Shown one piece after another: positions 1 through 64,000 of a stretch of 64,000 nucleotides of DNA. The notes beneath the pieces were generated by a model. That model had not been told where the DNA came from and did no database searches. It worked only from the letters and a program-made list of their open reading frames with translations. This DNA comes from Desulfosporosinus acidiphilus SJ4 (GTDB lineage: Bacteria; Bacillota; Desulfitobacteriia; Desulfitobacteriales; Desulfitobacteriaceae): NCBI RefSeq assembly GCF_000255115.2, contig NC_018068.1:1831977-1895976 (forward strand). The letters are read 5' to 3'. Position 1 is the stretch's first letter. Each line of letters begins with the position of its first letter. Made by a program: the position numbers and the translations under genes.

Positions 1-2
1 CG

Positions 3-401
3 ATTATCAGCACTGTTATTGGAGAGGGAGGAAGCGGGGGAGCACTAGCCTTAGGGGTTGGCAATGTGGTCTTAATGCTTGAAAACTCCTTTTACTCAGT
101 CATTGCGCCGGAAAGCTGTGCTTCAATTCTTTGGAAAGACACATCGAAGGCTAAAGAAGCTGCTGCTGCCTTGAAATTTACGGCTCAGGATCTTTTGAAG
201 CTGGGGGTTGCGGATGAAGTTGTAAGGGAACCTCAGGGCGGTGCCCATTATAACTTAAGGCAAACAGCTGACGAATTGTCTCAAGTCATTTCCAAATATC
301 TTATTCGCCTGCGCCTCGAATCTCCGGAAGCCTTACTGGAAAAACGGTATCAGAAGATTAGAGCGATTGGGGTATTCCAAGAAAAAGAAAAAGGACTTTG
401 A
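3..401 (+). CDS. accA: Acetyl-CoA carboxylase carboxyltransferase alpha subunit, C-terminal part
   Basis: This is the last 132 codons of AccA, cut by the window edge. With AccD it transfers carboxyl from carboxybiotin to acetyl-CoA, giving malonyl-CoA for fatty acid synthesis. The reading frame is open from base 3. It carries the Gly-rich stretch GEGGSGGALALGVGN and the following MLENSFYSVIAPESCASILW segment, both typical of the crotonase-like fold of AccA, and ends with the family's helical tail (EALLEKRYQKIRAIG). Full-length AccA is about 320 residues, so more than half lies upstream of the window. The stop is followed by about 90 bp before a tRNA gene, so accA is the last gene of its operon here. 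Confidence 0.93.
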   Translation: MISTVIGEGGSGGALALGVGNVVLMLENSFYSVIAPESCASILWKDTSKAKEAAAALKFTAQDLLKLGVADEVVREPQGGAHYNLRQTADELSQVISKYLIRLRLESPEALLEKRYQKIRAIGVFQEKEKGL

Positions 402-492
402 GAAAAAACGACTTTTTAATAAAAGACTTGACTTAAACCATGGAATAATGTATTATAGCTAAGTCGGACTAAGACATTAAGAATATCAGCTA

Positions 493-578
493 GGGCGAGT
501 GGCGGAATGGCAGACGCGTCGGTCTCAAAAACCGATATATGTGAGTATGTGTGGGTTCAAGTCCCACCTCGCCCACCA
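493..578 (+). tRNA. tRNA-Leu (anticodon CAA)
   Basis: An 86-nt class II tRNA. The acceptor stem GGGCGAG (493-499) pairs with CTCGCCC (568-574), then discriminator A575 and an encoded CCA (576-578). The anticodon stem TCGGT/ACCGA encloses loop CTCAAAA with anticodon CAA at 526-528, which reads UUG. A long variable arm lies between the anticodon stem and the T arm (GTGGG-TTCAAGT-CCCAC), as expected for leucine tRNAs. Confidence 0.97.
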
Positions 579-838
579 CACTTAATGAAACAAAGTTATA
601 TCAAGGGTTTAACGGAGTTGGTAAGAAATTACCGGCTCCTTTTGTTGTATTCAGAGGTAAGCGTGACCGATACATTATGACTAAATATCGCGTCTCTTTT
701 CATTGTCAGTATTATTAGTTATACTTAATCTGTAAAAAGATTAAATTAAACCTAAATAAACTATAATTTTTGTAAATAAATGTGTGTATTTTACACAATT
801 ACATAGTTAAACAATCCAAACAACTGATTTCTTATTCC
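579..838. other. AT-rich intergenic stretch, no gene seen
   Basis: The 376-bp gap between tRNA-Leu and the two-component operon is AT-rich and has no plausible coding frame. The right part holds the phased repeats and promoter listed separately. In the left part I see only a weak hairpin (AAGGAGCCGG-type half near 628-643) that could end tRNA transcription. Confidence 0.5.
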
Positions 839-876
839 TTCAGCAAACTTTCAGGAACTCTTCAGTACCAATTCAG
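839..876 (+). promoter_or_regulatory. Four TTCAG direct repeats with exact 11-bp phasing, probable response-regulator binding array
   Basis: TTCAG occurs at 839, 850, 861 and 872, each exactly 11 bp after the last. OmpR/PhoB-family regulators bind direct repeats of about 11 bp as head-to-tail dimers, and the next gene (955) encodes such a regulator. The array ends about 55 bp before the -10 hexamer. I infer autoregulation; no binding data are implied. Confidence 0.65.
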
Positions 877-905
877 CTGGTTATAGGAAAATAGACTCAA
901 ATCTC

Positions 906-937
906 TTGGATTAGGTCAAAATATTGCGTTATATAAT
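906..937 (+). promoter_or_regulatory. Candidate promoter of the two-component operon
   Basis: A perfect -10 TATAAT lies at 932-937, but no good -35 hexamer sits 17 bp upstream; the nearest is TTGGAT at 906 with a 20-bp spacer. A weak -35 below a phased repeat array is what an activator-dependent promoter would look like. The ribosome binding site TTGGAGGG (941-948) and ATG at 955 follow. Confidence 0.5.
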
Positions 938-954
938 TTATTGGAGGGCATAGT

Positions 955-1638
955 ATGCAGAATTTAAAGGGTATCAAAATCTTGCTTGTTGATGATGAGC
1001 CCAACATCATACAGTTTTTGGAGATGGGACTGCTTAATGAAGGGTTTGAGGTCCAAACGGCCCCGGACGGAATGACAGGGGTTAATCTCGCCCAGCAATT
1101 TCATCCTCATATCGTCATTCTCGACGTCATGATGCCTGGGATGGATGGTTTTGAAGTGTGCCGGATGCTGAAAAAAACGGAAAATGTGGCGATCATTATG
1201 CTGACTGCTAAAGATGAAGTTGACGATCGAGTGAAAGGGCTGACCTTGGGAGCAGACGACTATATGGTTAAACCTTTTAGTTTTGAGGAACTTTTAGCAC
1301 GTATTCATGCGCGCATTCGCAACCAGTTTCCCAATCTAATGGGTGAGGTAGTTCTCGGAGACTTCCGAATTGATGACCGGCGCAAAGAAATTCAATACCA
1401 GCAGCGTGTACTCGAACTTTCCACGACGGAATATGAGCTGCTCAAATTTATGGTTCTGAACCAGGGCATCGTATTAAGTAAAGCAAAAATTTTGGATAAA
1501 GTATGGGGTTATGATTTCGGGGGAGACGAAAATATTGTTGAGGTTTACATTCGGTCGCTACGAGATAAACTTAATGACAAAGAACACCGCCTAATTCGGA
1601 CCTTGCGCGGAGCGGGATACAGAGTTGACATATCATGA
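955..1638 (+). CDS. OmpR/PhoB-family response regulator
   Basis: A 227-residue two-domain transcription factor. The receiver domain (about residues 7-120) has the acidic pair in LLVDDEP, the phospho-acceptor Asp57 in VILDVMMPG, the Thr in MLTAKD and the Lys in MVKPFSF. The C-terminal winged helix (about 130-226) contains the typical segments ELSTTEYELLKFM and VEVYIRSLRDKL...IRTLRGAGYR. The start ATG has a strong site TTGGAGGG upstream. The stop overlaps the start of the sensor kinase by 4 bp, so the two are translationally coupled. Four 11-bp-phased TTCAG repeats upstream suggest autoregulation. The stimulus is unknown; the closest general types are PhoP/MprA/ArlR-like regulators. Confidence 0.93.
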   Translation: MQNLKGIKILLVDDEPNIIQFLEMGLLNEGFEVQTAPDGMTGVNLAQQFHPHIVILDVMMPGMDGFEVCRMLKKTENVAIIMLTAKDEVDDRVKGLTLGADDYMVKPFSFEELLARIHARIRNQFPNLMGEVVLGDFRIDDRRKEIQYQQRVLELSTTEYELLKFMVLNQGIVLSKAKILDKVWGYDFGGDENIVEVYIRSLRDKLNDKEHRLIRTLRGAGYRVDIS

Positions 1639-3167
1639 AGTTAAAATCGCGGCTAAAAAGCTATTTAGCGCCAAATTCATTGCGGTTTCAACTCTTGTCA
1701 CGTTCTCTTTTGCTGTTGGCAGGATTATTGATTGTTATCGGAGGCTTACAGTATATTTTCATGCAGGGGTTTCTTTATCAGAATCAGGCTAAAAGTATTC
1801 AGACCCAGATTCAGTCTGTTCCGCCTGACGCTTGGGTTCTGATGGCTTCTAACGATCAAGGCAACAGCAGTGCTACCGCGAATAATTCGGCAGCTCCGCC
1901 TGATTCGGGTTTGTTTTTTCCACACCACCATGGACCCTTTTTCTTTCTTCCGGATACCAACATTGCCCTCATTGATCAGGACGGAACTTTTACGGAGCTT
2001 ACCAATGGATCAACTAGTGGATCAATCAATGGGGAAACCTCACCGCGATTAGCTGAGCAAGACTATCAATATGCGTTACAAAGCAATGATCACCATTTAT
2101 CCTATAAAATTGTTAATTCAACAGGGAAAAATGAGCAACTTATCGTTCTCGAGACAATTCGGACAAAGGATCATACTCAAGAATTAGTTCAGGTGAGTCT
2201 CAGTACCAAGCCGTTGAAGGATATGATGCTGCATCAACTTCTTGTTTTTCTCGGAGTTTCGCTGGGTGCTTTAGTCATTGGGATATTAGCCTTTATTCCC
2301 GTGCTGCGCAAAACTCTTGTTCCTTTATCGAACATGGTTGATAAGGTGGAACAAATTGATGCCGGAAATCTTGCTGAACGTATCCCAGTCGATCAGGGCC
2401 AAGTGGAGATTGATCATCTCGCTAATTCCTTTAATGGGATGCTGCAGAGACTTGAATCGTCTTTTGATGCGGAAATAGAGTCGAAAGAGCAAATGCGCCG
2501 TTTTGTTGCTGACGCGTCTCACGAACTGCGTACTCCATTGACAGCTATCCATGGGTTTTTAGAGGTCCTTTTGCGCGGCGCCGTGAATCAGCCGGATATG
2601 CTGGACCGGTCGTTAAAAAGTATGTATGCAGAATCAGAACGTATGAAAAAGTTGGTGGAGGACCTTCTTTTACTTGCTAAACTTGATCGATCTCCTAAAA
2701 TTCAACGAAATGAAATCATGTTGGATGAAGTGATCAAAGAGATGGCACCGCAGCTGAGACTATTGGCCGGGGAGCGTAAGGTTGTCCTTAAACTTACTTC
2801 TGATTTAAAAGGGTGGTTTGATGTCGACCGACTTAAACAAGTGATCCTGAATCTTTTTCACAATGCGGTTCAGCATACGGATGCTGAACAGGGAGAAATC
2901 CAAATTTCCTTAACCAAGGTTAGAGGCGGCGTGGAACTCTCAGTTCACGATAATGGTTCTGGGATTTCGGAGAAACATTTGTCAAAGTTGTTCGACCGTT
3001 TTTATCGCAGTGATTCTTCAAGGACAAGGAAGTATGGGGGCTCAGGCCTCGGTTTATCAATTACAAAATCAATTGTAGAACTTCACGGCGGCACCATAAG
3101 GGTTGAGAGTGCTGTCGACGAAGGAACAACCTTTTATGTCTGGCTCCCTCTCGCTGAAGAGGCATAA
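1635..3167 (+). CDS. Membrane sensor histidine kinase (HAMP, HisKA, HATPase)
   Basis: A 510-residue partner of the upstream regulator. There is a short cytoplasmic N-terminus, a first membrane helix at about 20-50, an extracytoplasmic domain of about 145 residues, a second helix at about 198-222 and then HAMP. The HisKA H-box ASHELRTPL has the phosphorylated His at residue 296. The ATPase domain shows the N-box NLFHNAVQHT, the DNGSGI G1 box and GGSGLGLSI. The sensor domain is unusual: an Asn/Ser/Ala-rich stretch is followed by a HHHGPFFF segment near residue 97. That could bind a metal, but this is a guess. It is translated from an ATG overlapping the regulator's stop. Confidence 0.92.
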   Translation: MKLKSRLKSYLAPNSLRFQLLSRSLLLLAGLLIVIGGLQYIFMQGFLYQNQAKSIQTQIQSVPPDAWVLMASNDQGNSSATANNSAAPPDSGLFFPHHHGPFFFLPDTNIALIDQDGTFTELTNGSTSGSINGETSPRLAEQDYQYALQSNDHHLSYKIVNSTGKNEQLIVLETIRTKDHTQELVQVSLSTKPLKDMMLHQLLVFLGVSLGALVIGILAFIPVLRKTLVPLSNMVDKVEQIDAGNLAERIPVDQGQVEIDHLANSFNGMLQRLESSFDAEIESKEQMRRFVADASHELRTPLTAIHGFLEVLLRGAVNQPDMLDRSLKSMYAESERMKKLVEDLLLLAKLDRSPKIQRNEIMLDEVIKEMAPQLRLLAGERKVVLKLTSDLKGWFDVDRLKQVILNLFHNAVQHTDAEQGEIQISLTKVRGGVELSVHDNGSGISEKHLSKLFDRFYRSDSSRTRKYGGSGLGLSITKSIVELHGGTIRVESAVDEGTTFYVWLPLAEEA

Positions 3168-3243
3168 TGCAGGAAGGGATCATATGTTTGTTAGAACCCT
3201 ATGGGTATGATATAGTTAAGTGCGAAGAGAAAGGGGTTTTACG

Positions 3244-5877
3244 ATGCCGAAAATGGTAATATTAGACGGAAACAGCCTTGCGAATCGCGCTTTCTATGCC
3301 TTACCCTTGCTGACAACATCTGATGGGCGTCCGACGAATGTGCTGCAGGGTTTTCTGACGATGCTTTTTCGTTTAGAACAAGAACAACATCCGGATTACT
3401 GGGTGGTGGCTTTCGATAAAACAAAGGCAACGATCCGCATCGAACAGTATGCCGGATATAAAGCGCAAAGAAAAGAAACTCCGGAAGGTTTGCGTCCGCA
3501 ATTTGACTTTCTCAAAGAAATTCTTGCCGAACTGGATGTGCCGATGCTGGAACTTGCCGGTTATGAAGCTGATGATCTTATTGCTGCGGTGACCAAGCAA
3601 GCAGAAGCACAGGGAATGGAGGTCCAGGTCTACACCGGTGACAGAGATGCTTTGCAGCTGATCTCGCCAAAGACCCATATCTATTTAACGAAGAAGGGAA
3701 TCAGCGAAGTTGAATGCTATGATGAGCATGCATTGTGGGAGCGTTACCAACTGCGTCCTCTGCAAATTATAGATTTAAAAGGTTTGATGGGAGACACTTC
3801 TGATAATATTCCTGGTGTTCCGGGTATTGGAGAGAAAACTGCTCTCAAATTGCTTTGGGAATATGAAACCGTTGAGGGAGTCTTGGCAAACGCAGAGAAA
3901 GTCTCCGGAAAGAAACTGCAAAGTAATTTAAAGGAATATGCAGATCAGGCAAGACTGAGCAAAACCTTAGCTACGATGTTGACGGAGGTGCCTTTGCCGT
4001 TCTCCTTAGAGAACTTTATTTATCGCCGGCCTCAAGCATCTAAGGTACTTCCTGCTTTAAACAAATATGATTTGAGAAATGTAGCACGGATATGGCAAGA
4101 GCGTTATGCTAGGGATGGGGAGGCTAAAAAAGATATCCCGGAAGTAGCGTTGGAGCAGTGGCCGGTTCGTGAGCTTTCCGAAGAAGGATGGCTGGCTCAG
4201 ATCGAACAATGGCGTACCTCTAAAGTTCCCCTTACTTTGGCTTGCCGTTATGAAGGAACCGGGCTGCAGGGCGGCCATTGGCTTGAATGGGGGATCGCCG
4301 TTTCGGGGGAGACCTTTAAACTGCCCCGAGAAGAAGGAGATCCCAGAGTTGTCGAGGCCTGGCTGGGGTTATTGGAAAGTGAAGAGGTTCCTAAGATTTT
4401 GGCCGATACAAAAATGACGGCCTTGCTGCTCGGGAATGAGAACAAGACATTAAAAGGAGTGGCCTTTGATCTCAGCCTGGCGTCTTATTTGATTCAGTCC
4501 TCCCGTACGAAGTTCGCTCCTCTGGATTTAGTTAAAGAATATGTTCCTGCACTGGACGCCTTTGACAGTGTTACTGATGAGGCTGCGGCGCTGGCTCAAG
4601 TGGCTCCGAAATACCAAGCAGAAATTGAGGCTTTAGGACTGGGAGATTTACTGCATAAGATTGAAGAACCCTTGAGTTTTGTTTTAGTTCAAATGGAGCG
4701 TCAGGGGATTGGTATTGATATTCAACAGTTGCAACACTTCGGTGAAGGAATCAGTACCACATTAAAACAATTAGAACAGGAAATCTATGCTTTAGCCGAA
4801 ACGTCCTTTAATATAAATTCTCCGAAACAGCTAGGAACGATATTGTTCGAAAAACTGGGATTAGCCGCTGCTAAAAAAACGAAAACAGGCTATTCCACCG
4901 ATGCCGAGACCTTGGAAGAGCTGCGTTCGGCTCATCCGATTATTGAGAAGATTTTAGATTATCGCCAGTTAAATAAGCTCATGTCTACTTATGTCAATGG
5001 GTTGCTGGCTCAGGAGAAAGACGGCAGAATTCATACGACCTTCCAGCAAACTGTGACGGCAACGGGGCGGCTTTCCAGTACGGAACCCAACTTGCAAAAT
5101 ATACCCATTCGTTTAGAACAAGGGCGGCAGTTAAGAAAAGTCTTCCATCCAACGGAGCCTGGTTATCTGCTTCTATCGGCGGATTTTTCTCAGATCGAAC
5201 TGCGTATTTTAGCCCACTATTCTCAAGATCCCTTGCTCTGTGAATCTTTTGCCTTAGGTCAGGATGTTCATACCAGAACTGCTGCCGAAGTTTTTGGCGT
5301 TTCCCTTGAAGCAGTGACCTCAGGTATGCGCAGAAGTGCCAAGGCTGTAAATTTTGGGCTTGTCTATGGTTTAACAGAGTTTGGGTTGTCGAGGGATTTA
5401 GGTATTCCCCGCAAAGAATCCAAGTTTTACATCGAACAATATTTTAAACGCTATAGCGGCGTGAAACAGTATTTAGAAAATGTCGTTGCTCAAGCCAAAC
5501 AAGAAGGACAAGTCCGCACCTTATTAAATCGTCTGCGGCGAATTCCAGAACTTTATCACGCCAATAGGGTCCAAAGGCAGCTGGGAGAAAGGATTGCCAT
5601 GAATACGCCGGTTCAGGGAACAGCGGCAGATATTATGAAAATAGCCATGATCCAAGTTGCTGAAGGGATAAAATCCTATCAAGCGGCTGTTTTATTGCAG
5701 GTACATGATGAGCTTTTGCTCCAAGTCGCGCCGGAAGATCTGTGGCAAGTAGCCCACATCTTAAAAGATACCATGGAAAATGCCTTTCCGCTGTCTGTTC
5801 CTATGACGGTTGACTGCAAAGTCGGCCCCAATTGGTATGATCTGAAATCCTATTTGCCTAAGGTTAAAAAGGAGTAA
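3244..5877 (+). CDS. polA: DNA polymerase I
   Basis: 877 residues. An N-terminal 5'-3' FEN-type nuclease (about 1-290) shows GYEADDL, VYTGDRD and the helix-hairpin-helix region GIGEKTA. A middle domain follows, then the polymerase domain (about 470-877) with motif A LSADFSQIELRILAH, the O-helix RRSAKAVNFGLVYGL and motif C LLQVHDELLLQV. The middle domain lacks the D-x-E metal ligands of a proofreading exonuclease, as in Bacillus and Thermus enzymes, so it is probably proofreading-inactive. I start at ATG 3244, 7 bp after AGAAAGGGG, rather than at the in-frame GTG at 3220. Two bases separate its stop from mutM, forming a repair operon. Confidence 0.96.
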   Translation: MPKMVILDGNSLANRAFYALPLLTTSDGRPTNVLQGFLTMLFRLEQEQHPDYWVVAFDKTKATIRIEQYAGYKAQRKETPEGLRPQFDFLKEILAELDVPMLELAGYEADDLIAAVTKQAEAQGMEVQVYTGDRDALQLISPKTHIYLTKKGISEVECYDEHALWERYQLRPLQIIDLKGLMGDTSDNIPGVPGIGEKTALKLLWEYETVEGVLANAEKVSGKKLQSNLKEYADQARLSKTLATMLTEVPLPFSLENFIYRRPQASKVLPALNKYDLRNVARIWQERYARDGEAKKDIPEVALEQWPVRELSEEGWLAQIEQWRTSKVPLTLACRYEGTGLQGGHWLEWGIAVSGETFKLPREEGDPRVVEAWLGLLESEEVPKILADTKMTALLLGNENKTLKGVAFDLSLASYLIQSSRTKFAPLDLVKEYVPALDAFDSVTDEAAALAQVAPKYQAEIEALGLGDLLHKIEEPLSFVLVQMERQGIGIDIQQLQHFGEGISTTLKQLEQEIYALAETSFNINSPKQLGTILFEKLGLAAAKKTKTGYSTDAETLEELRSAHPIIEKILDYRQLNKLMSTYVNGLLAQEKDGRIHTTFQQTVTATGRLSSTEPNLQNIPIRLEQGRQLRKVFHPTEPGYLLLSADFSQIELRILAHYSQDPLLCESFALGQDVHTRTAAEVFGVSLEAVTSGMRRSAKAVNFGLVYGLTEFGLSRDLGIPRKESKFYIEQYFKRYSGVKQYLENVVAQAKQEGQVRTLLNRLRRIPELYHANRVQRQLGERIAMNTPVQGTAADIMKIAMIQVAEGIKSYQAAVLLQVHDELLLQVAPEDLWQVAHILKDTMENAFPLSVPMTVDCKVGPNWYDLKSYLPKVKKE

Positions 5878-5879
5878 TT

Positions 5880-6701
5880 ATGCCAGAATTACCAGAAGTT
5901 GAAACAATTCGACGAACCTTAGCTGTACACATTACTGATTTAAGAATAAAAGATATCTCCCTTAAGTGGCCCTCTGCTGTCAGCGGCTGGCGGGACAAGG
6001 ATTTTAAGGAACTTGTCCTGGGAAGGCAAATTCTAGCTCTCGACCGGCGGGGAAAATATCTCCTCATCCACTTGGATGAGGAGATAACTTTAATCGCCCA
6101 CATGCGCATGACGGGGCGATTGAATTATTATCCGGAACCGAAGGAACCGGATAAACACACGCATGTAGTCCTCACTTTGGAACGCGGGGAAGTGCACTTT
6201 TCTGACGTCCGAAAATTTGGCCGAATTCAAGCGATTCCAACCTCTTTGTGCATCCAAGAGTCCTCGCTGAGCAAACTTGGTCCGGAACCCTTAGATCCAC
6301 AGTTTACCGCGAATATGCTGCGAGATCGTTTAGCCAAGAAAAAAGTTAATATCAAGGGAGCTTTGCTGGATCAGCATGTTCTTGCCGGATTGGGAAACAT
6401 CTATGCTGATGAATCACTTTTTCGAGCGGGAATATCCCCCCAGCGCCCAGCTAATTCGCTTACGGATGAGGAAATTAAGCATCTGCATCGAGCCATTCAA
6501 GCTGTCTTACAAGCCGGCATTGATGCCCGGGGGACCTCTTTTAGAGACTATAGGGATGCTAATGGGGAAAAGGGGCAGTTTGAACAAGCTCTTCAGGTTT
6601 ATGGCAGAGGGGGGCATCCCTGTCGGATTTGCGGCGAAACTTTAGAGCGCTTGCGTTTGGCCGGCCGTACAACGGTTTACTGTCCAAAATGTCAGAAGTA
6701 A
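5880..6701 (+). CDS. mutM: Formamidopyrimidine-DNA glycosylase (Fpg)
   Basis: 273 residues, the usual family length. After Met removal the protein begins with the catalytic Pro and Glu (PELPEVETIRR). It excises oxidised purines such as 8-oxoguanine and nicks the abasic site. The helix-two-turn-helix region contains QHVLAGLGNIYADE, and the C-terminus has a four-Cys zinc finger (CRICG...TVYCPKC). It starts 2 bp after the polA stop, so the two repair enzymes are cotranscribed. coaE, which often follows in Firmicutes, is absent here. Confidence 0.96.
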   Translation: MPELPEVETIRRTLAVHITDLRIKDISLKWPSAVSGWRDKDFKELVLGRQILALDRRGKYLLIHLDEEITLIAHMRMTGRLNYYPEPKEPDKHTHVVLTLERGEVHFSDVRKFGRIQAIPTSLCIQESSLSKLGPEPLDPQFTANMLRDRLAKKKVNIKGALLDQHVLAGLGNIYADESLFRAGISPQRPANSLTDEEIKHLHRAIQAVLQAGIDARGTSFRDYRDANGEKGQFEQALQVYGRGGHPCRICGETLERLRLAGRTTVYCPKCQK

Positions 6702-6885
6702 GAAGCTCAGCGTCGGTATAGTTCACATCATTACTTAATCCAGGAAAAATGGATTTCTGTGAATAAGCGAGTATTTAGGGGATATTGAAATTATACTGAG
6801 GGAGTTTCTTTATATTGTCTGAAAGTATAACTTTCGGTTAAATGCTTTCATGATGAGGGGATAGATACGAAATCCGAGGTACGTA

Positions 6886-7743
6886 ATGAGTAAAGAAAGT
6901 AAAATTCCAAATTTTCATCTGCGAGCCGACTGTAATAATTGTTTCGGTTTGTGCTGTGTTGCCCTTTATTTTTCTGCCTCAGAAGGGTTTCCAATGGACA
7001 AAGAGGCAGGTCAGCCTTGCCTTAACCTGCAGTCCGATTTTCGCTGCAGTATTCACCAAAACCTTCAGGAACGCGGTCTAAAGGGATGTATAGCCTATGA
7101 CTGTTTTGGAGCAGGTCAAAAAGTTTCACAGGTCAGTTATTTAGGCAAAGATTGGCGGACAGAACCGCAATCAGTTAAGCAGATGTTTGAAGTGTTTTTA
7201 AACATGCGTCAAATTCATGAATTGCTCTGGTATTTGACCGAAGCACTGACATTGAAGCCGGCTTTTGCTATCCGTAACTTAATAAAATCCATGCTTGAGA
7301 AAACGGAAAAACAAACTTACTTGAGTCCCGAGGCAGTCACGGTATTAGATGTTGCCTCGCATCGGGCAGAGGTTAACAGAGTCCTTCTTAAGACCAGTGA
7401 GTTGGTACGAGCAGATGCTCGCTCTGGGCAAAAGGCTCATCTAAAACACCAAAGGTCATTTGGGCGAGGAGCGGATCTGATTGCTAAAGATCTAAGAAGA
7501 TATGATCTCAGAGGAGCCAACCTGAGGGGAGCTTATCTTATTGCTGCCGACCTGAGAGGAATGGACCTTAGCGGTGCAGATTTTATCGGTGCCGATTTTC
7601 GAGATACAGATTTGCGAGGAACCGACTTAAGTAAGAGTATTTTTCTTACCCAAGGACAAATCAATTCAGCGAAGGGCGATGAATACACCAAGTTGCCACC
7701 CGCACTACTTCGCCCAGTATTTTGGAGTTCAGAAGAATCTTGA
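6886..7743 (+). CDS. Cys-rich (YkgJ-like) domain fused to pentapeptide repeats
   Basis: 285 residues. The first 90 residues hold many cysteines (CNNCFGLCC, then single Cys in QPCLN, FRCSI, KGCIAYDCF), resembling the zinc- or iron-chelating YkgJ-type domain. A helical middle (about 95-185) follows. From about residue 195 there are about 12 pentapeptide units of the A(D/N)LXX kind (DLRGANLRGAYLIAADLRGMDLSGADF), which fold as a right-handed beta-helix. Similar proteins are annotated only as pentapeptide-repeat proteins. Some pentapeptide proteins mimic DNA and protect gyrase, but nothing here proves that. It stands alone, with about 180 bp of AT-rich sequence upstream. Confidence 0.72.
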   Translation: MSKESKIPNFHLRADCNNCFGLCCVALYFSASEGFPMDKEAGQPCLNLQSDFRCSIHQNLQERGLKGCIAYDCFGAGQKVSQVSYLGKDWRTEPQSVKQMFEVFLNMRQIHELLWYLTEALTLKPAFAIRNLIKSMLEKTEKQTYLSPEAVTVLDVASHRAEVNRVLLKTSELVRADARSGQKAHLKHQRSFGRGADLIAKDLRRYDLRGANLRGAYLIAADLRGMDLSGADFIGADFRDTDLRGTDLSKSIFLTQGQINSAKGDEYTKLPPALLRPVFWSSEES

Positions 7744-7788
7744 ATCATTTCTATAGACCGGGTGTGCTCTATCGGCAAGGATGGTTTA

Positions 7789-8577
7789 TTATAAGACCCT
7801 TTGAGCGCCTATGAAGGTGTTTAACCAATAGGACGAAGTTAAGGGGTAGACCGCCACTCCTTTATGGGTTGTAGCACTGATAAATTGCGAGTTGCCGAGA
7901 TAAATTCCGACATGGTCAATGGTTCCGTTGCCTGCTATAGAGAAGAAGACTAAATCTCCAGATTTCAGGTCATGGTAGGTAACGGCGGTGCCGGTCTTTC
8001 CTTGTTCCTGGCTGGTACGCGGCAGTACGATACCTTGAGAAGCATAAACATATTGAGTAAAACCTGAACAATCAAAGCCTTTGGGAGTAGTTCCCCCCCA
8101 AAGATAAGGTGTTCCCAGCAAACTATTGGCTTCAGAAATGATCCTGGAAACTATAGGGTTGGTATTCGAGGTTTGAGTTGCTTGAGCAGATTGAGCAGCT
8201 TGAGTTGCTTGAGCGGTTGACTGAATAGCCTGAGTAGCTTGAGTAGCTTGAGCAGATTGAGATTGGGCTTTCTCTAAGGCGTCTTGGGTTATAGGCCCGG
8301 CAATTCCATCGACTTGGAGATGATCGTTTTGTTGGAAAGCCTCCACGGCCGACAATGTTTTCGAACCAAAAATTCCGTCTGCTGTTCCTACACTATAATT
8401 TAAGTTATTTAATTCCTTTTGCAAGGTTATGACATCATTCCCTCGTGAGCCTAATTTCATGAGGGTCGCTGCTTGGACAACCGGAACAAATGTTACTAGA
8501 CTCGTGAATACTAATGTACTGGCTGCGGCAAGTTTAAACTTTCCATTCCATTGTTTTAATCTAAAATTTAGTTTCAT
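7789..8577 (-). CDS. Secreted peptidoglycan endopeptidase (PG-binding + NlpC/P60)
   Basis: 262 residues. The N-terminus is a signal peptide (positively charged, hydrophobic stretch, cleavage near VQA at about 34-36). A peptidoglycan_binding_1 domain (about 40-95, GSRGNDVITLQKELN...DGIFGSKTLSAVEAFQ) follows, then a low-complexity Gln/Ala/Thr linker of about 40 residues. The NlpC/P60 catalytic domain (about 143-262) has Cys in FDCSGF and His in IDHVGIYLG. It probably cuts stem-peptide bonds during wall turnover or separation. The start is ATG with GGAGGAAA upstream on the minus strand. No cyclic-di-AMP riboswitch was recognised upstream. Confidence 0.92.
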   Translation of the reverse strand: MKLNFRLKQWNGKFKLAAASTLVFTSLVTFVPVVQAATLMKLGSRGNDVITLQKELNNLNYSVGTADGIFGSKTLSAVEAFQQNDHLQVDGIAGPITQDALEKAQSQSAQATQATQAIQSTAQATQAAQSAQATQTSNTNPIVSRIISEANSLLGTPYLWGGTTPKGFDCSGFTQYVYASQGIVLPRTSQEQGKTGTAVTYHDLKSGDLVFFSIAGNGTIDHVGIYLGNSQFISATTHKGVAVYPLTSSYWLNTFIGAQRVL

Positions 8578-8650
8578 ATTTCCTCCAAATTACTATTATC
8601 ACATTATAGTTTGAAGTTTAAGTTCACGGACAGGACAAGTTATGTTCTTA
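8235..8650. other. Linker repeat and upstream of NlpC/P60 gene
   Basis: Within the gene, bases about 8165-8265 encode the (A/Q)(T/A)Q linker as an imperfect short repeat (GCTTGAG/GCTTGAT units). Such tracts vary in length between strains. Upstream of the start (8578-8650) the sequence is AT-rich and I see no clear promoter. Confidence 0.4.
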
Positions 8651-8779
8651 AGCTTACCATCTAAAAACTTATAGTTAAAGTAAAGGTTGTTGGCTTAATA
8701 ACCATAATTATCCTCATGGATGAACGCTATTTGTTTTTTAAATAAATTTGCAATAATTTAAAGAGAATTTAACGATAAA

Positions 8780-8820
8780 AAGTTGAGATGAGCATAACTT
8801 AGTATAGCTCATCTCAACTT
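8780..8820 (-). terminator. Terminator of the riboflavin transporter gene
   Basis: A perfect 14-bp inverted repeat (AAGTTGAGATGAGC and its complement) encloses a 13-nt loop. Read on the minus strand it is followed by TTTTT, so it ends transcription of the EamA gene at 8941-9918. The rest of the 363-bp gap to the NlpC/P60 gene is AT-rich and holds no gene. Confidence 0.85.
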
Positions 8821-8907
8821 ACGGTTTAAAATACTTATTTAGTTTAATATCATAAAGTATAGAATAATTTATCTTACCTTATCGTTGCATTAACTAACTT
8901 ATATTGA

Positions 8908-8953
8908 TTAACTAACTAACTAACTAACATACTTACTTGCTTACTTGCTTGCT
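8908..8953. repeat. Tetranucleotide repeat tract at the 3' end of the transporter gene
   Basis: About five AACT units (8908-8927) run into a (CTTA/CTTG)n tract (8930-8953). The latter overlaps the last codons and the stop of the minus-strand transporter (…DLASK-stop). Changes in unit number would alter the last few residues of the protein. Confidence 0.75.
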
Positions 8954-9918
8954 AAATCTGCTTGTTGGGAAGAAGATGCTTCAAGAGATGGTGCCAGGGC
9001 ATCCGGTTCGCTGCTCATTCTTGATAACTGGAGTACAGCTAGCCAGACAATTGCAAAGCCAAGCCATTGTCCAAGGTTAATGGTCTGGTGCAATACCAGC
9101 CAGTTAAGAAGCAAGCCTGATGCAGGAAAGGCAAGTTCCGCAATCGTGGCATGTGAGGCCTTTACTCCATCCAACCCATGGTAATAAAGGAGCAAGCTCA
9201 TGAGGCTTGGTACTAAGGTTTGGAATAAGAGGTTGGCCCAAACAGGTGCTATGCTGAGGGCTTTGCCGATGATCTGCCAGTTAGGGTGTTGAGCTAAGAC
9301 GATGACGGTCAGAAGAGGCAGGGCAACTGCGAAGCGAAGAGCGGTTAAAGTAGTAAAAGACACTTTGCCGGCCAAATGTTTTCCCATAACGGTGGACCCT
9401 CCCCAAAGTGCTGCAGCTCCAATGGCAAACAATGAGCCAATAAGTTGTGAAGTGTTCCCGGAAGTTGAAGGAATGTGCAAACCGAAGGTCAGCAAATAGG
9501 CTCCGATCAGTGCGGAGATCAGTAATTTCCAGTAGTTTTTCCGTAAACGCTCCTTTAGTATTACGGCGGCGAGGAGTACGGCAAAAATGGGCTGGAGTTT
9601 TTGCAAGATAAGCACGACATTTGGATTCCCGTAAGTAAATCCGGCGGTAAATAAGATTGAGGCCAGAGCTGATCCGCCCCATCCTATGAAGATGACTGCC
9701 AGCCAGTCATTGAGTTTTAGATTAGTGAGTTCTCTGCGTTTCCGGATAAGAACCGGAAAAGCGAAGAGAAACAGTAAGACATGTTCCATCCAGACAATCT
9801 GAGAGGATGTCACATAGTGGAGTAAGGTCACGATAAAGACGCCGTCGAGTCCCCACATTGCTGCTCCCAGGGCGATCCACCAGATACCCCAAGGAGATGG
9901 CTGTTTTTTTTGATTCAA
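8941..9918 (-). CDS. impX: EamA/DMT-family transporter under an FMN riboswitch, probable riboflavin importer
   Basis: About 325 residues with ten predicted membrane helices and two EamA repeats (PWGIWWIALGAAMWGLDGV...; SLFAIGAAALWGGSTV...). An FMN riboswitch and terminator lie directly upstream on the same strand. Riboflavin-regulated DMT transporters called ImpX are known from Desulfitobacterium and Fusobacterium by comparative genomics, so riboflavin uptake is the best inference. The start is TTG at 9918, 5 bp after GGAGGG; longer in-frame starts (GTG at 9990) would fall next to the terminator and have no ribosome site. The C-terminal tail is Ser/Ala-rich and ends in a repeat tract. Confidence 0.82.
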   Translation of the reverse strand: MNQKKQPSPWGIWWIALGAAMWGLDGVFIVTLLHYVTSSQIVWMEHVLLFLFAFPVLIRKRRELTNLKLNDWLAVIFIGWGGSALASILFTAGFTYGNPNVVLILQKLQPIFAVLLAAVILKERLRKNYWKLLISALIGAYLLTFGLHIPSTSGNTSQLIGSLFAIGAAALWGGSTVMGKHLAGKVSFTTLTALRFAVALPLLTVIVLAQHPNWQIIGKALSIAPVWANLLFQTLVPSLMSLLLYYHGLDGVKASHATIAELAFPASGLLLNWLVLHQTINLGQWLGFAIVWLAVLQLSRMSSEPDALAPSLEASSSQQADLASK

Positions 9919-9992
9919 AGCAAACCCTCCATATCCTAAGATTTTATCTGAATTGAACCTTCTCATGTTACAAGAAAGAATAAGTTGCACAT

Positions 9993-10030
9993 GAAAAATA
10001 CCTCGAGAAAATAATTCCTTTCACGAGGCA
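9993..10030 (-). terminator. Riboswitch-controlled intrinsic terminator
   Basis: On the minus strand TGCCTCG and CGAGGTA form a stem, extended inward by GAAA/TTTC across one mismatch, with a short loop and a TTTTT tract. It lies between the FMN aptamer and the transporter start, as expected of the expression platform. FMN binding should favour this hairpin and shut the gene off. Confidence 0.82.
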
Positions 10031-10068
10031 CTTAGAAGACTAGGAAACGGCTTGTTTAACCCAGTTTT

Positions 10069-10215
10069 TACCTTCTCTCGTCCGGACTTTACCGTCGGCC
10101 TTGGAATCTCACCAAGTCAGTCGATGCATCGTTTGAGACTGCACCGAGTCGCGGGCTAAATTGCACGGGCAATTATCACCGCCGGTAGGGAATTTCACCC
10201 TGCCCCGAAGGTTCA
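10069..10215 (-). ncRNA. FMN riboswitch (RFN element)
   Basis: The minus strand contains the hallmark conserved blocks in order: CTTCGGGGCAGGGTG, AAATTCCCTACCGGCGGTG, AGCCCGCGA, GGTGAGATTCC, CCGACGGTAAAGTCCGGA and GAGAGAAGG. P1 closes with CCTTC/GAAGG. The element is complete and points toward the EamA transporter about 150 bp downstream, with a terminator between them. Confidence 0.96.
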
Positions 10216-10260
10216 TATTCAGTTAAGAAAAGTATAACAGAATTTAATGTTCCTTGGTAG

Positions 10261-10455
10261 CTATTTTTTTTTCGGAACTTCGCAGGTTGAGATCCCTAAA
10301 ATATCATTAGCTGGACAATAACGTATAAGACCTGTTATGATCCCTAGGAGCCCAATAAGCCCCCACCAGCTCTTTAAGGATATACCTAGCAGGATAATAA
10401 CTGTTCCAATGACAATTCTCACAAATTGCTCAGTTTTTCCAACGTTACATTTCAT
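10261..10455 (-). CDS. Small DUF2892-type membrane protein
   Basis: 64 residues. The sequence MKCNVGKTEQFVRIVIGTVIILLG has the charged start and first helix of the DUF2892 (YgaP-like) family. A second hydrophobic hairpin (WWGLIGLLGIITGLIRYCP) follows, with two Cys at the end. The family is found alone or fused to rhodanese domains; its function is unknown. The ATG at 10455 has GAGGTGA upstream; the longer frame to 10776 overlaps lepB and is not real. It is divergent from lepB and precedes the FMN riboswitch in the same direction. Confidence 0.8.
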   Translation of the reverse strand: MKCNVGKTEQFVRIVIGTVIILLGISLKSWWGLIGLLGIITGLIRYCPANDILGISTCEVPKKK

Positions 10456-10648
10456 TTCAATCACCTCTGAATTAGTTTGTCCAATATCTTCGAATGTAAC
10501 GCAATTCAGGTGTAAGCAATTCAGGGGGAGAGCCACTAAATTCATAATAAGGCCGCTCAATACAACTGCATAGTTAAGCTTTCGCTTTGAAGGGATTCCT
10601 GCAACAGCAGCGAAGTATCTAAGATAGAGCTTTTGAGGAGGTATTTCA

Positions 10649-11185
10649 GTGGCTAAGAAGAAGAGTGTCATTCGTTTAATCGTGGAATTCGCAGAAATTT
10701 TAATATTCGCTTCGGTTTTATCCTGGGGACTGCGGAGCAACGTTGTGGAAGCGGCGACGATACCGACGCCTTCCATGATGCCTACGATTCATATTCAGGA
10801 CAGAGTCATTGTCGACGAGTTGATTTATAAGTTTTCCGGCATACAAAGGGACGATATCATTGTTTTTGACCCGCCTAAGAACCTGGATTCCAGCGGTGAC
10901 TATTGGATCAAAAGAGTTATCGGACTGCCGGGAGACAAGGTTCAAATTACCGGCGGCAAGGTCTATATCAATGGGCAAGCACAGACGGAACCTTTCGAAA
11001 TGGAAGCACCTAATTATACCTATGGTCCTGTAACTGTCCCGAAAGATTCCTATTTTTTACTGGGAGACAATCGCAATAACAGTCTTGACAGCCATTATTG
11101 GGGAGCCTTGCCGGCCAAGGACATCGAAGGTAAGGCGGTCTTACGTTATTGGCCCCTGAATAGGTTTGGAACGTTGCCTAAATAA
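10649..11185 (+). CDS. lepB: Signal peptidase I
   Basis: 178 residues with one N-terminal membrane helix (about 7-27). It has the catalytic Ser42 in TPSMMPT and the general-base Lys88 in WIKRVIGLPGD, plus the family boxes DDIIVFDPP and FLLGDNRNNSLDSHYWG. It removes signal peptides from secreted proteins at the outer membrane face. The start is GTG with a near-perfect GAGGAGGT 7 bp upstream. The length and single helix match Gram-positive SipS-type enzymes. Confidence 0.96.
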   Translation: MAKKKSVIRLIVEFAEILIFASVLSWGLRSNVVEAATIPTPSMMPTIHIQDRVIVDELIYKFSGIQRDDIIVFDPPKNLDSSGDYWIKRVIGLPGDKVQITGGKVYINGQAQTEPFEMEAPNYTYGPVTVPKDSYFLLGDNRNNSLDSHYWGALPAKDIEGKAVLRYWPLNRFGTLPK

Positions 11186-11211
11186 TGTGCCCAAATAATG
11201 AACAGACTGAG

Positions 11212-11240
11212 AAAGGGAGATTAAAAAGGCTCCCTTTTTT
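11212..11240 (+). terminator. Terminator of lepB
   Basis: AAAGGGAG pairs with CTCCCTTT across a 10-nt loop and is followed by a T run, 27 bp after the lepB stop. Confidence 0.85.
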
Positions 11241-11261
11241 GTTGTTACTTCTGCAGCCGCC

Positions 11262-11410
11262 GGCCAAGACGATAAGCGGACGAGCTTATTGCCGCACTGC
11301 AACTCATTACGCATACTCCTGCAGTGTGGATCGGCCGAGTGTCTCTGGAGCCAAACAAGTGCGATACTCTCCACTGGAGACTATCGGGATGGCGGGAAGA
11401 GACCGCTGGA
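11262..11410 (+). repeat. Structured intergenic repeat R2, long form carrying a nested 25-bp hairpin
   Basis: GGCC, then GATAAGC...GCTTATT and CACTGC...GCAGTG stems, ending CGGCCGAGTGTCTCTGGAGCC. The same order occurs at 43243-43326, where the arms covary (GCTTATC; CCACACTGC/GCAGTGTGG). After it, a hairpin CGATACTCTCC-ACT-GGAGACTATCG (11362-11386, one mismatch) is inserted before GGCGGGAAGAGACC. In the 43.2-kb copy GAAGCC passes almost directly to CGGCGGGAAGAGACC, so the hairpin is absent there. Confidence 0.75.
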
Positions 11411-11437
11411 ATTTTAGATTAGAGAGGTTGAAGAGGA

Positions 11438-11950
11438 TTGGAGAAAACTCCCCTGCATTCATTCCAGCCTATCATTGATAGTACCTCACGCATTTTGATT
11501 CTTGGTTCAATGCCAGGAGTTCAGTCGCTGAAAGAACAACGTTATTATGCAAATCCGCAGAATCAGTTTTGGCGAATTCTCTATACAATTTTTTCTGTGC
11601 CTTTTGATTCAGATTATCAGCAACGGATCAGCTTTATTAGGAGTCAAAGGATTGCCTTGTGGGATGTTATTGCAACTTGTCATAGAGAAGGAAGTTTAGA
11701 TTCCAATATTAAGGATGAGAGGGTTAATGATTTTCATCGTCTGTTCGAGACTTGTACTGCTCTCACATTAGTCCTGTTTAATGGCGCCAAGGCCTACGAA
11801 ATCTTTAAAAAGCGGGTGGGGTTTAACTTTAGCAATCTAAGTTTTAGACAATTGCCTTCTACCAGCCCGGCTAATACTATAAAACTTGAAGAAAAGATTA
11901 ATCAGTGGGCGATAATCCGCGAATTTTTAGCTCGTGAATTTAAGCAGTAA
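11438..11950 (+). CDS. DNA-deoxyinosine glycosylase (UDG superfamily)
   Basis: 170 residues. The N-terminal motif LILGSMPGVQSLKEQRYYANPQNQFWRIL is that of the hypoxanthine/deoxyinosine glycosylase branch of the uracil-DNA glycosylase superfamily. ALWDVIATCHREGSLDSNI and the C-terminal LPSTSPAN box also fit. It should excise hypoxanthine from deaminated DNA. The start is TTG at 11438, with AGAGG and AAGAGG just upstream; an alternative start is not obvious. It is a single gene with the R2 repeat upstream. Confidence 0.87.
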   Translation: MEKTPLHSFQPIIDSTSRILILGSMPGVQSLKEQRYYANPQNQFWRILYTIFSVPFDSDYQQRISFIRSQRIALWDVIATCHREGSLDSNIKDERVNDFHRLFETCTALTLVLFNGAKAYEIFKKRVGFNFSNLSFRQLPSTSPANTIKLEEKINQWAIIREFLAREFKQ

Positions 11951-12133
11951 TCCTCACTTATAGAAATAAGCTTAAAGCTTAGGATAGATTATTCGGTGAG
12001 AGACTTTGCAATTTTCTAAGAAATCTTCTATAATTTATTGTTTAGTTTGGCCGTTGTTCTTTTAAACTACGAGTCTTGTTTGGCTTCGGCTACATTAAAA
12101 ATTGATTAATTAAACAGGAGGAAATGATGCTAT

Positions 12134-12784
12134 ATGAAATACAAGGCAGCAATTTTTGATCTCGATGGAACCTTAGTTGACTCCCTTGAAGACCTCGCCG
12201 AGTCTATGAACGCAGTTTTGCGCAGGTTGAATTATGAAATTCATGACTTAGAGTCCTATAAATATTTTATTGGTAACGGAATTAAAAATCTCGTCCGTCA
12301 AGCATTGCCCGAGGAATCTAGAGATGAATCTATTATTTCTGGATGCTTTGATTCCATGCTGAAAGAATACCGAGAGCGATGTCTTGACAAGACGAAACCT
12401 TATGCAGAAGTTCCCGAATTGCTGGACGAGCTGACTAAACGTAACATTAAGCTTTGTATTTTAACGAATAAGGCTGATGAATTGGCCCAAAAAGTCGTAT
12501 CAGTCCTTTTAGCAGATTGGAACTTTGAATTTGTCATAGGTCCTAGTGTAAATATCCCGAGAAAGCCTGATCCCACAGGTGCTTTATTGATCAGTTCCAG
12601 TTTGGCTATTCCGCCGGCGGAAATCATTTATTTGGGGGATTCCGGGGTGGATATGCAAACTGCAGCAGCAGCCAATATGTATGCAGTGGGCGCTCTCTGG
12701 GGTTATCGAACGAGAGAGGAATTGATCAGAAACGGTGCTCGGAGTTTAATTGACCATCCTTTGGAATTTTTAAAGTACTTATAG
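12134..12784 (+). CDS. HAD-family phosphatase, phosphoglycolate phosphatase-like
   Basis: 216 residues. HAD motif I is FDLDGTLVDS, motif II is LCILTNK and motif III/IV is IPRKPDP...IYLGDSGVDMQTAAAA. An alpha-helical cap domain sits between motifs I and II. This is the Gph/PGP subgroup; the true substrate cannot be read from sequence. CAGGAGGAAATG lies 12 bp before ATG 12134, a slightly long spacing. It is flanked by AT-rich gaps and is likely monocistronic. A second HAD of the same class is at 37072. Confidence 0.88.
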   Translation: MKYKAAIFDLDGTLVDSLEDLAESMNAVLRRLNYEIHDLESYKYFIGNGIKNLVRQALPEESRDESIISGCFDSMLKEYRERCLDKTKPYAEVPELLDELTKRNIKLCILTNKADELAQKVVSVLLADWNFEFVIGPSVNIPRKPDPTGALLISSSLAIPPAEIIYLGDSGVDMQTAAAANMYAVGALWGYRTREELIRNGARSLIDHPLEFLKYL

Positions 12785-12892
12785 GTAATAATTGTTACTG
12801 GAGGAATCTTTAGCATAATATGACGTTCTATCGGAAATCTTAGTTATTTAGAGAAATAGTTAGACGATGGTGATGGGTTCGGAGGGGTTACT

Positions 12893-13537
12893 ATGCGAGT
12901 TTTAGCCTTTTTGCTCGCGTTGGCTATTCTTTTCCTTTTTAGCTTAGCGATTAAAGCAGAGGTAGATTTTCGCTATCGGCGGGTAGAGGAAAAAGATCAT
13001 CTGGAGATTGATTTTCGAGCGTTGCATGGAATTTGGCATGCTCAATATCAAATTCCAACACTTCAATTAGAATGGGAAAAAGGACCGGAAATAGAAGTGA
13101 ATCAAGTTAGTGAAGAAAAGGGAGGAACTCGGAAAGCAAAATCAGACGTACGCCTTCGTTATATTCGCCTAGGATGGCTATATAGGCTTTGGCCAAATGT
13201 ACCCAATTATCTCCATCAATTGGCCTGGGTAAAGAAGGAATTCTATCATGGAATCCATTGTAAAGCCATTAAATGGCGAATTGAAGTCGGATACAAGGAC
13301 GCCGCTCAAACAGCTATGGCAGCGGGAGCTTTTTGGAGCATGTTTGGTTTTGCTCTGGCTCGTCTATACAAGCAAGTGATTGTAGAGGTTCAGAACCCTG
13401 AGCTTGTGGTGGTTCCTCAATATAAAAAAGAAGGTTTTTTATGTGATATCCAATGCATATTCCACCTAAGAATCGGTCATATTATTTTTGTTGGATTTAA
13501 TGCTGTGCGTAGATTCAAACGGGCTAGAAGGGGGTAG
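12893..13537 (+). CDS. DUF2953 membrane protein (YtfI-like), sporulation-linked
   Basis: 214 residues with one N-terminal membrane helix (about 3-20). A soluble domain follows with KEFYHGIHCKAIKWRIEVGYKDAAQTAMAAGAFWSMFG, the conserved core of DUF2953. In Bacillus the homologue ytfI sits directly before ytfJ (gerW), the same order as here. The function is unknown; the neighbourhood implies a role in the sporulation programme. The stop is 4 bp before the gerW start. Confidence 0.85.
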   Translation: MRVLAFLLALAILFLFSLAIKAEVDFRYRRVEEKDHLEIDFRALHGIWHAQYQIPTLQLEWEKGPEIEVNQVSEEKGGTRKAKSDVRLRYIRLGWLYRLWPNVPNYLHQLAWVKKEFYHGIHCKAIKWRIEVGYKDAAQTAMAAGAFWSMFGFALARLYKQVIVEVQNPELVVVPQYKKEGFLCDIQCIFHLRIGHIIFVGFNAVRRFKRARRG

Positions 13538-13541
13538 TTGC

Positions 13542-13979
13542 ATGGGGAATCATCCTATAGAATTATTAATGAAAACCGCCATGGAAAGCATTCAACAGAT
13601 CGTGGATGTCAACACTATAATTGGTGACCCGGTGGAGACCCATGATGGATCGGTCATTATTCCAATATCAAGAGTGGCTTGCGGCTTTGCTGCTGGTGGC
13701 AGCGAATTTTCTCCACCCGAGAAGTCAAAAGAGAATGGAAATTCGGGTGAATCGGCAAATAACCAACTGCCTTTTGGAGGAGGTGCCGGTGCCGGCGTAT
13801 CCGTACAGCCTGTTGGGTTTTTGGTCGTTGGAAATGGGACGATACGCCTCTTACCTGTAGATAGTAATGTTGTTATAGATCGTATTTTGGATTCGGTTCC
13901 TGACCTTATAGACAAACTATCAGGAATGTTTCAAAAGAAAAAGAAACCGGCGGATGAAATTATTCTGGCCAGAGAATAA
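13542..13979 (+). CDS. gerW: Spore protein GerW (YtfJ family)
   Basis: 145 residues, beginning MGNHPIELLMKTAMESIQQIVDVNTIIGDP, with the family core (VIIPISRVACGFAAGGSEF, a Gly-rich GGGAGAGVSVQPVGFLVV and DSVPDLIDKL). In Bacillus YtfJ/GerW is made in the forespore and is needed for L-alanine germination. I place the start at ATG 13542, preceded by AGAAGGGGG; the longer frame overlaps DUF2953. A terminator follows. Confidence 0.93.
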   Translation: MGNHPIELLMKTAMESIQQIVDVNTIIGDPVETHDGSVIIPISRVACGFAAGGSEFSPPEKSKENGNSGESANNQLPFGGGAGAGVSVQPVGFLVVGNGTIRLLPVDSNVVIDRILDSVPDLIDKLSGMFQKKKKPADEIILARE

Positions 13980-14005
13980 GACAAGTTCCCAAATACATAT
14001 TCCGG

Positions 14006-14036
14006 AAAAAGAACGAGTTATCTCGTTCTTTTTTCT
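14006..14036 (+). terminator. Terminator after gerW
   Basis: AGAACGAG pairs with CTCGTTCT with a 4-nt loop, flanked by an A run and a T run. It separates the DUF2953-gerW pair from spmA. Confidence 0.88.
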
Positions 14037-14074
14037 TCGCAGGTTTCATAAATTCATTGCAAGGGGGGAGGGCA

Positions 14075-14656
14075 ATGGTTAACCTCATATGGCTTTGTAT
14101 GTTAGTGATTGGAATTGCTATTTCCGCGCTTAATGGGCGGATCGAGATTGTTACTATATCGGCTATGAAAGCGGCGGAATTAGGTGTGGAGGTAGCCATT
14201 GAACTCATCGGGGTCATGAGTTTATGGCTGGGACTGATGCGTTTAGCTGAAGAAGCGGGAGTTGTCAGGGGGATAGCCCGTCTTTTTGGTCCTATCGTTC
14301 GCCGTCTCTTTCCCACGCTAAAGCCTGACAGCCCGGCCCTAGGAGCTATAATTATGAATCTAAGTGCCAACATTTTAGGATTAGGTAATGCAGCGACCCC
14401 CTTTGGTCTAAAAGCAATGCAAGAATTACAAAAGGAGAATCCTACTCCTGAAGTGGCAAGTCCGGCAATGATTACCTTTCTTGCTCTCAATACATCTTGC
14501 ATTACTCTGATTCCTGCAACGATTATTGGAGTCAGGCTGAAGGCGAACTCGGCTGATCCGACTGAGATTATCGGCACAACCATTGTTGCCACTGGATGTG
14601 CGATGGCTTCAGCCATATTCGCCGATTTTCTTTTTCGGCGGAGGGAAATTAAATGA
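14075..14656 (+). CDS. spmA: Spore maturation protein A
   Basis: 193 residues, a multi-helix membrane protein with the nucleoside-recognition (Gate) domain. Segments such as GLMRLAEEAGVVRGIARLFGPIVRRLFP and ANILGLGNAATPFGLKAMQELQ are typical of SpmA. With SpmB it is needed for full spore core dehydration and heat resistance in Bacillus and clostridia. The start ATG 14075 follows AGGGGGGAGGGC. The stop overlaps the spmB start by 4 bp. Confidence 0.94.
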   Translation: MVNLIWLCMLVIGIAISALNGRIEIVTISAMKAAELGVEVAIELIGVMSLWLGLMRLAEEAGVVRGIARLFGPIVRRLFPTLKPDSPALGAIIMNLSANILGLGNAATPFGLKAMQELQKENPTPEVASPAMITFLALNTSCITLIPATIIGVRLKANSADPTEIIGTTIVATGCAMASAIFADFLFRRREIK

Positions 14657-15189
14657 AGGTTATCGCCGAAATTTCTCGCTGGGCAATTCCGCTGCTGTTA
14701 CTGCTTATCCCAGTGATTGCGTATTTGCGAAAAGTTCCAGTCTATGAGTCCTTCGTGGCAGGAGCCGAAGAGGGATTTAATACCGGAGTACGTATACTTC
14801 CGTTCCTAATAGGCATGTTAGTATCTATTCGAATCTTTGTTGATTCCGGAGCATTGAACATTTTGGCACATTGGCTGCAGCCGCTTTTTGCCTTTTTAGG
14901 ATTGGATTCTAATTTTGCGGCAATTATACCCTTAGCGATCATGCGTCCGTTAAGCGGGTCAGGTGCTCTGGGTGTAGCCACTCAACTGATAAATCAATAC
15001 GGTCCTGATTCTTATATAGGCAGGTTAGCCTCTACTCTTCAAGGAAGCACCGATACGACGTTTTTCGTGCTTACAGTGTATTTTGGTTCGGTTGGGATAA
15101 AGAAATATCGTTACGCCCTCAAATTGGGATTATTAGCAGATTTTATCGGGTTGATTGTTTCGATTTGGATTGTTACAAAAACGTTTTAA
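14653..15189 (+). CDS. spmB: Spore maturation protein B
   Basis: 178 residues with about five membrane helices and the Gate domain. The family core includes AGAEEGFNTGVRILPFLIGMLVSIRIF, PLAIMRPLSGSGALGVATQLI and GSTDTTFFVLTVYFGSVGI. It is translationally coupled to spmA by an ATGA overlap. It acts with SpmA in spore core dehydration. The following gap of 51 bp leads to a glycosyltransferase that may share the transcript. Confidence 0.94.
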   Translation: MKVIAEISRWAIPLLLLLIPVIAYLRKVPVYESFVAGAEEGFNTGVRILPFLIGMLVSIRIFVDSGALNILAHWLQPLFAFLGLDSNFAAIIPLAIMRPLSGSGALGVATQLINQYGPDSYIGRLASTLQGSTDTTFFVLTVYFGSVGIKKYRYALKLGLLADFIGLIVSIWIVTKTF

Positions 15190-15240
15190 GGACTGAATTC
15201 TGCACATACTAACAATACCGAAAAGGAGGTATTGGTTAGT

Positions 15241-16035
15241 ATGCTTTATATTGTCTTGCCTGCGTATAATGAAGCTGGTTCCTTACCAGCGCTGCTCGAA
15301 AATATTGAAGGAATCTGTTCTCGTATTCCCCATTTAATTGCGGTGGTCAACGATGGGAGCACCGATGCAACGTCTGAAGTAATTCAGAGGTACGCCGAAC
15401 TATATCCCTCGGTTCACCAGGTAAATCATCCTGAAAATCAGGGGTTGGGGGCGGCTTTAAACAGTGGATTTCAATATGTTTTGAATTATAATTCGCTTCT
15501 CCCGCATCCTCTAACGGATCATCAGGATGAAAGTCCAGATATGATTATCACGATGGATGCCGACAATACTCAGCCGGCAGATCGCATCCCCTTGCTATGT
15601 GAGGCAATTCGCTCGGGCGCTGATCTTGCCATTGCCTCGAGATTTGTTAAAGGAGGAGAGCAGCATGGGCTCTCTATGCTGCGACGATTGCTTTCCTGGG
15701 GAGCGGGAAAAGTCATGAATTTCTTTGTGCCGATTCGTGGGGTCCGCGATTATTCCTGTGGTTACCGTGCTTATCGACTTTCCTTATTGCTTGAAGGGAC
15801 CAGACATTATGGTCCGAACATTATTCAGAGCCGGAATTTTTCCGGCATGGTGGAATTGCTTTTAAAGATGGCCCCTTTAGCAGACTGCGTGACTGAAATT
15901 CCCTTAAAACTGCACTATGAACTTAAAAAGAGTGCCAGCAAGATGAAAATCTGGGCCACGATTTGGGGGTATGCCCAGTTGATATACCAAATTAAGCGAC
16001 AAAGGTGGAGTCCTGTGGAATGGGTCGAAGAGTAA
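15241..16035 (+). CDS. Family 2 glycosyltransferase
   Basis: 264 residues of GT-A fold. The N-terminus IVLPAYNEAGSLPALLENI, the nucleotide-binding VVNDGSTDAT and the metal-binding MDADNTQPAD are clear. There are no C-terminal membrane helices, so it is like polyprenyl-phosphate mannosyl/glucosyltransferases without the anchor. Start ATG 15241 lies 11 bp after AAAAGGAGG; TTG 15232 would be too close. It overlaps the next gene, a polytopic glycosyltransferase, which suggests they work in sequence: this one loads a lipid carrier and the next transfers the sugar. The product is unknown. Confidence 0.88.
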   Translation: MLYIVLPAYNEAGSLPALLENIEGICSRIPHLIAVVNDGSTDATSEVIQRYAELYPSVHQVNHPENQGLGAALNSGFQYVLNYNSLLPHPLTDHQDESPDMIITMDADNTQPADRIPLLCEAIRSGADLAIASRFVKGGEQHGLSMLRRLLSWGAGKVMNFFVPIRGVRDYSCGYRAYRLSLLLEGTRHYGPNIIQSRNFSGMVELLLKMAPLADCVTEIPLKLHYELKKSASKMKIWATIWGYAQLIYQIKRQRWSPVEWVEE

Positions 16036-17438
16036 CATGGTGCTTATTAGGGATCATCTTAGGGGTTGCTTTGCTCCTTCGCCTGAAAGGGATAACCAAC
16101 CCATTACTCGATGATCAAGGTTGGCGGCAAGCTGATACGGCCAGTATAGCCGTTCATATGCTTGGTCATCTTTTCGATTTTCCCAGGGTAATGATACCTC
16201 AATTGAATTATGATGGAGTTGTTCCTCAGAGAGTTGAATTAGAGTTCCCCCTGTTTCCCTATTTATTGGCATGGACTTGGACATTATTTGGCTGGGCTGA
16301 TATCTGGGGACGCCTTTGGGCTGTCATTTTGACGCTGTTTGGACTTTGCGGTTTATATGATTTAGGGCGGAATCTGATCTCCGAGAGAGCAGGCTTACTA
16401 GCTGCCGCTATTTATGCTTTGATGCCGCTGTCAATATATTATGGGAGGGTTGTAATGCCGGAGCCGATGGCGCAAGCCTTAAGCATTTGGGCCCTTGCTC
16501 TTATAGTTCGCTGGAGAAGAGCACCTGAAAGGCACCATATCTGGAAAATTGGACTAGTTCTGGCGGGTGCTATTTTAGCGAAGCTGCCTCAATTAATGTT
16601 ATTTCCTGTTGCTCTGCTTTTGGGTTTTTACCCTTTAAGACAAACTCAAATGAAGAAAATCCTGAGTTATTGTTTTTTTGCTCTCTGTTTTCCTATGGTA
16701 TACTATGCATGGGTACATATGAATGCTGGCACTTCGAGCCAATTTGTATCCGGAATTTTAAAGGATCAAGTCGTTAATTCCGGCAGTTTGAATTGGAAGT
16801 TGCTTATAAAAAATGTGCAGCGAGGTTTAACGGACAGTGTCCTTTTCCTTTCCGGGCTGGGGTTATTGCGTTTGTTTTTTAAACGGGATAACGGTCGATT
16901 AGCTCTTTTGACTTGGGTGGGAATTGGCCTGCTTTATCTCGGCATAGTCTGTGTTCGTATTCCGTTGGATTATTACCTGATTCCGGTTTTGCCCCTAGCT
17001 GCCTTATTAAGTGCTTATGCTTTAGACGAATGTAAAACCTGGTATTACCTGGTGATTGTCCTCATGCTCTTGATTGTAGTCAACCGGGAATCCTATACAT
17101 ATTTGAAACCTAAGTATCAATGGAATCCGGAATATTTAACGCAGGCAGAGTGGATAAAAGAACATACACCTTCTTCAAGTGTTCTGGTTTTAAGTGATCC
17201 TGCACCTATGACCTTTTATTATGCCCATCGTGTGGGTTTTCGTCTCCCTTTTGTCGTGGAAGGATCAGGGGAAGAGTTTCCGGCCCAAGTATTATCACAA
17301 TTTCCAGGGGATTATGTTGTCAGGCTTCCGAAAACACAACAACATGAACTTTTCTGGAAAAATGTCCGAGAACTATACCCGGAAGTGGGTCCGGGGGTTT
17401 ATTCCCTCAAGAAACAGAAGGAGCTTAGCAGGGGTTGA
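16020..17438 (+). CDS. Polytopic glycosyltransferase, PMT/ArnT-like (GT39/GT83 type)
   Basis: 472 residues with about ten membrane helices. The first extracytoplasmic loop has NPLLDDQGWRQADTA, including the acidic pair expected of PMT_2-type enzymes that use polyprenyl-phosphate sugars. A short soluble C-terminal part begins at about 370. Start ATG 16020 follows AGGTGGAG; GTG 16005 and 16014 are alternatives. It overlaps the GT2 gene by 16 bp. The acceptor (cell-wall polymer, protein or lipid) cannot be told. Confidence 0.82.
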   Translation: MGRRVTWCLLGIILGVALLLRLKGITNPLLDDQGWRQADTASIAVHMLGHLFDFPRVMIPQLNYDGVVPQRVELEFPLFPYLLAWTWTLFGWADIWGRLWAVILTLFGLCGLYDLGRNLISERAGLLAAAIYALMPLSIYYGRVVMPEPMAQALSIWALALIVRWRRAPERHHIWKIGLVLAGAILAKLPQLMLFPVALLLGFYPLRQTQMKKILSYCFFALCFPMVYYAWVHMNAGTSSQFVSGILKDQVVNSGSLNWKLLIKNVQRGLTDSVLFLSGLGLLRLFFKRDNGRLALLTWVGIGLLYLGIVCVRIPLDYYLIPVLPLAALLSAYALDECKTWYYLVIVLMLLIVVNRESYTYLKPKYQWNPEYLTQAEWIKEHTPSSSVLVLSDPAPMTFYYAHRVGFRLPFVVEGSGEEFPAQVLSQFPGDYVVRLPKTQQHELFWKNVRELYPEVGPGVYSLKKQKELSRG

Positions 17439-17456
17439 TTAGATATCCGAACATAA

Positions 17457-17615
17457 GTGAACTCGTTGAGCTAAAGCTGAACATCGGGACTTCGGTGACG
17501 AAAGTGTCCTGCGGACAGTTTCGTCGAAAGCGCCTAGCAAAAACAAATGCTATCGCGCTGAAGGATGGAGGAAGTGGGAGTCTCACGATTGGATGAAGAC
17601 ATTAAGAGGACTTAG
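17457..17615 (+). repeat. Structured intergenic repeat R1, copy 1
   Basis: It begins AGTGAACTCGTTGAGCTAAA and has a stem of GTTGAGCT with AGCTGAAC. A second hairpin follows, CGAAAGTGTCC-TGC-GGACAGTTTCG (17499-17523, one mismatch). Next come GCGCCTAGCAAAAACAAATG, CGCGCTGAAGGAT and GGGAGTCTCAC. Two further copies are at 28203 and 42825. It starts 18 bp after the upstream stop codon and fills the gap to rluB. Confidence 0.8.
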
Positions 17616-17636
17616 AGAGAAAAGGATTGAAGTTTC

Positions 17637-18425
17637 GTGGAAGATGAACAAAGTAGGCAAAGCAGGCAGCCGGGCCAACGATTGCAAAAAGTTTTGGCTC
17701 AAGCAGGAGTCGCCTCACGCCGCCAGGTTGAAAAATTGATACTGGATGGGCGTGTAACAGTCAATGGCTTGACTGTTACTGTTTTAGGAACTAAGGTCTG
17801 TTCTGACGATCAAATTTGGGTGGATGGAAACTCGGTTCAAATGTTTGAGGGACTTTGTCATTATTTACTGAATAAACCGGTTGGAGTCATTTCCAGTGCC
17901 CGAGATCCACAAGGAAGAACTACCGTTGTGGATTTAATGAAAGATATTCCGGCAAGAGTTTATCCTGTGGGCAGGTTAGATTATGAGACTTCGGGTCTGT
18001 TAATCATGACTAACGATGGAGAATTATCGCATCGTTTAATGCACCCTTCCTTTGGGGTGGATAAGACGTATCGAGTATGGGTTAAGGGGCCGGTGGAAAT
18101 CGAGGCCCTGGAACAACTGAGAAGAGGAGTTGTTCTTGAAGATGGAAAAACCGCTCCTGCTAGAGTTGTACTCAGGAGCGGTTTGGCAAAAGGCAATCTG
18201 TCAAAAGAGAAAGGTAAGGGACTGGAAGTTATCGAAATTACGATTCACGAAGGGAAAAATAGGCAAGTTCGGAGGATGTTCGGTGCTGTAGGTTACCCAG
18301 TTCTTCAACTGGAACGGATCGCATACGGGCCCCTGACCCTTGACGAACGGATTCCGGCAGGAAAGTACCGGTCTTTAACTCGGGAGGAAGTAAAAAGACT
18401 GCGTTTACTGGTGGGTTTGAATTAA
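17637..18425 (+). CDS. rluB: 23S rRNA pseudouridine synthase, RsuA/RluB family
   Basis: 262 residues. An N-terminal S4 RNA-binding domain (RLQKVLAQAGVASRRQVEKLILDGRVTVNG) is followed by the RsuA catalytic domain with the active Asp in VGRLDYETSGLLIMTNDG. KTYRVWVKG and HEGKNRQVRRMFGAVGYPV also fit. It makes pseudouridine in 23S rRNA (helix 89 region in the best-known RluB). The start is GTG at 17637, with AAAGGATTGAAG upstream. In many Firmicutes it follows spmB; here two glycosyltransferases intervene. Confidence 0.92.
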   Translation: MEDEQSRQSRQPGQRLQKVLAQAGVASRRQVEKLILDGRVTVNGLTVTVLGTKVCSDDQIWVDGNSVQMFEGLCHYLLNKPVGVISSARDPQGRTTVVDLMKDIPARVYPVGRLDYETSGLLIMTNDGELSHRLMHPSFGVDKTYRVWVKGPVEIEALEQLRRGVVLEDGKTAPARVVLRSGLAKGNLSKEKGKGLEVIEITIHEGKNRQVRRMFGAVGYPVLQLERIAYGPLTLDERIPAGKYRSLTREEVKRLRLLVGLN

Positions 18426-18934
18426 CCTATAGGATAAAGGGGATGATCTAAGGAAGTGTTCCACTTTTCAACATCCTTGCCGCCAAAAGCACTTAAAGCA
18501 TTGGCTACTGAATTTTGCTTCTCGTGACTGGTTGGGATAAGAACAAGCCAATGTCCGGTACGTACCTCATGCTCGTAATGTCGCGCTCGTTCTCCAGAAA
18601 TACCATAAGTTAAAAGAACTTCAGGCAGCCCGCGGCCCTGCGGCTGATGCATCAACTGGCTGGCCAGAGGACCGGCAACAACTACCTCTCCCAGATTTGG
18701 TACATTGAAGGGAGGGGCTTGCACAAGCCAGGCATTAAATTTGTCTAAGTTTATTTCACTGGGATAATAGGCCAGTTCATTGGCGATTTCTTCTTTAAAT
18801 TCCCCTTGATGAAGATAATCGCTAAGAACTATGACCGAAATTTTGCTATTGGCTAAGGATTCTCCTTGGATTTCCTCAAGAGCTTCTTTGGTTTGCTGGG
18901 GTCCTTTGAAAATACCAACCACAGTTTTTCTCAT
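18422..18934 (-). CDS. Unknown protein, possibly YflT-like stress family
   Basis: 170 residues, no membrane segment. The N-terminus MRKTVVGIFKGPQQTKEALEEIQ resembles general-stress 17M/YflT-type domains, which open with a short beta strand and a helix carrying AxxAIxxL. The rest (residues 60-170) has a Gly/Pro-rich core ending in RTGHWLVLIPTSHEKQNSVANAL. I do not recognise a definite family. The start ATG has GGAGATT upstream. It is convergent with rluB and shares its 4-bp 3' end. Confidence 0.6.
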   Translation of the reverse strand: MRKTVVGIFKGPQQTKEALEEIQGESLANSKISVIVLSDYLHQGEFKEEIANELAYYPSEINLDKFNAWLVQAPPFNVPNLGEVVVAGPLASQLMHQPQGRGLPEVLLTYGISGERARHYEHEVRTGHWLVLIPTSHEKQNSVANALSAFGGKDVEKWNTSLDHPLYPIG

Positions 18935-19094
18935 GCTGCAATCTCCTTTGTTTGGATTTCCTTATGATAGGCTTAGTATGTCCACAAAATACAAGCCTAT
19001 TGCAAAGTAAGCAGGAGAAATTCATCTCTTTGGAGAATATTTTGCTTAAAAGGCAAAATAAATGTTGTTTTATTATAGAACGGAGAGAGTAGAG

Positions 19095-19559
19095 ATGAAA
19101 ATAAGAATTGGAGACGAACTTCTCACGGAACATGTTCGTGTCAGAATTCGTTTAGATTTTAAGGGTGAAGCACGAAGCGGTCGGTTTCTTTTTGGGAGCA
19201 GAAGTAAAGAACAAGTGGCGGAGGCAACAAGGGAACAGCAGGTTGCCGTTTTACGGAATGTTCCTCTCCAGGGAATCATGATCGAGGACGTTGATTTAAG
19301 CTTAGATGTATATACGGTAAGTCAAGGTTCTGGGAGGCGCACTCAAGACTTTGCCTATGCTCCAATTATTTTGACACTTCGGGTGGAAAATCTTGATGAT
19401 TTGCTGCCTTTATTAATAAAACCGGAGTTTCGTAAGATTGAGTTCTTAAGCCCGGAAAATATCACTCTCCATCGTCTGGACATGGAACGCTTGTTATTTC
19501 GTCTAAGTCAATCTTTTCAGCAAGAGGTTAAATTAATAGAACAAAAATATTTGCATTAA
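19095..19559 (+). CDS. Conserved-looking unknown protein
   Basis: 154 residues, soluble, rich in charged residues. The N-terminal half has MKIRIGDELLTEHVRVRIRLDFKG and the C-terminal half has alternating hydrophobics (LTLRVENLDDLLPLLIKPEFRKIEFLSPENITLHRLDMERLLF). It has no motif I know. Start ATG 19095 is preceded by GGAGAGAGTAGAG; the in-frame ATG 33 bp earlier has no site. It is divergent from the unknown gene at 18422-18934, across a gap of about 160 bp. Confidence 0.65.
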   Translation: MKIRIGDELLTEHVRVRIRLDFKGEARSGRFLFGSRSKEQVAEATREQQVAVLRNVPLQGIMIEDVDLSLDVYTVSQGSGRRTQDFAYAPIILTLRVENLDDLLPLLIKPEFRKIEFLSPENITLHRLDMERLLFRLSQSFQQEVKLIEQKYLH

Positions 19560-19589
19560 GTCAAGACGTCTATATTATAGAAACAAGAA

Positions 19590-20001
19590 CGGTGAGGAAA
19601 AGAAACTTGATCTCTTCACCGTCCTTGTATTTATGAATTAATGTTTGCTATAAACGCCGTTGGAGTAAAACATCAAATCTTCTTGCCGATTTTGTATGGA
19701 TTATACTTAGTCATCTAAACGATGAATTGTGATTATGTTTGTGAAATATTTAATTTAGATTTACAGAATTTTAATAAAGCTTATTTTCTCATTTAGGTAA
19801 TCAATAAACGAAATGTATTGTTAATGACTATTGAGTAGAAACATTTTTTTATTCCTGTAATAGTTAAATAATTAAAAAGATTCATACTAAATCTACTGAA
19901 GAAAATATAAATGAAAAGGTTTTTTGCTTAATATTCTTTTAATTGGAATGGATTTTTATAAAAAAGGTGATAATTGTGAAATAAAGAATTATATTGGCAT
20001 A
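19590..20001. other. AT-rich gap upstream of lctP
   Basis: No gene in these bases. A hairpin (ACGGTGA...TCACCGT, about 19590-19624) just after the previous stop may end that transcript, though its T run is poor. The remainder is very AT-rich, as is usual upstream of strong regulated promoters. Confidence 0.55.
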
Positions 20002-20056
20002 TTGAAATTTTCTTATAGTATTGTTACTATATTAAAGACGGACTTTGGTCTGATGG
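20002..20056 (+). promoter_or_regulatory. lctP promoter with GGTCTGAT motif near the start site
   Basis: TTGAAA (20002-20007), a 17-bp spacer and TACTAT (20025-20030) form a good vegetative promoter. TGGTCTGATGG follows at 20046-20056, where a repressor would block elongation. The glcD promoter (21964-21992) shares the ATATTGAAATTT start and is followed by the same GGTCTGAT at 22039. Confidence 0.65.
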
Positions 20057-20175
20057 CCGGAGCGTCCTGTCGATTTTCACCTTAAAATAAAAAATAAAGG
20101 AGGTTTAGAGAATCGGAATAACAGATTAGCGATTTGGAAATGATGAGACATAAATAGTCGAAAGGTGGAATTTAA

Positions 20176-21816
20176 ATGCATTGGTCACAGGTTTATGCTC
20201 CTGTAGGGAACAACCTCGCGCTCTCATCTCTAGTGGCAGCGATTCCAATTCTTTTATACTTAGTACTCCTAGCTGCAGTCAAATTGAAGGGACATGTCGC
20301 CGGAATTATTACTTTAATTGTTGCAACAATTATTGCGGTTACTGTTTATGGAATGCCGGTGAGTGCCGCAGTATCTTCGGATTTTCTCGGAGCTTTTACC
20401 GGTCTATGGCCAATCGGTATTATTATCGTGGCTGCGGTCTTTCTATATAAAATGACGGTTAAAACTGGTCACTTTGATGTCGTTCGGGACTCAATTGCTG
20501 GATTAACCAATGACCGTCGTCTGCAGATGTTGCTCGTTGCTTTCTCGTTCGGTGCTTTCCTCGAAGGCGTTGCCGGATTTGGAGCTCCCGTTGCTATTGC
20601 CGGAGCTGTTCTCGTGGGATTGGGTTTTGATCCTCTCTATGCTGCAGGATTGTGTTTAATTGCAGATACTGCACCTGTTGCTTTCGGAGCCATCGGGGTG
20701 CCGATTACTGCTGTGGCTGCTGTGGTTGGAATTGATCCCCATACCTTGGGAGCCATGGTTGGTCGTCAGTTGCCCTTTATTTCCATCTGGTTGCCATTTT
20801 ATTTGGTCTGGGTTATGGCAGGTTGGAAACGTACCATTGAAGTTCTTCCGGCTGTTCTCACAGTTGGTATAACTTTCGCAGTCGTGCAATTCTTAAGCTC
20901 CAATTACCTTGGACCCCAACTTCCTGATGTCTTGGCTTCATTAAGCAGCCTATTTGCTCTAACCATGCTTCTTAAGGTTTGGAAACCAAAGACTGAGTTT
21001 CATTTTCCCAATGAAAAGGTTTCTTCAGCGAAAGCATCTGAGCAGAAAAATGGCCCAAAACCAAATGGTGGTGTGGTTACAGCTTGGATGCCATACCTGA
21101 TTCTGAGTCTTACAATTGTCCTCTGGAATGTAGACGCAGTTAAGAAGTTCTTAACGCCTATTGCATTCATCGTTAAAAAGTGGCCGGCTTTGGACATGGT
21201 TGCCGTAAAAGTTGCTCCTCTTGTGGCTAAACCAACACCAATTCCTGCTTCCTTCTCTTTAAATCTTTTGAATGCTGGCCCTGCTATTTTAGTAGCTGCC
21301 TTTATCAGTATGTTTATTATTCGTATGTCCTTTGGAACATGGTTAAAAACCTTAGGCGAAACGATTTACGAACTGCGCTGGGCCTTGTTAACGATCGCTA
21401 TCGTTGTAGGTCTTGGTCAATTATTTAACTCATCAGGCATGAGCGCGACGCTTGGTTTAGCGTTTGCCAAGATGGGCAGTGCATTCCCATTCTTCGCACC
21501 TGTCCTCGGTTGGTTGGGAGTGTTCCTGACAGGCAGTGACACATCTTCAAACTTACTCTTTGGCGGACTTCAAAAAGTTACAGCTCAGCAAATTGGGGTA
21601 AATCCAGTGCTTACTGTAGCTGCAAACTCTTCCGGCGGTGTTATGGGTAAAATGATTTCCCCGCAATCCATTTCCGTGGGAACATCGGCTACCGGTTTAG
21701 TAGGTCAAGAAGGTGCTCTGTATCGTTTCACTCTCAAGCACAGCTTGTTTTTCCTATTAATTGTTATGGTGATTTGCTATGTACAAGCTTATTTCCTACC
21801 ATGGATGATTCCTTAA
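20176..21816 (+). CDS. lctP: L-lactate permease
   Basis: 546 residues with about 13 membrane helices, the usual length of the LctP/LldP/GlcA family. The N-terminus MHWSQVYAPVGNNLALSSLVAAIPI, and the conserved AFSFGAFLEGVAGFGAPVAIAGA, GALGVPITAV-type and LTGSDTSSNLLFGGLQ segments, mark it clearly. It imports lactate (or glycolate) with protons. AAAGGTGGAA precedes the ATG. The oxidase subunits glcD and glcF follow after a terminator and their own promoter, so the cluster supplies electrons from lactate. Confidence 0.95.
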   Translation: MHWSQVYAPVGNNLALSSLVAAIPILLYLVLLAAVKLKGHVAGIITLIVATIIAVTVYGMPVSAAVSSDFLGAFTGLWPIGIIIVAAVFLYKMTVKTGHFDVVRDSIAGLTNDRRLQMLLVAFSFGAFLEGVAGFGAPVAIAGAVLVGLGFDPLYAAGLCLIADTAPVAFGAIGVPITAVAAVVGIDPHTLGAMVGRQLPFISIWLPFYLVWVMAGWKRTIEVLPAVLTVGITFAVVQFLSSNYLGPQLPDVLASLSSLFALTMLLKVWKPKTEFHFPNEKVSSAKASEQKNGPKPNGGVVTAWMPYLILSLTIVLWNVDAVKKFLTPIAFIVKKWPALDMVAVKVAPLVAKPTPIPASFSLNLLNAGPAILVAAFISMFIIRMSFGTWLKTLGETIYELRWALLTIAIVVGLGQLFNSSGMSATLGLAFAKMGSAFPFFAPVLGWLGVFLTGSDTSSNLLFGGLQKVTAQQIGVNPVLTVAANSSGGVMGKMISPQSISVGTSATGLVGQEGALYRFTLKHSLFFLLIVMVICYVQAYFLPWMIP

Positions 21817-21865
21817 AAGCAAGTTACTAAATTATATTCTCTAATGAGACTCTCAGAGGATTTCT

Positions 21866-21903
21866 GAAGAGGGAAGCGGTTAATATTACCTCTTCCCTCT
21901 TTG
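21866..21903 (+). terminator. Terminator after lctP
   Basis: AGAGGGAAG pairs with CTTCCCTCT, extended by GG/CC past one mismatch, followed by a short T run, 50 bp after the lctP stop. Confidence 0.8.
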
Positions 21904-21963
21904 CATTCATTAAATAAGTTCAACTATATAAATTTGTCAATCTAATTATATAATATTCTCATA

Positions 21964-22056
21964 TTGAAATTTCTATACAGTTGGATTATTATTATATATA
22001 GAAAAGATAAAAAAATTGTAGTTTTATGTCTTTTATGTGGTCTGATAGTCAGACAA
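21964..22056 (+). promoter_or_regulatory. glcD promoter and palindromic operator
   Basis: TTGAAA (21964-21969), 17 bp, TATTAT (21987-21992). Downstream, GTCTGA-TAG-TCAGAC (22040-22054) is a perfect palindrome inside TGGTCTGATAGTCAGACAA. Its reverse strand contains TTGTCTGACTA, which fits the T-N-G-T-N3-A-C-N-A operator pattern of FadR-subfamily GntR regulators. Such a regulator is encoded at 24988. Confidence 0.7.
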
Positions 22057-22079
22057 TTCAAAAAGGGGGATAAAAGATA

Positions 22080-23468
22080 ATGTTAGCTCGTGAAGTCTTA
22101 GAGGAACTCGTGCAAGTGCTCGGTCGTGAAAATGTTCTTACAGAACAGGAAGATTTACTGACCTACGCTTATGATGCAACTGCAGCATTGAAGCATCAAA
22201 AGCCGGATGTTGTAGTTTCGCCCTCTTCTACCGAACAAGTCGCAGAGGTTGTGAAGATAGCTCAGCGCCATCAGGTACCCATCTATCCACGGGGATCAGG
22301 AACCAATCTCAGCGGCGGAACCGTTCCTATTAAAGGTGGAATCGTTCTCTCCATGCTTAACCTTAATAAAATTGTCGAATTCGACCAAGATAATTTAACA
22401 GCCACAGTTCAGCCGGGTGTTATTATTCAGGCTTTGAATGATGAGGCTGCTAAACACGGCTTAATTTATCCTCCCGATCCGGGTACGGTCACTACCGCAA
22501 CCATGGGCGGGTCTGTGTCCGAATGTTCAGGGGGATTGCGAGGCCTTAAATACGGAGTTACCAAACACTATATCATGGGTTTAACTATCGTTTTAGCCAA
22601 CGGAAAAGTCATCCGCTGGGGCGGTAAGACCGTTAAGAATGTTACAGGTTATGATTTAGTGGCCTTATTCACGGGTGCAGAAGGCACCTTGGGAATTATT
22701 ACGGAAATGATCGTGAAGCTGATTCCGGCTCCTGAAACAAGAAAAAGCGTTTTGGGTGTTTTTGATAATCTCGATAAGGCAGGAAACGCCATTGCTGCCA
22801 TTATCCGCAACAAAGTAATTCCGGCTACCTTAGAAATTATGGATAATGTAACGATTCAGACAGTAGAGCATTTTGTGCATGCCGGACTTCCGCTTAATGC
22901 CGAAGCGGTTCTCTTATGTGAAGTCGATGGCTATAAAGAAGTTGTGGAACGCGAGTCTGTTTTAGTGGAACGTATCTTAAAAGAAGAGGGAGCCGTTGAA
23001 GTAAAAGTCGCTAAGGACGATAAGGAACGTGATCTTCTCTGGCTGGCGCGACGCAGTGCTCTTCCGGCTCTAGCTCAGAAACGTCCTACGACGGTTCTTG
23101 AGGATGCTACCGTTCCGAGAAGCAAGATTCCTGATATGCTTAAAACCATCCGTGAAATTGCCGAAAAGTATAACCTGCAGATTGCCACCTTTGGTCATGC
23201 GGGGGATGGAAACCTGCATCCAACGATTTTGACGGATGAGCGCGATCAAGATGAAATGAAACGGGTTCATCTTGCTGTCGACGAAATTTTCCATGGCGCT
23301 ATTGCTCTTGGCGGGACTCTTTCAGGTGAGCACGGAATTGGCGTTGCTAAAATGGGCTTTTTGGGCTTGGAATTCGGAGAAGCCGGAGTAGAAGCCTTAA
23401 AGGCAATTAAAGAAGCCTTGGATCCCAACTATATGTTGAACCCTGGCAAAATTGTAAGGAGGGACTAA
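22080..23468 (+). CDS. glcD: FAD-binding lactate/glycolate oxidase subunit
   Basis: 462 residues. The FAD_binding_4 (PCMH) domain has YPRGSGTNLSGGTVPIKGGIVLSM and PPDPGTVTTATMGGSVSECSGG. The C-terminal FAD oxidase domain has FGHAGDGNLHPTI and GTLSGEHGIGVAKMGF. This is the GlcD/D-lactate dehydrogenase family, which oxidises a 2-hydroxy acid and passes electrons to its Fe-S partner. It starts at ATG 22080 after AAAAAGGGGGA. glcF begins 2 bp after its stop. Neighbouring lactate permease makes D- or L-lactate the likely substrate. Confidence 0.93.
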   Translation: MLAREVLEELVQVLGRENVLTEQEDLLTYAYDATAALKHQKPDVVVSPSSTEQVAEVVKIAQRHQVPIYPRGSGTNLSGGTVPIKGGIVLSMLNLNKIVEFDQDNLTATVQPGVIIQALNDEAAKHGLIYPPDPGTVTTATMGGSVSECSGGLRGLKYGVTKHYIMGLTIVLANGKVIRWGGKTVKNVTGYDLVALFTGAEGTLGIITEMIVKLIPAPETRKSVLGVFDNLDKAGNAIAAIIRNKVIPATLEIMDNVTIQTVEHFVHAGLPLNAEAVLLCEVDGYKEVVERESVLVERILKEEGAVEVKVAKDDKERDLLWLARRSALPALAQKRPTTVLEDATVPRSKIPDMLKTIREIAEKYNLQIATFGHAGDGNLHPTILTDERDQDEMKRVHLAVDEIFHGAIALGGTLSGEHGIGVAKMGFLGLEFGEAGVEALKAIKEALDPNYMLNPGKIVRRD

Positions 23469-23470
23469 TC

Positions 23471-24766
23471 GTGTCCGTATATGATTCTTTGGATTCGATT
23501 AACGAAGAACTCCATAAATGTATGAAATGCGGCAACTGTCAGGCTGTTTGCCCGATTTATAAAGAGACGCGCCAAGAGGTTGGTGTGGCACGGGGGAAAA
23601 TTAGCTTAGCTGAATTTATTCTCTCCGGCGAAGCAGAGATGACCGAAGGAATGGCTGAACGATTTTCACTCTGCACTACTTGCATGGCCTGCAATAATAA
23701 TTGTCCTTGTGGAGTTCGGTTTGACAAAATTATTTTAGCGGCTCGGGCAGAAGCGGTTCGCAAAAAAGGATTACATCCTGTCAAAAAGATTGCTTTTACA
23801 GCTCTTAAAATGCAGCGGATCTTTGATATGGGCATGAAAACCGGCAGCGTTTTTCAGGGGGTAGCCTTAAAACACTTGCCGCATAAAAGTGACCGAATTG
23901 CCCGAATGCGTTTTGACATTGGTATTGGGACAGAAAAGGTCTTTCCGATGTTGGCGAAACGTACGTTGCGCTCTGAGTTTCCTGAGGTTATTAAAGTCAA
24001 AAATCCCAAAATGCGAGTGGCTTTTTTCACAGGATGCATGATCAACTATTTTTACACGGATATCGGAAAAGCTGTCGTTGAAGTTTTGACTGAACACGAT
24101 ATCGAAGTAGTTATTCCTCGGGGACAAGGCTGCTGCGGTATCCCTGCTTCGGTGAATGGTGACACTGTGTCAGCCCGAGCCTTGGCACGCCGCAATTTGC
24201 GGGCGTTTGAGAAGCTAGGCGCCGATGCCTTAGTTGTTGCCTGTTCCTCGGGCGGCACTGCCTGGAAACATGTCTTTATGGATCTTTTAGAGAACGATCC
24301 AGAATTTAGTGCCCTGGCTAAGAAGTGGTCAGAGAAATCCTATGATATTTCAGAGTTCCTGATTCATAAAGTCCCGTTTAAGAAAGAAGGACTTGGCCGT
24401 GTTGACCGTAAAGTGACCTATCACGATCCTTGCCATCTTAACCGTGGACAGGGAATTAATAAGGAACCGCGTGAAATACTGAAAAGCATTCCCGGGGTTG
24501 AATTAATCGAAATGAAAGAACCGGGTCGTTGCTGCGGGATGGCAGGTTCCTTTAGTCTGGTTCATCCGGATCTTTCCGTGAAGATCTCTGATCGTAAAAT
24601 TGCCGATATATCTCAAACTCAAACTAATACTGTAGCTACCGGATGTCCTGCTTGCCGACTGCAGCTGCAAAGCGGTGTGGAAAATGCGGGTCTCCAAGAA
24701 CAGGTGATGCATACCATACAAATTTTGGCTGAATCTTATCGGGCCGGTAAGAAAGCTAAGTCATAA
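23471..24766 (+). CDS. glcF: Fe-S electron-transfer subunit of lactate/glycolate oxidase
   Basis: 431 residues. Two ferredoxin-type clusters lie in the first 85 residues (CMKCGNCQAVCP and CTTCMACNNNCPCG). Two CCG domains follow, each with a Cys-Cys-Gly signature (GQGCCGIPASVNGD and GRCCGMAGSF), which bind further clusters. It takes electrons from GlcD toward a membrane or soluble acceptor. The start is GTG, and the ribosome site lies inside the glcD stop region (AAGGAGGGAC). A terminator at 24831 ends this operon. Confidence 0.93.
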   Translation: MSVYDSLDSINEELHKCMKCGNCQAVCPIYKETRQEVGVARGKISLAEFILSGEAEMTEGMAERFSLCTTCMACNNNCPCGVRFDKIILAARAEAVRKKGLHPVKKIAFTALKMQRIFDMGMKTGSVFQGVALKHLPHKSDRIARMRFDIGIGTEKVFPMLAKRTLRSEFPEVIKVKNPKMRVAFFTGCMINYFYTDIGKAVVEVLTEHDIEVVIPRGQGCCGIPASVNGDTVSARALARRNLRAFEKLGADALVVACSSGGTAWKHVFMDLLENDPEFSALAKKWSEKSYDISEFLIHKVPFKKEGLGRVDRKVTYHDPCHLNRGQGINKEPREILKSIPGVELIEMKEPGRCCGMAGSFSLVHPDLSVKISDRKIADISQTQTNTVATGCPACRLQLQSGVENAGLQEQVMHTIQILAESYRAGKKAKS

Positions 24767-24830
24767 CGCTCAGGAAACTGCTATGTCTTAGTTAATTAGG
24801 ATTTTCAAGAAATCAAGACCGAAAAACTAA

Positions 24831-24869
24831 AGGAAACACTAATCTGCTAGTGTTTCCTCTTTTATTTTT
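24831..24869 (+). terminator. Terminator after glcF
   Basis: AGGAAACACTA (24831-24841) and its exact complement (24848-24858) with a 6-nt loop, followed by CTTTTATTTTT. Confidence 0.9.
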
Positions 24870-24887
24870 GAAAATAATGGATTTTGC

Positions 24888-24901
24888 ATCATACGCATGA
24901 T
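24888..24901. promoter_or_regulatory. Palindrome ATCAT-ACGC-ATGAT upstream of the GntR gene
   Basis: Five-base perfect arms with a 4-base centre, 87 bp before the regulator's start. It is in the promoter region and could be an autoregulatory site, although it does not resemble the GTCTGA palindrome before glcD. Confidence 0.4.
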
Positions 24902-24987
24902 AAACTGAAAAAAGTATGATAGAATATTAAAATAAAATTGTGAATTTCTACCCCTGAAGGTAAAGTGTTTTGCAAGGAGTGAAAAGG

Positions 24988-25707
24988 GTGATTTTAAAAC
25001 CCATAAAAACCCAAAAGATTTATGAACAAATTGTAGATCAAATTGGCCAACTTGTAATAGATGGACATTTGAAACCAGGAGACCGGCTGCCTTCGGAGCG
25101 CGAGTTGGTGGAGCGTTTCAAAGTTAGCCGCTCATCGATCCGTGAAGCCGTTAGCGCCCTTGAATTAATGGGATTGATTGAGGTTCGATCAGGCGAGGGG
25201 ATGTACATTAGACAAGTAAATGTGGATTCCGTAGTAGCCCCCCTGGCTTGGATGCTGTTTATAGAAAAAGATTCGGACTTGGAACTCTATGAGGCACGAA
25301 AAATTCTCGAAGTACAAGCTGCCGGGCTGGCTGCAGAGAGAGCCGCCGAAGATGAGATTGCAGAGATGCATAAGTATCTGGAACTCATGCGCACGGATCT
25401 TGATTTACACCGAACCGGGGAAGAAGCAGATCATCACTTTCATTACTCAATCGCCAAGGCTACACACAATAAGATTTTGATACGTCTCATGAACACGATT
25501 TCCGATACGATGCGTATCACTTTGAAGACCAGCCGTGATAAACTAGCCGTTGATAAAAATAAGCCGCATAGATTATATGATGAGCACTTGGCGATCTACG
25601 AAGCGATACGATTGCACGATATTGAACAAGCTCAGAAACTGATGTTGGAGCACCTGGTTGGCGTGGAAAGTGAATTGGCTAAAGACTTACTTCGTAATTA
25701 CAAATAG
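24988..25707 (+). CDS. GntR-family regulator, FadR/LldR subfamily
   Basis: 239 residues. The N-terminal winged helix (about 3-70) has QKIYEQIVDQIGQLVIDGHLKPGDRLPSERELVERFKVSRSSIREAVSALELMGLIEVRSGEGMYI. The C-terminal all-helical FCD domain (about 80-225) carries metal-ligand-type residues in ADHHFHYSIAKATHN and YDEHLAIYEAIRLHD. FCD regulators usually sense small carboxylates such as lactate or pyruvate. The lctP-glcD-glcF neighbourhood therefore points to lactate control. Start GTG 24988 follows AAGGAGTG; TTG 24970 is an alternative. It ends at its own terminator. Confidence 0.9.
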   Translation: MILKPIKTQKIYEQIVDQIGQLVIDGHLKPGDRLPSERELVERFKVSRSSIREAVSALELMGLIEVRSGEGMYIRQVNVDSVVAPLAWMLFIEKDSDLELYEARKILEVQAAGLAAERAAEDEIAEMHKYLELMRTDLDLHRTGEEADHHFHYSIAKATHNKILIRLMNTISDTMRITLKTSRDKLAVDKNKPHRLYDEHLAIYEAIRLHDIEQAQKLMLEHLVGVESELAKDLLRNYK

Positions 25708-25748
25708 AAAAGGCGGAAACACTAGTGTAGGTGTTTCCCGCCTTTTTT
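25708..25748 (+). terminator. Terminator after the GntR gene
   Basis: AAGGCGGAAACAC pairs with GTGTTTCCCGCCTT (one bulged C), followed by TTTTTT, immediately after the stop codon. Confidence 0.88.
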
Positions 25749-25819
25749 CTTCAACGAGAATATCCGATGGGTACCTTAGGGCGACTTTATAAAATGCAGA
25801 TAAGAGTGAGGTCTGATAT

Positions 25820-26893
25820 ATGACTTGTCAGATGGTATATCACAACGGAAATTGCCTCAATACTAAAAAAGCATATACGAAGACTTGCCGGCGGTGTATA
25901 GAAGTCTGTCCTTATAAAGCAATTTCTGAGTATCGACAACTGGATACCAAGAAATGTTCCGAATGTGGGGCATGTATGGCCGTATGCCCAAGTGACGGAT
26001 TTGTTGACATTATGGTTGATAAGTTTTATGAGTATCTTGAAGAGACTGATGAAATTCGTTTGAATTGTCCTAAGGCTCTTCCAGCAGGTTTTGAGATCCC
26101 GTGTTTGGGTATGTTGGATCGGGATAGTTGGAAAACACTAATTCTTTGGGCAAAGAAAAAACCTGTGAGCATCGCTGCGGGAATATGCACAGCTTGTGGG
26201 GATCGTGCAGCTTGTACGGTCAGTGTCCAAGCGTTTAAAGAGGTCCACGAGTCCTGGCCGGAACATCCGGGAGTTCAAATCCTTGTAAGACCGGATAACG
26301 GTCAAGAAGGCACTGAATTTAAGGATATTGAAGCTCAAAAAACAGTAAATAAAAGTTTTGCTTTGGGAAATTGGCGCCAGAAAAGCATGAATAAAGTTGA
26401 GCAATGGCTGCCTAATCTAACGGCTGATCAAACGTATCCGATCCCTAAGAGCCGTCAGGGATTATTACGATCCTTAAAAAATGACGAGGATGATAAGATA
26501 CCCTTCCAAGTTTTGGCGGTCTCCAAGTTGTGTACTAATTGCGGAGTTTGCGCATCAATTTGTCCTCAGGGCGCCCTGCAAAAAACTGAGGAATGGGATT
26601 CTGATCCGGCGGCCAAAGAGTCCCCATATGAGGACAAGATTTTGTCCCAAAAACTCATTCTTGAACCTCAAAAATGCGTTCATTGCAATCGCTGTATCGA
26701 GGTTTGCCGTATTCATGCCCTGTCTTATTCGACAAAAATGTTAAACTACAAGTATTTAACAGGTAAAGTTTTGATTCATGAAGGAAGTCCTTTATATTGT
26801 AAAAAGTGCGGTAAAAGGATTTTTGACAATACCGATTTATGCCTTGTCTGCTCAACGAGTGATCCTAACGGACGAAGTTCTTTCTTCCTTTAG
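25820..26893 (+). CDS. Polyferredoxin-like multi-cluster Fe-S protein
   Basis: 357 residues with four ferredoxin-type Cys clusters: CRRCIEVCP and CSECGACMAVCP near the N-terminus, CTNCGVCASICP near 238 and CVHCNRCIEVCR near 285. A C-terminal zinc-ribbon-like pair CKKCGKR...CLVC lies at about 335-350. A middle part has CTACGDRAACT. There are no membrane segments and no catalytic domain. It is presumably an electron carrier, and could take electrons from the lactate oxidase. GGTCTGAT sits 3 bp before its ATG, the motif also found before lctP and glcD. Confidence 0.72.
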   Translation: MTCQMVYHNGNCLNTKKAYTKTCRRCIEVCPYKAISEYRQLDTKKCSECGACMAVCPSDGFVDIMVDKFYEYLEETDEIRLNCPKALPAGFEIPCLGMLDRDSWKTLILWAKKKPVSIAAGICTACGDRAACTVSVQAFKEVHESWPEHPGVQILVRPDNGQEGTEFKDIEAQKTVNKSFALGNWRQKSMNKVEQWLPNLTADQTYPIPKSRQGLLRSLKNDEDDKIPFQVLAVSKLCTNCGVCASICPQGALQKTEEWDSDPAAKESPYEDKILSQKLILEPQKCVHCNRCIEVCRIHALSYSTKMLNYKYLTGKVLIHEGSPLYCKKCGKRIFDNTDLCLVCSTSDPNGRSSFFL

Positions 26894-27761
26894 AAATCTC
26901 TTCTTCTTTTAATGGACGTTCCCATTTTAAGTAACGATAGAGGCAGGGAGCCCCAAAGGATGTCCAAGTTCCTCCGGCCGCAAAGACCGGAAGATAAAGC
27001 CAGGGATGGATACGTGTCAGTGGGTGCCAGAGCCAGGCCCAGAGTCCAAAGACGCAAAGGCCAAGGAAAGTTTTCAAAGCGGAAGGTCCAAAGCGAGTTC
27101 GTTCACGGTAGTCGAGATAATAATCCTCTAAAAAATACCCGGAGGTAAAACCGATAACAAACCCGACCATTTGGATACCTCGATGGGTGTGATATATAAT
27201 CAAAAACAGCAAAGGGATGAAGAGGGAAAGAATGAGTTTGGACCGTAACGGGATTTGAAGTTTAAACAAGCGCTCATCGACTTGCTGAAATCCTAAAACA
27301 ATGATGATTCCGATTAAATAGCCGCCCAGAACGTCTTGGGGCCAATGTACACCAAGATAGAGCCGGGAAAAGCCAATTCCCAAGGTCATAAAAGCACTGA
27401 TTCCCAACCAAACCTTGTGGGAGCGCCAATGCTTCCCAACATAGGGGTAAAAAGTGGCAGCTCCTTGACTATGTCCACTGGGAAAGGAGCTGCCTGTTGC
27501 CGATGAAAGATAAAGAGAACGAATGCCGGGCTGCCCAATCGGCCTCGGGGCATTAATAATGTCTTTTAAAAATCCGTTCAAAGCCATGGAAGTCAGAAAT
27601 AACGTTGCAAGTCTGAATCCAAAACGCTTGTCAATATTCCAATAGATTACAGAAATTAAAAGGATATAAGTGGGCTCGCTGCCTAAAAAGCTGAGCATGA
27701 TAAAAAAGTCGTCAATGACAGGAGTATGAATAGATTGAATGGCTTGATAGAAGCTAATCAT
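26865..27761 (-). CDS. PAP2-superfamily membrane phosphatase
   Basis: 298 residues, about seven membrane helices. The acid-phosphatase signature is complete: KDIINAPRPIG, SSFPSGHSQGA and SRLYLGVHWPQDVLGG, with the catalytic His residues. It dephosphorylates lipid phosphates such as phosphatidate or undecaprenyl pyrophosphate; which one is unclear. The start is ATG 27761 with GGGAGGCAG upstream; the longer frame begins in the neighbouring gene. Its 3' end overlaps that of the polyferredoxin gene by about 29 bp on the other strand. Confidence 0.9.
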   Translation of the reverse strand: MISFYQAIQSIHTPVIDDFFIMLSFLGSEPTYILLISVIYWNIDKRFGFRLATLFLTSMALNGFLKDIINAPRPIGQPGIRSLYLSSATGSSFPSGHSQGAATFYPYVGKHWRSHKVWLGISAFMTLGIGFSRLYLGVHWPQDVLGGYLIGIIIVLGFQQVDERLFKLQIPLRSKLILSLFIPLLFLIIYHTHRGIQMVGFVIGFTSGYFLEDYYLDYRERTRFGPSALKTFLGLCVFGLWAWLWHPLTRIHPWLYLPVFAAGGTWTSFGAPCLYRYLKWERPLKEEEISKGRKNFVR

Positions 27762-27775
27762 GTCTGCCTCCCAAC

Positions 27776-28045
27776 TTAGGCATGGTGACAGCCACACCCG
27801 CAATCTGCACTGTGTTCGTGAGATTTTTTCTTTGGTTCACGCAAGAGTTGTTCGGCGAGATGAGTCATATGAGTGATGGGTTGTTGTTGAATTTCAGTGG
27901 CTAATGAGATTGCTTCTTGAATTTCTGACGTTTCAAGGCCCATTTCCAAGGCTTCCGTTATCGCGACACGAAGAGATGCCAGGGCATTACAGGCGACGGC
28001 AGCGGAAATTCGGGCAAGGGTAGTGGTACGTTGGTCAAGGCTCAT
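27776..28045 (-). CDS. Small protein with Cys/His-rich C-terminus
   Basis: 89 residues. The body (about 1-70) is helical, with MGLETSEIQEAISLATEIQQ like the second half of a carboxymuconolactone-decarboxylase/AhpD fold, but without the CxxC of the peroxidase. The C-terminus ends SADCGCGCHHA, a probable metal-binding tail. Start ATG 28045 has a strong TTAGGAGGT upstream. It is 15 bp from the PAP2 start, so the two may be cotranscribed. The function is not known. Confidence 0.75.
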   Translation of the reverse strand: MSLDQRTTTLARISAAVACNALASLRVAITEALEMGLETSEIQEAISLATEIQQQPITHMTHLAEQLLREPKKKSHEHSADCGCGCHHA

Positions 28046-28202
28046 AAAAATACCTCCTAAATAATTAAAAAAGAGATGTTATGTAAATAGTTTAAGTAGG
28101 GATAATTTTAGCACAGATGGGTTTTAAGGGCAAAAAAATAGAATTCCCCTGGAAAGACAGTTAGTTAAGTATACGTTAGAATAAAGGAAATGTGTCATGA
28201 AA

Positions 28203-28391
28203 CGGTGAACTTGTTCAGCTAAAGTTGAAACTGAAACTGAACATCGAGGCTTTGGTGACGATAGACTTCGGTGGAGAGTATCGCCCTAGCCGCCTATAAC
28301 CAAAAAGGAATATTACGCTGCGAAGGAGGACTTTACTCCCACTGAGAAAATCGAAGGAGTAACCCCCACTTATAGAAATAGGATCTTAGTG
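28203..28391 (+). repeat. Structured intergenic repeat R1, copy 2 (diverged)
   Basis: It starts GGTGAACTTGTTCAGCTAAA and keeps the first stem (GTTCAGCT with AGTTGAA), covarying with copies 1 and 3. A 6-bp tandem insert (CTGAAA-like units) follows. The second hairpin is altered (CGATAGACTTC...GGAGAGTATCG). The tail CGCTG..GAAGGAGG and CCCCCACTTATAGAAATAGG are retained. The whole 371-bp gap between the divergent genes has no other content. Confidence 0.68.
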
Positions 28392-28417
28392 AGTATAAAT
28401 AATGAAAGGGAACCAGA

Positions 28418-29677
28418 ATGAAGGATTATCAGATAATTGTGGTTGGCGGCGGTGCTGCCGGAATGATGGCCGCAGGACAAGCAGCCCAAAACGGAGCAAA
28501 GGTTCTGTTGCTGGAAAAAAAGGAACGATTGGGCAGAAAAATTGCTATATCAGGTAAAGGCCGATGTAATATTACAAATGAAGAAAATGTTGCGGACTTT
28601 ATCCGTAATTACCCAGGAAACGGGCGTTTCTTGCATGGGATTTTAAGAGAGTTTGATAATGTTGCCTTACGTCGCTTTCTAGCTCACTATGGGGTGGAAA
28701 CCAAAGTTGAACGAGGAGGGCGTGTTTTTCCCGTTTCCGATGATGCAGAAAACGTCGTCGAAGCCCTGGCAGGTTTCCTAACCGAATTGGGAGTGACAAT
28801 AATCACCGGGATTACCATTGAGGAAATTTTAGTTGAGAATGGACGAGTCATAGGAGTACAAGGAATTGATAAGCGGCGATTTTTAGCTCAGGCTGTGATC
28901 GTTTGTACAGGCGGAGCGTCTTATCCTGCTACAGGTTCGACAGGTGATGGCTTCCGATTTGCCCGAAAGTTAGGTCACCATGTGATTACTCCCCGTCCAG
29001 CTCTAGTTCCCCTGAAAACGGCTGAATCATGGGTGAAGGAACTACAAGGTTTATCTCTTAGAAATGTTGAAGCGACTCTGTGGATCGGAGGAAAGAAAAA
29101 AGCTGCTGAGTTTGGAGAAATGCTATTCACTCATTTCGGAGTATCCGGTCCCATCATTTTGACCCTCAGCCGTCAAGCAGGTGAAGGGGTACGTCAGGGT
29201 GAGCCTGTTCAATTGCGGATTAATTTGAAACCAGCCCTGACTGCGGAACAATTAGACTTGCGTATTCAAAGAGATTTTCAAAAATACAGCAATAAACAGT
29301 TTAAAAATGCTCTGGAAGATCTTTTGCCCCAAAGTTTGATTCCCGTGATGATTCGATTAAGCGGTATTAATCCTGACAGGGTTGTCCATCAAGTCAACCG
29401 TGAGGAGCGAAAACGGCTGATCTCGTTGCTGCAAGAATTAGCTCTCACAATTACCGATACCCTTTCTATCGAGACTGCTATTGTCACCGCAGGCGGTGTA
29501 GATGTCAAAGAAATCAATCCGAAAACAATGGCCTCCAAACGAATCGAAGGGTTATACTGGGCTGGTGAGGTCGTCGATGTTGATGGAATAACCGGCGGTT
29601 TTAATTTGCAGGCCGCTTTTGCTATGGGTTTTCGCGCCGGCCGCGCTGCCTGTGAAGAAGTCTGTTCCCTGGTCTGA
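28418..29677 (+). CDS. FAD-dependent oxidoreductase, HI0933/YhiN family
   Basis: 419 residues. A Rossmann FAD motif (VVGGGAAGMMAAGQAAQNGAKVLLLEKKERLGRKIAISGKGRCN) opens the protein, and the conserved GVFPVSDDAENV-type and GGVDVKEINPKTMASKRIEGLYWAGEVVDVDGITGGFNLQAAFAMG boxes confirm the HI0933 family. These are flavoproteins of unknown reaction, possibly aminoacetone-oxidase-like. The start is ATG 28418 after AAAGGGA. It may be cotranscribed with the small membrane-anchored protein downstream. Confidence 0.9.
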   Translation: MKDYQIIVVGGGAAGMMAAGQAAQNGAKVLLLEKKERLGRKIAISGKGRCNITNEENVADFIRNYPGNGRFLHGILREFDNVALRRFLAHYGVETKVERGGRVFPVSDDAENVVEALAGFLTELGVTIITGITIEEILVENGRVIGVQGIDKRRFLAQAVIVCTGGASYPATGSTGDGFRFARKLGHHVITPRPALVPLKTAESWVKELQGLSLRNVEATLWIGGKKKAAEFGEMLFTHFGVSGPIILTLSRQAGEGVRQGEPVQLRINLKPALTAEQLDLRIQRDFQKYSNKQFKNALEDLLPQSLIPVMIRLSGINPDRVVHQVNREERKRLISLLQELALTITDTLSIETAIVTAGGVDVKEINPKTMASKRIEGLYWAGEVVDVDGITGGFNLQAAFAMGFRAGRAACEEVCSLV

Positions 29678-29718
29678 CAGAGATACTTCGCGCATAAACT
29701 TCTTTCGAGGTGGTGTTT

Positions 29719-30192
29719 GTGCGTAGAAAGGTTCCTATTGGCGAACGGCTTTGGCTGAGTGTTCAAGGTGGAGAGCGCCGAGTTATCCGGATTATGGTTC
29801 TAGCTTCCGTATTACTTGTTGTCATGCAGTTCAGTGTAGTCCGTGATCCCCTGCAATTCTACATATCGGTGGCCTCTAAAGTGGAGTCTCCTCCTCTGGA
29901 CTTACCTTCTCTTGCCCCGAACCAGTCTGTCAAACTATGGAGACTGACCTTAAAAGCAAACCCTGCTGCCCCAATACCGGTTCTGCAAAATGGCAAAGAA
30001 CTGGCAACCCTTTCGAAGGGGGAACAGCAAATACTTGCTCAAACGGGTCAAATTCAGCTGGACGGCAGAGGCTTATCCCAGATAATACGGGTGCAGATTC
30101 TCAAGAATAATGAAGAAGGATTAATTGAACCACACCAAACTCAAATAATTGTTCTACCGGGATCTATTCAAACGTTTCAAGTTAGCCCTTAA
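29719..30192 (+). CDS. Unknown single-pass membrane protein
   Basis: 157 residues. A basic N-terminus (MRRKVPIGERLWLSVQGGERRVIR) and one membrane helix (about 24-42) are followed by an outside domain of about 110 residues. It includes VKLWRLTLKANPAAPIPVLQNGKELATLSKGEQQILAQTGQIQLDGRGLSQIIRVQIL, rich in beta-type alternation. I do not recognise the family. I choose GTG 29719, 6 bp after GAGGTG; 29710 is an alternative. It follows the HI0933 gene by 41 bp. Confidence 0.65.
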   Translation: MRRKVPIGERLWLSVQGGERRVIRIMVLASVLLVVMQFSVVRDPLQFYISVASKVESPPLDLPSLAPNQSVKLWRLTLKANPAAPIPVLQNGKELATLSKGEQQILAQTGQIQLDGRGLSQIIRVQILKNNEEGLIEPHQTQIIVLPGSIQTFQVSP

Positions 30193-30309
30193 TGTTGCAA
30201 ATGCCAAACTTGTGGACTATAATGCAATCATTAAGCAGAAAAACTTGACTTAGGGAGAGGGAGGGCAGGACGGTAGGACTGGTATTAACGATGGGAAAGG
30301 AAGGACGGA

Positions 30310-30729
30310 ATGATGGCACAAAGTAAAAAAATTGCTCTGGCAGCTTTAAAAATGGCTATGACAGAGAGCAGGGAAGAAGAAACTCACCTCAAAGACTACT
30401 ATCAACGACAAGGTGTTAAGACGGCTGCTGTTGATTATGGCGGTGAATATATTAATTCAGTGCGTAAGATTGTAGAACGAGCTATTGTGGCGGCTAAACG
30501 CGAAGGGGCTATTCATGAAACTCACAGTGATGAAGGCGCCGTGGCTGGTGCAACCCGTGAGGCCTTAAGTCAAATTATGAATAAAGCTATGGGGTTAAAT
30601 ATTGGTGGTAAGATCGGAATTGCCCGACAAGACGACCATTTAAGTGTTGCAGTCTTTTTTGGCATCGGACTTCTGCATTTGGACGAAGTAGCCGTAGGAT
30701 TGGGACATCGTGTTGCTCCCAAAGATTAA
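30310..30729 (+). CDS. hutP: HutP-family RNA-binding regulator
   Basis: 139 residues, matching HutP: KKIALAALKMAMTESREEETHLKDYYQRQGVKTAAVDYGG, IGGKIGIARQDDHLSVAVFFGIGLLHLDEVAVGLGHR. In Bacillus subtilis HutP is an L-histidine- and Mg-dependent antiterminator that binds UAG triplets in the hut leader. No histidine-utilisation gene is nearby; instead aroH follows 13 bp downstream, which suggests another target. The ribosome site is AAAGGAAGGA before ATG 30310; ATG 30313 is an equal alternative. Confidence 0.92.
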   Translation: MMAQSKKIALAALKMAMTESREEETHLKDYYQRQGVKTAAVDYGGEYINSVRKIVERAIVAAKREGAIHETHSDEGAVAGATREALSQIMNKAMGLNIGGKIGIARQDDHLSVAVFFGIGLLHLDEVAVGLGHRVAPKD

Positions 30730-30742
30730 AGGAGGAACAAAT

Positions 30743-31111
30743 ATGGTACGTGGAATACGCGGTGCAACCACCGTTTTGCATAATGATGCCGGAGAAATTC
30801 GCGAAGCAACGAAGGAACTCTTGACAAAGATTCTCCAAGATAATAAATTAAGCACGGAAGACTTAGTGAGTGCAATTTTTACGGTGACAGCGGACTTAAA
30901 TGCAGATTTTCCTGCATCGAGTGCCCGTGAGATTGGCTGGCAGCTGGTTCCCCTGCTTTGCGCCACGGAAATACCTGTCCCAGGTTCGCTTAAGCGCTGC
31001 ATTCGAGTCTTAATTCATGCTAATACCGACTGCACCCAGAGAGAGATAAAGCATATTTTTTTGCGTGAGGCCGCAGGCTTACGCAAAGATCTCTTGGAGA
31101 CATGCGAATAA
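30743..31111 (+). CDS. aroH: Chorismate mutase, AroH class
   Basis: 122 residues, close to the 127 of the Bacillus enzyme. MVRGIRGATTVLHNDAGEIREATKELLTKILQDN and SAIFTVTADLNADFPASSAREIGWQLVPLLCATEIPVPGSLKRCIRVLIH match the trimeric AroH fold. It rearranges chorismate to prephenate, the substrate of TyrA in the next operon. Start ATG 30743 follows AAAGGAGGAAC; the longer frame overlaps hutP. A terminator follows directly. Confidence 0.95.
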   Translation: MVRGIRGATTVLHNDAGEIREATKELLTKILQDNKLSTEDLVSAIFTVTADLNADFPASSAREIGWQLVPLLCATEIPVPGSLKRCIRVLIHANTDCTQREIKHIFLREAAGLRKDLLETCE

Positions 31112-31129
31112 TTTAATTTGTTATAGTAT

Positions 31130-31154
31130 AGGGGTTGTGGAGACAACCCCTTTT
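31130..31154 (+). terminator. Terminator after aroH
   Basis: GGGGTTGT (31131-31138) pairs with ACAACCCC (31143-31150), with a 4-nt loop and TTTT. Confidence 0.87.
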
Positions 31155-31313
31155 GTGGTAATATAAATTCAATTTATTTCCCGAAGATGTATGTACGGGC
31201 TTTGCCAGGCAAAGCTTATGTAGGATGGTACTTTTTTTATTAAGAATGATTGTTTGTGCTCTTAACAAATGATCGTAGGATAGTAGGATGGGCGCATTTA
31301 TTGAAGGCAAAAG

Positions 31314-31339
31314 CACCCTCTTATTAAGGGTGTTTTTTT
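31314..31339 (+). terminator. Intrinsic terminator/attenuator upstream of aroF
   Basis: A 6-bp stem with a 7-nt loop and seven T. No open reading frame of note precedes it after the aroH terminator, so it is either a second terminator or an attenuator for aroF. Confidence 0.75.
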
Positions 31340-31351
31340 GTACTTTCTACC

Positions 31352-31370
31352 GGCCAGGGACAGCCGAGTG
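31352..31370 (+). repeat. R2 repeat, short form
   Basis: GGCCAGGGACAGCCGAGTG resembles the left half of the 43.19-kb copy (GGCCATGGACGGCCGAGTG). The approximately 75-bp stem-loop body of the long form is absent between GGCCA and GCCGAGTG. Confidence 0.6.
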
Positions 31371-31502
31371 TTTAAAGGAGGTAGAAACTATAAACTTTAG
31401 CCATGAGATGTTAAATGTATTGGTCAAAGGGTAAGTTAAGCAGGATGGTAGAAAAACAAAACAAAAACGAAAAAAGTAGTATGGTTGAAAGGGGCAGGTC
31501 CA

Positions 31503-32531
31503 ATGATTATTGTCTTAAAGATGGGTGCAACAGCTGAACAAATTGAAGAAGTTTCCACGCGGTTAACAGAAGAGGGATTTAAAGTACATCTTTCTGAAGG
31601 AGTCGAAAAGACGATTGTGGGTGCGGTAGGTGACCGTACTCGAATTAAGGCTCTTGATTTAGAAGCTTTGCCTTGGGTTGAAAAAGTCGTGCCGATATTA
31701 GCGCCTTACAAATTGGTCAGTCGTGAATTTCACCCGAAGGATAGTATCATTCGTATTGGAGACCATGAAATAGGCGGCGATAAGGTTCATATGATGGCAG
31801 GGCCCTGTGCAGTGGAAAGCAGAGAACAGATTATAGAAACAGCACACGCCGTACGAGAAGCTGGGGCAACTTTTTTGCGCGGCGGTGCTTTTAAGCCGCG
31901 TACTTCCCCTTATTCCTTCCAGGGGCTGGAAGAGGAAGGACTGCGCTATTTAGCCGATGCCCGGACTGAAACAGGGCTGTTAGTGGTGACAGAGGTTATC
32001 GATGCCAGAGATGTCTCTCTCGTAGCCCATTATTCAGATATCCTGCAGATCGGTGCAAGAAATATGCAGAACTTTATTCTTCTTAAAGAAGTGGCGAAAT
32101 GCGGAAAGCCTGTCCTATTGAAACGAGGACCTTCAGCAACATTGGAAGAGTGGATGATGGCGGCCGAATATATCATGGATGGCGGAAATTACCAAGTCAT
32201 GTTTTGCGAGCGCGGAATCCGCACCTTTGAGAGCTATACCCGCAATACCCTGGATCTAACAATGGTTCCGGCCTTGCATACTCTCTCTCATTTGCCTGTT
32301 ATCGTTGATCCCAGTCATGGCACAGGCCGGTGGCAACTGGTTCATCCTATGGCTAAAGCGGCCTTGGCAGCCGGAGCAGACGGTTTAATCGTCGAAGTTC
32401 ATCCCCAGCCGGAGAAAGCTGTGTCCGATGGAAAGCAGTCCTTAACTCCGGAAAAGTTTAAACTAATGATGGATGATTTGGCCGGATTAAGCAAAGCCCT
32501 TGGTCGTTCCCTAGGGGAAGTGAGCTTGTGA
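31503..32531 (+). CDS. aroF: 3-deoxy-7-phosphoheptulonate synthase (DAHP synthase)
   Basis: 342 residues. An N-terminal ferredoxin-like regulatory domain (MIIVLKMGATAEQIEEVSTRLTEEGFKVHLSEG, about 1-75) precedes the TIM-barrel (MAGPCAVESREQI, FLRGGAFKPRTSPYSFQGL, IVDPSHGTGR). It makes the first compound of the shikimate pathway from PEP and erythrose-4-phosphate. This type is usually feedback-inhibited through the N-terminal domain. Start ATG 31503 follows AAAGGGGCAGG. The stop overlaps tyrA (TGATG). Confidence 0.96.
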   Translation: MIIVLKMGATAEQIEEVSTRLTEEGFKVHLSEGVEKTIVGAVGDRTRIKALDLEALPWVEKVVPILAPYKLVSREFHPKDSIIRIGDHEIGGDKVHMMAGPCAVESREQIIETAHAVREAGATFLRGGAFKPRTSPYSFQGLEEEGLRYLADARTETGLLVVTEVIDARDVSLVAHYSDILQIGARNMQNFILLKEVAKCGKPVLLKRGPSATLEEWMMAAEYIMDGGNYQVMFCERGIRTFESYTRNTLDLTMVPALHTLSHLPVIVDPSHGTGRWQLVHPMAKAALAAGADGLIVEVHPQPEKAVSDGKQSLTPEKFKLMMDDLAGLSKALGRSLGEVSL

Positions 32532-33421
32532 TGCAGCATCCAGCGGCTACTTTGACGCCGGGATGGTCAGGCCTTCGGGTTCCGAAGGCCTGCATCTTTG
32601 GTTTAGGATTAATCGGCGGGTCTTGGGCGGGTGCCTTACACGATCTTGGTTGGGATGTAGTGGCTGTTGATATGGTAGAAGCAAGTATCGAAGAAGCGAT
32701 ACGACGAGGTTGGATTCAAGAAGGGTGGACCGAGGTACCGGAGTTTCTGGAAGTCGATCTTGTTGTCTTGGCCCTTCCGCTTAAAGAATTAGTCAAAGGG
32801 TTCAGCCATTTAGCAGTTAAAATTCCCAAAGGAGCTATTGTCACGGATGTCGGCAGTATTAAATCTGAAATTTGCCTCAAGTGTCAAGAAGAATTGCAAG
32901 GATCGGAAGTTTATTTTATAGGCGGGCACCCCATGGCGGGATCGGAACAGTCGGGATTCGAAGCATCCAATCAAAACCTTTTTCGGGGCTTCCCCTACGT
33001 CCTAACTCCTTCTGCAGACTGCCCGGAATTCGTTTTAGAAAAATTTGTGCAGCTGGTTCAGGGATTTGGGGCAAGGGTAGAGTTTCGCGATCCTTCGGAT
33101 CACGACCGTGAAGCAGCTATGGTAAGTCATATCCCCCATATCTTGGCTGTTACGTTATCTTTAGCTGCCGAAGATGCTTCCTTTGACGGAGAGTCGCTTT
33201 TGTCTTTGGCAGGCCGCAGCTTTCGAGATCTGACACGAGTCGCAGACAGCTCTCCGGAAATGTGGAAAGAAATTATGGTGAGGAATTCAGAGACCATTCT
33301 GGAGGGACTAACCCTTTGGGAAAAGAGGGTGAGGGAATTTCGCGAGTACCTCGAGAATGGAGAAGGAGAGAAGATTGCAGAAGTGTTTCGGATGGCGCAT
33401 AATATCCGCACTGCTCTTTGA
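32531..33421 (+). CDS. tyrA: Prephenate dehydrogenase
   Basis: 296 residues. The NAD-binding GLGLIGGSWAGALHD and the helical dimerisation half (GGHPMAGSEQSGFEASNQNLFRGFPYVLTP, SHIPHILAVTLSLAAED) are clear. It oxidatively decarboxylates prephenate to 4-hydroxyphenylpyruvate for tyrosine. It has no ACT domain, unlike the longer Bacillus TyrA. Start ATG 32531 overlaps the aroF stop; GTG 32528 is an alternative. It precedes aroA, so the operon handles both early and late steps. Confidence 0.95.
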   Translation: MQHPAATLTPGWSGLRVPKACIFGLGLIGGSWAGALHDLGWDVVAVDMVEASIEEAIRRGWIQEGWTEVPEFLEVDLVVLALPLKELVKGFSHLAVKIPKGAIVTDVGSIKSEICLKCQEELQGSEVYFIGGHPMAGSEQSGFEASNQNLFRGFPYVLTPSADCPEFVLEKFVQLVQGFGARVEFRDPSDHDREAAMVSHIPHILAVTLSLAAEDASFDGESLLSLAGRSFRDLTRVADSSPEMWKEIMVRNSETILEGLTLWEKRVREFREYLENGEGEKIAEVFRMAHNIRTAL

Positions 33422-33509
33422 TACGGTGAATTTTTGAGTTGCTCTTAGCTTAAGAACTTATAGTATAATATGATAAATCTGCAATAAATATGGGACAGGG
33501 GGAATTCCA

Positions 33510-34796
33510 ATGGGAGGCGTATTTGTTAAGCCTATAACAGGAGTTAAGGGGGAAATTCAAGTTCCCGGAGATAAATCCATCTCTCATCGGGCTGCCCTTC
33601 TAGGCGGAATGGCCTTTGGTGAAACTCATGTTACCAATTTCTTATTGGGACAAGATTGCTTAAGTACTTTGGGATGTTTAAGAGAACTCGGCGTGGCTTG
33701 GGAAAGACAAGGAACTGAAGTATGGCTGCACGGAAAAGGCATGGACAATTGGCAAGAGCCAGCCAACGTTTTAGATGCGGGTAACTCCGGGACAACCTTC
33801 AGGCTAATGCTCGGTGTATTGGCGGGCAGTCCTTTTTCTGTGACCTTAACAGGAGATGATTCCCTGCGTTCACGCCCTATGAGACGGGTCACGGATCCCC
33901 TCAAACAAATGGGAGCACGTATTTTGGGACGAAGAGAGGGCAACTTGGCACCCATCACCATGCAAGGCGGTCAGCTGCTGGGACAGTCTTTTCAAACCGA
34001 GGTAGCTTCAGCCCAAGTCAAATCGGCGTTACTCTTAGCAGGCTTAAGAGCAAAGGGAGAAACCAGTGTACAAGAACCTACACTATCCCGGGATCATACG
34101 GAACGAATGCTTAGAGGCTTTGGGGTTGAGGTTCAAAGCGACAATACTATTGTAAAAGTTAAGGGCGGCGGGAAATTGACGGGTCAAAATGTTTCTGTTC
34201 CCGGGGATATATCTTCAGCAGCTTTTTTCTTAGTTTTAGGAAGTTTAGTTAGGCAAGGTGAGATGATTCTTCCGGAGGTTGGGATAAATCCGACTCGTAC
34301 CGGGATTATTGACGTTCTGCAAGCCATGGGAGCAGATATCGAATACCTAGAAAGCTCAGAAATCTGCGGCGAACCTCGCGCAGCCTTGAGGGTTAGACCT
34401 TCTCAGCTGCGAGGAATTGAAATTAGCGGAGATTTAATTCCGCGTTTGATCGATGAAATACCAATCTTAGCATTAGCAGCCAGCTTAGCTGAAGGGGAAA
34501 CTGTCATTCGCGATGCGGCAGAACTAAGGATTAAAGAAACAGATCGCATAAAAAGAGTTGCGGAAGGCTTAAAGGCTTTAGGCGCAACGATTGAAGAGCT
34601 GCCGGACGGAATGAGAATCAAGGGTCGGCCTGAGTTGCACGGCGGAGAAGTCAGCAGTTTCGGAGATCATCGCTTGGCAATGACTTGGGCAGTAGCAGGA
34701 ATGCTCTCCCAAGAAGGAGTCAGCGTGGAAAATATGGCAGCTGCGAATGTCTCATTCCCTAATTTTTTAGAAATTGTAGAGAAGGTTGTTCTATGA
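33510..34796 (+). CDS. aroA: EPSP synthase (3-phosphoshikimate 1-carboxyvinyltransferase)
   Basis: 428 residues. The N-terminal GDKSISHRAALLGGMAFG, LDAGNSGTTFRLMLGVLAG, the SRPMRRVTDPL box and the C-terminal RIKETDRIKRVAEGLKALGA and SFGDHRLAMTWAV are diagnostic. It converts shikimate-3-phosphate and PEP to EPSP. Start ATG 33510 has ACAGGGGGA upstream. The stop overlaps azlC (ATGA), a close coupling with an amino-acid exporter. Confidence 0.97.
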   Translation: MGGVFVKPITGVKGEIQVPGDKSISHRAALLGGMAFGETHVTNFLLGQDCLSTLGCLRELGVAWERQGTEVWLHGKGMDNWQEPANVLDAGNSGTTFRLMLGVLAGSPFSVTLTGDDSLRSRPMRRVTDPLKQMGARILGRREGNLAPITMQGGQLLGQSFQTEVASAQVKSALLLAGLRAKGETSVQEPTLSRDHTERMLRGFGVEVQSDNTIVKVKGGGKLTGQNVSVPGDISSAAFFLVLGSLVRQGEMILPEVGINPTRTGIIDVLQAMGADIEYLESSEICGEPRAALRVRPSQLRGIEISGDLIPRLIDEIPILALAASLAEGETVIRDAAELRIKETDRIKRVAEGLKALGATIEELPDGMRIKGRPELHGGEVSSFGDHRLAMTWAVAGMLSQEGVSVENMAAANVSFPNFLEIVEKVVL

Positions 34797-35509
34797 GTTC
34801 TGCGAAAATAGAACCTATGGAAAAAGGGTTTGTCTTTGGGCTGCGTCAATCGTTAAGTATTGTCGTAGGGTATGCTCCTGTAGCTGTAACCTTCGGCATT
34901 TTAGCAACTCAGTTTGGTATAAGTGTTTGGGAAGCAGGGCTGATGTCCTGTTTCGTATTTGCCGGCGCCTCTCAGTTCATTGCTATTGAAATGCTTCACC
35001 AAGGTGCCACGGCATGGATGATAGGTCTTACCACCTTAATTGTTAATATCCGACATGTACTTATGAGTCTTTCCGTTGTGCATTTTTTCCCAGAAAGATC
35101 GCGCACTTGGTCACTAGGATTAGCCCAAGGACTCACCGATGAGACCTTTGTCCTCAATTCAAGAATTCTCAAGGAGGTGGCAGAAGAAGAACAGCGCCGC
35201 CGTATTATGTTGGGAGTTAATTCGGGCGCCTTTGCTTCCTGGGTTATCTTTACAGTGTTAGGCGGGCTGATTGGCAAATGGCTGCCGGTCCAGTTCTCTG
35301 GTTTTCAATTCGCACTTCTCGCTCTCTTCATCATCTTGACTGCCTCTTCCTTGTCCCGAAAGAATCTGATGACGTATATTCTTGCCGGGATCTTAGCAGT
35401 CGTCTTCAAACTGCTTCTTCCAGGAAAACTATACATTATCTTAAGTGTTGCCCTTGCCGCAGGAATCGGAGCAGTCTGGAAAAGCAGAAACGATAAGCTA
35501 AACCATTGA
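34793..35509 (+). CDS. azlC: AzlC-family amino-acid exporter, large subunit
   Basis: 238 residues, about six to seven membrane helices. Family boxes: GYAPVAVTFGILATQFGIS, FAGASQFIAIEMLHQGA and NIRHVLMSLSVVHFF. AzlCD export branched-chain amino acids or analogues in Bacillus. Here it begins in an ATGA overlap with aroA, so an aromatic or related amino acid is also a possible substrate. azlD follows 71 bp later across a repeat. Confidence 0.9.
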   Translation: MSSAKIEPMEKGFVFGLRQSLSIVVGYAPVAVTFGILATQFGISVWEAGLMSCFVFAGASQFIAIEMLHQGATAWMIGLTTLIVNIRHVLMSLSVVHFFPERSRTWSLGLAQGLTDETFVLNSRILKEVAEEEQRRRIMLGVNSGAFASWVIFTVLGGLIGKWLPVQFSGFQFALLALFIILTASSLSRKNLMTYILAGILAVVFKLLLPGKLYIILSVALAAGIGAVWKSRNDKLNH

Positions 35510-35532
35510 ATGAAATAAACGTAACATACGTG

Positions 35533-35557
35533 CGATACCCTCCATTGGAGACTATCG
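35533..35557 (+). repeat. 25-bp hairpin repeat between azlC and azlD
   Basis: CGATACCCTCC-ATT-GGAGACTATCG, followed by GATTGCGGGAAGAG. It matches the hairpin at 11362-11386. It separates two genes normally very close, so the unit probably inserted there. Confidence 0.72.
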
Positions 35558-35580
35558 GATTGCGGGAAGAGAGGAGAATT

Positions 35581-35910
35581 ATGCCGATTCATTTCGTTGA
35601 AACAATTTTTTTAATGACTTTGGTAACCTATGGTTCCCGGGTACTGCCGTTTCTATTATTTAAAGGGACAAATGTTCAAGGATTTGTGCGGAATTTTATT
35701 GAACTAGTCCCAATTGCCCTGCTGGCTGCTTTAGTTATTCCGGAGTTAGTTACTCCGGGAGGATCGGTTGTCGTACTTAACAATCCTTACTTATGGGCAG
35801 GGATTTTAACGTTTCTATTTGCTCGTAAGATTCCGAATTTATTTCTGGGAATACTCTTTGGCATGATTGTCTACTGGGGATTGGATAAGCTGATGCTTGT
35901 TTTCCATTAA
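35581..35910 (+). CDS. azlD: AzlD-family amino-acid exporter, small subunit
   Basis: 109 residues, three to four membrane helices (MPIHFVETIFLMTLVTYGSRVLPFLLF...). It is the obligate partner of AzlC. I start at ATG 35581 with AGAGAGGAG upstream; the longer frame from 35506 runs through the hairpin repeat and is not real. The 71-bp distance from azlC is unusual for the pair and is explained by the repeat insertion. Confidence 0.88.
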   Translation: MPIHFVETIFLMTLVTYGSRVLPFLLFKGTNVQGFVRNFIELVPIALLAALVIPELVTPGGSVVVLNNPYLWAGILTFLFARKIPNLFLGILFGMIVYWGLDKLMLVFH

Positions 35911-36054
35911 TTAATCTATGCGAGATCCTAAGCTTAAAAAACATTAAAAGATTATGAGCAAACAGAAGCGTTATTAAAATGAACAATTATTTTGATTTTG
36001 TTAGTAGTGTTTAACAAATATTATGTTGTTTTACTATTTATTATGATTTCAATC

Positions 36055-36447
36055 CTATAATTGTGTGATCATAAAGGTCGCGGTTCCGTAGGCTACAGTT
36101 TTGCCCTGATCGTCTTTAATTTCACCTTGTCCGACGACGATTCTCCTGCCTTTATGGATAACGTTTCCTAATGCATAAAGTGTTCCTCTCTGAACCGGGC
36201 GTAAATAGTTAAGTTTAAGTTCTACTGTTGAGGCGCCTTCTTCAGGACTAAGCCGCTGGTTTATGGCCACTGCTATACATGCGTCGAATAAGCTTGCGAT
36301 GGCCCCGCCATGTACGTTCCCGTAGAATTGTTTTAAATTCTCTGTAACTTTCATAACCAGTTGGATTTTTCCGTCTTCAGTCTCTTCCGTCATCATTCCT
36401 AAGTGCTTCCAGTAGTTGTTGTTTTCTAAATCGGCGATTCGAACCAT
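36055..36447 (-). CDS. PaaI-like hotdog-fold thioesterase
   Basis: 130 residues. The core FYGNVHGGAIASLFDACIAVAINQ and STVELKLNYLRPVQRGTLYALGNVIHKGRRIVVGQGEI are characteristic of the PaaI/YbgC hotdog family, which hydrolyses acyl- or arylacyl-CoA. The start is ATG 36447 with AGGTGACC upstream. It is a single gene between azlD and an unrelated small gene. The specific substrate is not readable. Confidence 0.87.
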   Translation of the reverse strand: MVRIADLENNNYWKHLGMMTEETEDGKIQLVMKVTENLKQFYGNVHGGAIASLFDACIAVAINQRLSPEEGASTVELKLNYLRPVQRGTLYALGNVIHKGRRIVVGQGEIKDDQGKTVAYGTATFMITQL

Positions 36448-36769
36448 TTTAGGGTCACCTGCTTTCTGAATTACTGCTGCTTAAAGGCATAGATATGAGA
36501 ACTTTTTCGTTATCCAATAGTAAGACTCGAGTTCACTTTTAATCTGAGGATATCACATTTTGACAGGGGATACTAATTTTCTGCAGATTTCAAGTTTTAA
36601 GTGTCACGTATTAAGGCATAAAAATCGTCTCAAACATAAAACTCCGAGAATTTCTCGGAGTTTTTGTTTTTTCCTGGTAAACTTAAGTTAAGTTAGGTAT
36701 AGTAAAAGTCATGGGATATTCACTTTTATTTTGGCAATATGTGTTCTGCCGGTGAATCAGCGTTTCAAT
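36448..36769. other. Intergenic gap with one terminator
   Basis: Apart from the hairpin at 36640-36670 this 322-bp stretch shows no gene. It is AT-rich with no recognisable regulatory element. Confidence 0.5.
36640..36670 (-). terminator. Bidirectional terminator downstream of the small Ser/Asp-rich protein
   Basis: AACTCCGAGAA pairs with TTCTCGGAGTT (36640-36662) and has T runs on both strands, so it can end transcription of the minus-strand gene at 36770. Confidence 0.85.
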
Positions 36770-36985
36770 TTAACTCTGATAAGTATTCTCTGACTGAGAA
36801 TCGCCCATCATATCCATCTCGTTATTTTCATCGGAATCAGAGTCTGAATTTGAATAACCGTGTCCCCGTGATACGATGGTATATCCATACTGTTCAGATT
36901 TGCGCCCCAAAATAAAGGCAGCAACGAGGCTGAGAATAAAAAACAATCCATGGGAATGGTAATATTGTCTTTGACGCCAAAACAT
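36770..36985 (-). CDS. Small membrane protein with an acidic Ser/Asp tail
   Basis: 71 residues. One membrane helix (GLFFILSLVAAFILG, about 13-27) is followed by a soluble tail with SNSDSDSDENNEMDMMGDSQSEN, strongly acidic. The start ATG 36985 has GGAGGATCA upstream. No family recognised. The Ser/Asp tail could bind cations or be a phosphorylation target, but this is only a guess. Confidence 0.7.
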   Translation of the reverse strand: MFWRQRQYYHSHGLFFILSLVAAFILGRKSEQYGYTIVSRGHGYSNSDSDSDENNEMDMMGDSQSENTYQS

Positions 36986-37071
36986 AGTTGATCCTCCTTT
37001 CTTACGTTTTAGATTAGCCGATTTAAGAGAATCTCATCCGGGTAATATAAGGAAAAACAAGGAGGCTTTCC

Positions 37072-37725
37072 ATGCGATATCAGATTTTACTTTGGGATCT
37101 TGATGGGACACTGACAGACCCCAAACAAGGTATTACACGCTCTGTACAGTATGCGCTCCAAAAGCTTGGTTTTCCCTATCCTCATGAAGACGAATTGGAA
37201 TGGGTTATTGGACCGCCTTTAATGGATAGTTTCAGGGTGCTTCTTGAGACTGAAGATAACGATCTTCTAACAACTGCATTAGATTTTTATCGAGAACGTT
37301 TCAGAGAAATCGGCATGTTTGAAAATAAGGTTTATCCAGGCATTCCGGAATTGTTGGCCTCGTTAAAGGGAAAGGGCTGTCAGCATTTTTTGGCTACCTC
37401 AAAACCGAAAATTTTTGCCGCAGAAATACTAAAGCACTTTTCGCTGAAAGACTATTTTAGCAAGATCATGGGCAGCGAATTGAACGGAAAATTTGTAGAA
37501 AAGGAAGATCTAATTCGTGAAGTTTTGCAAGGAGTACCCCAAGAGCTCCGGTCCAAAACGGTTATGATCGGCGACCGTCGCTACGATGTTCAAGGGGCCA
37601 GATCTAATCATATTGAGGTTATTTCAGTTGGCTATGGTTATGGGACGAATGAAGAATTAGAGCTCGCAGCTCCGGATTATCTTGTTTCCAGCGTACGGGA
37701 GTTAGAGCGATTGCTTCAAAATTGA
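37072..37725 (+). CDS. HAD-family phosphatase, Gph-like
   Basis: 217 residues. LLWDLDGTLTDPKQGITRSVQYAL is motif I with the cap-domain start, HFLATSKPK is motif II and VMIGDRRYDVQGARSNHI is motif IV. It belongs with phosphoglycolate-phosphatase/5'-nucleotidase-like HADs. AAGGAGGC precedes the ATG. It is convergent with the small gene downstream. Confidence 0.88.
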   Translation: MRYQILLWDLDGTLTDPKQGITRSVQYALQKLGFPYPHEDELEWVIGPPLMDSFRVLLETEDNDLLTTALDFYRERFREIGMFENKVYPGIPELLASLKGKGCQHFLATSKPKIFAAEILKHFSLKDYFSKIMGSELNGKFVEKEDLIREVLQGVPQELRSKTVMIGDRRYDVQGARSNHIEVISVGYGYGTNEELELAAPDYLVSSVRELERLLQN

Positions 37726-37731
37726 GGTGAT

Positions 37732-37998
37732 TTAGTCTCCGGCCTTTTCAAGGTCTATTTGATGGTTGATGGGATACCGTACTGCAGCATCGAGATAAAC
37801 ATAGTCTTTATCGTTTTCTTGACGTACCATACCAACAATGCCGTTGTCATGGGTTGTTTTAAGAAACTGCTCAACAAAATGTTGATAAGCTCGTTCTTCC
37901 CAAGGATCTAAATAATCGGTTACAGAATTCAAATAGGTTTCGACGGGAATTTTAAAATGACGATGATAAACTTGTAGTGTTACTTCCTCAGAATTCAT
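37732..37998 (-). CDS. Unknown 88-residue protein
   Basis: A soluble protein: MNSEEVTLQVYHRHFKIPVETYLNSVTDYLDPWEERAYQHF... It has mixed alpha/beta character with aromatic residues. The start ATG 37998 has GCAAGGGGGAA upstream, so it is likely translated. I do not recognise a family. Confidence 0.62.
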   Translation of the reverse strand: MNSEEVTLQVYHRHFKIPVETYLNSVTDYLDPWEERAYQHFVEQFLKTTHDNGIVGMVRQENDKDYVYLDAAVRYPINHQIDLEKAGD

Positions 37999-38077
37999 GT
38001 TGATTCCCCCTTGCAGGTTAGTCTGAGAAATTTGTTAATAAACTATGTGTTGAAGAACATAATGATGGAGAGTGAGT

Positions 38078-38815
38078 ATGGACGGAGAAAATGAACATCA
38101 TGAAGTTATAGAATTTCATGAGTATCCCGAACCCCAAAGAAACCGCACTTTAAACTGGGTTGATTTATTGACCGTTTTAGGCGGAATTATAGTGATTTAT
38201 ATAGTTCTGGCCCTGGGAACCCTCTGGTTAATGAAAATTTGGCCCAATGAGCGTGTTTTAATGTATCTCAATGCATTTTTAACCCAGTTTTCATTCATTC
38301 TTTTAATTTTGTTGTTAAAAGTAGTACGACATTGGAAATGGTCTGATTTTGGCTGGAGGTCGGTCCCTCTTCGAAAAATACTGCCAAATATCGTAAAAAC
38401 ATATGCAATAACTTGGGTTTTAAATATCGGGTATGTTATTTTTTTATATAAACAAGGAATGTCCCCGCCAACGACGGATGTCTACACTAAACTGCTTGGA
38501 CAATCATCAGGGGTTGCCCTGATCTTGAATTTGCTTTTAGCAGGTGTTTTAGCCCCTTTGGTTGAGGAAACTATGTTTCGAGGACTGATCTACGGCAGTC
38601 TGAGAACTTATTGCGGCAAATGGACGGCTGCTGTTATCAGTGCAGCGATTTTCTCAGGGCTTCATTTTCAGGCCTACGGATTTATTCCCCGCTTTGTTTT
38701 AGGAATTGCTTTAGTTTATCTTTTTGATAAATACAAATCTCTTTATCCTAATGTCGCGCTGCACTCCTTAAACAACGTAGTAGCCACATTAATTGCGGCA
38801 AAGTTTACCGGATAG
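38078..38815 (+). CDS. CPBP-family intramembrane metalloprotease
   Basis: 245 residues with about seven membrane helices. The Abi/CPBP motif 1 EETMFRGLIYGSLR, motif 2 SGLHFQAYGFIPRFVLG and motif 3 ALHSLNNVVA are in place, with the Glu-Glu and His ligands. The family includes prenyl-protease and bacteriocin-immunity-type proteases, so the substrate is uncertain. Start ATG 38078 has GGAG 7 bp upstream. It ends at a strong terminator. Confidence 0.88.
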   Translation: MDGENEHHEVIEFHEYPEPQRNRTLNWVDLLTVLGGIIVIYIVLALGTLWLMKIWPNERVLMYLNAFLTQFSFILLILLLKVVRHWKWSDFGWRSVPLRKILPNIVKTYAITWVLNIGYVIFLYKQGMSPPTTDVYTKLLGQSSGVALILNLLLAGVLAPLVEETMFRGLIYGSLRTYCGKWTAAVISAAIFSGLHFQAYGFIPRFVLGIALVYLFDKYKSLYPNVALHSLNNVVATLIAAKFTG

Positions 38816-38845
38816 AGATAATGCATAGACCTTAGATCAAATAGT

Positions 38846-38899
38846 GCTCCTCTAAAACTTGACTGTTCTTTTGTCAAGTTTTAGAGGAGCATATTTTTT
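38846..38899 (+). terminator. Strong terminator after the CPBP protease
   Basis: GCTCCTCTAAAACTTGAC (38846-38863) pairs with its exact complement ending at 38890, with an 8-9-nt loop, then ATATTTTTT. Confidence 0.93.
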
Positions 38900-39190
38900 A
38901 CCATCGGGGCAGCCCGCCATGACATTACGCAGTACCATCAGACGATGAAAATTGTTCATGCCTTCGGGGCTGGGAGCTCCACCGAATCTCAGGGCAGTAC
39001 ATGATGTGAACCACGGTTCCGCTTCTCCCACGCAAGCTTTGTGAGCTTTACCGCCTCTCCATGCAATGAGTTCACTCTTGTGGGCGAAGCTACCTTCCTT
39101 CGAGGTCTATAGTGTTCGGGGCAGTTTTTCCAGGGCGCCAAGAACGAAGTATTGTACGAATATCTTTTGGAATAATCTTCAATAAATGAC
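38900..39190. ncRNA. GC-rich folded segment before the hydrogenase operon, candidate structured RNA
   Basis: The sequence is GC-rich and gives several stems. GCTTC-N-CCCAC/GTGGG-N-GAAGC (about 39021-39083 on either strand) encloses AAGCTTTGTGAGCTT. GAACC-AC-GGTTC lies near 39009, GGAGCTCC near 38971 and CATGA-type long-range pairs near 38921-38962. No reading frame on either strand fits a protein. It could be the hydrogenase leader on the plus strand, or a separate RNA or a remnant element. Strand is undetermined. Confidence 0.42.
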
Positions 39191-39246
39191 AAACACTAAG
39201 AAACATCATGCGATCTGTATTCTTGGGACCAAGGGAGGGAGACTTT

Positions 39247-40332
39247 TTGTCGAAATCTGAGACCTACTATCAATGGGCTTGCCGCAAAGGAGTATCCAGG
39301 AGAGACTTCTTCAAATTCTGCACTCTTATGGGTGCTATGTTGGGTTTGGATGCAGCAGAGTATCCGAAAATCGTTTCCGCTTTACAGTCGAAACCGCGGC
39401 TGCCGGTTATATATCTGAATTTACAGGAATGTACCTGCTGTGGTGAATCTTTTTTGCGTTCCTCTCATCCGTTAGTGTCTGATTTGATTTTTAATATGAT
39501 TTCTCTCGACTACATGGAAGTGCTCCAAGCAGCCGCCGGCAAACAAGCAGAAGATGTGCGTTTAAAGACGATGAAGGATTATCCCGGGGGGTATGTCCTG
39601 GTGGTTGAAGGCAGCGCTACTTTAGGGGATGGGGGAGTTTACTGCACCATCGGAGGTGTAACGGCAACAGAGCTTCTGAAGCAAACGGCTGATGGAGCGG
39701 CTGCTGTCATTGCTTATGGCTCCTGTGCCACAAACGCCTGCGTTCAAGGGGCCCATCCCAATCCGACCCAAGCTGTTCCTGTTCGACAGGTTGTAAAAAA
39801 TAAACCGGTGATTGATGTTCCTGGCTGTCCTCCTATTGCGGAAGTGATCACAGGAACAATAGTACATTATCTTACCTTCGGAAAGATCCCGGAGCTGACT
39901 AACCAAGGACGGCCTAAGGCCTTCTACGAACACCGCATCCACGACAACTGCGTCCGGCGGGCCTTTTTCGACGCGGGTCAATTTGTGGAATCCTTCGACG
40001 ATGAAGGAGCGAAACAAGGCTGGTGTCTCTACAAAATGGGTTGTAAAGGTCCGACAACCTATAACGCATGTGCTATCACAGAATGGAATGATGGTGTAAG
40101 TTATCCGATTAAGTCGGGGCATCCTTGTATAGGATGTTCGGAAAATAACTTCTTTGATAACACTCCCTTCTATACTCACCTGGCGAAGATTCCTAACAAT
40201 GCCCTGGGGAAAGATGTGGATCGGGTTGGGATGGATGTAGTGGGGGTAGCCGGTCTTGCGGTAGTGGCCCATGCCGGAATGACAGCGGTTGTAAAACACG
40301 GAGAAAATAAAAAAGATAAAGACAGGAGTTAA
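39247..40332 (+). CDS. hyaA: NiFe hydrogenase small subunit (Tat-exported)
   Basis: 361 residues. The N-terminus has a twin-arginine signal SRRDFFKFC at 17-25, followed by a hydrophobic stretch. The proximal cluster Cys motif LQECTCCGESFLRS is present and the C-terminal cluster region has KMGCKGPTTYNACAITEWND and GHPCIGCSENNFFD. A C-terminal membrane helix (VAGLAVVAHAGMTAVV) anchors it. Start TTG 39247 has GGGAGGGAG 7 bp upstream; the ATG at 39208 would put unrelated residues before the Tat motif. It transfers electrons from H2 oxidation to the cytochrome. Confidence 0.93.
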   Translation: MSKSETYYQWACRKGVSRRDFFKFCTLMGAMLGLDAAEYPKIVSALQSKPRLPVIYLNLQECTCCGESFLRSSHPLVSDLIFNMISLDYMEVLQAAAGKQAEDVRLKTMKDYPGGYVLVVEGSATLGDGGVYCTIGGVTATELLKQTADGAAAVIAYGSCATNACVQGAHPNPTQAVPVRQVVKNKPVIDVPGCPPIAEVITGTIVHYLTFGKIPELTNQGRPKAFYEHRIHDNCVRRAFFDAGQFVESFDDEGAKQGWCLYKMGCKGPTTYNACAITEWNDGVSYPIKSGHPCIGCSENNFFDNTPFYTHLAKIPNNALGKDVDRVGMDVVGVAGLAVVAHAGMTAVVKHGENKKDKDRS

Positions 40333-40428
40333 TGCTAACTACTTAATGTCTAATAAAACTTAAACCTAAGTCCTACAGTGAGATCAAGGAGTAAAGATTA
40401 GAAGTTTCGTTTGGAAAGGAAGCGAACC

Positions 40429-42141
40429 ATGACCACAAGAATCGTCGTTGACCCCATTACCCGAATCGAGGGACATTTGCGAATTGAAGCAGTTGTTGAC
40501 GGCAATCGGATTACTGATGCCATCAGTGCAGGCACAGTCTTTCGTGGGATTGAAAAAATTGTAGAAAACCGGGACCCTCGGGATGTCTGGGCCTTTGTGC
40601 AAAGAATTTGCGGAGTGTGTACCCATATTCATGCTCTGGCTTCAATTCGGGCAGTTGAAGATGCCTTGGATATACGCATTCCTAAAAATGCCAACTATAT
40701 CCGGAACATCATGACGACAACCCAGTTTGTCCAAGACCATGTTATCCATTTTTACCACCTGCATGGTTTTGATTGGATCGATGTTGTGAGTGCCCTTAAG
40801 GCTGATCCGGCACAAGCAAGTGCTTTAGCACGCTCAATTTCCGATTGGCCCAATTCCTCCGATGGTTATTTCCGGGATGTGCAAAACAAGGTAAAAACTT
40901 TTGTGGAGAGCGGACAACTTGGTATTTTCGCCAATGCCTATTGGGGGCATCCGGCGTATCGTCTTCCTCCGGAGGCAAATTTAGTCGGGGTTGCCCATTA
41001 TCTGGAAGCCCTGGTTTGGCAAAAGGAAATTGCTAAGATTCATACCATTTTCGGAGGAAAAAATCCCCATCCTAATTACTTAGTTGGAGGAATGGCCAGC
41101 ACTCTTAATATGAACGACAATGATGTCGTCAATATGGAACGTTTAAATTTAGTAAAAACAAAAATTGATGAAGCTCAAGTTTTTGTCAATCAGGTATTGA
41201 TACCGGACATTTTTGCTATTGCAAGCTTTTACAAGCAGGATCTATACGGCGGAGGCGTAGGAAATTATTTAGCTTATGGCGGTATTCCTACGGTTGATAT
41301 TCGCGAACCTGATAGCTTTCTGTTTCCCGGGGGAGTTGTTTTAGACCGAGATTTAAGCAAAGTACAAGATGTCGATCTGAAAGATCCTCAGCAAATACAA
41401 GAATTTGTTCCCCATTCCTGGTATCGTTATGATGACCCTAAAGCAGGACTGCACCCCTGGCAAGGGAAAACGGAAGCTGCCTACAATGGGCCTAACCCGC
41501 CTTACAACAATCTCGATGAGAACAAAGGGTACAGTTGGATAAAAACTCCCCGTTGGAAAGGCCGTCCAATGGAAGTAGGTCCCTTAGCCCGTTTTGTTGT
41601 AGCTTATGCCCGTGGTAATAAGGAAATCAAAGGTTTGGTTGATGATGCACTTCATCGTTTAAATTTACCCGTTACTGCTCTTTATTCAACTTTAGGACGC
41701 ACTTTGGCTAGGGCTTTGGAGTCGAAATACTTGGTAAATCATCTTGCCGGTTTTTATAGTGACTTAGTAGCCAATATCAAAGCCGGTGACAGTCAGGCCT
41801 TTAACGGAGAAAAATGGGACCCGGAAAAATGGCCGGCTCAAGCTCAAGGAGTCGGTTTTACGGAAGCTCCCCGGGGTGCCTTGGGGCATTGGGTCAAGAT
41901 CAATCAGGGGAAGGTCAGTTCCTACCAGGCTGTGGTGCCCACAACCTGGAATGCTTCTCCCCGAGACGCTGCAGGTCAAAAAGGGCCATATGAAGCGTCG
42001 TTGTTAGATACCCCTGTTGCTCATCAAGATCAACCTTTGGAAATGTTGCGAACGATTCACTCCTTCGACCCTTGTTTAGCCTGTGCCACTCATTTGTTAA
42101 CTCCTCAGGGAGATGAAATTCTTAAAGTTCGGGTAGTTTAA
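40429..42141 (+). CDS. hyaB: NiFe hydrogenase large subunit
   Basis: 570 residues. The N-terminal nickel ligands are in RICGVCTHIHALASIRA and the C-terminal ones in DPCLACATH. The protein ends LLTPQGDEILKVRVV after this His, a 15-residue tail that a hydrogenase maturation protease normally removes. Start ATG 40429 follows GAAAGGAAGC. It is group 1 membrane uptake type, as the next gene is its cytochrome b. No hyaD/hyb-type protease is found in this operon. Confidence 0.95.
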   Translation: MTTRIVVDPITRIEGHLRIEAVVDGNRITDAISAGTVFRGIEKIVENRDPRDVWAFVQRICGVCTHIHALASIRAVEDALDIRIPKNANYIRNIMTTTQFVQDHVIHFYHLHGFDWIDVVSALKADPAQASALARSISDWPNSSDGYFRDVQNKVKTFVESGQLGIFANAYWGHPAYRLPPEANLVGVAHYLEALVWQKEIAKIHTIFGGKNPHPNYLVGGMASTLNMNDNDVVNMERLNLVKTKIDEAQVFVNQVLIPDIFAIASFYKQDLYGGGVGNYLAYGGIPTVDIREPDSFLFPGGVVLDRDLSKVQDVDLKDPQQIQEFVPHSWYRYDDPKAGLHPWQGKTEAAYNGPNPPYNNLDENKGYSWIKTPRWKGRPMEVGPLARFVVAYARGNKEIKGLVDDALHRLNLPVTALYSTLGRTLARALESKYLVNHLAGFYSDLVANIKAGDSQAFNGEKWDPEKWPAQAQGVGFTEAPRGALGHWVKINQGKVSSYQAVVPTTWNASPRDAAGQKGPYEASLLDTPVAHQDQPLEMLRTIHSFDPCLACATHLLTPQGDEILKVRVV

Positions 42142-42155
42142 AAGGAGGGCTTAAG

Positions 42156-42827
42156 ATGAGTATTCTTCGCAGTCAGGTTTATGTCTGGCAATTTCCCGTA
42201 CGGTTTTTCCATTGGGTTAACGCTCTGGCTATCACAGTACTTTTCTTAACGGGAATGTATATCGGGCATCCAATCTTGGAATCTCCAGGCGAGGCAACAG
42301 GGCATTTTTTTATGGGGAGAGTTCGTTATTGGCATGGATTATTCGCTTTTATTTTTATTGCCAACATGCTGTTTCGACTCTACTGGTTTTGGGCAGGAAA
42401 TGAATATTCGAAAATGAAATTGTGGAAAAAAGATTTTTGGCGGGATTCCGTCAGAACCTTTAAATACTATACGTTTATGACCCATGAACATGTTTCCCAT
42501 GTAGGACATAATGCACTTGCCCAATTGATGTACTTCGTTTTTGTCTGGGCGGGAGGTTTGTTAATCATCCTTACCGGCTTGGCGATGCGCGGGGGAGGTG
42601 ATCCTAACGGGACTATCCAAGCCCTTTTTGGTTGGGTAGTTCCTCTCTTTCACAACGAGTATCAGGTCCGCAATCTGCATCATTTTCTAGCCTGGGGATA
42701 TGCTGTTTTCTTAGTTGGACACTTATATATGGTGCTGCGTCAAGATATTCTTGATGATGACGGAACTATATCCTCAATGATCAATGGCTATAAATTCGAA
42801 CTTAATTCCAATAAGGATAACAAGTGA
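42156..42827 (+). CDS. hyaC: Hydrogenase b-type cytochrome subunit
   Basis: 223 residues with four membrane helices. FPVRFFHWVNALAITVLFLTGMYIG is the family opener and WHGLFAFIFIANMLFRLYWFWAGNEYSK gives a second haem-ligand region. His pairs across helices coordinate two b haems, passing electrons to the quinone pool. AAAGGAGGG precedes the ATG. Its stop overlaps the first bases of R1 repeat copy 3, so the gene may have lost its natural end or the repeat supplies the stop. Confidence 0.93.
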   Translation: MSILRSQVYVWQFPVRFFHWVNALAITVLFLTGMYIGHPILESPGEATGHFFMGRVRYWHGLFAFIFIANMLFRLYWFWAGNEYSKMKLWKKDFWRDSVRTFKYYTFMTHEHVSHVGHNALAQLMYFVFVWAGGLLIILTGLAMRGGGDPNGTIQALFGWVVPLFHNEYQVRNLHHFLAWGYAVFLVGHLYMVLRQDILDDDGTISSMINGYKFELNSNKDNK

Positions 42828-43063
42828 ATTCGTTCGGCTAAAGCTGAACTCTAACTCTAGCGCACTTGCACTTGAACTTGAACCCGAGTCTGAGTCTAAG
42901 TCTAAGTCTGGGCTTGAGCCTCATGGCTTCGGTGACGAAAGTGTCCTGTGGACACTTTCGACGAAAGGCCTAGCCAATAACAAATGCTTTCGCGCTGAAG
43001 GATAAACCCTATCCCCATCAAAGAAATCGAATGAGAACCCTCATTTATAGAAGCGGCAGTCAT
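42825..43063 (+). repeat. Structured intergenic repeat R1, copy 3, with internal tandem insert
   Basis: The first stem is GTTCGGCT with AGCTGAAC. A run of CTAACT/ACTTGA/GTCTGA/GTCTAA hexamers (about 42850-42920) is inserted next. Then a perfect hairpin CGAAAGTGTCC-TGT-GGACACTTTCG (42936-42960) and GGCCTAGCCAATAACAAATG. The tail CGCGCTGAAGGAT and CTCATTTATAGAAGCGG matches copies 1 and 2. Its first bases contain the hyaC stop codon. Confidence 0.82.
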
Positions 43064-43148
43064 AGATGGGTTTAAAGAGAATTTACAAGTTAAAGAATCT
43101 GGTGATATTTACAACGAAAGTAAGCTTGACTAATCAGATAATAAGTGC

Positions 43149-43187
43149 AGAACTGAATCCTCAAAAGGTGTTCAGTTCTCTTTTGTT
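43149..43187 (+). terminator. Terminator between R1 and R2 repeats
   Basis: AGAACTGAA (43149-43157) pairs with TTCAGTTCT (43171-43179) and is followed by CTTTTG. It probably ends the hydrogenase transcript. Confidence 0.75.
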
Positions 43188-43190
43188 TCG

Positions 43191-43327
43191 ATGGCCATGG
43201 ACGGCCGAGTGTCTCTGAAGCCAAGGACGGCGGGAAGAGACCGATGGCCATGACGATAAGCGGATGAGCTTATCGCCACACTGCGACTTATTAGGAATAT
43301 TCCGGCAGTGTGGGTCGGCCGAGTGTA
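43191..43327 (+). repeat. Structured intergenic repeat R2, one short and one long unit in tandem
   Basis: Short unit: GGCCATGGACGGCCGAGTGT, then CTCTGAAGCC and GGCGGGAAGAGACC. Long unit (43243-43326): GGCCATGAC, GATAAGC/GCTTATC (43255-43274), CCACACTGC/GCAGTGTGG (43276-43313), then GGTCGGCCGAGTGT. The 25-bp hairpin seen at 11362 is absent between GAAGCC and GGCGGGAAGAG. The remaining 43.33-43.55 kb is AT-rich with no gene. Confidence 0.78.
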
Positions 43328-43550
43328 TTATTTATATTGTTATTTATAATAAATCTTTGATAAAATAGAAAATCTATAAAATTGAGAGATCTAAAGCATA
43401 AGGACTAAAAACGAAAGATTGTTTGGTCGCAAAGTCGTATGATATAATTTGTGTAATATATTTAAATAAAGACATTTGATAGTATCTGTACATATTTAAA
43501 AGACTTTAGAAAATCAATGGAAAATTCTTTGTATAGATGGGAGCATTACA

Positions 43551-44228
43551 GTGGCGTATAGAGAACGACATGAATTGCAAATTGCAATCGATGGACCTGC
43601 TGGAGCAGGAAAGAGCACGGTTGCAAAGCTTGTGGCCAAACAATTGAACTTATTTTATGTAGATACCGGTGCAATGTACCGAGCAATTGCTTATAAAGCA
43701 TTGACAAGCGGGATTCCCATCAACGATGAAGAAAAGGTTAGTCAAATCGCCCAAACTGCTCAGGTAGTGCTTGATCACTCTGAGGAACGCTTGGTGTGGT
43801 GTGATGGTCAAAATGTCACTCAAGCTATTAGAAACCCGGAAATTTCTCGGGCTGTTGCCACGGTTGCTGCTTATTCAAAGGTGAGGGAACGTTTAGTTGA
43901 GCTTCAGCGTAGGGAGGCAGCCCGAGGCGGGGTGGTTATGGATGGCCGGGATATTGGCACTCATGTGCTGCCTGGAGCGGATCTTAAAATTTTCTTAACT
44001 GCTTCGGCTGAAGAACGTGCCAAGCGTCGGTGGATTGAACTCAGGAATGCCGGCAAAGATATCCCCTTTGAGGAAGTAGCCCGGGATATGCAAAGACGTG
44101 ACCGTCAGGATACGGAGCGGGAAGTTTCGCCTTTAGAACCGGCTCCCGATGCCAAGATTCTGGATACGACAGGCTTAAAGGTTGAGGATATTGTTGCAGA
44201 AATCCTTCGTTTAGCACAGGAGGGATAA
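43551..44228 (+). CDS. cmk: Cytidylate kinase
   Basis: 225 residues. The P-loop [35 protein letters not shown] and [35 protein letters not shown] are clear. It phosphorylates CMP and dCMP. The start is GTG 43551; upstream lies GGGAGC. Its stop overlaps plsC (TAATG). This cmk-plsC-ispH/S1 order is common in clostridial Firmicutes. Confidence 0.95.
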
Positions 44229-44830
44229 TGATGACAATCTATAATTTTGCCAAAGGTATGTTTCGTCTTCAATTTAAACTAATGGGTTGGAATGTGCAGG
44301 GGGTTGAGAATATGCCCCTGGAGGGTCCGGTGATTTTGGCGATAAATCATGTCAGCATGTGGGACCCCGTTGTGGCAGCTTCCAGTATTCCGCGTCCCGT
44401 CCGTTTTATGGCTAAAGAAGAATTGTTTTCTTTCCCACTTTTAGGGTGGCTCTTTAACAAGCTGGGAGCTTTTCCGGTAAAAAGAGGTCAGGGTGATATG
44501 AATGCCATCAGACAATCACTGGCTATTCTAAAGGAAGGGCAAGTGTTAGGCATGTTCCCCGAGGGAACGCGCTCTAAAACAGGGGAAATACAAAAGGGTA
44601 TGCCTGGTATGGTACTATTAATGGAAAAGAGTAAGGCCTCCATTGTTCCCATTAAGGTCAATGGAACTCAACATATGTTTAAAGGCTGGGGGAATCTTTC
44701 GGTGGTTATTGGGAAGCCTCTTACAACCGAGATGCTAAAGGCACCGGCGGGGATAGATAACCGACGAGAATGGATAGCCGATCGGATCATGCAGGCGGTC
44801 TTGGATTTGCAACTGCCGAAAGCGCAATAA
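44228..44830 (+). CDS. plsC: 1-acyl-sn-glycerol-3-phosphate acyltransferase
   Basis: 200 residues. The acyltransferase box NHVSMWDPV (N-H-x4-D), FMAKEELFSFPLLGW and GMFPEGTRSKTG are present. It acylates lysophosphatidate to phosphatidate on the inner membrane face. It is coupled to cmk by a 1-bp overlap and ATG 44228 (ATG 44231 alternative). A terminator-like stem follows at 44853. Confidence 0.94.
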   Translation: MMTIYNFAKGMFRLQFKLMGWNVQGVENMPLEGPVILAINHVSMWDPVVAASSIPRPVRFMAKEELFSFPLLGWLFNKLGAFPVKRGQGDMNAIRQSLAILKEGQVLGMFPEGTRSKTGEIQKGMPGMVLLMEKSKASIVPIKVNGTQHMFKGWGNLSVVIGKPLTTEMLKAPAGIDNRREWIADRIMQAVLDLQLPKAQ

Positions 44831-44852
44831 AACATACTCGATTCAAATTTCA

Positions 44853-44914
44853 GATGCAGACAGATAAGGGGACTGATAAACGATAGGCCGCTTATTCTGT
44901 CGCATCTTTTTTTA
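44853..44914 (+). terminator. Terminator after plsC
   Basis: GATGC...GACAG...ATAAG...GG and CC...CTTAT...CTGTC...GCATC pair with a few mismatches (44853-44906), then a run of eight T. ispH therefore has its own promoter in the following 140 bp. Confidence 0.8.
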
Positions 44915-45056
44915 AAAGAAAGGGTAGGCTAAATTAAGGTTAAATCTTAGGAGGCAACGTGTTTAAGCCTTTCATATTTGATAAAACTCATTAATAGGCA
45001 GGATTTTTGAACGAGAATAGAGAACTAGTTCATATAATTATGTGGGAGGGTCTTAC

Positions 45057-47045
45057 TTGATTGTCAAACGGGCAGATAAAGCCGGGTTTTGTTTTGGAGT
45101 TAAACGTGCCTTGGATATGGCAGAACGAACTGTTGAAACATCTTCGGCGGTTTCCTTTGGACCATTGATCCACAACCAACAGGTTGTGCAACGTTTGGAA
45201 AAGCAAGGTATCCGTGTTGTCAACGGATTAGAAGAAGCTAAAGCCGATCAGGCTTTAATTATCAGGTCTCATGGTGTTGCGCCTCGCGTTTATGAAGAGG
45301 CTGAAAAAGAAGGGATTAAGGTGGTAGATGCTACCTGTCCCTTTGTGCAAAAAGCTCAGCATTTAGCTGCCGAGTCGGCTCAAAAAGGACATCAAGTGAT
45401 AGTTGTCGGAGATAAGCTCCATCCGGAAGTCCAGGGAATTTTAGGCTGGGCAGGTGTACAAGCCATTCCTATTCAGACGGTGGAGGAAGCTCGAGAACTT
45501 CCTGCTTATTCTAACTTAGCGGTTTTAGCTCAAACTACCCAACTTGCGGCAAGTTTTGCCGAAATCGTTGAGGAATTGAAACAACATGCAGAGCATTTAA
45601 CCGTTCATGACACGATTTGTAACGCAACGGCTGAACGTCAAAAGGCAGCGCGTGAATTAGCGGGAATTGTAGACATTATGGTGGTGGTCGGCGGCCGTAA
45701 CAGTGCCAACACTCGCAAATTGGCAAGTATCTGTGCTGAAAGCACGAAAACATATCTAATTGAAACAGCGGAGGAATTAGAAGCTGACTGGTTTTCCGAA
45801 GCAAAGACTGCGGGCTTGACCGCAGGAGCTTCGACCCCAGATTGGATAATTGAGGAGGTTTTTAAGAAAATGTCGGAAATCAATGAAGATGGAATGGACA
45901 TGGCCAGTTGGGATGTAGGTTTTCAAGAACTACATCTTGGGGCTCAAGTCACTGGAAAAGTCGTCAAAATTACCAATGATGAAGTTTTTGTAGATATTGG
46001 CTGGAAGTCTGAGGGAGTAATCCCCTTGTCAGAGTTAAAGGTAGCCCGCCAAACAAATCCAGCAGATGTCGTTTCCATAGGTGATGAAATCACAGCGGTG
46101 GTAATCCGGGTGGAGAATTCCGAAGGGCATACTGTCCTGTCTAAACGTAAAGCGGATGAAGCAGGTGCTCAAGATAGATTAAAACAATTAGCGGAAAGTA
46201 AAGAAGAAATCCAGGCCAAAGTGATCGAAACGGTTAAAGGCGGTCTGGTTGTTGATGTGGGAATGCGCGGTTTTGTTCCTGCTTCCCAAATACAGTTAGG
46301 CTATGTGGAGGATCTGAACCAGTTCTTGGGACAGACTCTTCGCCTGCGCTTGCTGGAGTTTGAACCGGCCAAACGAAAAGTAATTCTCTCCCAAAAAGTC
46401 ATCTTGGAAGAGGAAAAGGCCAAAAAAAGGAAACATTTGCTGGAAACCCTTAAGGAAGGTGACGTTGTTTCCGGAGAAGTTCGAAGAATGGCTGACTTCG
46501 GTGTCTTCGTGGATATAGGCGGCCTTGATGGGCTTCTTCATATTTCGGACATGGCTTATACAAGAATAAAGCATCCTTCTGAGATTTTGAAGGTGGGGGA
46601 TCATGTCGAAGTTCAGGTTTTAAAATTGGACCAAGCCACCGGGAAAATTTCTTTAGGCCTGAAACAACTCAAAGAAAGTCCTTGGGCACAAGCAGATCAA
46701 AAATATCCTTTGGGATCGATTGTGACAGGAAAAGTAGTTCGTATCGTGACGTTTGGTGCCTTCGTTCAGCTTGAGGACGGTGTGGACGGATTGATTCACA
46801 TTTCTCAAATTTCTAACCGGCGAATCAGTAAAGTAGAAGAAGTACTTAAAGTTGGAGATATGGTCAGTGCCAAAGTTATCGAATGTAAGCCTGAAGTGAA
46901 ACGGATCAGCCTGAGCATTCGCGAGGCCGCTTCCGACGCTGATAAAGTCCAAAATCAACAAGCGATAGCTGAACAACCCGAAATTAAGTCGATGACGATT
47001 GGAGATGCACTGGGCGAAAAACTTTCCCCAGAAAACAACGACTAA
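45057..47045 (+). CDS. ispH: IspH (HMBPP reductase) fused to four S1 RNA-binding domains
   Basis: 662 residues, one open frame. Residues 1-280 are IspH, with the [4Fe-4S] ligands Cys12 ([11 protein letters not shown]), Cys94 (DATCPFVQ) and Cys188 ([11 protein letters not shown]) and the substrate box [13 protein letters not shown]. Residues about 298-640 hold four S1 domains like ribosomal protein S1 ([11 protein letters not shown]..., [12 protein letters not shown]..., [45 protein letters not shown]). IspH makes IPP/DMAPP from HMBPP. The fusion is known in clostridia, where it also serves as S1. Start TTG 45057 has GGGAGGG upstream; GTG 45042 is the alternative. Confidence 0.95.
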
Positions 47046-47076
47046 TTGGGTTTCTTAGGATTGATTTCTTGGTTTC

Positions 47077-47117
47077 GAAATGACTTCTTGCTCATAAACG
47101 CAGGGAGTCATTTCCTT
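47077..47117 (+). terminator. Weak terminator after ispH
   Basis: GAAATGACT (47077-47085) pairs with AGTCATTTC (47106-47114) with a long loop and only CCTTCT after it. Confidence 0.5.
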
Positions 47118-47139
47118 CTAGTAACGAAGGAAGGTGATT

Positions 47140-48285
47140 ATGCTGGCCAAACGTCTGCCAATTTCGCCCATTGATTTTCCTATTTTGTTTTTAACACTTG
47201 CTCTTCTCGCTTTCGGGCTCATTATGGTATTAAGTGCCGGGGCTGTCCTGGGATTTAATTCCACACAAAATTCCTACTTTTATGTTCTTCAGCAACTTAA
47301 ATGGGTTTGTATAGGCTGTGCCCTGGCAGTTGTTGTCATCAAATTGCCTTATTCCTTCTGGCGGCGCTTCGCCGGGTTGGGAGTTTTAGTGAGTGTGCTG
47401 CTGCTCATCGCCGTCATTTTCACAGGAGCCGGGATTGCGGCCAAGGGTTCTGCCCGCTGGATACAATTTGCCGGTATCAAAATTCAGCCTTCAGAAATTA
47501 CCAAATTAACCCTTGTTCTTTTTTATGCCCATATCCTTGATCGATATCCGATTAAAAAAGGAAAAGACTGGCGTGTTCCCTTAGGGATACTCTTGCCGCT
47601 TACAGGAGTAATCTTAGCCCTCGTTTACAAACAGCCGGACCTTGGTACTGCTATGGTTTTAGCTTTGACAAGCGCGGTTATGTTATTGCAGACTGAAATT
47701 CCGACATGGTGGTTTGCAGCTGCCGTTCCGGCCTTTGGAGTTCCTCTTATGTATTTTATTCACGGTTACCAATGGCAGCGAATTTTAGTTTGGCTTGATC
47801 CTTGGAAATATGCCAGTGATATCGGCTATCAAATTACAAATGCTGAAATTGCTTTTGGCTCAGGAGGTTTGTTCGGAGTTGGTTTAGGGAGGAGTTTACA
47901 GAAATATGGGTTTCTGCCAGAGAACCACACGGATATGATTTTTGCCATGGTTGGAGAAGAATTGGGGCTGTGGGGGACCTTCTTTTTAATTGCTCTTTTT
48001 GTAGCTTTGTATGCCCGAGCCTTTTATGTCATTCGGGAATGCCCGGATCGATTTGGACGCCTCTTAGGTTTCGGTTTAACTTCTTCCTTAGCCATTCAGA
48101 CGGCGATTAACTTATCGGTGGTAACGGGCGTTTTACCGGTTACCGGAATCACTCTGCCTTTGATCTCCTATGGCGGGAGTTCCTTGGTCATCACTCTAAT
48201 TGAACTGGGCTTGATTTTAAACGTAACCCGTTATTGCCGGAAATCTCAAAGCAACTCTCATGACTTGTCGAAGGCCTCAGTGTAA
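47140..48285 (+). CDS. rodA: Peptidoglycan glycosyltransferase RodA (SEDS family)
   Basis: 381 residues, ten membrane helices. SEDS boxes: GSARWIQFAGIKIQPSEITKL, GYQITNAEIAFGSGGLFGVGLGRSLQKYGFLPENHTDMIFAMVGEE and GVLPVTGITLPLISYGGSS. It polymerises lipid II for wall elongation or, in spore formers, could be a SpoVE/FtsW-type paralogue. Start ATG 47140 follows AAGGAAGG. A hairpin at 48284 spans its stop and the next ribosome site. Confidence 0.9.
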   Translation: MLAKRLPISPIDFPILFLTLALLAFGLIMVLSAGAVLGFNSTQNSYFYVLQQLKWVCIGCALAVVVIKLPYSFWRRFAGLGVLVSVLLLIAVIFTGAGIAAKGSARWIQFAGIKIQPSEITKLTLVLFYAHILDRYPIKKGKDWRVPLGILLPLTGVILALVYKQPDLGTAMVLALTSAVMLLQTEIPTWWFAAAVPAFGVPLMYFIHGYQWQRILVWLDPWKYASDIGYQITNAEIAFGSGGLFGVGLGRSLQKYGFLPENHTDMIFAMVGEELGLWGTFFLIALFVALYARAFYVIRECPDRFGRLLGFGLTSSLAIQTAINLSVVTGVLPVTGITLPLISYGGSSLVITLIELGLILNVTRYCRKSQSNSHDLSKASV

Positions 48286-48339
48286 ACTCCTTCTGATCGG
48301 GAATAATAGAACTATGGTTTCCCGACAGAGGAGGAGTTT
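48284..48339 (+). promoter_or_regulatory. Hairpin covering the ribosome site of the next gene
   Basis: AAACTCCTTCTGATCGGGAA (48284-48303) pairs with the segment ending GACAGAGGAGGAGTTT (48339), with minor bulges. The GGAGGAG site lies in the 3' arm and the TTG start follows at 48342. It could hide the ribosome site or act as a weak rodA terminator. Confidence 0.6.
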
Positions 48340-48341
48340 CT

Positions 48342-48938
48342 TTGAATTTTCCTTATGGTGAATGGATTATCTTTTTTATAACTCTGGTGACCTTTATTGA
48401 AAAGCGGATTTCTCGCTGGTTTTTCCTGAAATTAGCGAAGGTTTGGCTTTTGGGAAAACTATTTGAGGTAGTCCTTGCTTCAGAGAGCGTTTGGCATTAT
48501 CATTACGCCCGCATGGCAGTCATGCTTTTTGTCGGCGGCTATGCCTGGAAACGTACCCGGCGCAAATTTTGGCCTTTGATCCTCACAAGCTTTGCACTAG
48601 GTGTGGAAATCTTGTTTCAAGTCAATGATCCCGGGGTGTTACCCTTTAGTTCCTTGATTTTTGCATTGGCCCTGGCTTCAGTAGCCTGGTTGACTGCCAA
48701 ATCTTACTGGGGAACCGCACTGGCCTTAATCGGGAGCGTTTTGTTGAATCAGGGGTTTGAACGAGTTGTCTATGAAGGAATTCTCAGACACGTGGATTTA
48801 CCTGACCCATTTATTTGGAATTTCGGAGTTATTTTCTTAACAGTATGGGCGGGACTGCGGCTGGGTTGGAGGACCTATTACCAAGAAGCTAAGGCCTTGC
48901 CGGTTTTTGATTCTGCTAATGATCAAGATCTTAAGTAG
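48342..48938 (+). CDS. Unknown polytopic membrane protein
   Basis: 198 residues, about six membrane helices. MNFPYGEWIIFFITLVTFIEKRISRWFFLKLAKVWLLGK opens the protein; no charged motif suggests a function. The start is TTG 48342 after GGAGGAG. Position after rodA suggests a role in envelope metabolism, but this is only context. I do not recognise a family. Confidence 0.68.
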   Translation: MNFPYGEWIIFFITLVTFIEKRISRWFFLKLAKVWLLGKLFEVVLASESVWHYHYARMAVMLFVGGYAWKRTRRKFWPLILTSFALGVEILFQVNDPGVLPFSSLIFALALASVAWLTAKSYWGTALALIGSVLLNQGFERVVYEGILRHVDLPDPFIWNFGVIFLTVWAGLRLGWRTYYQEAKALPVFDSANDQDLK

Positions 48939-49023
48939 CATGTCCAATCTAAATATAGTATACTGATAGGCAATGAAGACTGGGCTATATGCCCGCTCTG
49001 GATTGCTTAGGAGGATGGAATTT

Positions 49024-50355
49024 TTGACAAAAGGTCTCGTAGTTGCGGGAGTTACCCCAGGCAGTATCGCCGAAGAAATGGAAATTGAAGTCGGTGATCG
49101 TGTCTTGGCGGTCAATGAAGAAGAGCTGACAGATATTATTGACTTTCAGTATGGTATCGCCGAAGAAGAATTCACCTTACTTGTTGAAAAAAAGAATGGC
49201 GAACAATGGGAATTAACCATTGAGAAAGATCCTGGGGAATTTTTAGGTTTAGAAGTTGAAACCATTAGTTCTGAGGGAACTAAGTTCTGCCGTAATAATT
49301 GTTCATTTTGCTTTGTTGCTCAAATGCCGAAAGGAATGCGGGCTTCACTATACGATAAAGATGATGATTATCGTCTCTCTATGACCCAAGGGAGTTTTAT
49401 AACTCTTTCCAATTTGAGTGAGGAAGAAATCAATAGGATTATAAGGTATCATCTTGGTCCTCTTTATGTTTCTGTTCATGCTTGGAATCCGGAAATACGC
49501 GTCAAGTTGATGAAAAATCCCCTGGCGGGCAAACTTCCGGAGCAGATACAACGCTTAACAGACGCTGGCATTGCGATTCATGCCCAAATTGTTTTAGTTC
49601 CAGGGCAGAACGACGGTGAGGTCTTGGCGGAGACGATTATGAAGCTGGGGGAACGATACTCGGCTGTGCAGTCGATTGCCGTGGTACCTGTGGGATTGAC
49701 ACGTTATCGGGAGCATTTAGCGTCCTTGCGTGGATTTACTCCCGCGGAAGCAGCTCATTTATTAGATCAGGCTGAACGATGGCAGCAGGATTATTTCCAG
49801 CGAATCGGAGAGCATTTGGTTTATTTTGCCGATGAGTTTTATGTTCTTGCAGGTCGGGAGTTTCCTGAAACTTCAGTTTACGATGATTTCCCGCAGTTGG
49901 AAAACGGGGTAGGCATGGCTCGGAAGTTTATCTCGGAACTTGAGATGGGCTGGCCGCACTTGCCCAAAATGATTGCAAACCGACATGTGCATCTTGTCAC
50001 TGGGACATCCGCCCAGGGTTTCTTTGAGAAGTGGTCCAAGAAATTAATGGAGCAGGTGGGCGGTTTGACGCTTACCGTACATGCCATCCGCAATGACTTT
50101 TTCGGGACATCCGTTACGGTAGCCGGATTATTGACAGCCCAAGATATTGCTCAGCAACTGGGTGATTTGGCGGGAGATGACTTTCTGATACCTCAGGTGA
50201 TGCTGAAGGCAGACGAACCGATCTTCCTCGATGACTACAGCGTTCACTGGCTGGAAGAAAAGGTTAACGGCTGTGCGATAATTGTAAGGAATCATGGGGT
50301 GGCTTTTTTAGAACAAGTGATTGGATTTTCGTTGGGGGTGGAATACTTTGAGTAA
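49024..50355 (+). CDS. DUF512 radical-SAM-like protein with PDZ domain
   Basis: 443 residues. An N-terminal PDZ-like domain (about 1-70, [30 protein letters not shown]) precedes a radical-SAM-type cluster [17 protein letters not shown] (C-x3-C-x2-C) and the DUF512 core ([35 protein letters not shown]). It is found next to der in many Firmicutes; its substrate is not known. Start TTG 49024 lies 9 bp after AGGAGG; ATG 49015 touches that site. The stop lies within the der start region. Confidence 0.87.
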
Positions 50356-51679
50356 ACCTGTGGTAGCAATTGTCGGACGACCAAATGTTGGTAAATCAAC
50401 GCTTTTTAACCGTATAGCCGGTGGCTTGGTAGCCATTGTAGAAAATAAGCCTGGAGTCACAAGGGATCGTCTTTACCGTGATGCCGAGTGGCTGGGACGC
50501 AAGTTTGCCTTAATCGACACCGGGGGGATTGAGTTTAAAGCCGAAGGAACCCCGATTGCGGCTCAAATGCGCAGGCAAGCGGAAATCGCCATGGAAGAGG
50601 CAGATGTAGTAATTTTTGTAGTTGATGCCCAATTAGCGCCTACGCCGGATGACGATCTCATTGCCCGTACCTTGCGGCGTTCCGGTAAACCGGTATTATT
50701 GGCAGCCAATAAAGTTGAAAATTTCGAGAAGGCTGAAGGACAACTTTATGACTTTTTAACGTTGGGTCTGGGCGAACCCATTCCCATTTCGGCCGTTCAT
50801 GGCATGAACATGGGTGATTTATTAGATATGGTGGTTTCCAATTTACCGGAAAACGATGGTGAGGACAATGATCCGGACATTATTCGCATTTCGGTCATTG
50901 GACGCCCCAATGTCGGAAAGTCATCGTTAGTTAATACCATGCTGGGAAAAGAACGAGTCATTGTCAGCAACATTCCCGGAACAACCCGGGATGCTATCGA
51001 TACTCCCTTTGAATTTGAGGGAAAAAACTATATTCTTATTGATACTGCGGGTATGCGCCGCAAGGGACGAATCGAAGAATTAACAGAACAATACAGTGTT
51101 GTACGCTCACTGCATGCCGTTGACCGTTCCGACGTGATTTTAATGCTTCTCGATGCTACGGAGGGCGTTACCGAACAAGATAAGAAAATAGCGGGATATG
51201 CTCATGATGCGGGCAAAGCTATCGTGATCGTCGTGAATAAATGGGACCTTGTCGAAAAAGATGAGAAGACGATTAATAAATTTGAAAAAACGATCCGAGA
51301 AGAACTAGGCTTTTTGCAGTATGCTCCGACGATGTTTATTTCAGCAAAAACCGGACAGCGCGTGCATAAAATATTGGAGCTCGTAGATTTTGTCGTGGAA
51401 CAAAATTCTACCCGCGTGACCACTGCAACCTTGAATACCTTGATGCGGGAATGGCTCCATCTTAATCCTCCTCCGACAGACAAAGGACGGAGGTTAAAGG
51501 TTCTCTACCTCACCCAGGCCGGTGTGAAACCGCCGACCTTTGTGATTTTTGTCAATGATCCGGAATTGATGCATTTTTCTTATAAGCGTTATTTAGAGAA
51601 TCAGATGCGGAAACACTTCGGATTTGAAGGTACACCCATCCGAATTGTTGTTCGCCAAAAAGATGAAGAGAAGGAGTAA
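50348..51679 (+). CDS. der: Ribosome-assembly GTPase Der (EngA)
   Basis: 443 residues. Two G domains ([14 protein letters not shown] near 9 and [15 protein letters not shown] near 185), each with DTGG/DTAG and NKxD-type motifs (AANKVEN; VVNKWDL), and a C-terminal KH-like domain. It is essential for 50S assembly. Start TTG 50348 with GGGGGTGG upstream; the start overlaps the DUF512 stop. plsY follows after 3 bp. Confidence 0.96.
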
Positions 51680-51682
51680 GTC

Positions 51683-52273
51683 ATGCTGCGCTACGCGATA
51701 TTTATCTTGGCGTATTTTCTAGGAGCAATTCCTTTCGCCTATTTCGCGGGTCTTCTCAAAGGAATTGACGTTCGGCATCATGGCAGCGGGAATGTCGGCA
51801 CTACTAATGCCTTTCGTCTCTTGGGGGTGAAATTGGGGATTGCAGTACTGCTGGGAGATTTTATGAAAGGGGCCCTATCGGCTGGTTTGGGTTATAGCTT
51901 TTTTGGAGCCTGGGGCGGCATCGCGGGAGGATTATTAGCTATGGCGGGCCACAGCTGGAATCCCTTCTTTGGATTTCGGCCCAGCGGCAAAGGGGTAGCG
52001 GCAGGGTTTGGAATTATAACAGTCCTGATGCCCAAGATTATGTTGTTGGCTGTGGGGTTGTTTATTGTCATTGTCTGGGCAACACGCTATGTTTCCTTGG
52101 GATCGATCATAGCCGCCTTTACGGTTGTCATATCTGTATTCCTTTTTCGCGAACCGTTAGCCTATCGGATTTTTGGCTTAGTCGGAGCATCGACGGTAAT
52201 ATTCCTTCACCGTTCCAATATTAAACGGCTTCTCAATGGGACTGAAAATAAATTTGGCAAAAAGAAGAGCTGA
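51683..52273 (+). CDS. plsY: Glycerol-3-phosphate acyltransferase PlsY
   Basis: 196 residues, about five membrane helices. Motifs [37 protein letters not shown] and [16 protein letters not shown] are diagnostic. It uses acyl-phosphate to acylate G3P, the first step of phospholipid synthesis. It is close behind der (AAGGAGTAAGTC ATG). gpsA, which makes G3P, follows in the next 264 bp. Confidence 0.95.
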
Positions 52274-52537
52274 ATTGGAACCATGAAGAAATGAATCGGA
52301 ACATGGAAGAATTGAATTAGAATCAAATATGAGTTGGTTCGAAAATAAACGTGGTGTCAATTTAGCAAGGTATTAAATTGTTACCGTTCGAATATATCGG
52401 CTAAAGCCCGAGAAATTCTACAATCTTGTGAAGGTTAAACCAAAATTATATAGTTTCTGGGAAAACGAGGCCAGGTAGGAATATTGCTAATCGTACCTCG
52501 CGTATCGAACCTCGAATCTCGAGTAAGGGGGTAGGTT
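52274..52537. other. Short degenerate tandem repeats between plsY and gpsA
   Basis: Left part 52274-52330 has units like GAATTGGAACCATGAAGAA and GAATCGGAACATGGAAGAA. Right part near 52495-52521 has CGTACCTCGCG, CGAACCTCGAA and TCTCGAG units. No gene is seen; a promoter for gpsA is not obvious. Confidence 0.5.
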
Positions 52538-53551
52538 ATGTCAAAAGTGGCTGTTTTTGGAGCCGGAAGCTGGGGGAGTGCTTTAGCGGTTCTCTTGACC
52601 AAAGCGGGTCATCAAGTCTCTTTAATCGGGCGTAAGGCCGATGAGATGGCCCAAATGAACAAGCTCCGTGAAAATGTGCGCTATTTGCCGGGAGTTGTTT
52701 TACCATCAGGGCTCATGCCTGCTACAGATGTTTCAGAACTGAATGCTGATCTGGTGATTCTAAGTGTTCCGTCACATAATGTACGAGAAGCCGCCCGGCA
52801 GATAAAACCCAACCTAAGACCGGGGGGCATTGTTGTCAATACAGCTAAGGGTTTGGAAGAAGGAACTCACTATCGCCTTTCGGAAGTTTTGAAACAAGAA
52901 CTTGCCGATCAGGCTATTGCCGTGTTATCGGGCCCCAGCCATGCCGAAGAAGTGGGCAGGGATATTCCGACAACTGTTGTGGTAGCTTCAGATGTTGACA
53001 CCGCAGAAAAAGTTCAGGATCTTATGATGACCCCTAAATTCAGGGTGTACACAAATCCGGATGTTATCGGCGTGGAACTTGGGGGTGCTTTAAAGAATGT
53101 TATCGCTTTATGTACGGGGATTGCCGAGGGTTTAGGCTTTGGAGACAATACAAAAGCTGCCCTGATGACCCGAGGCTTGGCTGAAATTGCTCGTTTGGGC
53201 GTAGCCATGGGCGGGCATCCCTTAACCTTCGCCGGGTTGTCCGGTGTTGGAGACCTCATCGTAACCTGTACCAGCCAACATAGCCGCAACCGAAGAGCTG
53301 GGGTTGCTCTTGGACAAGGAAAGCCTTTGGATCTTGTCCTCAAGGAGGTAGGCATGGTTGTTGAGGGCGTGCGAAATACGCGAGTCGCCTATGAACTCAG
53401 TCAGGAAATGAAAATTTCGATGCCTATTACGCAGCAAGCCTACAAGGTTTTATTTGAGGGCACAGATCCTAAAATTGCCGTTACCGATTTGATGATGCGC
53501 GGGAAGCGGCATGAATTGGAGGAAGCTGTAGAAATGAGCTGGTTTAAATAG
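52538..53551 (+). CDS. gpsA: Glycerol-3-phosphate dehydrogenase (NAD(P)+)
   Basis: 337 residues. NAD-binding GAGSWGSALAVLLTKAGHQVSLIGR, the GPSHAEEV substrate box, and the catalytic GVELGGALKNVIALCTGIAEGLGFGDN and LAEIARLGVAMGG segments. It reduces DHAP to sn-glycerol-3-phosphate for PlsY. GGGGGTAGG precedes ATG 52538. A strong terminator follows. Confidence 0.96.
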   Translation: MSKVAVFGAGSWGSALAVLLTKAGHQVSLIGRKADEMAQMNKLRENVRYLPGVVLPSGLMPATDVSELNADLVILSVPSHNVREAARQIKPNLRPGGIVVNTAKGLEEGTHYRLSEVLKQELADQAIAVLSGPSHAEEVGRDIPTTVVVASDVDTAEKVQDLMMTPKFRVYTNPDVIGVELGGALKNVIALCTGIAEGLGFGDNTKAALMTRGLAEIARLGVAMGGHPLTFAGLSGVGDLIVTCTSQHSRNRRAGVALGQGKPLDLVLKEVGMVVEGVRNTRVAYELSQEMKISMPITQQAYKVLFEGTDPKIAVTDLMMRGKRHELEEAVEMSWFK

Positions 53552-53570
53552 CTGATAACTATGTTTTAAA

Positions 53571-53606
53571 CACGGGGAAGGATAAAAATCCTTCCCCGTG
53601 TTTTTT
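53571..53606 (+). terminator. Terminator after gpsA
   Basis: CACGGGGAAGGAT (53571-53583) pairs with ATCCTTCCCCGTG (53588-53600) with a 4-nt loop, then TTTTTT. Confidence 0.94.
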
Positions 53607-53611
53607 GTACT

Positions 53612-53641
53612 GTCATATTTTCGGAAAACCATCAATATAAT
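53612..53641 (+). promoter_or_regulatory. Sigma-E-like sporulation promoter of spoIVA
   Basis: A perfect sigma-E -35 TCATATT (53613-53619), a 14-bp spacer and -10 AATATAAT (53634-53641, close to CATACAAT). SpoIVA is made in the mother cell under sigma-E in Bacillus, so the match is biologically consistent. Confidence 0.65.
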
Positions 53642-53765
53642 TATATTGCTTAATGTGCTAGTCCAGTCATGGGTATCCACGAGTTACAGGGAGGTGGAAG
53701 GGGAGATAAGGTGGTGGCCCTTCCCCAGTTTTTGGGACAGCACTCAAAAGGGAGGGAAATTTCTA

Positions 53766-55250
53766 ATGGAAAAACTAGACATTTTCAGGGATATCGCAGA
53801 ACGTACGGGGGGCGATATTTACCTCGGTGTCGTCGGGCCAGTCCGCACAGGTAAGTCCACCTTCATCAAACGTTTCATGGACCTCCTGGTCTTACCCAAC
53901 ATTCAAGATGCCTTCGAGCGGGAACGGGCCAAAGATGAGCTTCCACAAAGCGGGACAGGTCGAATGATTACGACGACAGAACCTAAATTTATTCCCTCAG
54001 AGTCTGTGGAAATTGTGGTTAAAGACTCAATCCATATGAATGTACGCCTGGTTGATTGTGTTGGCTACGGCGTTGAGGGCGCCATTGGTTATGAAACAGA
54101 AGATGGTGAAGAACCGCGGATGATGAAAACCTCTTGGAGTGACGAACCTATGTCTTTTCAAGAGGCAGCTGAATTGGGCACACGCAAAGTGATCACTGAC
54201 CATGCCACTATTGGCATTGTGATTACAACGGATGGTTCCATTACCGACCTTCCTAGGGAGGCCTATTTAGATGCGGAGGAAAGAGTAATATACGAGCTGC
54301 GTCAGCTTGGCAAGCCGTTTGTTGTGCTCCTGAATACGACTCGACCGTATTCTGACAATACGATGGAATTATGCCGTGATCTGGAAGAAAAGTACAGCAT
54401 TCCTGTTCTTCCGGTAAATTGCCTGGATATGAATCAAGACGATATCACCCAAATACTCGAAGAAGTTCTCTACGAGTTCCCTGTGGCTGAGGTGAACATC
54501 GATCTGCCTAAGTGGGTTGAAGAACTTGAGACGACCCATGAGGTACGGGCTGCTTTCGAAGATACTGTTCGAAAAGCTATTGAAGATGTGCGGCGTTTGC
54601 GGGATATTGATCAAGCCTTGGATGATCTGACGGAATGCCAGTATGCCCAAGACGTTCTGCTGAAAGAAATGAATTTGGGTACCGGCGTTGCCAACATCGA
54701 AATAACTGCTGTTGACGGTCTCTTTAAAACAGTCCTGCAGGAGTTAACCGGTCTGGAGATTGAAGGAGATCACTCTTTGCTGCGCATTGTTCAGGATTAC
54801 AGTAAGGCTAAGAGAGAATGGGATAAAATGTCCGTGGCCATCGAAGAGGTCCGTGTCAATGGTTACGGGGTTGTGACTCCCCAATTAGAGGAAATGTTCT
54901 TAGAAGAACCTGAACTTGTTAAACAAGGGGGACATTATGGTATTAAGCTTAAAGCCAGCGCCCCTTCACTCCATATCATCAGGGCTGACGTTACCACAGA
55001 AATTACCCCTTTAATCGGCACCGAGAAACAAGCCGAGGAACTCGTCAAATATATTCTTGATGAATTTGAAAGCGATCCTAAAAAGGTGTGGAGTTCAAAT
55101 ATCTTCGGTAAATCCTTACATGATTTAGTAAGGGAAGGAATCCAAAACAAACTTTATAAAATGCCGGAAAATGCTCAGCATAAACTTCAAGATACCTTGC
55201 AGCGTATTGTCAATGACGGCAATGGCGGTCTGATTTGTATCATCATTTAA
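53766..55250 (+). CDS. spoIVA: Spore coat morphogenetic ATPase SpoIVA
   Basis: 494 residues, as in Bacillus (492). Walker A is GPVRTGKSTFIKRF near residue 22 and the family segments NIEITAVDGLFKTVLQELTG and the C-terminal GGLICIII are present. SpoIVA polymerises by ATP hydrolysis on the forespore outer membrane and forms the coat base layer. Start ATG 53766 follows GGGAGGGAA; the longer frame from 53598 has no site. A sigma-E-like promoter lies upstream and a terminator downstream. Confidence 0.96.
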   Translation: MEKLDIFRDIAERTGGDIYLGVVGPVRTGKSTFIKRFMDLLVLPNIQDAFERERAKDELPQSGTGRMITTTEPKFIPSESVEIVVKDSIHMNVRLVDCVGYGVEGAIGYETEDGEEPRMMKTSWSDEPMSFQEAAELGTRKVITDHATIGIVITTDGSITDLPREAYLDAEERVIYELRQLGKPFVVLLNTTRPYSDNTMELCRDLEEKYSIPVLPVNCLDMNQDDITQILEEVLYEFPVAEVNIDLPKWVEELETTHEVRAAFEDTVRKAIEDVRRLRDIDQALDDLTECQYAQDVLLKEMNLGTGVANIEITAVDGLFKTVLQELTGLEIEGDHSLLRIVQDYSKAKREWDKMSVAIEEVRVNGYGVVTPQLEEMFLEEPELVKQGGHYGIKLKASAPSLHIIRADVTTEITPLIGTEKQAEELVKYILDEFESDPKKVWSSNIFGKSLHDLVREGIQNKLYKMPENAQHKLQDTLQRIVNDGNGGLICIII

Positions 55251-55332
55251 AAGATAAATGGCAAAACGGACTTCTTAAGCATAGGGCAAACAATTTAGCA
55301 TAAGTTGGTAATTATTATAGTTTTATAATAAA

Positions 55333-55381
55333 GGAATGTTGGGACGCGCTCTTTAGGGTTTCCTAACGTTCCTATTTTTTT
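55333..55381 (+). terminator. Terminator after spoIVA
   Basis: GGAATGTTGGGA (55333-55344) pairs with TCCTAACGTTCC (55361-55372), with two G-T pairs, then TTTTTTT. Confidence 0.86.
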
Positions 55382-55419
55382 GCTATAGCAGGGGACAGGA
55401 CATGCCCCTAAACTTTCAT

Positions 55420-55663
55420 TGCACAAATGCATAAATATATTGTAATTTTCTGAAAAGTGTTATATTGTATTGCCAGGTGAAATATTATTTATGCAAGAGT
55501 GCAATAATGGTCATAAAGTAAAACCATGTAATCGGATTTCAGGCCTAATATATGAAAGAATTCCATATATTCAATGACAATGCAATGTCGCAATTGACTT
55601 AAGAATTCAGAAGAAGCTGTTCAAAGGCTAATGTGGGGAAGACTAGAAATATGCGCAAATGCA
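55420..55663. promoter_or_regulatory. Four TGCR-N4-YGCA sites upstream of the acyl-CoA cluster
   Basis: TGCACAAATGCA (55420), TGCAAGAGTGCA (55492), TGCAATGTCGCA (55581) and TGCGCAAATGCA (55652) share 5'-TGCR-N4-YGCA-3'. Starts are 72, 89 and 71 bp apart. The arms are palindromic, so they can serve a dimeric regulator, such as the AAA+ regulator at 57859. No sigma-54 -24/-12 pair was found between them and 55776. Confidence 0.6.
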
Positions 55664-55775
55664 TAATAGACGGGGGTGTGAATAGAGTGATTTAGTTTCC
55701 CCTTAGAAGGGAATTTTTTGAGGGTCACAGATCTGGCGAAAAATAAGATAGTTCAAACGTAAGGGGATGAATCTC

Positions 55776-56654
55776 ATGGAAAACAAGGAATTTTACGAGC
55801 GGAAACAAGATAACTCGGAAAAGGAAGCGGAGAACCATTTACTCTATCAGAAAGACGGTTATTTAGCCCGGATTATTTTGAATAGGCCGGAAAACTATAA
55901 TGCCTTTTCCATGCCTATGATTCGCAGATGGGCAGAAGCCTTGCAAGATGCTCAAGAGGATCAAACGATAAGAGTCGTTGTGGTAACGGCCAGGGGCAAG
56001 GCCTTTTGTGCCGGCGGCGATATAAAAGCAATGTTGGCGGGAAAGGGATTTATAGGATGCGATTCTGAAGGAGAGTCTTGGGGTGATAAAGCCATTGACC
56101 GAAAAAGGTCGCTGACAGACCATATCCATAAAATTGCCCTGACGCTTGAAAGGATGGATAAACCGGTTATTTGCGGAATAAACGGTATGGCTGTAGGTGC
56201 CGGTCTTGATATGGCCTTAATGTGCGATATTCGGGTAGCTGCTGAAGACGCCCGGCTTTCGGCGGGATATGTAAAAGTTGGCTTAGTTCCTGGAGATGGC
56301 GGAGCTTTCTACCTGCCTCGTTTGGTAGGAGTCGCCAAAGCGTTAGAACTTTTGTGGACTGGGGAGTTCATCACTGCGGCTGAAGCAGAAAAAATTGGTC
56401 TCGTTAATAAAGTTGTCCCAGGAACAGAGTTGGAAAAATCAACACTAGAATTGGCTCAGAAGATTGCCGGTTCCCCGCCCGTCTGTGTACAGATGATTAA
56501 AAGAGCGGTTTATTCGGCTCAACGTACTAATGATTTGCGGACGGCCTTAGATCTCATTTCTTCGCAGATGGCCATAGTTACTGAAATGGAGGACCATCGA
56601 GAAGGATTAGCCGCCATAAAAGATAAGCGAAGACCTGATTTTAAAGGTCTTTGA
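55776..56654 (+). CDS. Enoyl-CoA hydratase/isomerase family protein, non-canonical active site
   Basis: 292 residues. A short N-terminal extension is followed by the crotonase fold: NRPENYNAFSMPMI, GKAFCAGGDIKAML (oxyanion hole) and GLVPGDGGAFYLPRLVG. The positions of the two catalytic Glu of the rat hydratase are Asp145 (GAGLDMALMCD) and Tyr165 (AGYVKVG), so simple hydratase activity is doubtful; an isomerase or hydrolase is possible. Start ATG 55776 has AAGGGG 9 bp upstream; ATG 55767 is in frame. It begins a cluster with an acyl-CoA dehydrogenase. Confidence 0.88.
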   Translation: MENKEFYERKQDNSEKEAENHLLYQKDGYLARIILNRPENYNAFSMPMIRRWAEALQDAQEDQTIRVVVVTARGKAFCAGGDIKAMLAGKGFIGCDSEGESWGDKAIDRKRSLTDHIHKIALTLERMDKPVICGINGMAVGAGLDMALMCDIRVAAEDARLSAGYVKVGLVPGDGGAFYLPRLVGVAKALELLWTGEFITAAEAEKIGLVNKVVPGTELEKSTLELAQKIAGSPPVCVQMIKRAVYSAQRTNDLRTALDLISSQMAIVTEMEDHREGLAAIKDKRRPDFKGL

Positions 56655-56682
56655 TCCGGATTTTTGCAGGAGGAGGAAGAAA

Positions 56683-57840
56683 ATGGACTATGGGTTGACC
56701 GAAGATCAAAAAATGGTTCAAGATATGGCTCGCAGCTTTGCCGAAAAGGAGATTGCTCCTTATGTTGAAGAAGATGAAGAAAATCATTATTATCGCCGCG
56801 AGATTTTAACTAAAATGGGCGAATTGGGTTTGCTGGGCTGGAGTATTCCTGAAGAATATGGCGGAAATGGCATGGGCTGGATGGAAGCCGTAACGGCATT
56901 ATATGAAATTGCCAAAGTTCATACTTCCTGGAGATTGAGTATCAGCGGCAATGTTTGGGGTCCTGCTATGACTATCAATCAATGGGGTACAGAAGAGCAA
57001 AAACAAAGATATATTCCCGGACTAGTCAGCGGTAAGTTCGTGGGGAGCTTCGCCATGACGGAAGCAAACACCGGCTCAGATGTGAGCAGTATGAAAACTT
57101 ATGCAGAAGATAAGGGCGACCATTGGCTCTTGAACGGAACTAAAATGTGGATCTCGGGGGGACACACCTGTGATGTGGGGCTTGTCTATGCTGTCACGGA
57201 AAAAGGTCTGGGCAGTAAAGGCATCTCTTGTTTTATCGTTGACTATAACAATACTCCCGGTATTACCAGAATTCCGATTCTTAAAAAAGTCGGCATGTGG
57301 CCGGCGCCAACTTCTGAGTTAGTATTCGAAAATGCTGAGATTCCTAAAGAAAACCTTTTGGGACCGCGGAACAAAGGGTTTCAGATTTGTATGTGGATGT
57401 TAAACAATACTCGGATGGGCTGCGCAACGGGTGCGGCAGCGCTTTCGGCGGCTTGCCTCGAAGGAGCTGTCCAATATGCCAACGAACGTTCGCAATTCGG
57501 CAAACCAATTGGCAAACATCAAATGATCCAACAACAGATCGCTGAAATGAAATTAGAAGATGAAGCGGCTAAATATTTGGTCTATCATGCTGCCTGGCTT
57601 AAAGAAAACAAACTGCCAAACCAACAGGAAACGTCAATGGCCAAGCTCTTCAGCAGTATGGCAGCAGTTCACGCCGCTAATACGGCCATGAAAATCTATG
57701 GCTCCTACGGTTATTCCACAGAATATCCCTGCGGCCGCTGGCTGCGGGATGCCAAGCAGTTTGAAACCCTGGAGGGCACTTCCAATATTCATATGCAGAT
57801 TATAGCCAACATTGAATTAGGATATCAGCCAAATCGCTAG
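56683..57840 (+). CDS. Acyl-CoA dehydrogenase
   Basis: 385 residues. It has the family segments GYGGNGMGWMEAVTALYEIAKVHTSWR, FAMTEANTGSDVSSMKT, and RSQFGKPIGKHQMIQQQIAEM. The catalytic base Glu is conserved at 364 in LEGTSNIH. It oxidises an acyl-CoA to the 2,3-enoyl-CoA with FAD, normally passing electrons to ETF, but no etfAB is in the window. CAGGAGGAGGAAG precedes the ATG. It shares an operon with the crotonase (28 bp gap). Confidence 0.95.
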   Translation: MDYGLTEDQKMVQDMARSFAEKEIAPYVEEDEENHYYRREILTKMGELGLLGWSIPEEYGGNGMGWMEAVTALYEIAKVHTSWRLSISGNVWGPAMTINQWGTEEQKQRYIPGLVSGKFVGSFAMTEANTGSDVSSMKTYAEDKGDHWLLNGTKMWISGGHTCDVGLVYAVTEKGLGSKGISCFIVDYNNTPGITRIPILKKVGMWPAPTSELVFENAEIPKENLLGPRNKGFQICMWMLNNTRMGCATGAAALSAACLEGAVQYANERSQFGKPIGKHQMIQQQIAEMKLEDEAAKYLVYHAAWLKENKLPNQQETSMAKLFSSMAAVHAANTAMKIYGSYGYSTEYPCGRWLRDAKQFETLEGTSNIHMQIIANIELGYQPNR

Positions 57841-57858
57841 TAGTAGGGAGGATACAAC

Positions 57859-59973
57859 GTGTTGCGCGTCGGCCAAGTCATGACACGACTTTCTGTAAGT
57901 TTATACAGCTATCATACCATCGGGGATGCTCTGATCTTAATGCAGGAAAAACAGGTATCAGGTTTGCCCTTGCTTAATGAACAGGGTCATCTGCTGGGTA
58001 TGGTTACAAAAGAAATGATCTTTGAAAAGAGTTTGGCATCCTTTAATCCAGTGCATAAGGCCGCCGACTACCTTACCACACGTTTCCTGCCGTTAAAGGA
58101 AGAAGCTCTCTTGGAAGAAGTATGGGATTTGCCTTTTGATATTTACCCTGTATTAAATAACTTAGACGAAATTACCGGTGTCGTCACCAAGTATTCTTTG
58201 GGACGCGCCTATTTTCAACAGATTGAATTGCGCCGGCAGGAGCTTGAAGCAGTTTTTGACTCAGCTCATAACGGAATCATTGCTATCAATAAACAGGGTA
58301 TCATAACGTCTTTGAATCCTGCAGCCGAAAGACCGGCTCGAGCTACAAAAGAAGAAGCCGTTGGGAGATATTTAACGGATGTGATAATTCCTTCGGGTCT
58401 CCTGGACGTTGTCCGCTCCGGGATACCGGATTTCGGGACGAAGTTCCAGGTGGGCCGGCGCCAATATATTTCAAATCGTACTCCTATTGTTAGAGACGGG
58501 GAAGTTGTTGGTGCGGTAGGAGTTTTTCAAGATGTTTCGGAGATAGAAAAAGTACTGCAGGAACTAAGAACCGTGAAACAATTAAATGAAGAACTTAGGA
58601 CAACCATAGCCAGTTCGTACGATGGCATTATTATCTGTGACCGGCAAAGTGAAATTTTGCGCTGCAACCCCGCAGTAGGCCGAATATTAGAAGTTTCTTG
58701 GGAAGATCTAGTTGGGAAGGCTTTTAAGGAACTCGTGGACAACGGCGTTTTTCGCAAGAATATTATTCATTTGGTTAAGAAACAGGGTGGGTTAGTCAGT
58801 ATCTTGGAAAGATCTGCTGCCGAGCATTCCCTGGTTATCACGGGTAATCCGGTATTTGATGACGAGGGAGAAATCGTTAAAGTTGTTATCAACATCCGTG
58901 ATATGAGCGAATTGGTTTATTTACGAGAAGCTTTAGAGGAGAGTAAGCAGCTTTCAGAAAAGTATCAGGCTGAGATTGCTCAAATGAAAAATCACGAGGA
59001 AACAAGTTCAAATGTAAGGGCCTGCTCAGTCATTATGAAAAATGTTCTTGATCTGGCAGCGAGAGTCAGTAAAGTGGATACTCCTGTTGTTTTGGTAGGT
59101 GAACCGGGAGCAGGCAAAGAAGAAATCGCCAAGATGATTCATTTTCAGAGCAAACGCAAGCAAGGCCCCTTTTATAAGTTAAACTGCGGTTCGCTTCCCT
59201 ACCAGTTGTTAGAGACAGAAATGTTTGGTCAAGGAATTGCGTTGGGCAGCGGGATCAAAGGGAAAATTGGATTATTGGAGTTAGCCAACCATGGAAGTTT
59301 ATACCTTGAAGATATAGAAAAAATACCTTTAAACCTGCAAGGAAGACTGTTAAGGGTTCTCCAGGATAAAGTGCTTCAGACTTCTGATGGGAATGAAGCA
59401 GTGGCTGATCTTCGAATTGTAGCCGGCACCCATCGCCCCTTAATCGAGCTAGTGGAAAAAGGGCTGTTTCGTGAAGATCTCTATTTTAGCCTCAATGTTG
59501 TCCCAATCAACGTTCCGCCCTTAAGAGAACGAAAGGAAGACCTTATTCCTTTGATTACGTATTACTTAGAACGAAACAAGAAACGTCATGATCTGGAAAA
59601 GGCCATTGCCCCGGAGGGAATTCAGCAGCTTTTGAATTACTCTTGGCCGGGAAACGTTCGGGAAATGGCGAATGTTCTGGAAAGATTGGTAGTTACCGCT
59701 CAGGGAAAAACGATTTCCGGGAAAGAGGTTAAGACGGTACTTTATGAAAAAGAGAAAAACCTTCGGGCAGTCACGGTGAGCGACGTGGTTCCCCTGAAGG
59801 AAGCAATCGATGATTTGGAACAACAACTTGTAACCTTAGCTATGGAGTTGCACGGAACGACAGTTAAAGCGGCAGAGGCTTTGGGTGTTAATCAATCAAC
59901 GGTGGTACGTAAGTTACAGAAGATTAAAGATCCGAAGGGTAGTCATGACGCCAAAATAGTGCAGAAAAAGTAA
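57859..59973 (+). CDS. CBS-PAS-PAS-AAA+-Fis regulator lacking the GAFTGA loop
   Basis: 704 residues. Two CBS repeats (about 1-118), two PAS domains (about 120-225 and 235-345), an AAA+ domain (about 375-610) and a Fis-type HTH (TTVKAAEALGVNQSTVVRKLQKI). Architecture is that of sigma-54 activators, but the GAFTGA contact loop is replaced by residues 459-468 (GIALGSGIKG). Walker B reads LYLEDIEK (Glu484-Asp485 inverted relative to DE). The second Arg of the R-finger segment is Ser544 (REDLYFSLN). Walker A (GEPGAGKEE) is retained. Start GTG 57859 follows GGGAGGATA. It probably controls the surrounding acyl-CoA genes. Confidence 0.9.
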   Translation: MLRVGQVMTRLSVSLYSYHTIGDALILMQEKQVSGLPLLNEQGHLLGMVTKEMIFEKSLASFNPVHKAADYLTTRFLPLKEEALLEEVWDLPFDIYPVLNNLDEITGVVTKYSLGRAYFQQIELRRQELEAVFDSAHNGIIAINKQGIITSLNPAAERPARATKEEAVGRYLTDVIIPSGLLDVVRSGIPDFGTKFQVGRRQYISNRTPIVRDGEVVGAVGVFQDVSEIEKVLQELRTVKQLNEELRTTIASSYDGIIICDRQSEILRCNPAVGRILEVSWEDLVGKAFKELVDNGVFRKNIIHLVKKQGGLVSILERSAAEHSLVITGNPVFDDEGEIVKVVINIRDMSELVYLREALEESKQLSEKYQAEIAQMKNHEETSSNVRACSVIMKNVLDLAARVSKVDTPVVLVGEPGAGKEEIAKMIHFQSKRKQGPFYKLNCGSLPYQLLETEMFGQGIALGSGIKGKIGLLELANHGSLYLEDIEKIPLNLQGRLLRVLQDKVLQTSDGNEAVADLRIVAGTHRPLIELVEKGLFREDLYFSLNVVPINVPPLRERKEDLIPLITYYLERNKKRHDLEKAIAPEGIQQLLNYSWPGNVREMANVLERLVVTAQGKTISGKEVKTVLYEKEKNLRAVTVSDVVPLKEAIDDLEQQLVTLAMELHGTTVKAAEALGVNQSTVVRKLQKIKDPKGSHDAKIVQKK

Positions 59974-60091
59974 AGAAGTAAATGTTCCTAAAGGTTCCTA
60001 TTGATTTATCAAATTTTAAAATGTCAGGGAGATAGCAACAATGATCAAATAGCTGGACCTAACTGGGAAAGACCATGAGAGGGGGAGAAAC

Positions 60092-62221
60092 ATGCATTAT
60101 TTCATGGAGCCAACGGGTGTTGCTATTTTTGGGGCCAGCCAGGATTTTACCACAATTAACGGTAAAATTCTTAAATATCTTTTGAAACACCAGTTTGGGG
60201 GCCAAATTTATCCTATTAATCCTAAATATAAAGAAATTGTCGGTTTACCTTGTTATCCTTCAATAGGAGATATTACTGAGCAAGTCGATTTAGCCCTTAT
60301 TGCTGTTGCAGCAGCAAGAGTGCCGGGGATTTTAAGAGACTGCGGTGGCAAGGGAGTAAAAAGAGCCGTCATTTTCTCCTCAGGATTTGCTGAAATGGGC
60401 CAGGAAGGTAAGAAAGTTCAAGAAGAAATACTTCAGATCGCCAAAGAATATAACATGCGGGTCATCGGTCCCAATTGTTTAGGTATCCTGAATGTTTCCA
60501 CAGGATTAATTGCCTCTTTCAGTGGCTCGATGGAAGTGGATCATATAAAAACAGGTCCGGTCGCCTTAGTCTCGCAAAGCGGAGCTGTTGGTTTTATGCT
60601 CTTTAATTTATTGCAGGAAGCCGGAGTCGGTGTGAATTATGTTGTTACAACGGGCAATGAAGCAGATGTAACGGCTGGGGAAGGGTTAACGTATGTTGTA
60701 GAAAGCCCGGATACGAAAGTAGTTCTCACTTACCTTGAAGGCTTAAGAGACGGGGAATCGTTTCGTAAGACTGCAGAAAAAGCCGCTGAGGCGGGAAAGC
60801 CAATCATTGCTTTAAAGGTTGGGAATTCAGCCAGCGGCCAAAAAGCTGCCGCTACTCATACAGCTGCCTTAACCGGCTCTGGGGGAGCCTATAAAAGCTA
60901 CTTTGAAAAAATGGGAATAATTCAAGCCCGTGACAGTGAGGATATCATAGACCTAGCCCAAGCCTTTCTGCCGGGGAAGCTTCCGCATGGACCAAGGGTG
61001 GGAATTGTCACCATGTCGGGAGGCGTAGGGATCTTGCTGGCTGATCGTTCCGAAGAGATAGGATTGCAAGTGCCGGAATTAAGTGCTTCTTTACAGAAAG
61101 AAGTACAAAAGGTCATCCCTTCATTTGGCTGCGCCCAAAATCCAGTGGATGTAACTGCTCAATCCCTAAATCAGGGAGAAGAATTTAAAAAATGTTTAAG
61201 AATCCTGTTAGCTTCTGACGAACTGGATATGCTGATTGTTGCCATTACCATGGCTACTGGGCAAATAGCTGAGAAAATTGGCCGGGATATAGCCGAAGCC
61301 GCTTTAGGAACCGATAAGCCTTTAGTTGTCAGTTGGAGCGTCGGTCAAGTTGCTAAACCAGGGTTTGAGGTCCTTAAAAAGGCCGGTGTTCCTTTGTATC
61401 ATTCACCGGCCAGAGCAGTGAAAGCCATTGGAGCCTTATACCATTATGCTAATTTCCAAAAGAATTGGAAATTGCCGGCCATTGATAAGATAGATCCTCT
61501 TCGAAAGAGCCAAATTCAAACGGTTTTAAGGAAAAGTTCTCAGGCACTGAGTGAACACGCTACTAAAGAATTGTTAGAATTATACGGACTTCCGGTTACT
61601 AAAGAATATGTGGCTGTGACTGCGGAAGAAGCGGTAGGTATTGCCGAGAAATTTGGCTACCCTGTGGTTATGAAAATAGATTCTCCGGACATACTGCACA
61701 AAACCGAAGCGGGCGGCGTTGCTGTCAATATTAGTTCTCCTCAGGAAGTAAGAGCAAAGTTTCAGGAAATCATAGAGAGAGGCAAGGCCTATAACCCGCA
61801 GGCAAAAATTAATGGTATTTTAATACAAGAGCAAGTCACGCCGGGAGTCGAGGTCATCATTGGTTTGCAAAGAGATCCTGTCCTGGGAACTCAGATTATG
61901 TTTGGACTGGGCGGTATTTTCGTCGAAGTACTTAAAGATTTCATATTAAAACCAGTCCCCTTAAGCCGTGAAGATGCAGAGAATATGCTCAATGAGATCA
62001 AAGGGGCGGCTCTGTTAAACGGTGTAAGAGGAAGGGGAGCAGTCGATAAGGAAGCTTTAACGGAAATACTGCTCGGTGTCAGCCAATTAGCCGTGGAAGC
62101 GGAGGACACTCTTTTAAGCCTGGACATGAATCCGGTAACTGTATTACCTAAAGGGTTAGGTGCCAAAGTTTTAGATGGAGTGTTAATAAGTTCTGATTCT
62201 TGCCAAACTTGTACAAACTAG
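60092..62221 (+). CDS. NDP-forming acyl-CoA synthetase (acetyl-CoA synthetase type, fused alpha-beta)
   Basis: 709 residues. A CoA-binding domain (about 5-130, VAIFGASQDFTTINGKILKYL) is followed by the ligase_CoA region, with the catalytic His256 (AAATHTAALTGS), and an ATP-grasp domain (about 490-709, ATKELLELYGLPVTKEYVAVTAEEAV). It converts an acyl-CoA plus ADP and Pi to acid and ATP, or the reverse. Following a dehydrogenase and a crotonase, it could save energy at the end of an acyl-CoA pathway. GAGGGGGAG precedes ATG 60092. Confidence 0.93.
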   Translation: MHYFMEPTGVAIFGASQDFTTINGKILKYLLKHQFGGQIYPINPKYKEIVGLPCYPSIGDITEQVDLALIAVAAARVPGILRDCGGKGVKRAVIFSSGFAEMGQEGKKVQEEILQIAKEYNMRVIGPNCLGILNVSTGLIASFSGSMEVDHIKTGPVALVSQSGAVGFMLFNLLQEAGVGVNYVVTTGNEADVTAGEGLTYVVESPDTKVVLTYLEGLRDGESFRKTAEKAAEAGKPIIALKVGNSASGQKAAATHTAALTGSGGAYKSYFEKMGIIQARDSEDIIDLAQAFLPGKLPHGPRVGIVTMSGGVGILLADRSEEIGLQVPELSASLQKEVQKVIPSFGCAQNPVDVTAQSLNQGEEFKKCLRILLASDELDMLIVAITMATGQIAEKIGRDIAEAALGTDKPLVVSWSVGQVAKPGFEVLKKAGVPLYHSPARAVKAIGALYHYANFQKNWKLPAIDKIDPLRKSQIQTVLRKSSQALSEHATKELLELYGLPVTKEYVAVTAEEAVGIAEKFGYPVVMKIDSPDILHKTEAGGVAVNISSPQEVRAKFQEIIERGKAYNPQAKINGILIQEQVTPGVEVIIGLQRDPVLGTQIMFGLGGIFVEVLKDFILKPVPLSREDAENMLNEIKGAALLNGVRGRGAVDKEALTEILLGVSQLAVEAEDTLLSLDMNPVTVLPKGLGAKVLDGVLISSDSCQTCTN

Positions 62222-62272
62222 CTTATAATAATTCTGGGCATACTGAATGATTGCAGAGATAGGTGAGATTGG

Positions 62273-62719
62273 GTGGTTGGTAAGTCTAACGATTTCTTAA
62301 TAGTCAGTAAAGACATATTGCCGGAGGCTATTTTAAAGACCGCAAAAGCTAAGGAGCTCCTTGTTAAAGGAGAGGCCTATACGATCAATGATGCAGTTGA
62401 ACGGGTAGGTTTAAGCCGCAGCGCCTACTATAAATATAAAGACGGCGTGTTCCCGTTTTATGAGGCCAGCCGCGAAAAGATCTTAACAATTTCTCTGATT
62501 TTGGAAAATAAAGCTGGGATTCTTTCCCATGTCCTGAATTTTATTGCCTCAATAAAGGGCAATGTCTTAACGATTAACCAAGGGATACCTCTCCAAGGCA
62601 TTGCCAATGTCTCAATTTCCTTAGAAACAGCCGGGATGGACGATACCCCCGAAAATCTTTTGAACGGACTGGGAAATATCAGCGGAGTCCGCAAAATTGA
62701 GGTAATCGGCCAAACCTAA
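62273..62719 (+). CDS. pheB: ACT-domain protein PheB (UPF0735)
   Basis: 148 residues. An N-terminal helix-turn-helix-like region (INDAVERVGLSRSAYYKYKDGVFPF) precedes a C-terminal ACT domain (about 70-145, ISLILENKAGILSHVLNFIASIKGNVLTINQGI). This is the PheB/UPF0735 family, of unknown but amino-acid-linked function. Start GTG 62273 with AGGTGAG 5 bp upstream. It follows the acyl-CoA synthetase by about 50 bp and may share its transcript. Confidence 0.9.
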   Translation: MVGKSNDFLIVSKDILPEAILKTAKAKELLVKGEAYTINDAVERVGLSRSAYYKYKDGVFPFYEASREKILTISLILENKAGILSHVLNFIASIKGNVLTINQGIPLQGIANVSISLETAGMDDTPENLLNGLGNISGVRKIEVIGQT

Positions 62720-62789
62720 AAATTTGGGGTTGCATTTTTCTCGTTAATATGTTACTCTGTATAAGCCTTCGTTTGAAGGAATAAAGCAT

Positions 62790-62866
62790 CGGGGCGTGGC
62801 TCAGCTTGGTAGAGCGCTACCTTGGGGTGGTAGAGGTCGCACGTTCAAATCGTGTCGCTCCGACCA
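62790..62866 (+). tRNA. tRNA-Pro (anticodon GGG)
   Basis: 77 nt. The acceptor CGGGGCG pairs with CGCTCCG (one G-T), discriminator A62863 and encoded CCA (62864-62866). The anticodon arm CTACC-TTGGGGT-GGTAG has anticodon GGG at 62824-62826. T arm GCACG-TTCAAAT-CGTGT is clear. It is followed at once by an integrase remnant, so it is a likely attachment site. Confidence 0.96.
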
Positions 62867-62936
62867 GTATTATCAAGGCTTTCAGCCTTTTAAGGTAGGC
62901 GGGTCGAACCCCAAATGTCGACCAAATGCCGACCAA

Positions 62937-62967
62937 AAAATAGACCATAATAAATGGTCTATTTTCG
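62937..62967 (-). terminator. Terminator beside the integrase remnant
   Basis: AAAATAGACCA pairs with TGGTCTATTTT across a 7-nt loop; T runs occur on both strands. It sits just after the integrase stop on its strand. Direct repeats AAATGTCGACC/AAATGCCGACC (62915-62937) next to it may be integrase arm sites. Confidence 0.7.
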
Positions 62968-62983
62968 TATCCTGCTCTTATTT

Positions 62984-63304
62984 CTATCTGCTTTCTTCTT
63001 GTTGGAGTTCGATTATTTTTCTATTGATCTCATCTTTCTTTTTAACTCCAAGATGCTGATAAATTCCCTTTAAAACTTTAATATCGTGTCCAAGGCGCTC
63101 GGCTGCTAAATGATCTAGCACATCATTTTCATACAGCCATGTCGCGTGATAATGCCGAAGAAAGTGCAAACGAGTCTTCGGTATTTTTTTGTCTCTCACG
63201 AGCTTCCCTAAATAACTAGTGTAGCTATCGGGTCGCATCGGGAACGGGAACATTAATTGGTCGTTCTTTATATTTTTATCATTTGAGTTAGTTTCATAAT
63301 TCAT
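62984..63304 (-). pseudogene. Truncated tyrosine recombinase (phage/ICE-type integrase)
   Basis: Only the C-terminal part of the catalytic domain is present: LHFLRHYHATWLYENDVLDHLAAERLGHDIKVLKGIYQHLGVKKKDEINRK. The His-x-x-Arg box (HFLRH), the later His (LGH) and the catalytic Tyr (IYQHLG) are kept. The N-terminal arm-binding and first-Arg regions are missing. Upstream on its strand the frame runs into sequence that belongs to the IS. It points toward the tRNA-Pro end, the usual geometry of tRNA-targeted elements. Confidence 0.75.
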
Positions 63305-63414
63305 ACCCCTTGATATAAGCGGGCTTTTTACCTGTAAAAAAAGGAGTACCTCCCCAAAATCTCGAAAGTGTAAGTGACCAAACAAACACCGAGAGGTTGA
63401 AAGGAGAACTCCCA
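63305..63414 (+). mobile_element. Left end of an insertion sequence interrupting the integrase
   Basis: Between the integrase remnant and the transposase ATG lies about 110 bp, with CTGTAAAAAAAGGAGTACCT and a CTCCC ribosome-site region (AAAGGAGAACTCCC at 63399-63412). The true inverted repeat cannot be fixed without the right end, which is outside the window. Confidence 0.5.
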
Positions 63415-64000
63415 ATGTTTAGTATTCGCCAAGAACGTCTATTTTCCTTGGAAGAAATCTTAGAAATGTCACCGAAAGAATCGTATCCGCTTCTATTGGA
63501 ACCGCTGAATATTACTCCTTTGTTGAGAGTGGTTTCAAAAAGGGCATTTTTGGGAGCTTCAACCACGCTTAACTATTCAGCCATGATCTATTCTTTATTC
63601 ATTCGAGTGATCGAACGAATTCCTACGATCAAAGATTTACGAAAACGATTAAAAAACAGCTTGGAATTCCGTTTCGACTGCGGCTTTACGATGGCTGATG
63701 CAGTTCCTAGCGAGTCCTCTTATACTCGAATGATTCAAAAAATCAAGGGTTCTTCTGCTTTGGAAAAAATTCAAAATGAACTAGTCTCTCAGGCGTTTCA
63801 AGAAGGCTTCATCGATGGGGATGTTATAGCCATCGATGCTACTCATATTGAAGCGAGAGACCGTAAACCTGAGAAAAAGAAAGACGAAGAGGTTCCGGTC
63901 AAGCAAACCTCCAAAAAACGCGGACGAAAACCCAAATCGGAACGGGAGAAATGGCTCAAAGAACAACAGAAACTGGAAGAGAATCGACCCCTCTTTGAGA
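63415..64000 (+). CDS. IS1182-type transposase, N-terminal part
   Basis: Partial, 195 codons to the window edge. An N-terminal DUF772-like domain (LNYSAMIYSLFIRVIERIPTIKDLRKRLKNSLEFRFDCGFTMADAVPSESSYTRMIQKI) precedes the DDE catalytic part, whose first Asp lies in DGDVIAIDATHIEARDR. A Lys/Arg-rich insert follows. The start ATG 63415 has AAAGGAGAAC upstream. Such elements are common in Desulfosporosinus-like genomes; whether this copy is intact is unknown. Confidence 0.85.
   Translation, partial: MFSIRQERLFSLEEILEMSPKESYPLLLEPLNITPLLRVVSKRAFLGASTTLNYSAMIYSLFIRVIERIPTIKDLRKRLKNSLEFRFDCGFTMADAVPSESSYTRMIQKIKGSSALEKIQNELVSQAFQEGFIDGDVIAIDATHIEARDRKPEKKKDEEVPVKQTSKKRGRKPKSEREKWLKEQQKLEENRPLFE

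Follow-up and report, generated by a model that had tools for sequence, protein, structure and literature searches.

The gene at 57859..59973 (+) of the window (the whole 64,000-nucleotide stretch of Desulfosporosinus acidiphilus SJ4 DNA analysed here) has a GTG start and encodes a degenerate sigma-54-activator-like regulator of 704 amino acids, with the domain order CBS pair-PAS-PAS-AAA+-HTH. With good though incomplete confidence, we take it to be a descendant of the sigma-54 EBPs that no longer depends on sigma-54 and regulates its own catabolic operon in a site-specific way. Our best reading is of an ATP-binding, non-hydrolysing local regulator of acyl-CoA catabolic genes, TyrR-like in its mode of action without being a TyrR.

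Motif losses in the AAA+ domain

Pfam matches in the protein are CBS, PAS (two), Sigma54_activat (145 bits), AAA_lid_14 and HTH_50/HTH_8. Alignment with canonical activators pairs their loop L1, FGYExGAFTGAxxxGKxG, with FGQGIALGSGI--KGKIG in the window protein, where the position of the GAFTGA loop (QGIALGSGIKG, residues 458-468, 59230..59262, +) is two residues shorter. The original prediction had placed this loss at residues 459-468, right to within one or two residues. Walker B, canonically LFLDEIGD, reads LYLEDIEK (residues 481-488, 59299..59322, +), with E484 for the aspartate and D485 for the glutamate. RxDxxxR is reduced to RxDxxxS (residues 538-544, 59470..59490, +), S544 aligning with the second arginine, R168 of PspF. 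Walker A is intact (GEPGAGKE, residues 414-421, 59098..59121, +, with K420), as are the equivalent of PspF R162, which is the first R-finger arginine, and an arginine of the sensor-II region, R601. Both altered ATPase motifs and the retained Walker A had likewise been read from the sequence beforehand, and each defect is present in the EBP alignment as it was described.

An AlphaFold2 model superposes the AAA+ domain on NtrC1/PspF (Z 27-29, 2.2-3.1 Å), with pLDDT below 50 at loop residues 462-465. In PspF the single changes D107A, E108A/Q, R162A/H and R168A/E/K/H leave ∼1% or less of Vmax (PMC3419264). Judged by alignment, the window protein has no GAFTGA equivalent; contact with sigma-54 would be lost, and ATP hydrolysis is probably lost too.

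Counting as clear sigma-54 activators those proteins that match PF00158 at more than 140 bits, the window's genome has 36, and in 35 of them the DE pair of Walker B, the two R-finger arginines and a loop of the GAFTGA type are all intact, the window protein being the sole exception. We found 12 orthologues at 62–78% identity, 11 within the genus (70–78%) and the twelfth from a different family in the same order (62–63%). All 12 lack GAFTGA, have the Walker B aspartate changed to glutamate and carry Ser or Thr for the second arginine, with Walker A and HTH intact. Since the other 35 activators keep all three motifs and the orthologues share the losses, neither chance nor assembly error accounts for them. 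Compared with functional sigma-54 EBPs, the 13 proteins retain Walker A (GExGxGKE, 13/13) and have no GAFTGA-like L1 (0/13), with hhhhDE become ED, EE, EN or ER. The second Walker B position (D/E/N/R) and the first arginine (R/H/S/L) vary within the group, and the L1 sequence itself is not conserved.

In a tree of the AAA+/HTH region, built with the motif columns left out, the window protein and its 12 orthologues form a single clade with 100/100 support. Median dN/dS is 0.06–0.10 in each domain of this clade, indicating purifying selection; a pseudogene, with ratios of ∼0.1 or less across all domains, is ruled out. The AAA+ domain is the fastest-changing domain of the degenerate clade (median dN 0.164) and the slowest of the canonical sister clade (0.052), while the HTH is among the best-conserved domains of the degenerate clade.

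A further orthologue (67% identity), found later and lying outside the tree, comes from another genus of the family (G067). It is without GAFTGA and has EE in Walker B, with both R-finger arginines kept, so that by its sequence it looks like an intermediate in the series of losses. GAFTGA-less activator relatives also occur in Thermincola (L043) and Oceanobacillus (L054, L058); because other parts of the ATPase site are retained there, their alignment suggests independent losses.

The linked operon and its promoter

The linked operon starts with an enoyl-CoA hydratase/crotonase family gene (55767..56654, +), followed by an acyl-CoA dehydrogenase gene (56683..57840, +), whose best NCBIfam match is glutaryl-CoA dehydrogenase Acd (414 bits, under the cut-off of 470). 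Beyond the regulator lies a gene for an ADP-forming acyl-CoA ligase (60092..62221, +), a neighbour conserved in relatives. The relatives' clusters often add a carboxyltransferase, a sodium-pump decarboxylase beta subunit (TIGR01109, 500 bits) and a TAXI-TRAP transporter. From these matches we infer degradation of acids of the glutaryl/glutaconyl-CoA type, noting that the dehydrogenase falls under its model cut-off and the carboxyltransferase matches mmdA weakly. The window cluster (55251-62221) has no carboxyltransferase, decarboxylase beta subunit or TRAP transporter gene; its pathway may be shortened or the missing parts encoded elsewhere. A literature search found no published work on glutarate use by Desulfosporosinus or on this regulator. 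Further on, open reading frames at 62796-63566 resemble a tRNA gene read through as coding sequence and part of a tyrosine recombinase (minus strand), a possible remnant of an element integrated at a tRNA.

At operons linked to the degenerate protein, dyads of the form TATGC-N6-GCATA flank a sigma-70-like promoter, TTGTAA-N15-TATAWT. The dyad was first spotted by eye and then counted against all dyads of equal size with shuffled controls; it was found in 9 of 10 upstream regions, where the shuffled maximum for any dyad was 6. Site 1 ends 5–8 bases above TTGWAA, the TATAWT-like hexamer usually follows 15 bases on, which is a short spacer, and site 2 usually lies 70–74 bp from site 1. In the window, candidate site 1 (ATTGCACAAATGCATA, 55418..55433, +) stands 6 bases upstream of the -35-like hexamer of TTGTAA-N15-TATATT (55440..55466, +), a promoter whose position is conserved across orthologues. 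Candidate site 2 (TATGCAAGAGTGCAAT, 55490..55505, +) is 72 bp from site 1, and both match at only 8/10; candidate site 3 (TATGCGCAAATGCATA, 55650..55665, +) is exact, one of only 4 exact TATGC-N6-GCATA sequences in the genome. The other three comprise two intragenic dyads and a single intergenic one, and a wide dyad regulon in this genome is unsupported.

For each promoter where the composite module was found, the fraction of shuffles at or above the observed score was 0.003 or less. Scanned across the genus, the module precedes the operon in 9 carrier genomes and a G013 fragment, and in two genomes (G019 and G022) it is also found at a permease that adjoins the cluster. Remaining matches are scattered at about the density expected by chance, and in genomes without the degenerate protein no composite match adjoins the dehydrogenase gene. 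L194 gave no module in the scan, though single dyads are present, and for the distant orthologue (L021) the contig ends too near upstream of the dehydrogenase for the module scan. A second dyad/promoter module stands ahead of an anion permease gene next to the cluster in L124 (11876-12480) and L125 (11819-12231), so transport may belong to the local regulon. In G067, which took no part in defining the motif, the promoter region of a Gcd-ECH-regulator cluster has dyads with 10, 9 and 10 matches within ∼610 bp, against an expectation of ∼0.02 at the one-mismatch rate of the window genome (157 in 5 Mb), from which G067 may differ in base composition. No matching -35/-10 hexamers were found in that region.

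The same genes elsewhere in the genus provide a comparison. The same dehydrogenase (85–90% identity) adjoins canonical GAFTGA activators in five genomes (G026, G008, G020, G017 and G006), and two more (G003 and G016) have a second dehydrogenase copy beside a canonical activator while carrying the degenerate regulator too. All seven canonical-linked loci have -24/-12 promoters scoring 11–13 of 13 (null fraction 0.003 or less), and none has a strong dyad module. Upstream of degenerate-linked operons the -24/-12 scores are at null level (at best 8/13 in the window), save for 11/13 in L193, beside its dyad module, and 10/13 in the long L127 region. Other transcripts of the cluster have -24/-12-like sites close by in two carrier genomes: the permease-ECH transcript of L126 and the divergent permease of L128. 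The sigma-70-type role put forward as a possibility in the original prediction is supported from two sides, by the sequence losses and by the contrast between sigma-70-like modules and the canonical -24/-12 loci.

Proposed mechanism and rival explanations

The Fis/TyrR-type helix-turn-helix (residues 646-688, VNQSTVVRKLQK, 59794..59922, +) is strongly conserved and would bind the TATGC-N6-GCATA dyads. This pairing is suggested by linkage and HTH similarity: canonical activators of the L025 type have almost the same recognition helix (NQSTVVRKLQRL), and dyads of matching geometry, AATGC-N6-GCATT, are found near them. In L187 (8221-8325), L188 (8936-9024) and L189 (10360-10470) these dyads occupy convergent intergenic space just past the canonical activator gene, ∼2 kb away from their possible target promoters of the -24/-12 type. 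A site shared with aldehyde-oxidoreductase-linked sister activators was rejected, as their dyads, read by eye, differ (TGCAT-N7-ATGCA).

In the proposed mechanism the AAA+ domain would bind ATP without useful hydrolysis and act as an oligomerisation platform. Oligomers would bridge the site just upstream of the -35 and that just downstream of the -10, a distance of 70–74 bp or ∼7 helical turns, much as TyrR hexamers join strong and weak boxes. The bridged oligomer would then control sigma-70 RNA polymerase in response to a metabolite sensed by the PAS or CBS domains, probably an acid of the pathway or an acyl-CoA from it. A weak promoter (15-bp spacer) and a site near -48 favour activation and a site near +24 favours repression; our first choice would be for the protein to do both, depending on ligand, as TyrR does.

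The sensory part comprises the CBS pair (residues 1-118, 57859..58212, +) and two PAS domains (residues ∼119-228 and ∼244-349) followed by a long signalling helix (350-382; together 58213..58905, +). Possible signals named beforehand were adenylate charge and redox; sensing of adenylate charge through the CBS domains proved unsupported. The aspartate of the GhhTxxD motif in CBS2 is present in most canonical relatives and is Ser or Ala in 13/13 degenerate proteins (Ser at this ribose contact in the window protein), and it is absent from CBS1 of the degenerate proteins as well. CBS domains that bind nucleotides typically have this residue; with its loss from CBS2, adenylate sensing through CBS appears less likely than first proposed.

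Linkage alone does not prove that dyad and protein belong together, and the dyads could serve a different transcription factor, leaving the degenerate protein a sensor-like vestige whose role at the promoter is slight or nil. We consider this improbable: the HTH is one of the best-conserved domains, the dyads track the degenerate orthologue even into another genus, the cluster has no second conserved regulator gene across relatives, and the canonical relatives described above pair nearly the same recognition helix with nearby dyads of the same geometry. It is a shade less probable that the protein is a dominant-negative or modulating partner, forming mixed oligomers with a canonical activator and so tuning sigma-54 transcription. 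Such a role would suit the kept Walker A, the canonical paralogues in the same genomes and the constitutive hexamers formed by PspF R-finger mutants changed at R162 or R168 (PMC3419264); at nearly all carrier loci, however, the linked operon has no -24/-12 promoter immediately before it, and direct binding to DNA at the sigma-70-like promoter is the better match for a protein with dyads of its own and a conserved HTH.

Least probable, and in our judgement very unlikely, is a protein still working with sigma-54 through a non-canonical loop and a residual ATPase. The genome does encode one RpoN, and the retained R162 equivalent and sensor-II arginine, along with Walker A, make some ATPase activity conceivable. 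Yet the loop sequence is unconserved among orthologues, all 13 proteins have a changed acid pair in Walker B and Ser or Thr for the second arginine, and the stretch immediately before the linked operons has no -24/-12 element. A sigma-54-independent regulator acting directly on its own operon is therefore the reading we prefer.

Relation to known GAFTGA-less regulators

Relatives that lack GAFTGA and act with sigma-70 are established: TyrR, DhaR, HupR, VpsR and the NtrC proteins of R. capsulatus and Caulobacter (PMC3162934, PMC10274813). A Clostridiales survey found GAFTGA or a working variant in 455 of 490 activators (PMC6615313), so that rare GAFTGA-less activators were already visible there. 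The window protein resembles these regulators in working, but by the tests run it belongs to none of them.

TyrR of E. coli shares with it descent from sigma-54 activators, a defective GAFTGA and action with sigma-70 (PMC3162934, PMC4374768). The TyrR dyad, TGTAAA-N6-TTTACA, occurs as several boxes per promoter and has the six-base spacer of the window dyads but another sequence; TyrR forms ATP-dependent oligomers (PMC3162934, PMC4374768), where for the window protein oligomerisation is only proposed. The window protein scores 213 bits against the TyrR model NF008085 (cut-off 576), its N-terminus is CBS-PAS-PAS with no ACT match in Pfam, and it is linked to acyl-CoA genes. The NtrC proteins of R. 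capsulatus and Caulobacter, with GAFTGA deleted, act at sigma-70 promoters, and in R. capsulatus ATP binding is needed but hydrolysis is not (PMC10274813). They have a phosphorylated receiver, whereas the window protein, likewise missing GAFTGA, has CBS/PAS sensors and a degraded Walker B and R-finger as well. VpsR of Vibrio cholerae is GAFTGA-less at sigma-70 promoters and its AAA+ fold matches our model (7v2b, Z 26.4, 1.9 Å), but its N-terminal domain, ligand and target genes are different. The top NCBIfam model, NF041552 (380 bits, under the cut-off of 795), represents the PrdR-type clostridial CBS-PAS-AAA+-HTH activators; PrdR itself depends on sigma-54 and regulates proline reductase (PMC6615313), while the window protein is without the sigma-54 contact motif. 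The Pfam name would mislabel such genes as sigma-54 activators.

New here are the orthologous group, the cis sites and the paired canonical controls. One genus runs the same acyl-CoA genes either on a canonical activator with -24/-12 promoters or on a degenerate one with dyads and sigma-70-like promoters, two genomes have both, and G067 provides an apparent intermediate. On these grounds we lean slightly towards a stepwise, readable conversion of a sigma-54 circuit into a sigma-70 circuit, in which the AAA+ ring would have passed from motor to DNA-bridging scaffold. TyrR, R. capsulatus NtrC and VpsR are known as isolated end points, whereas in the present case a joint switch of protein and promoter appears to have taken place inside one genus. 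Canonical controls adjoin the same genes, and together with the apparent intermediate they make a sigma-54 activator's change of polymerase directly testable.
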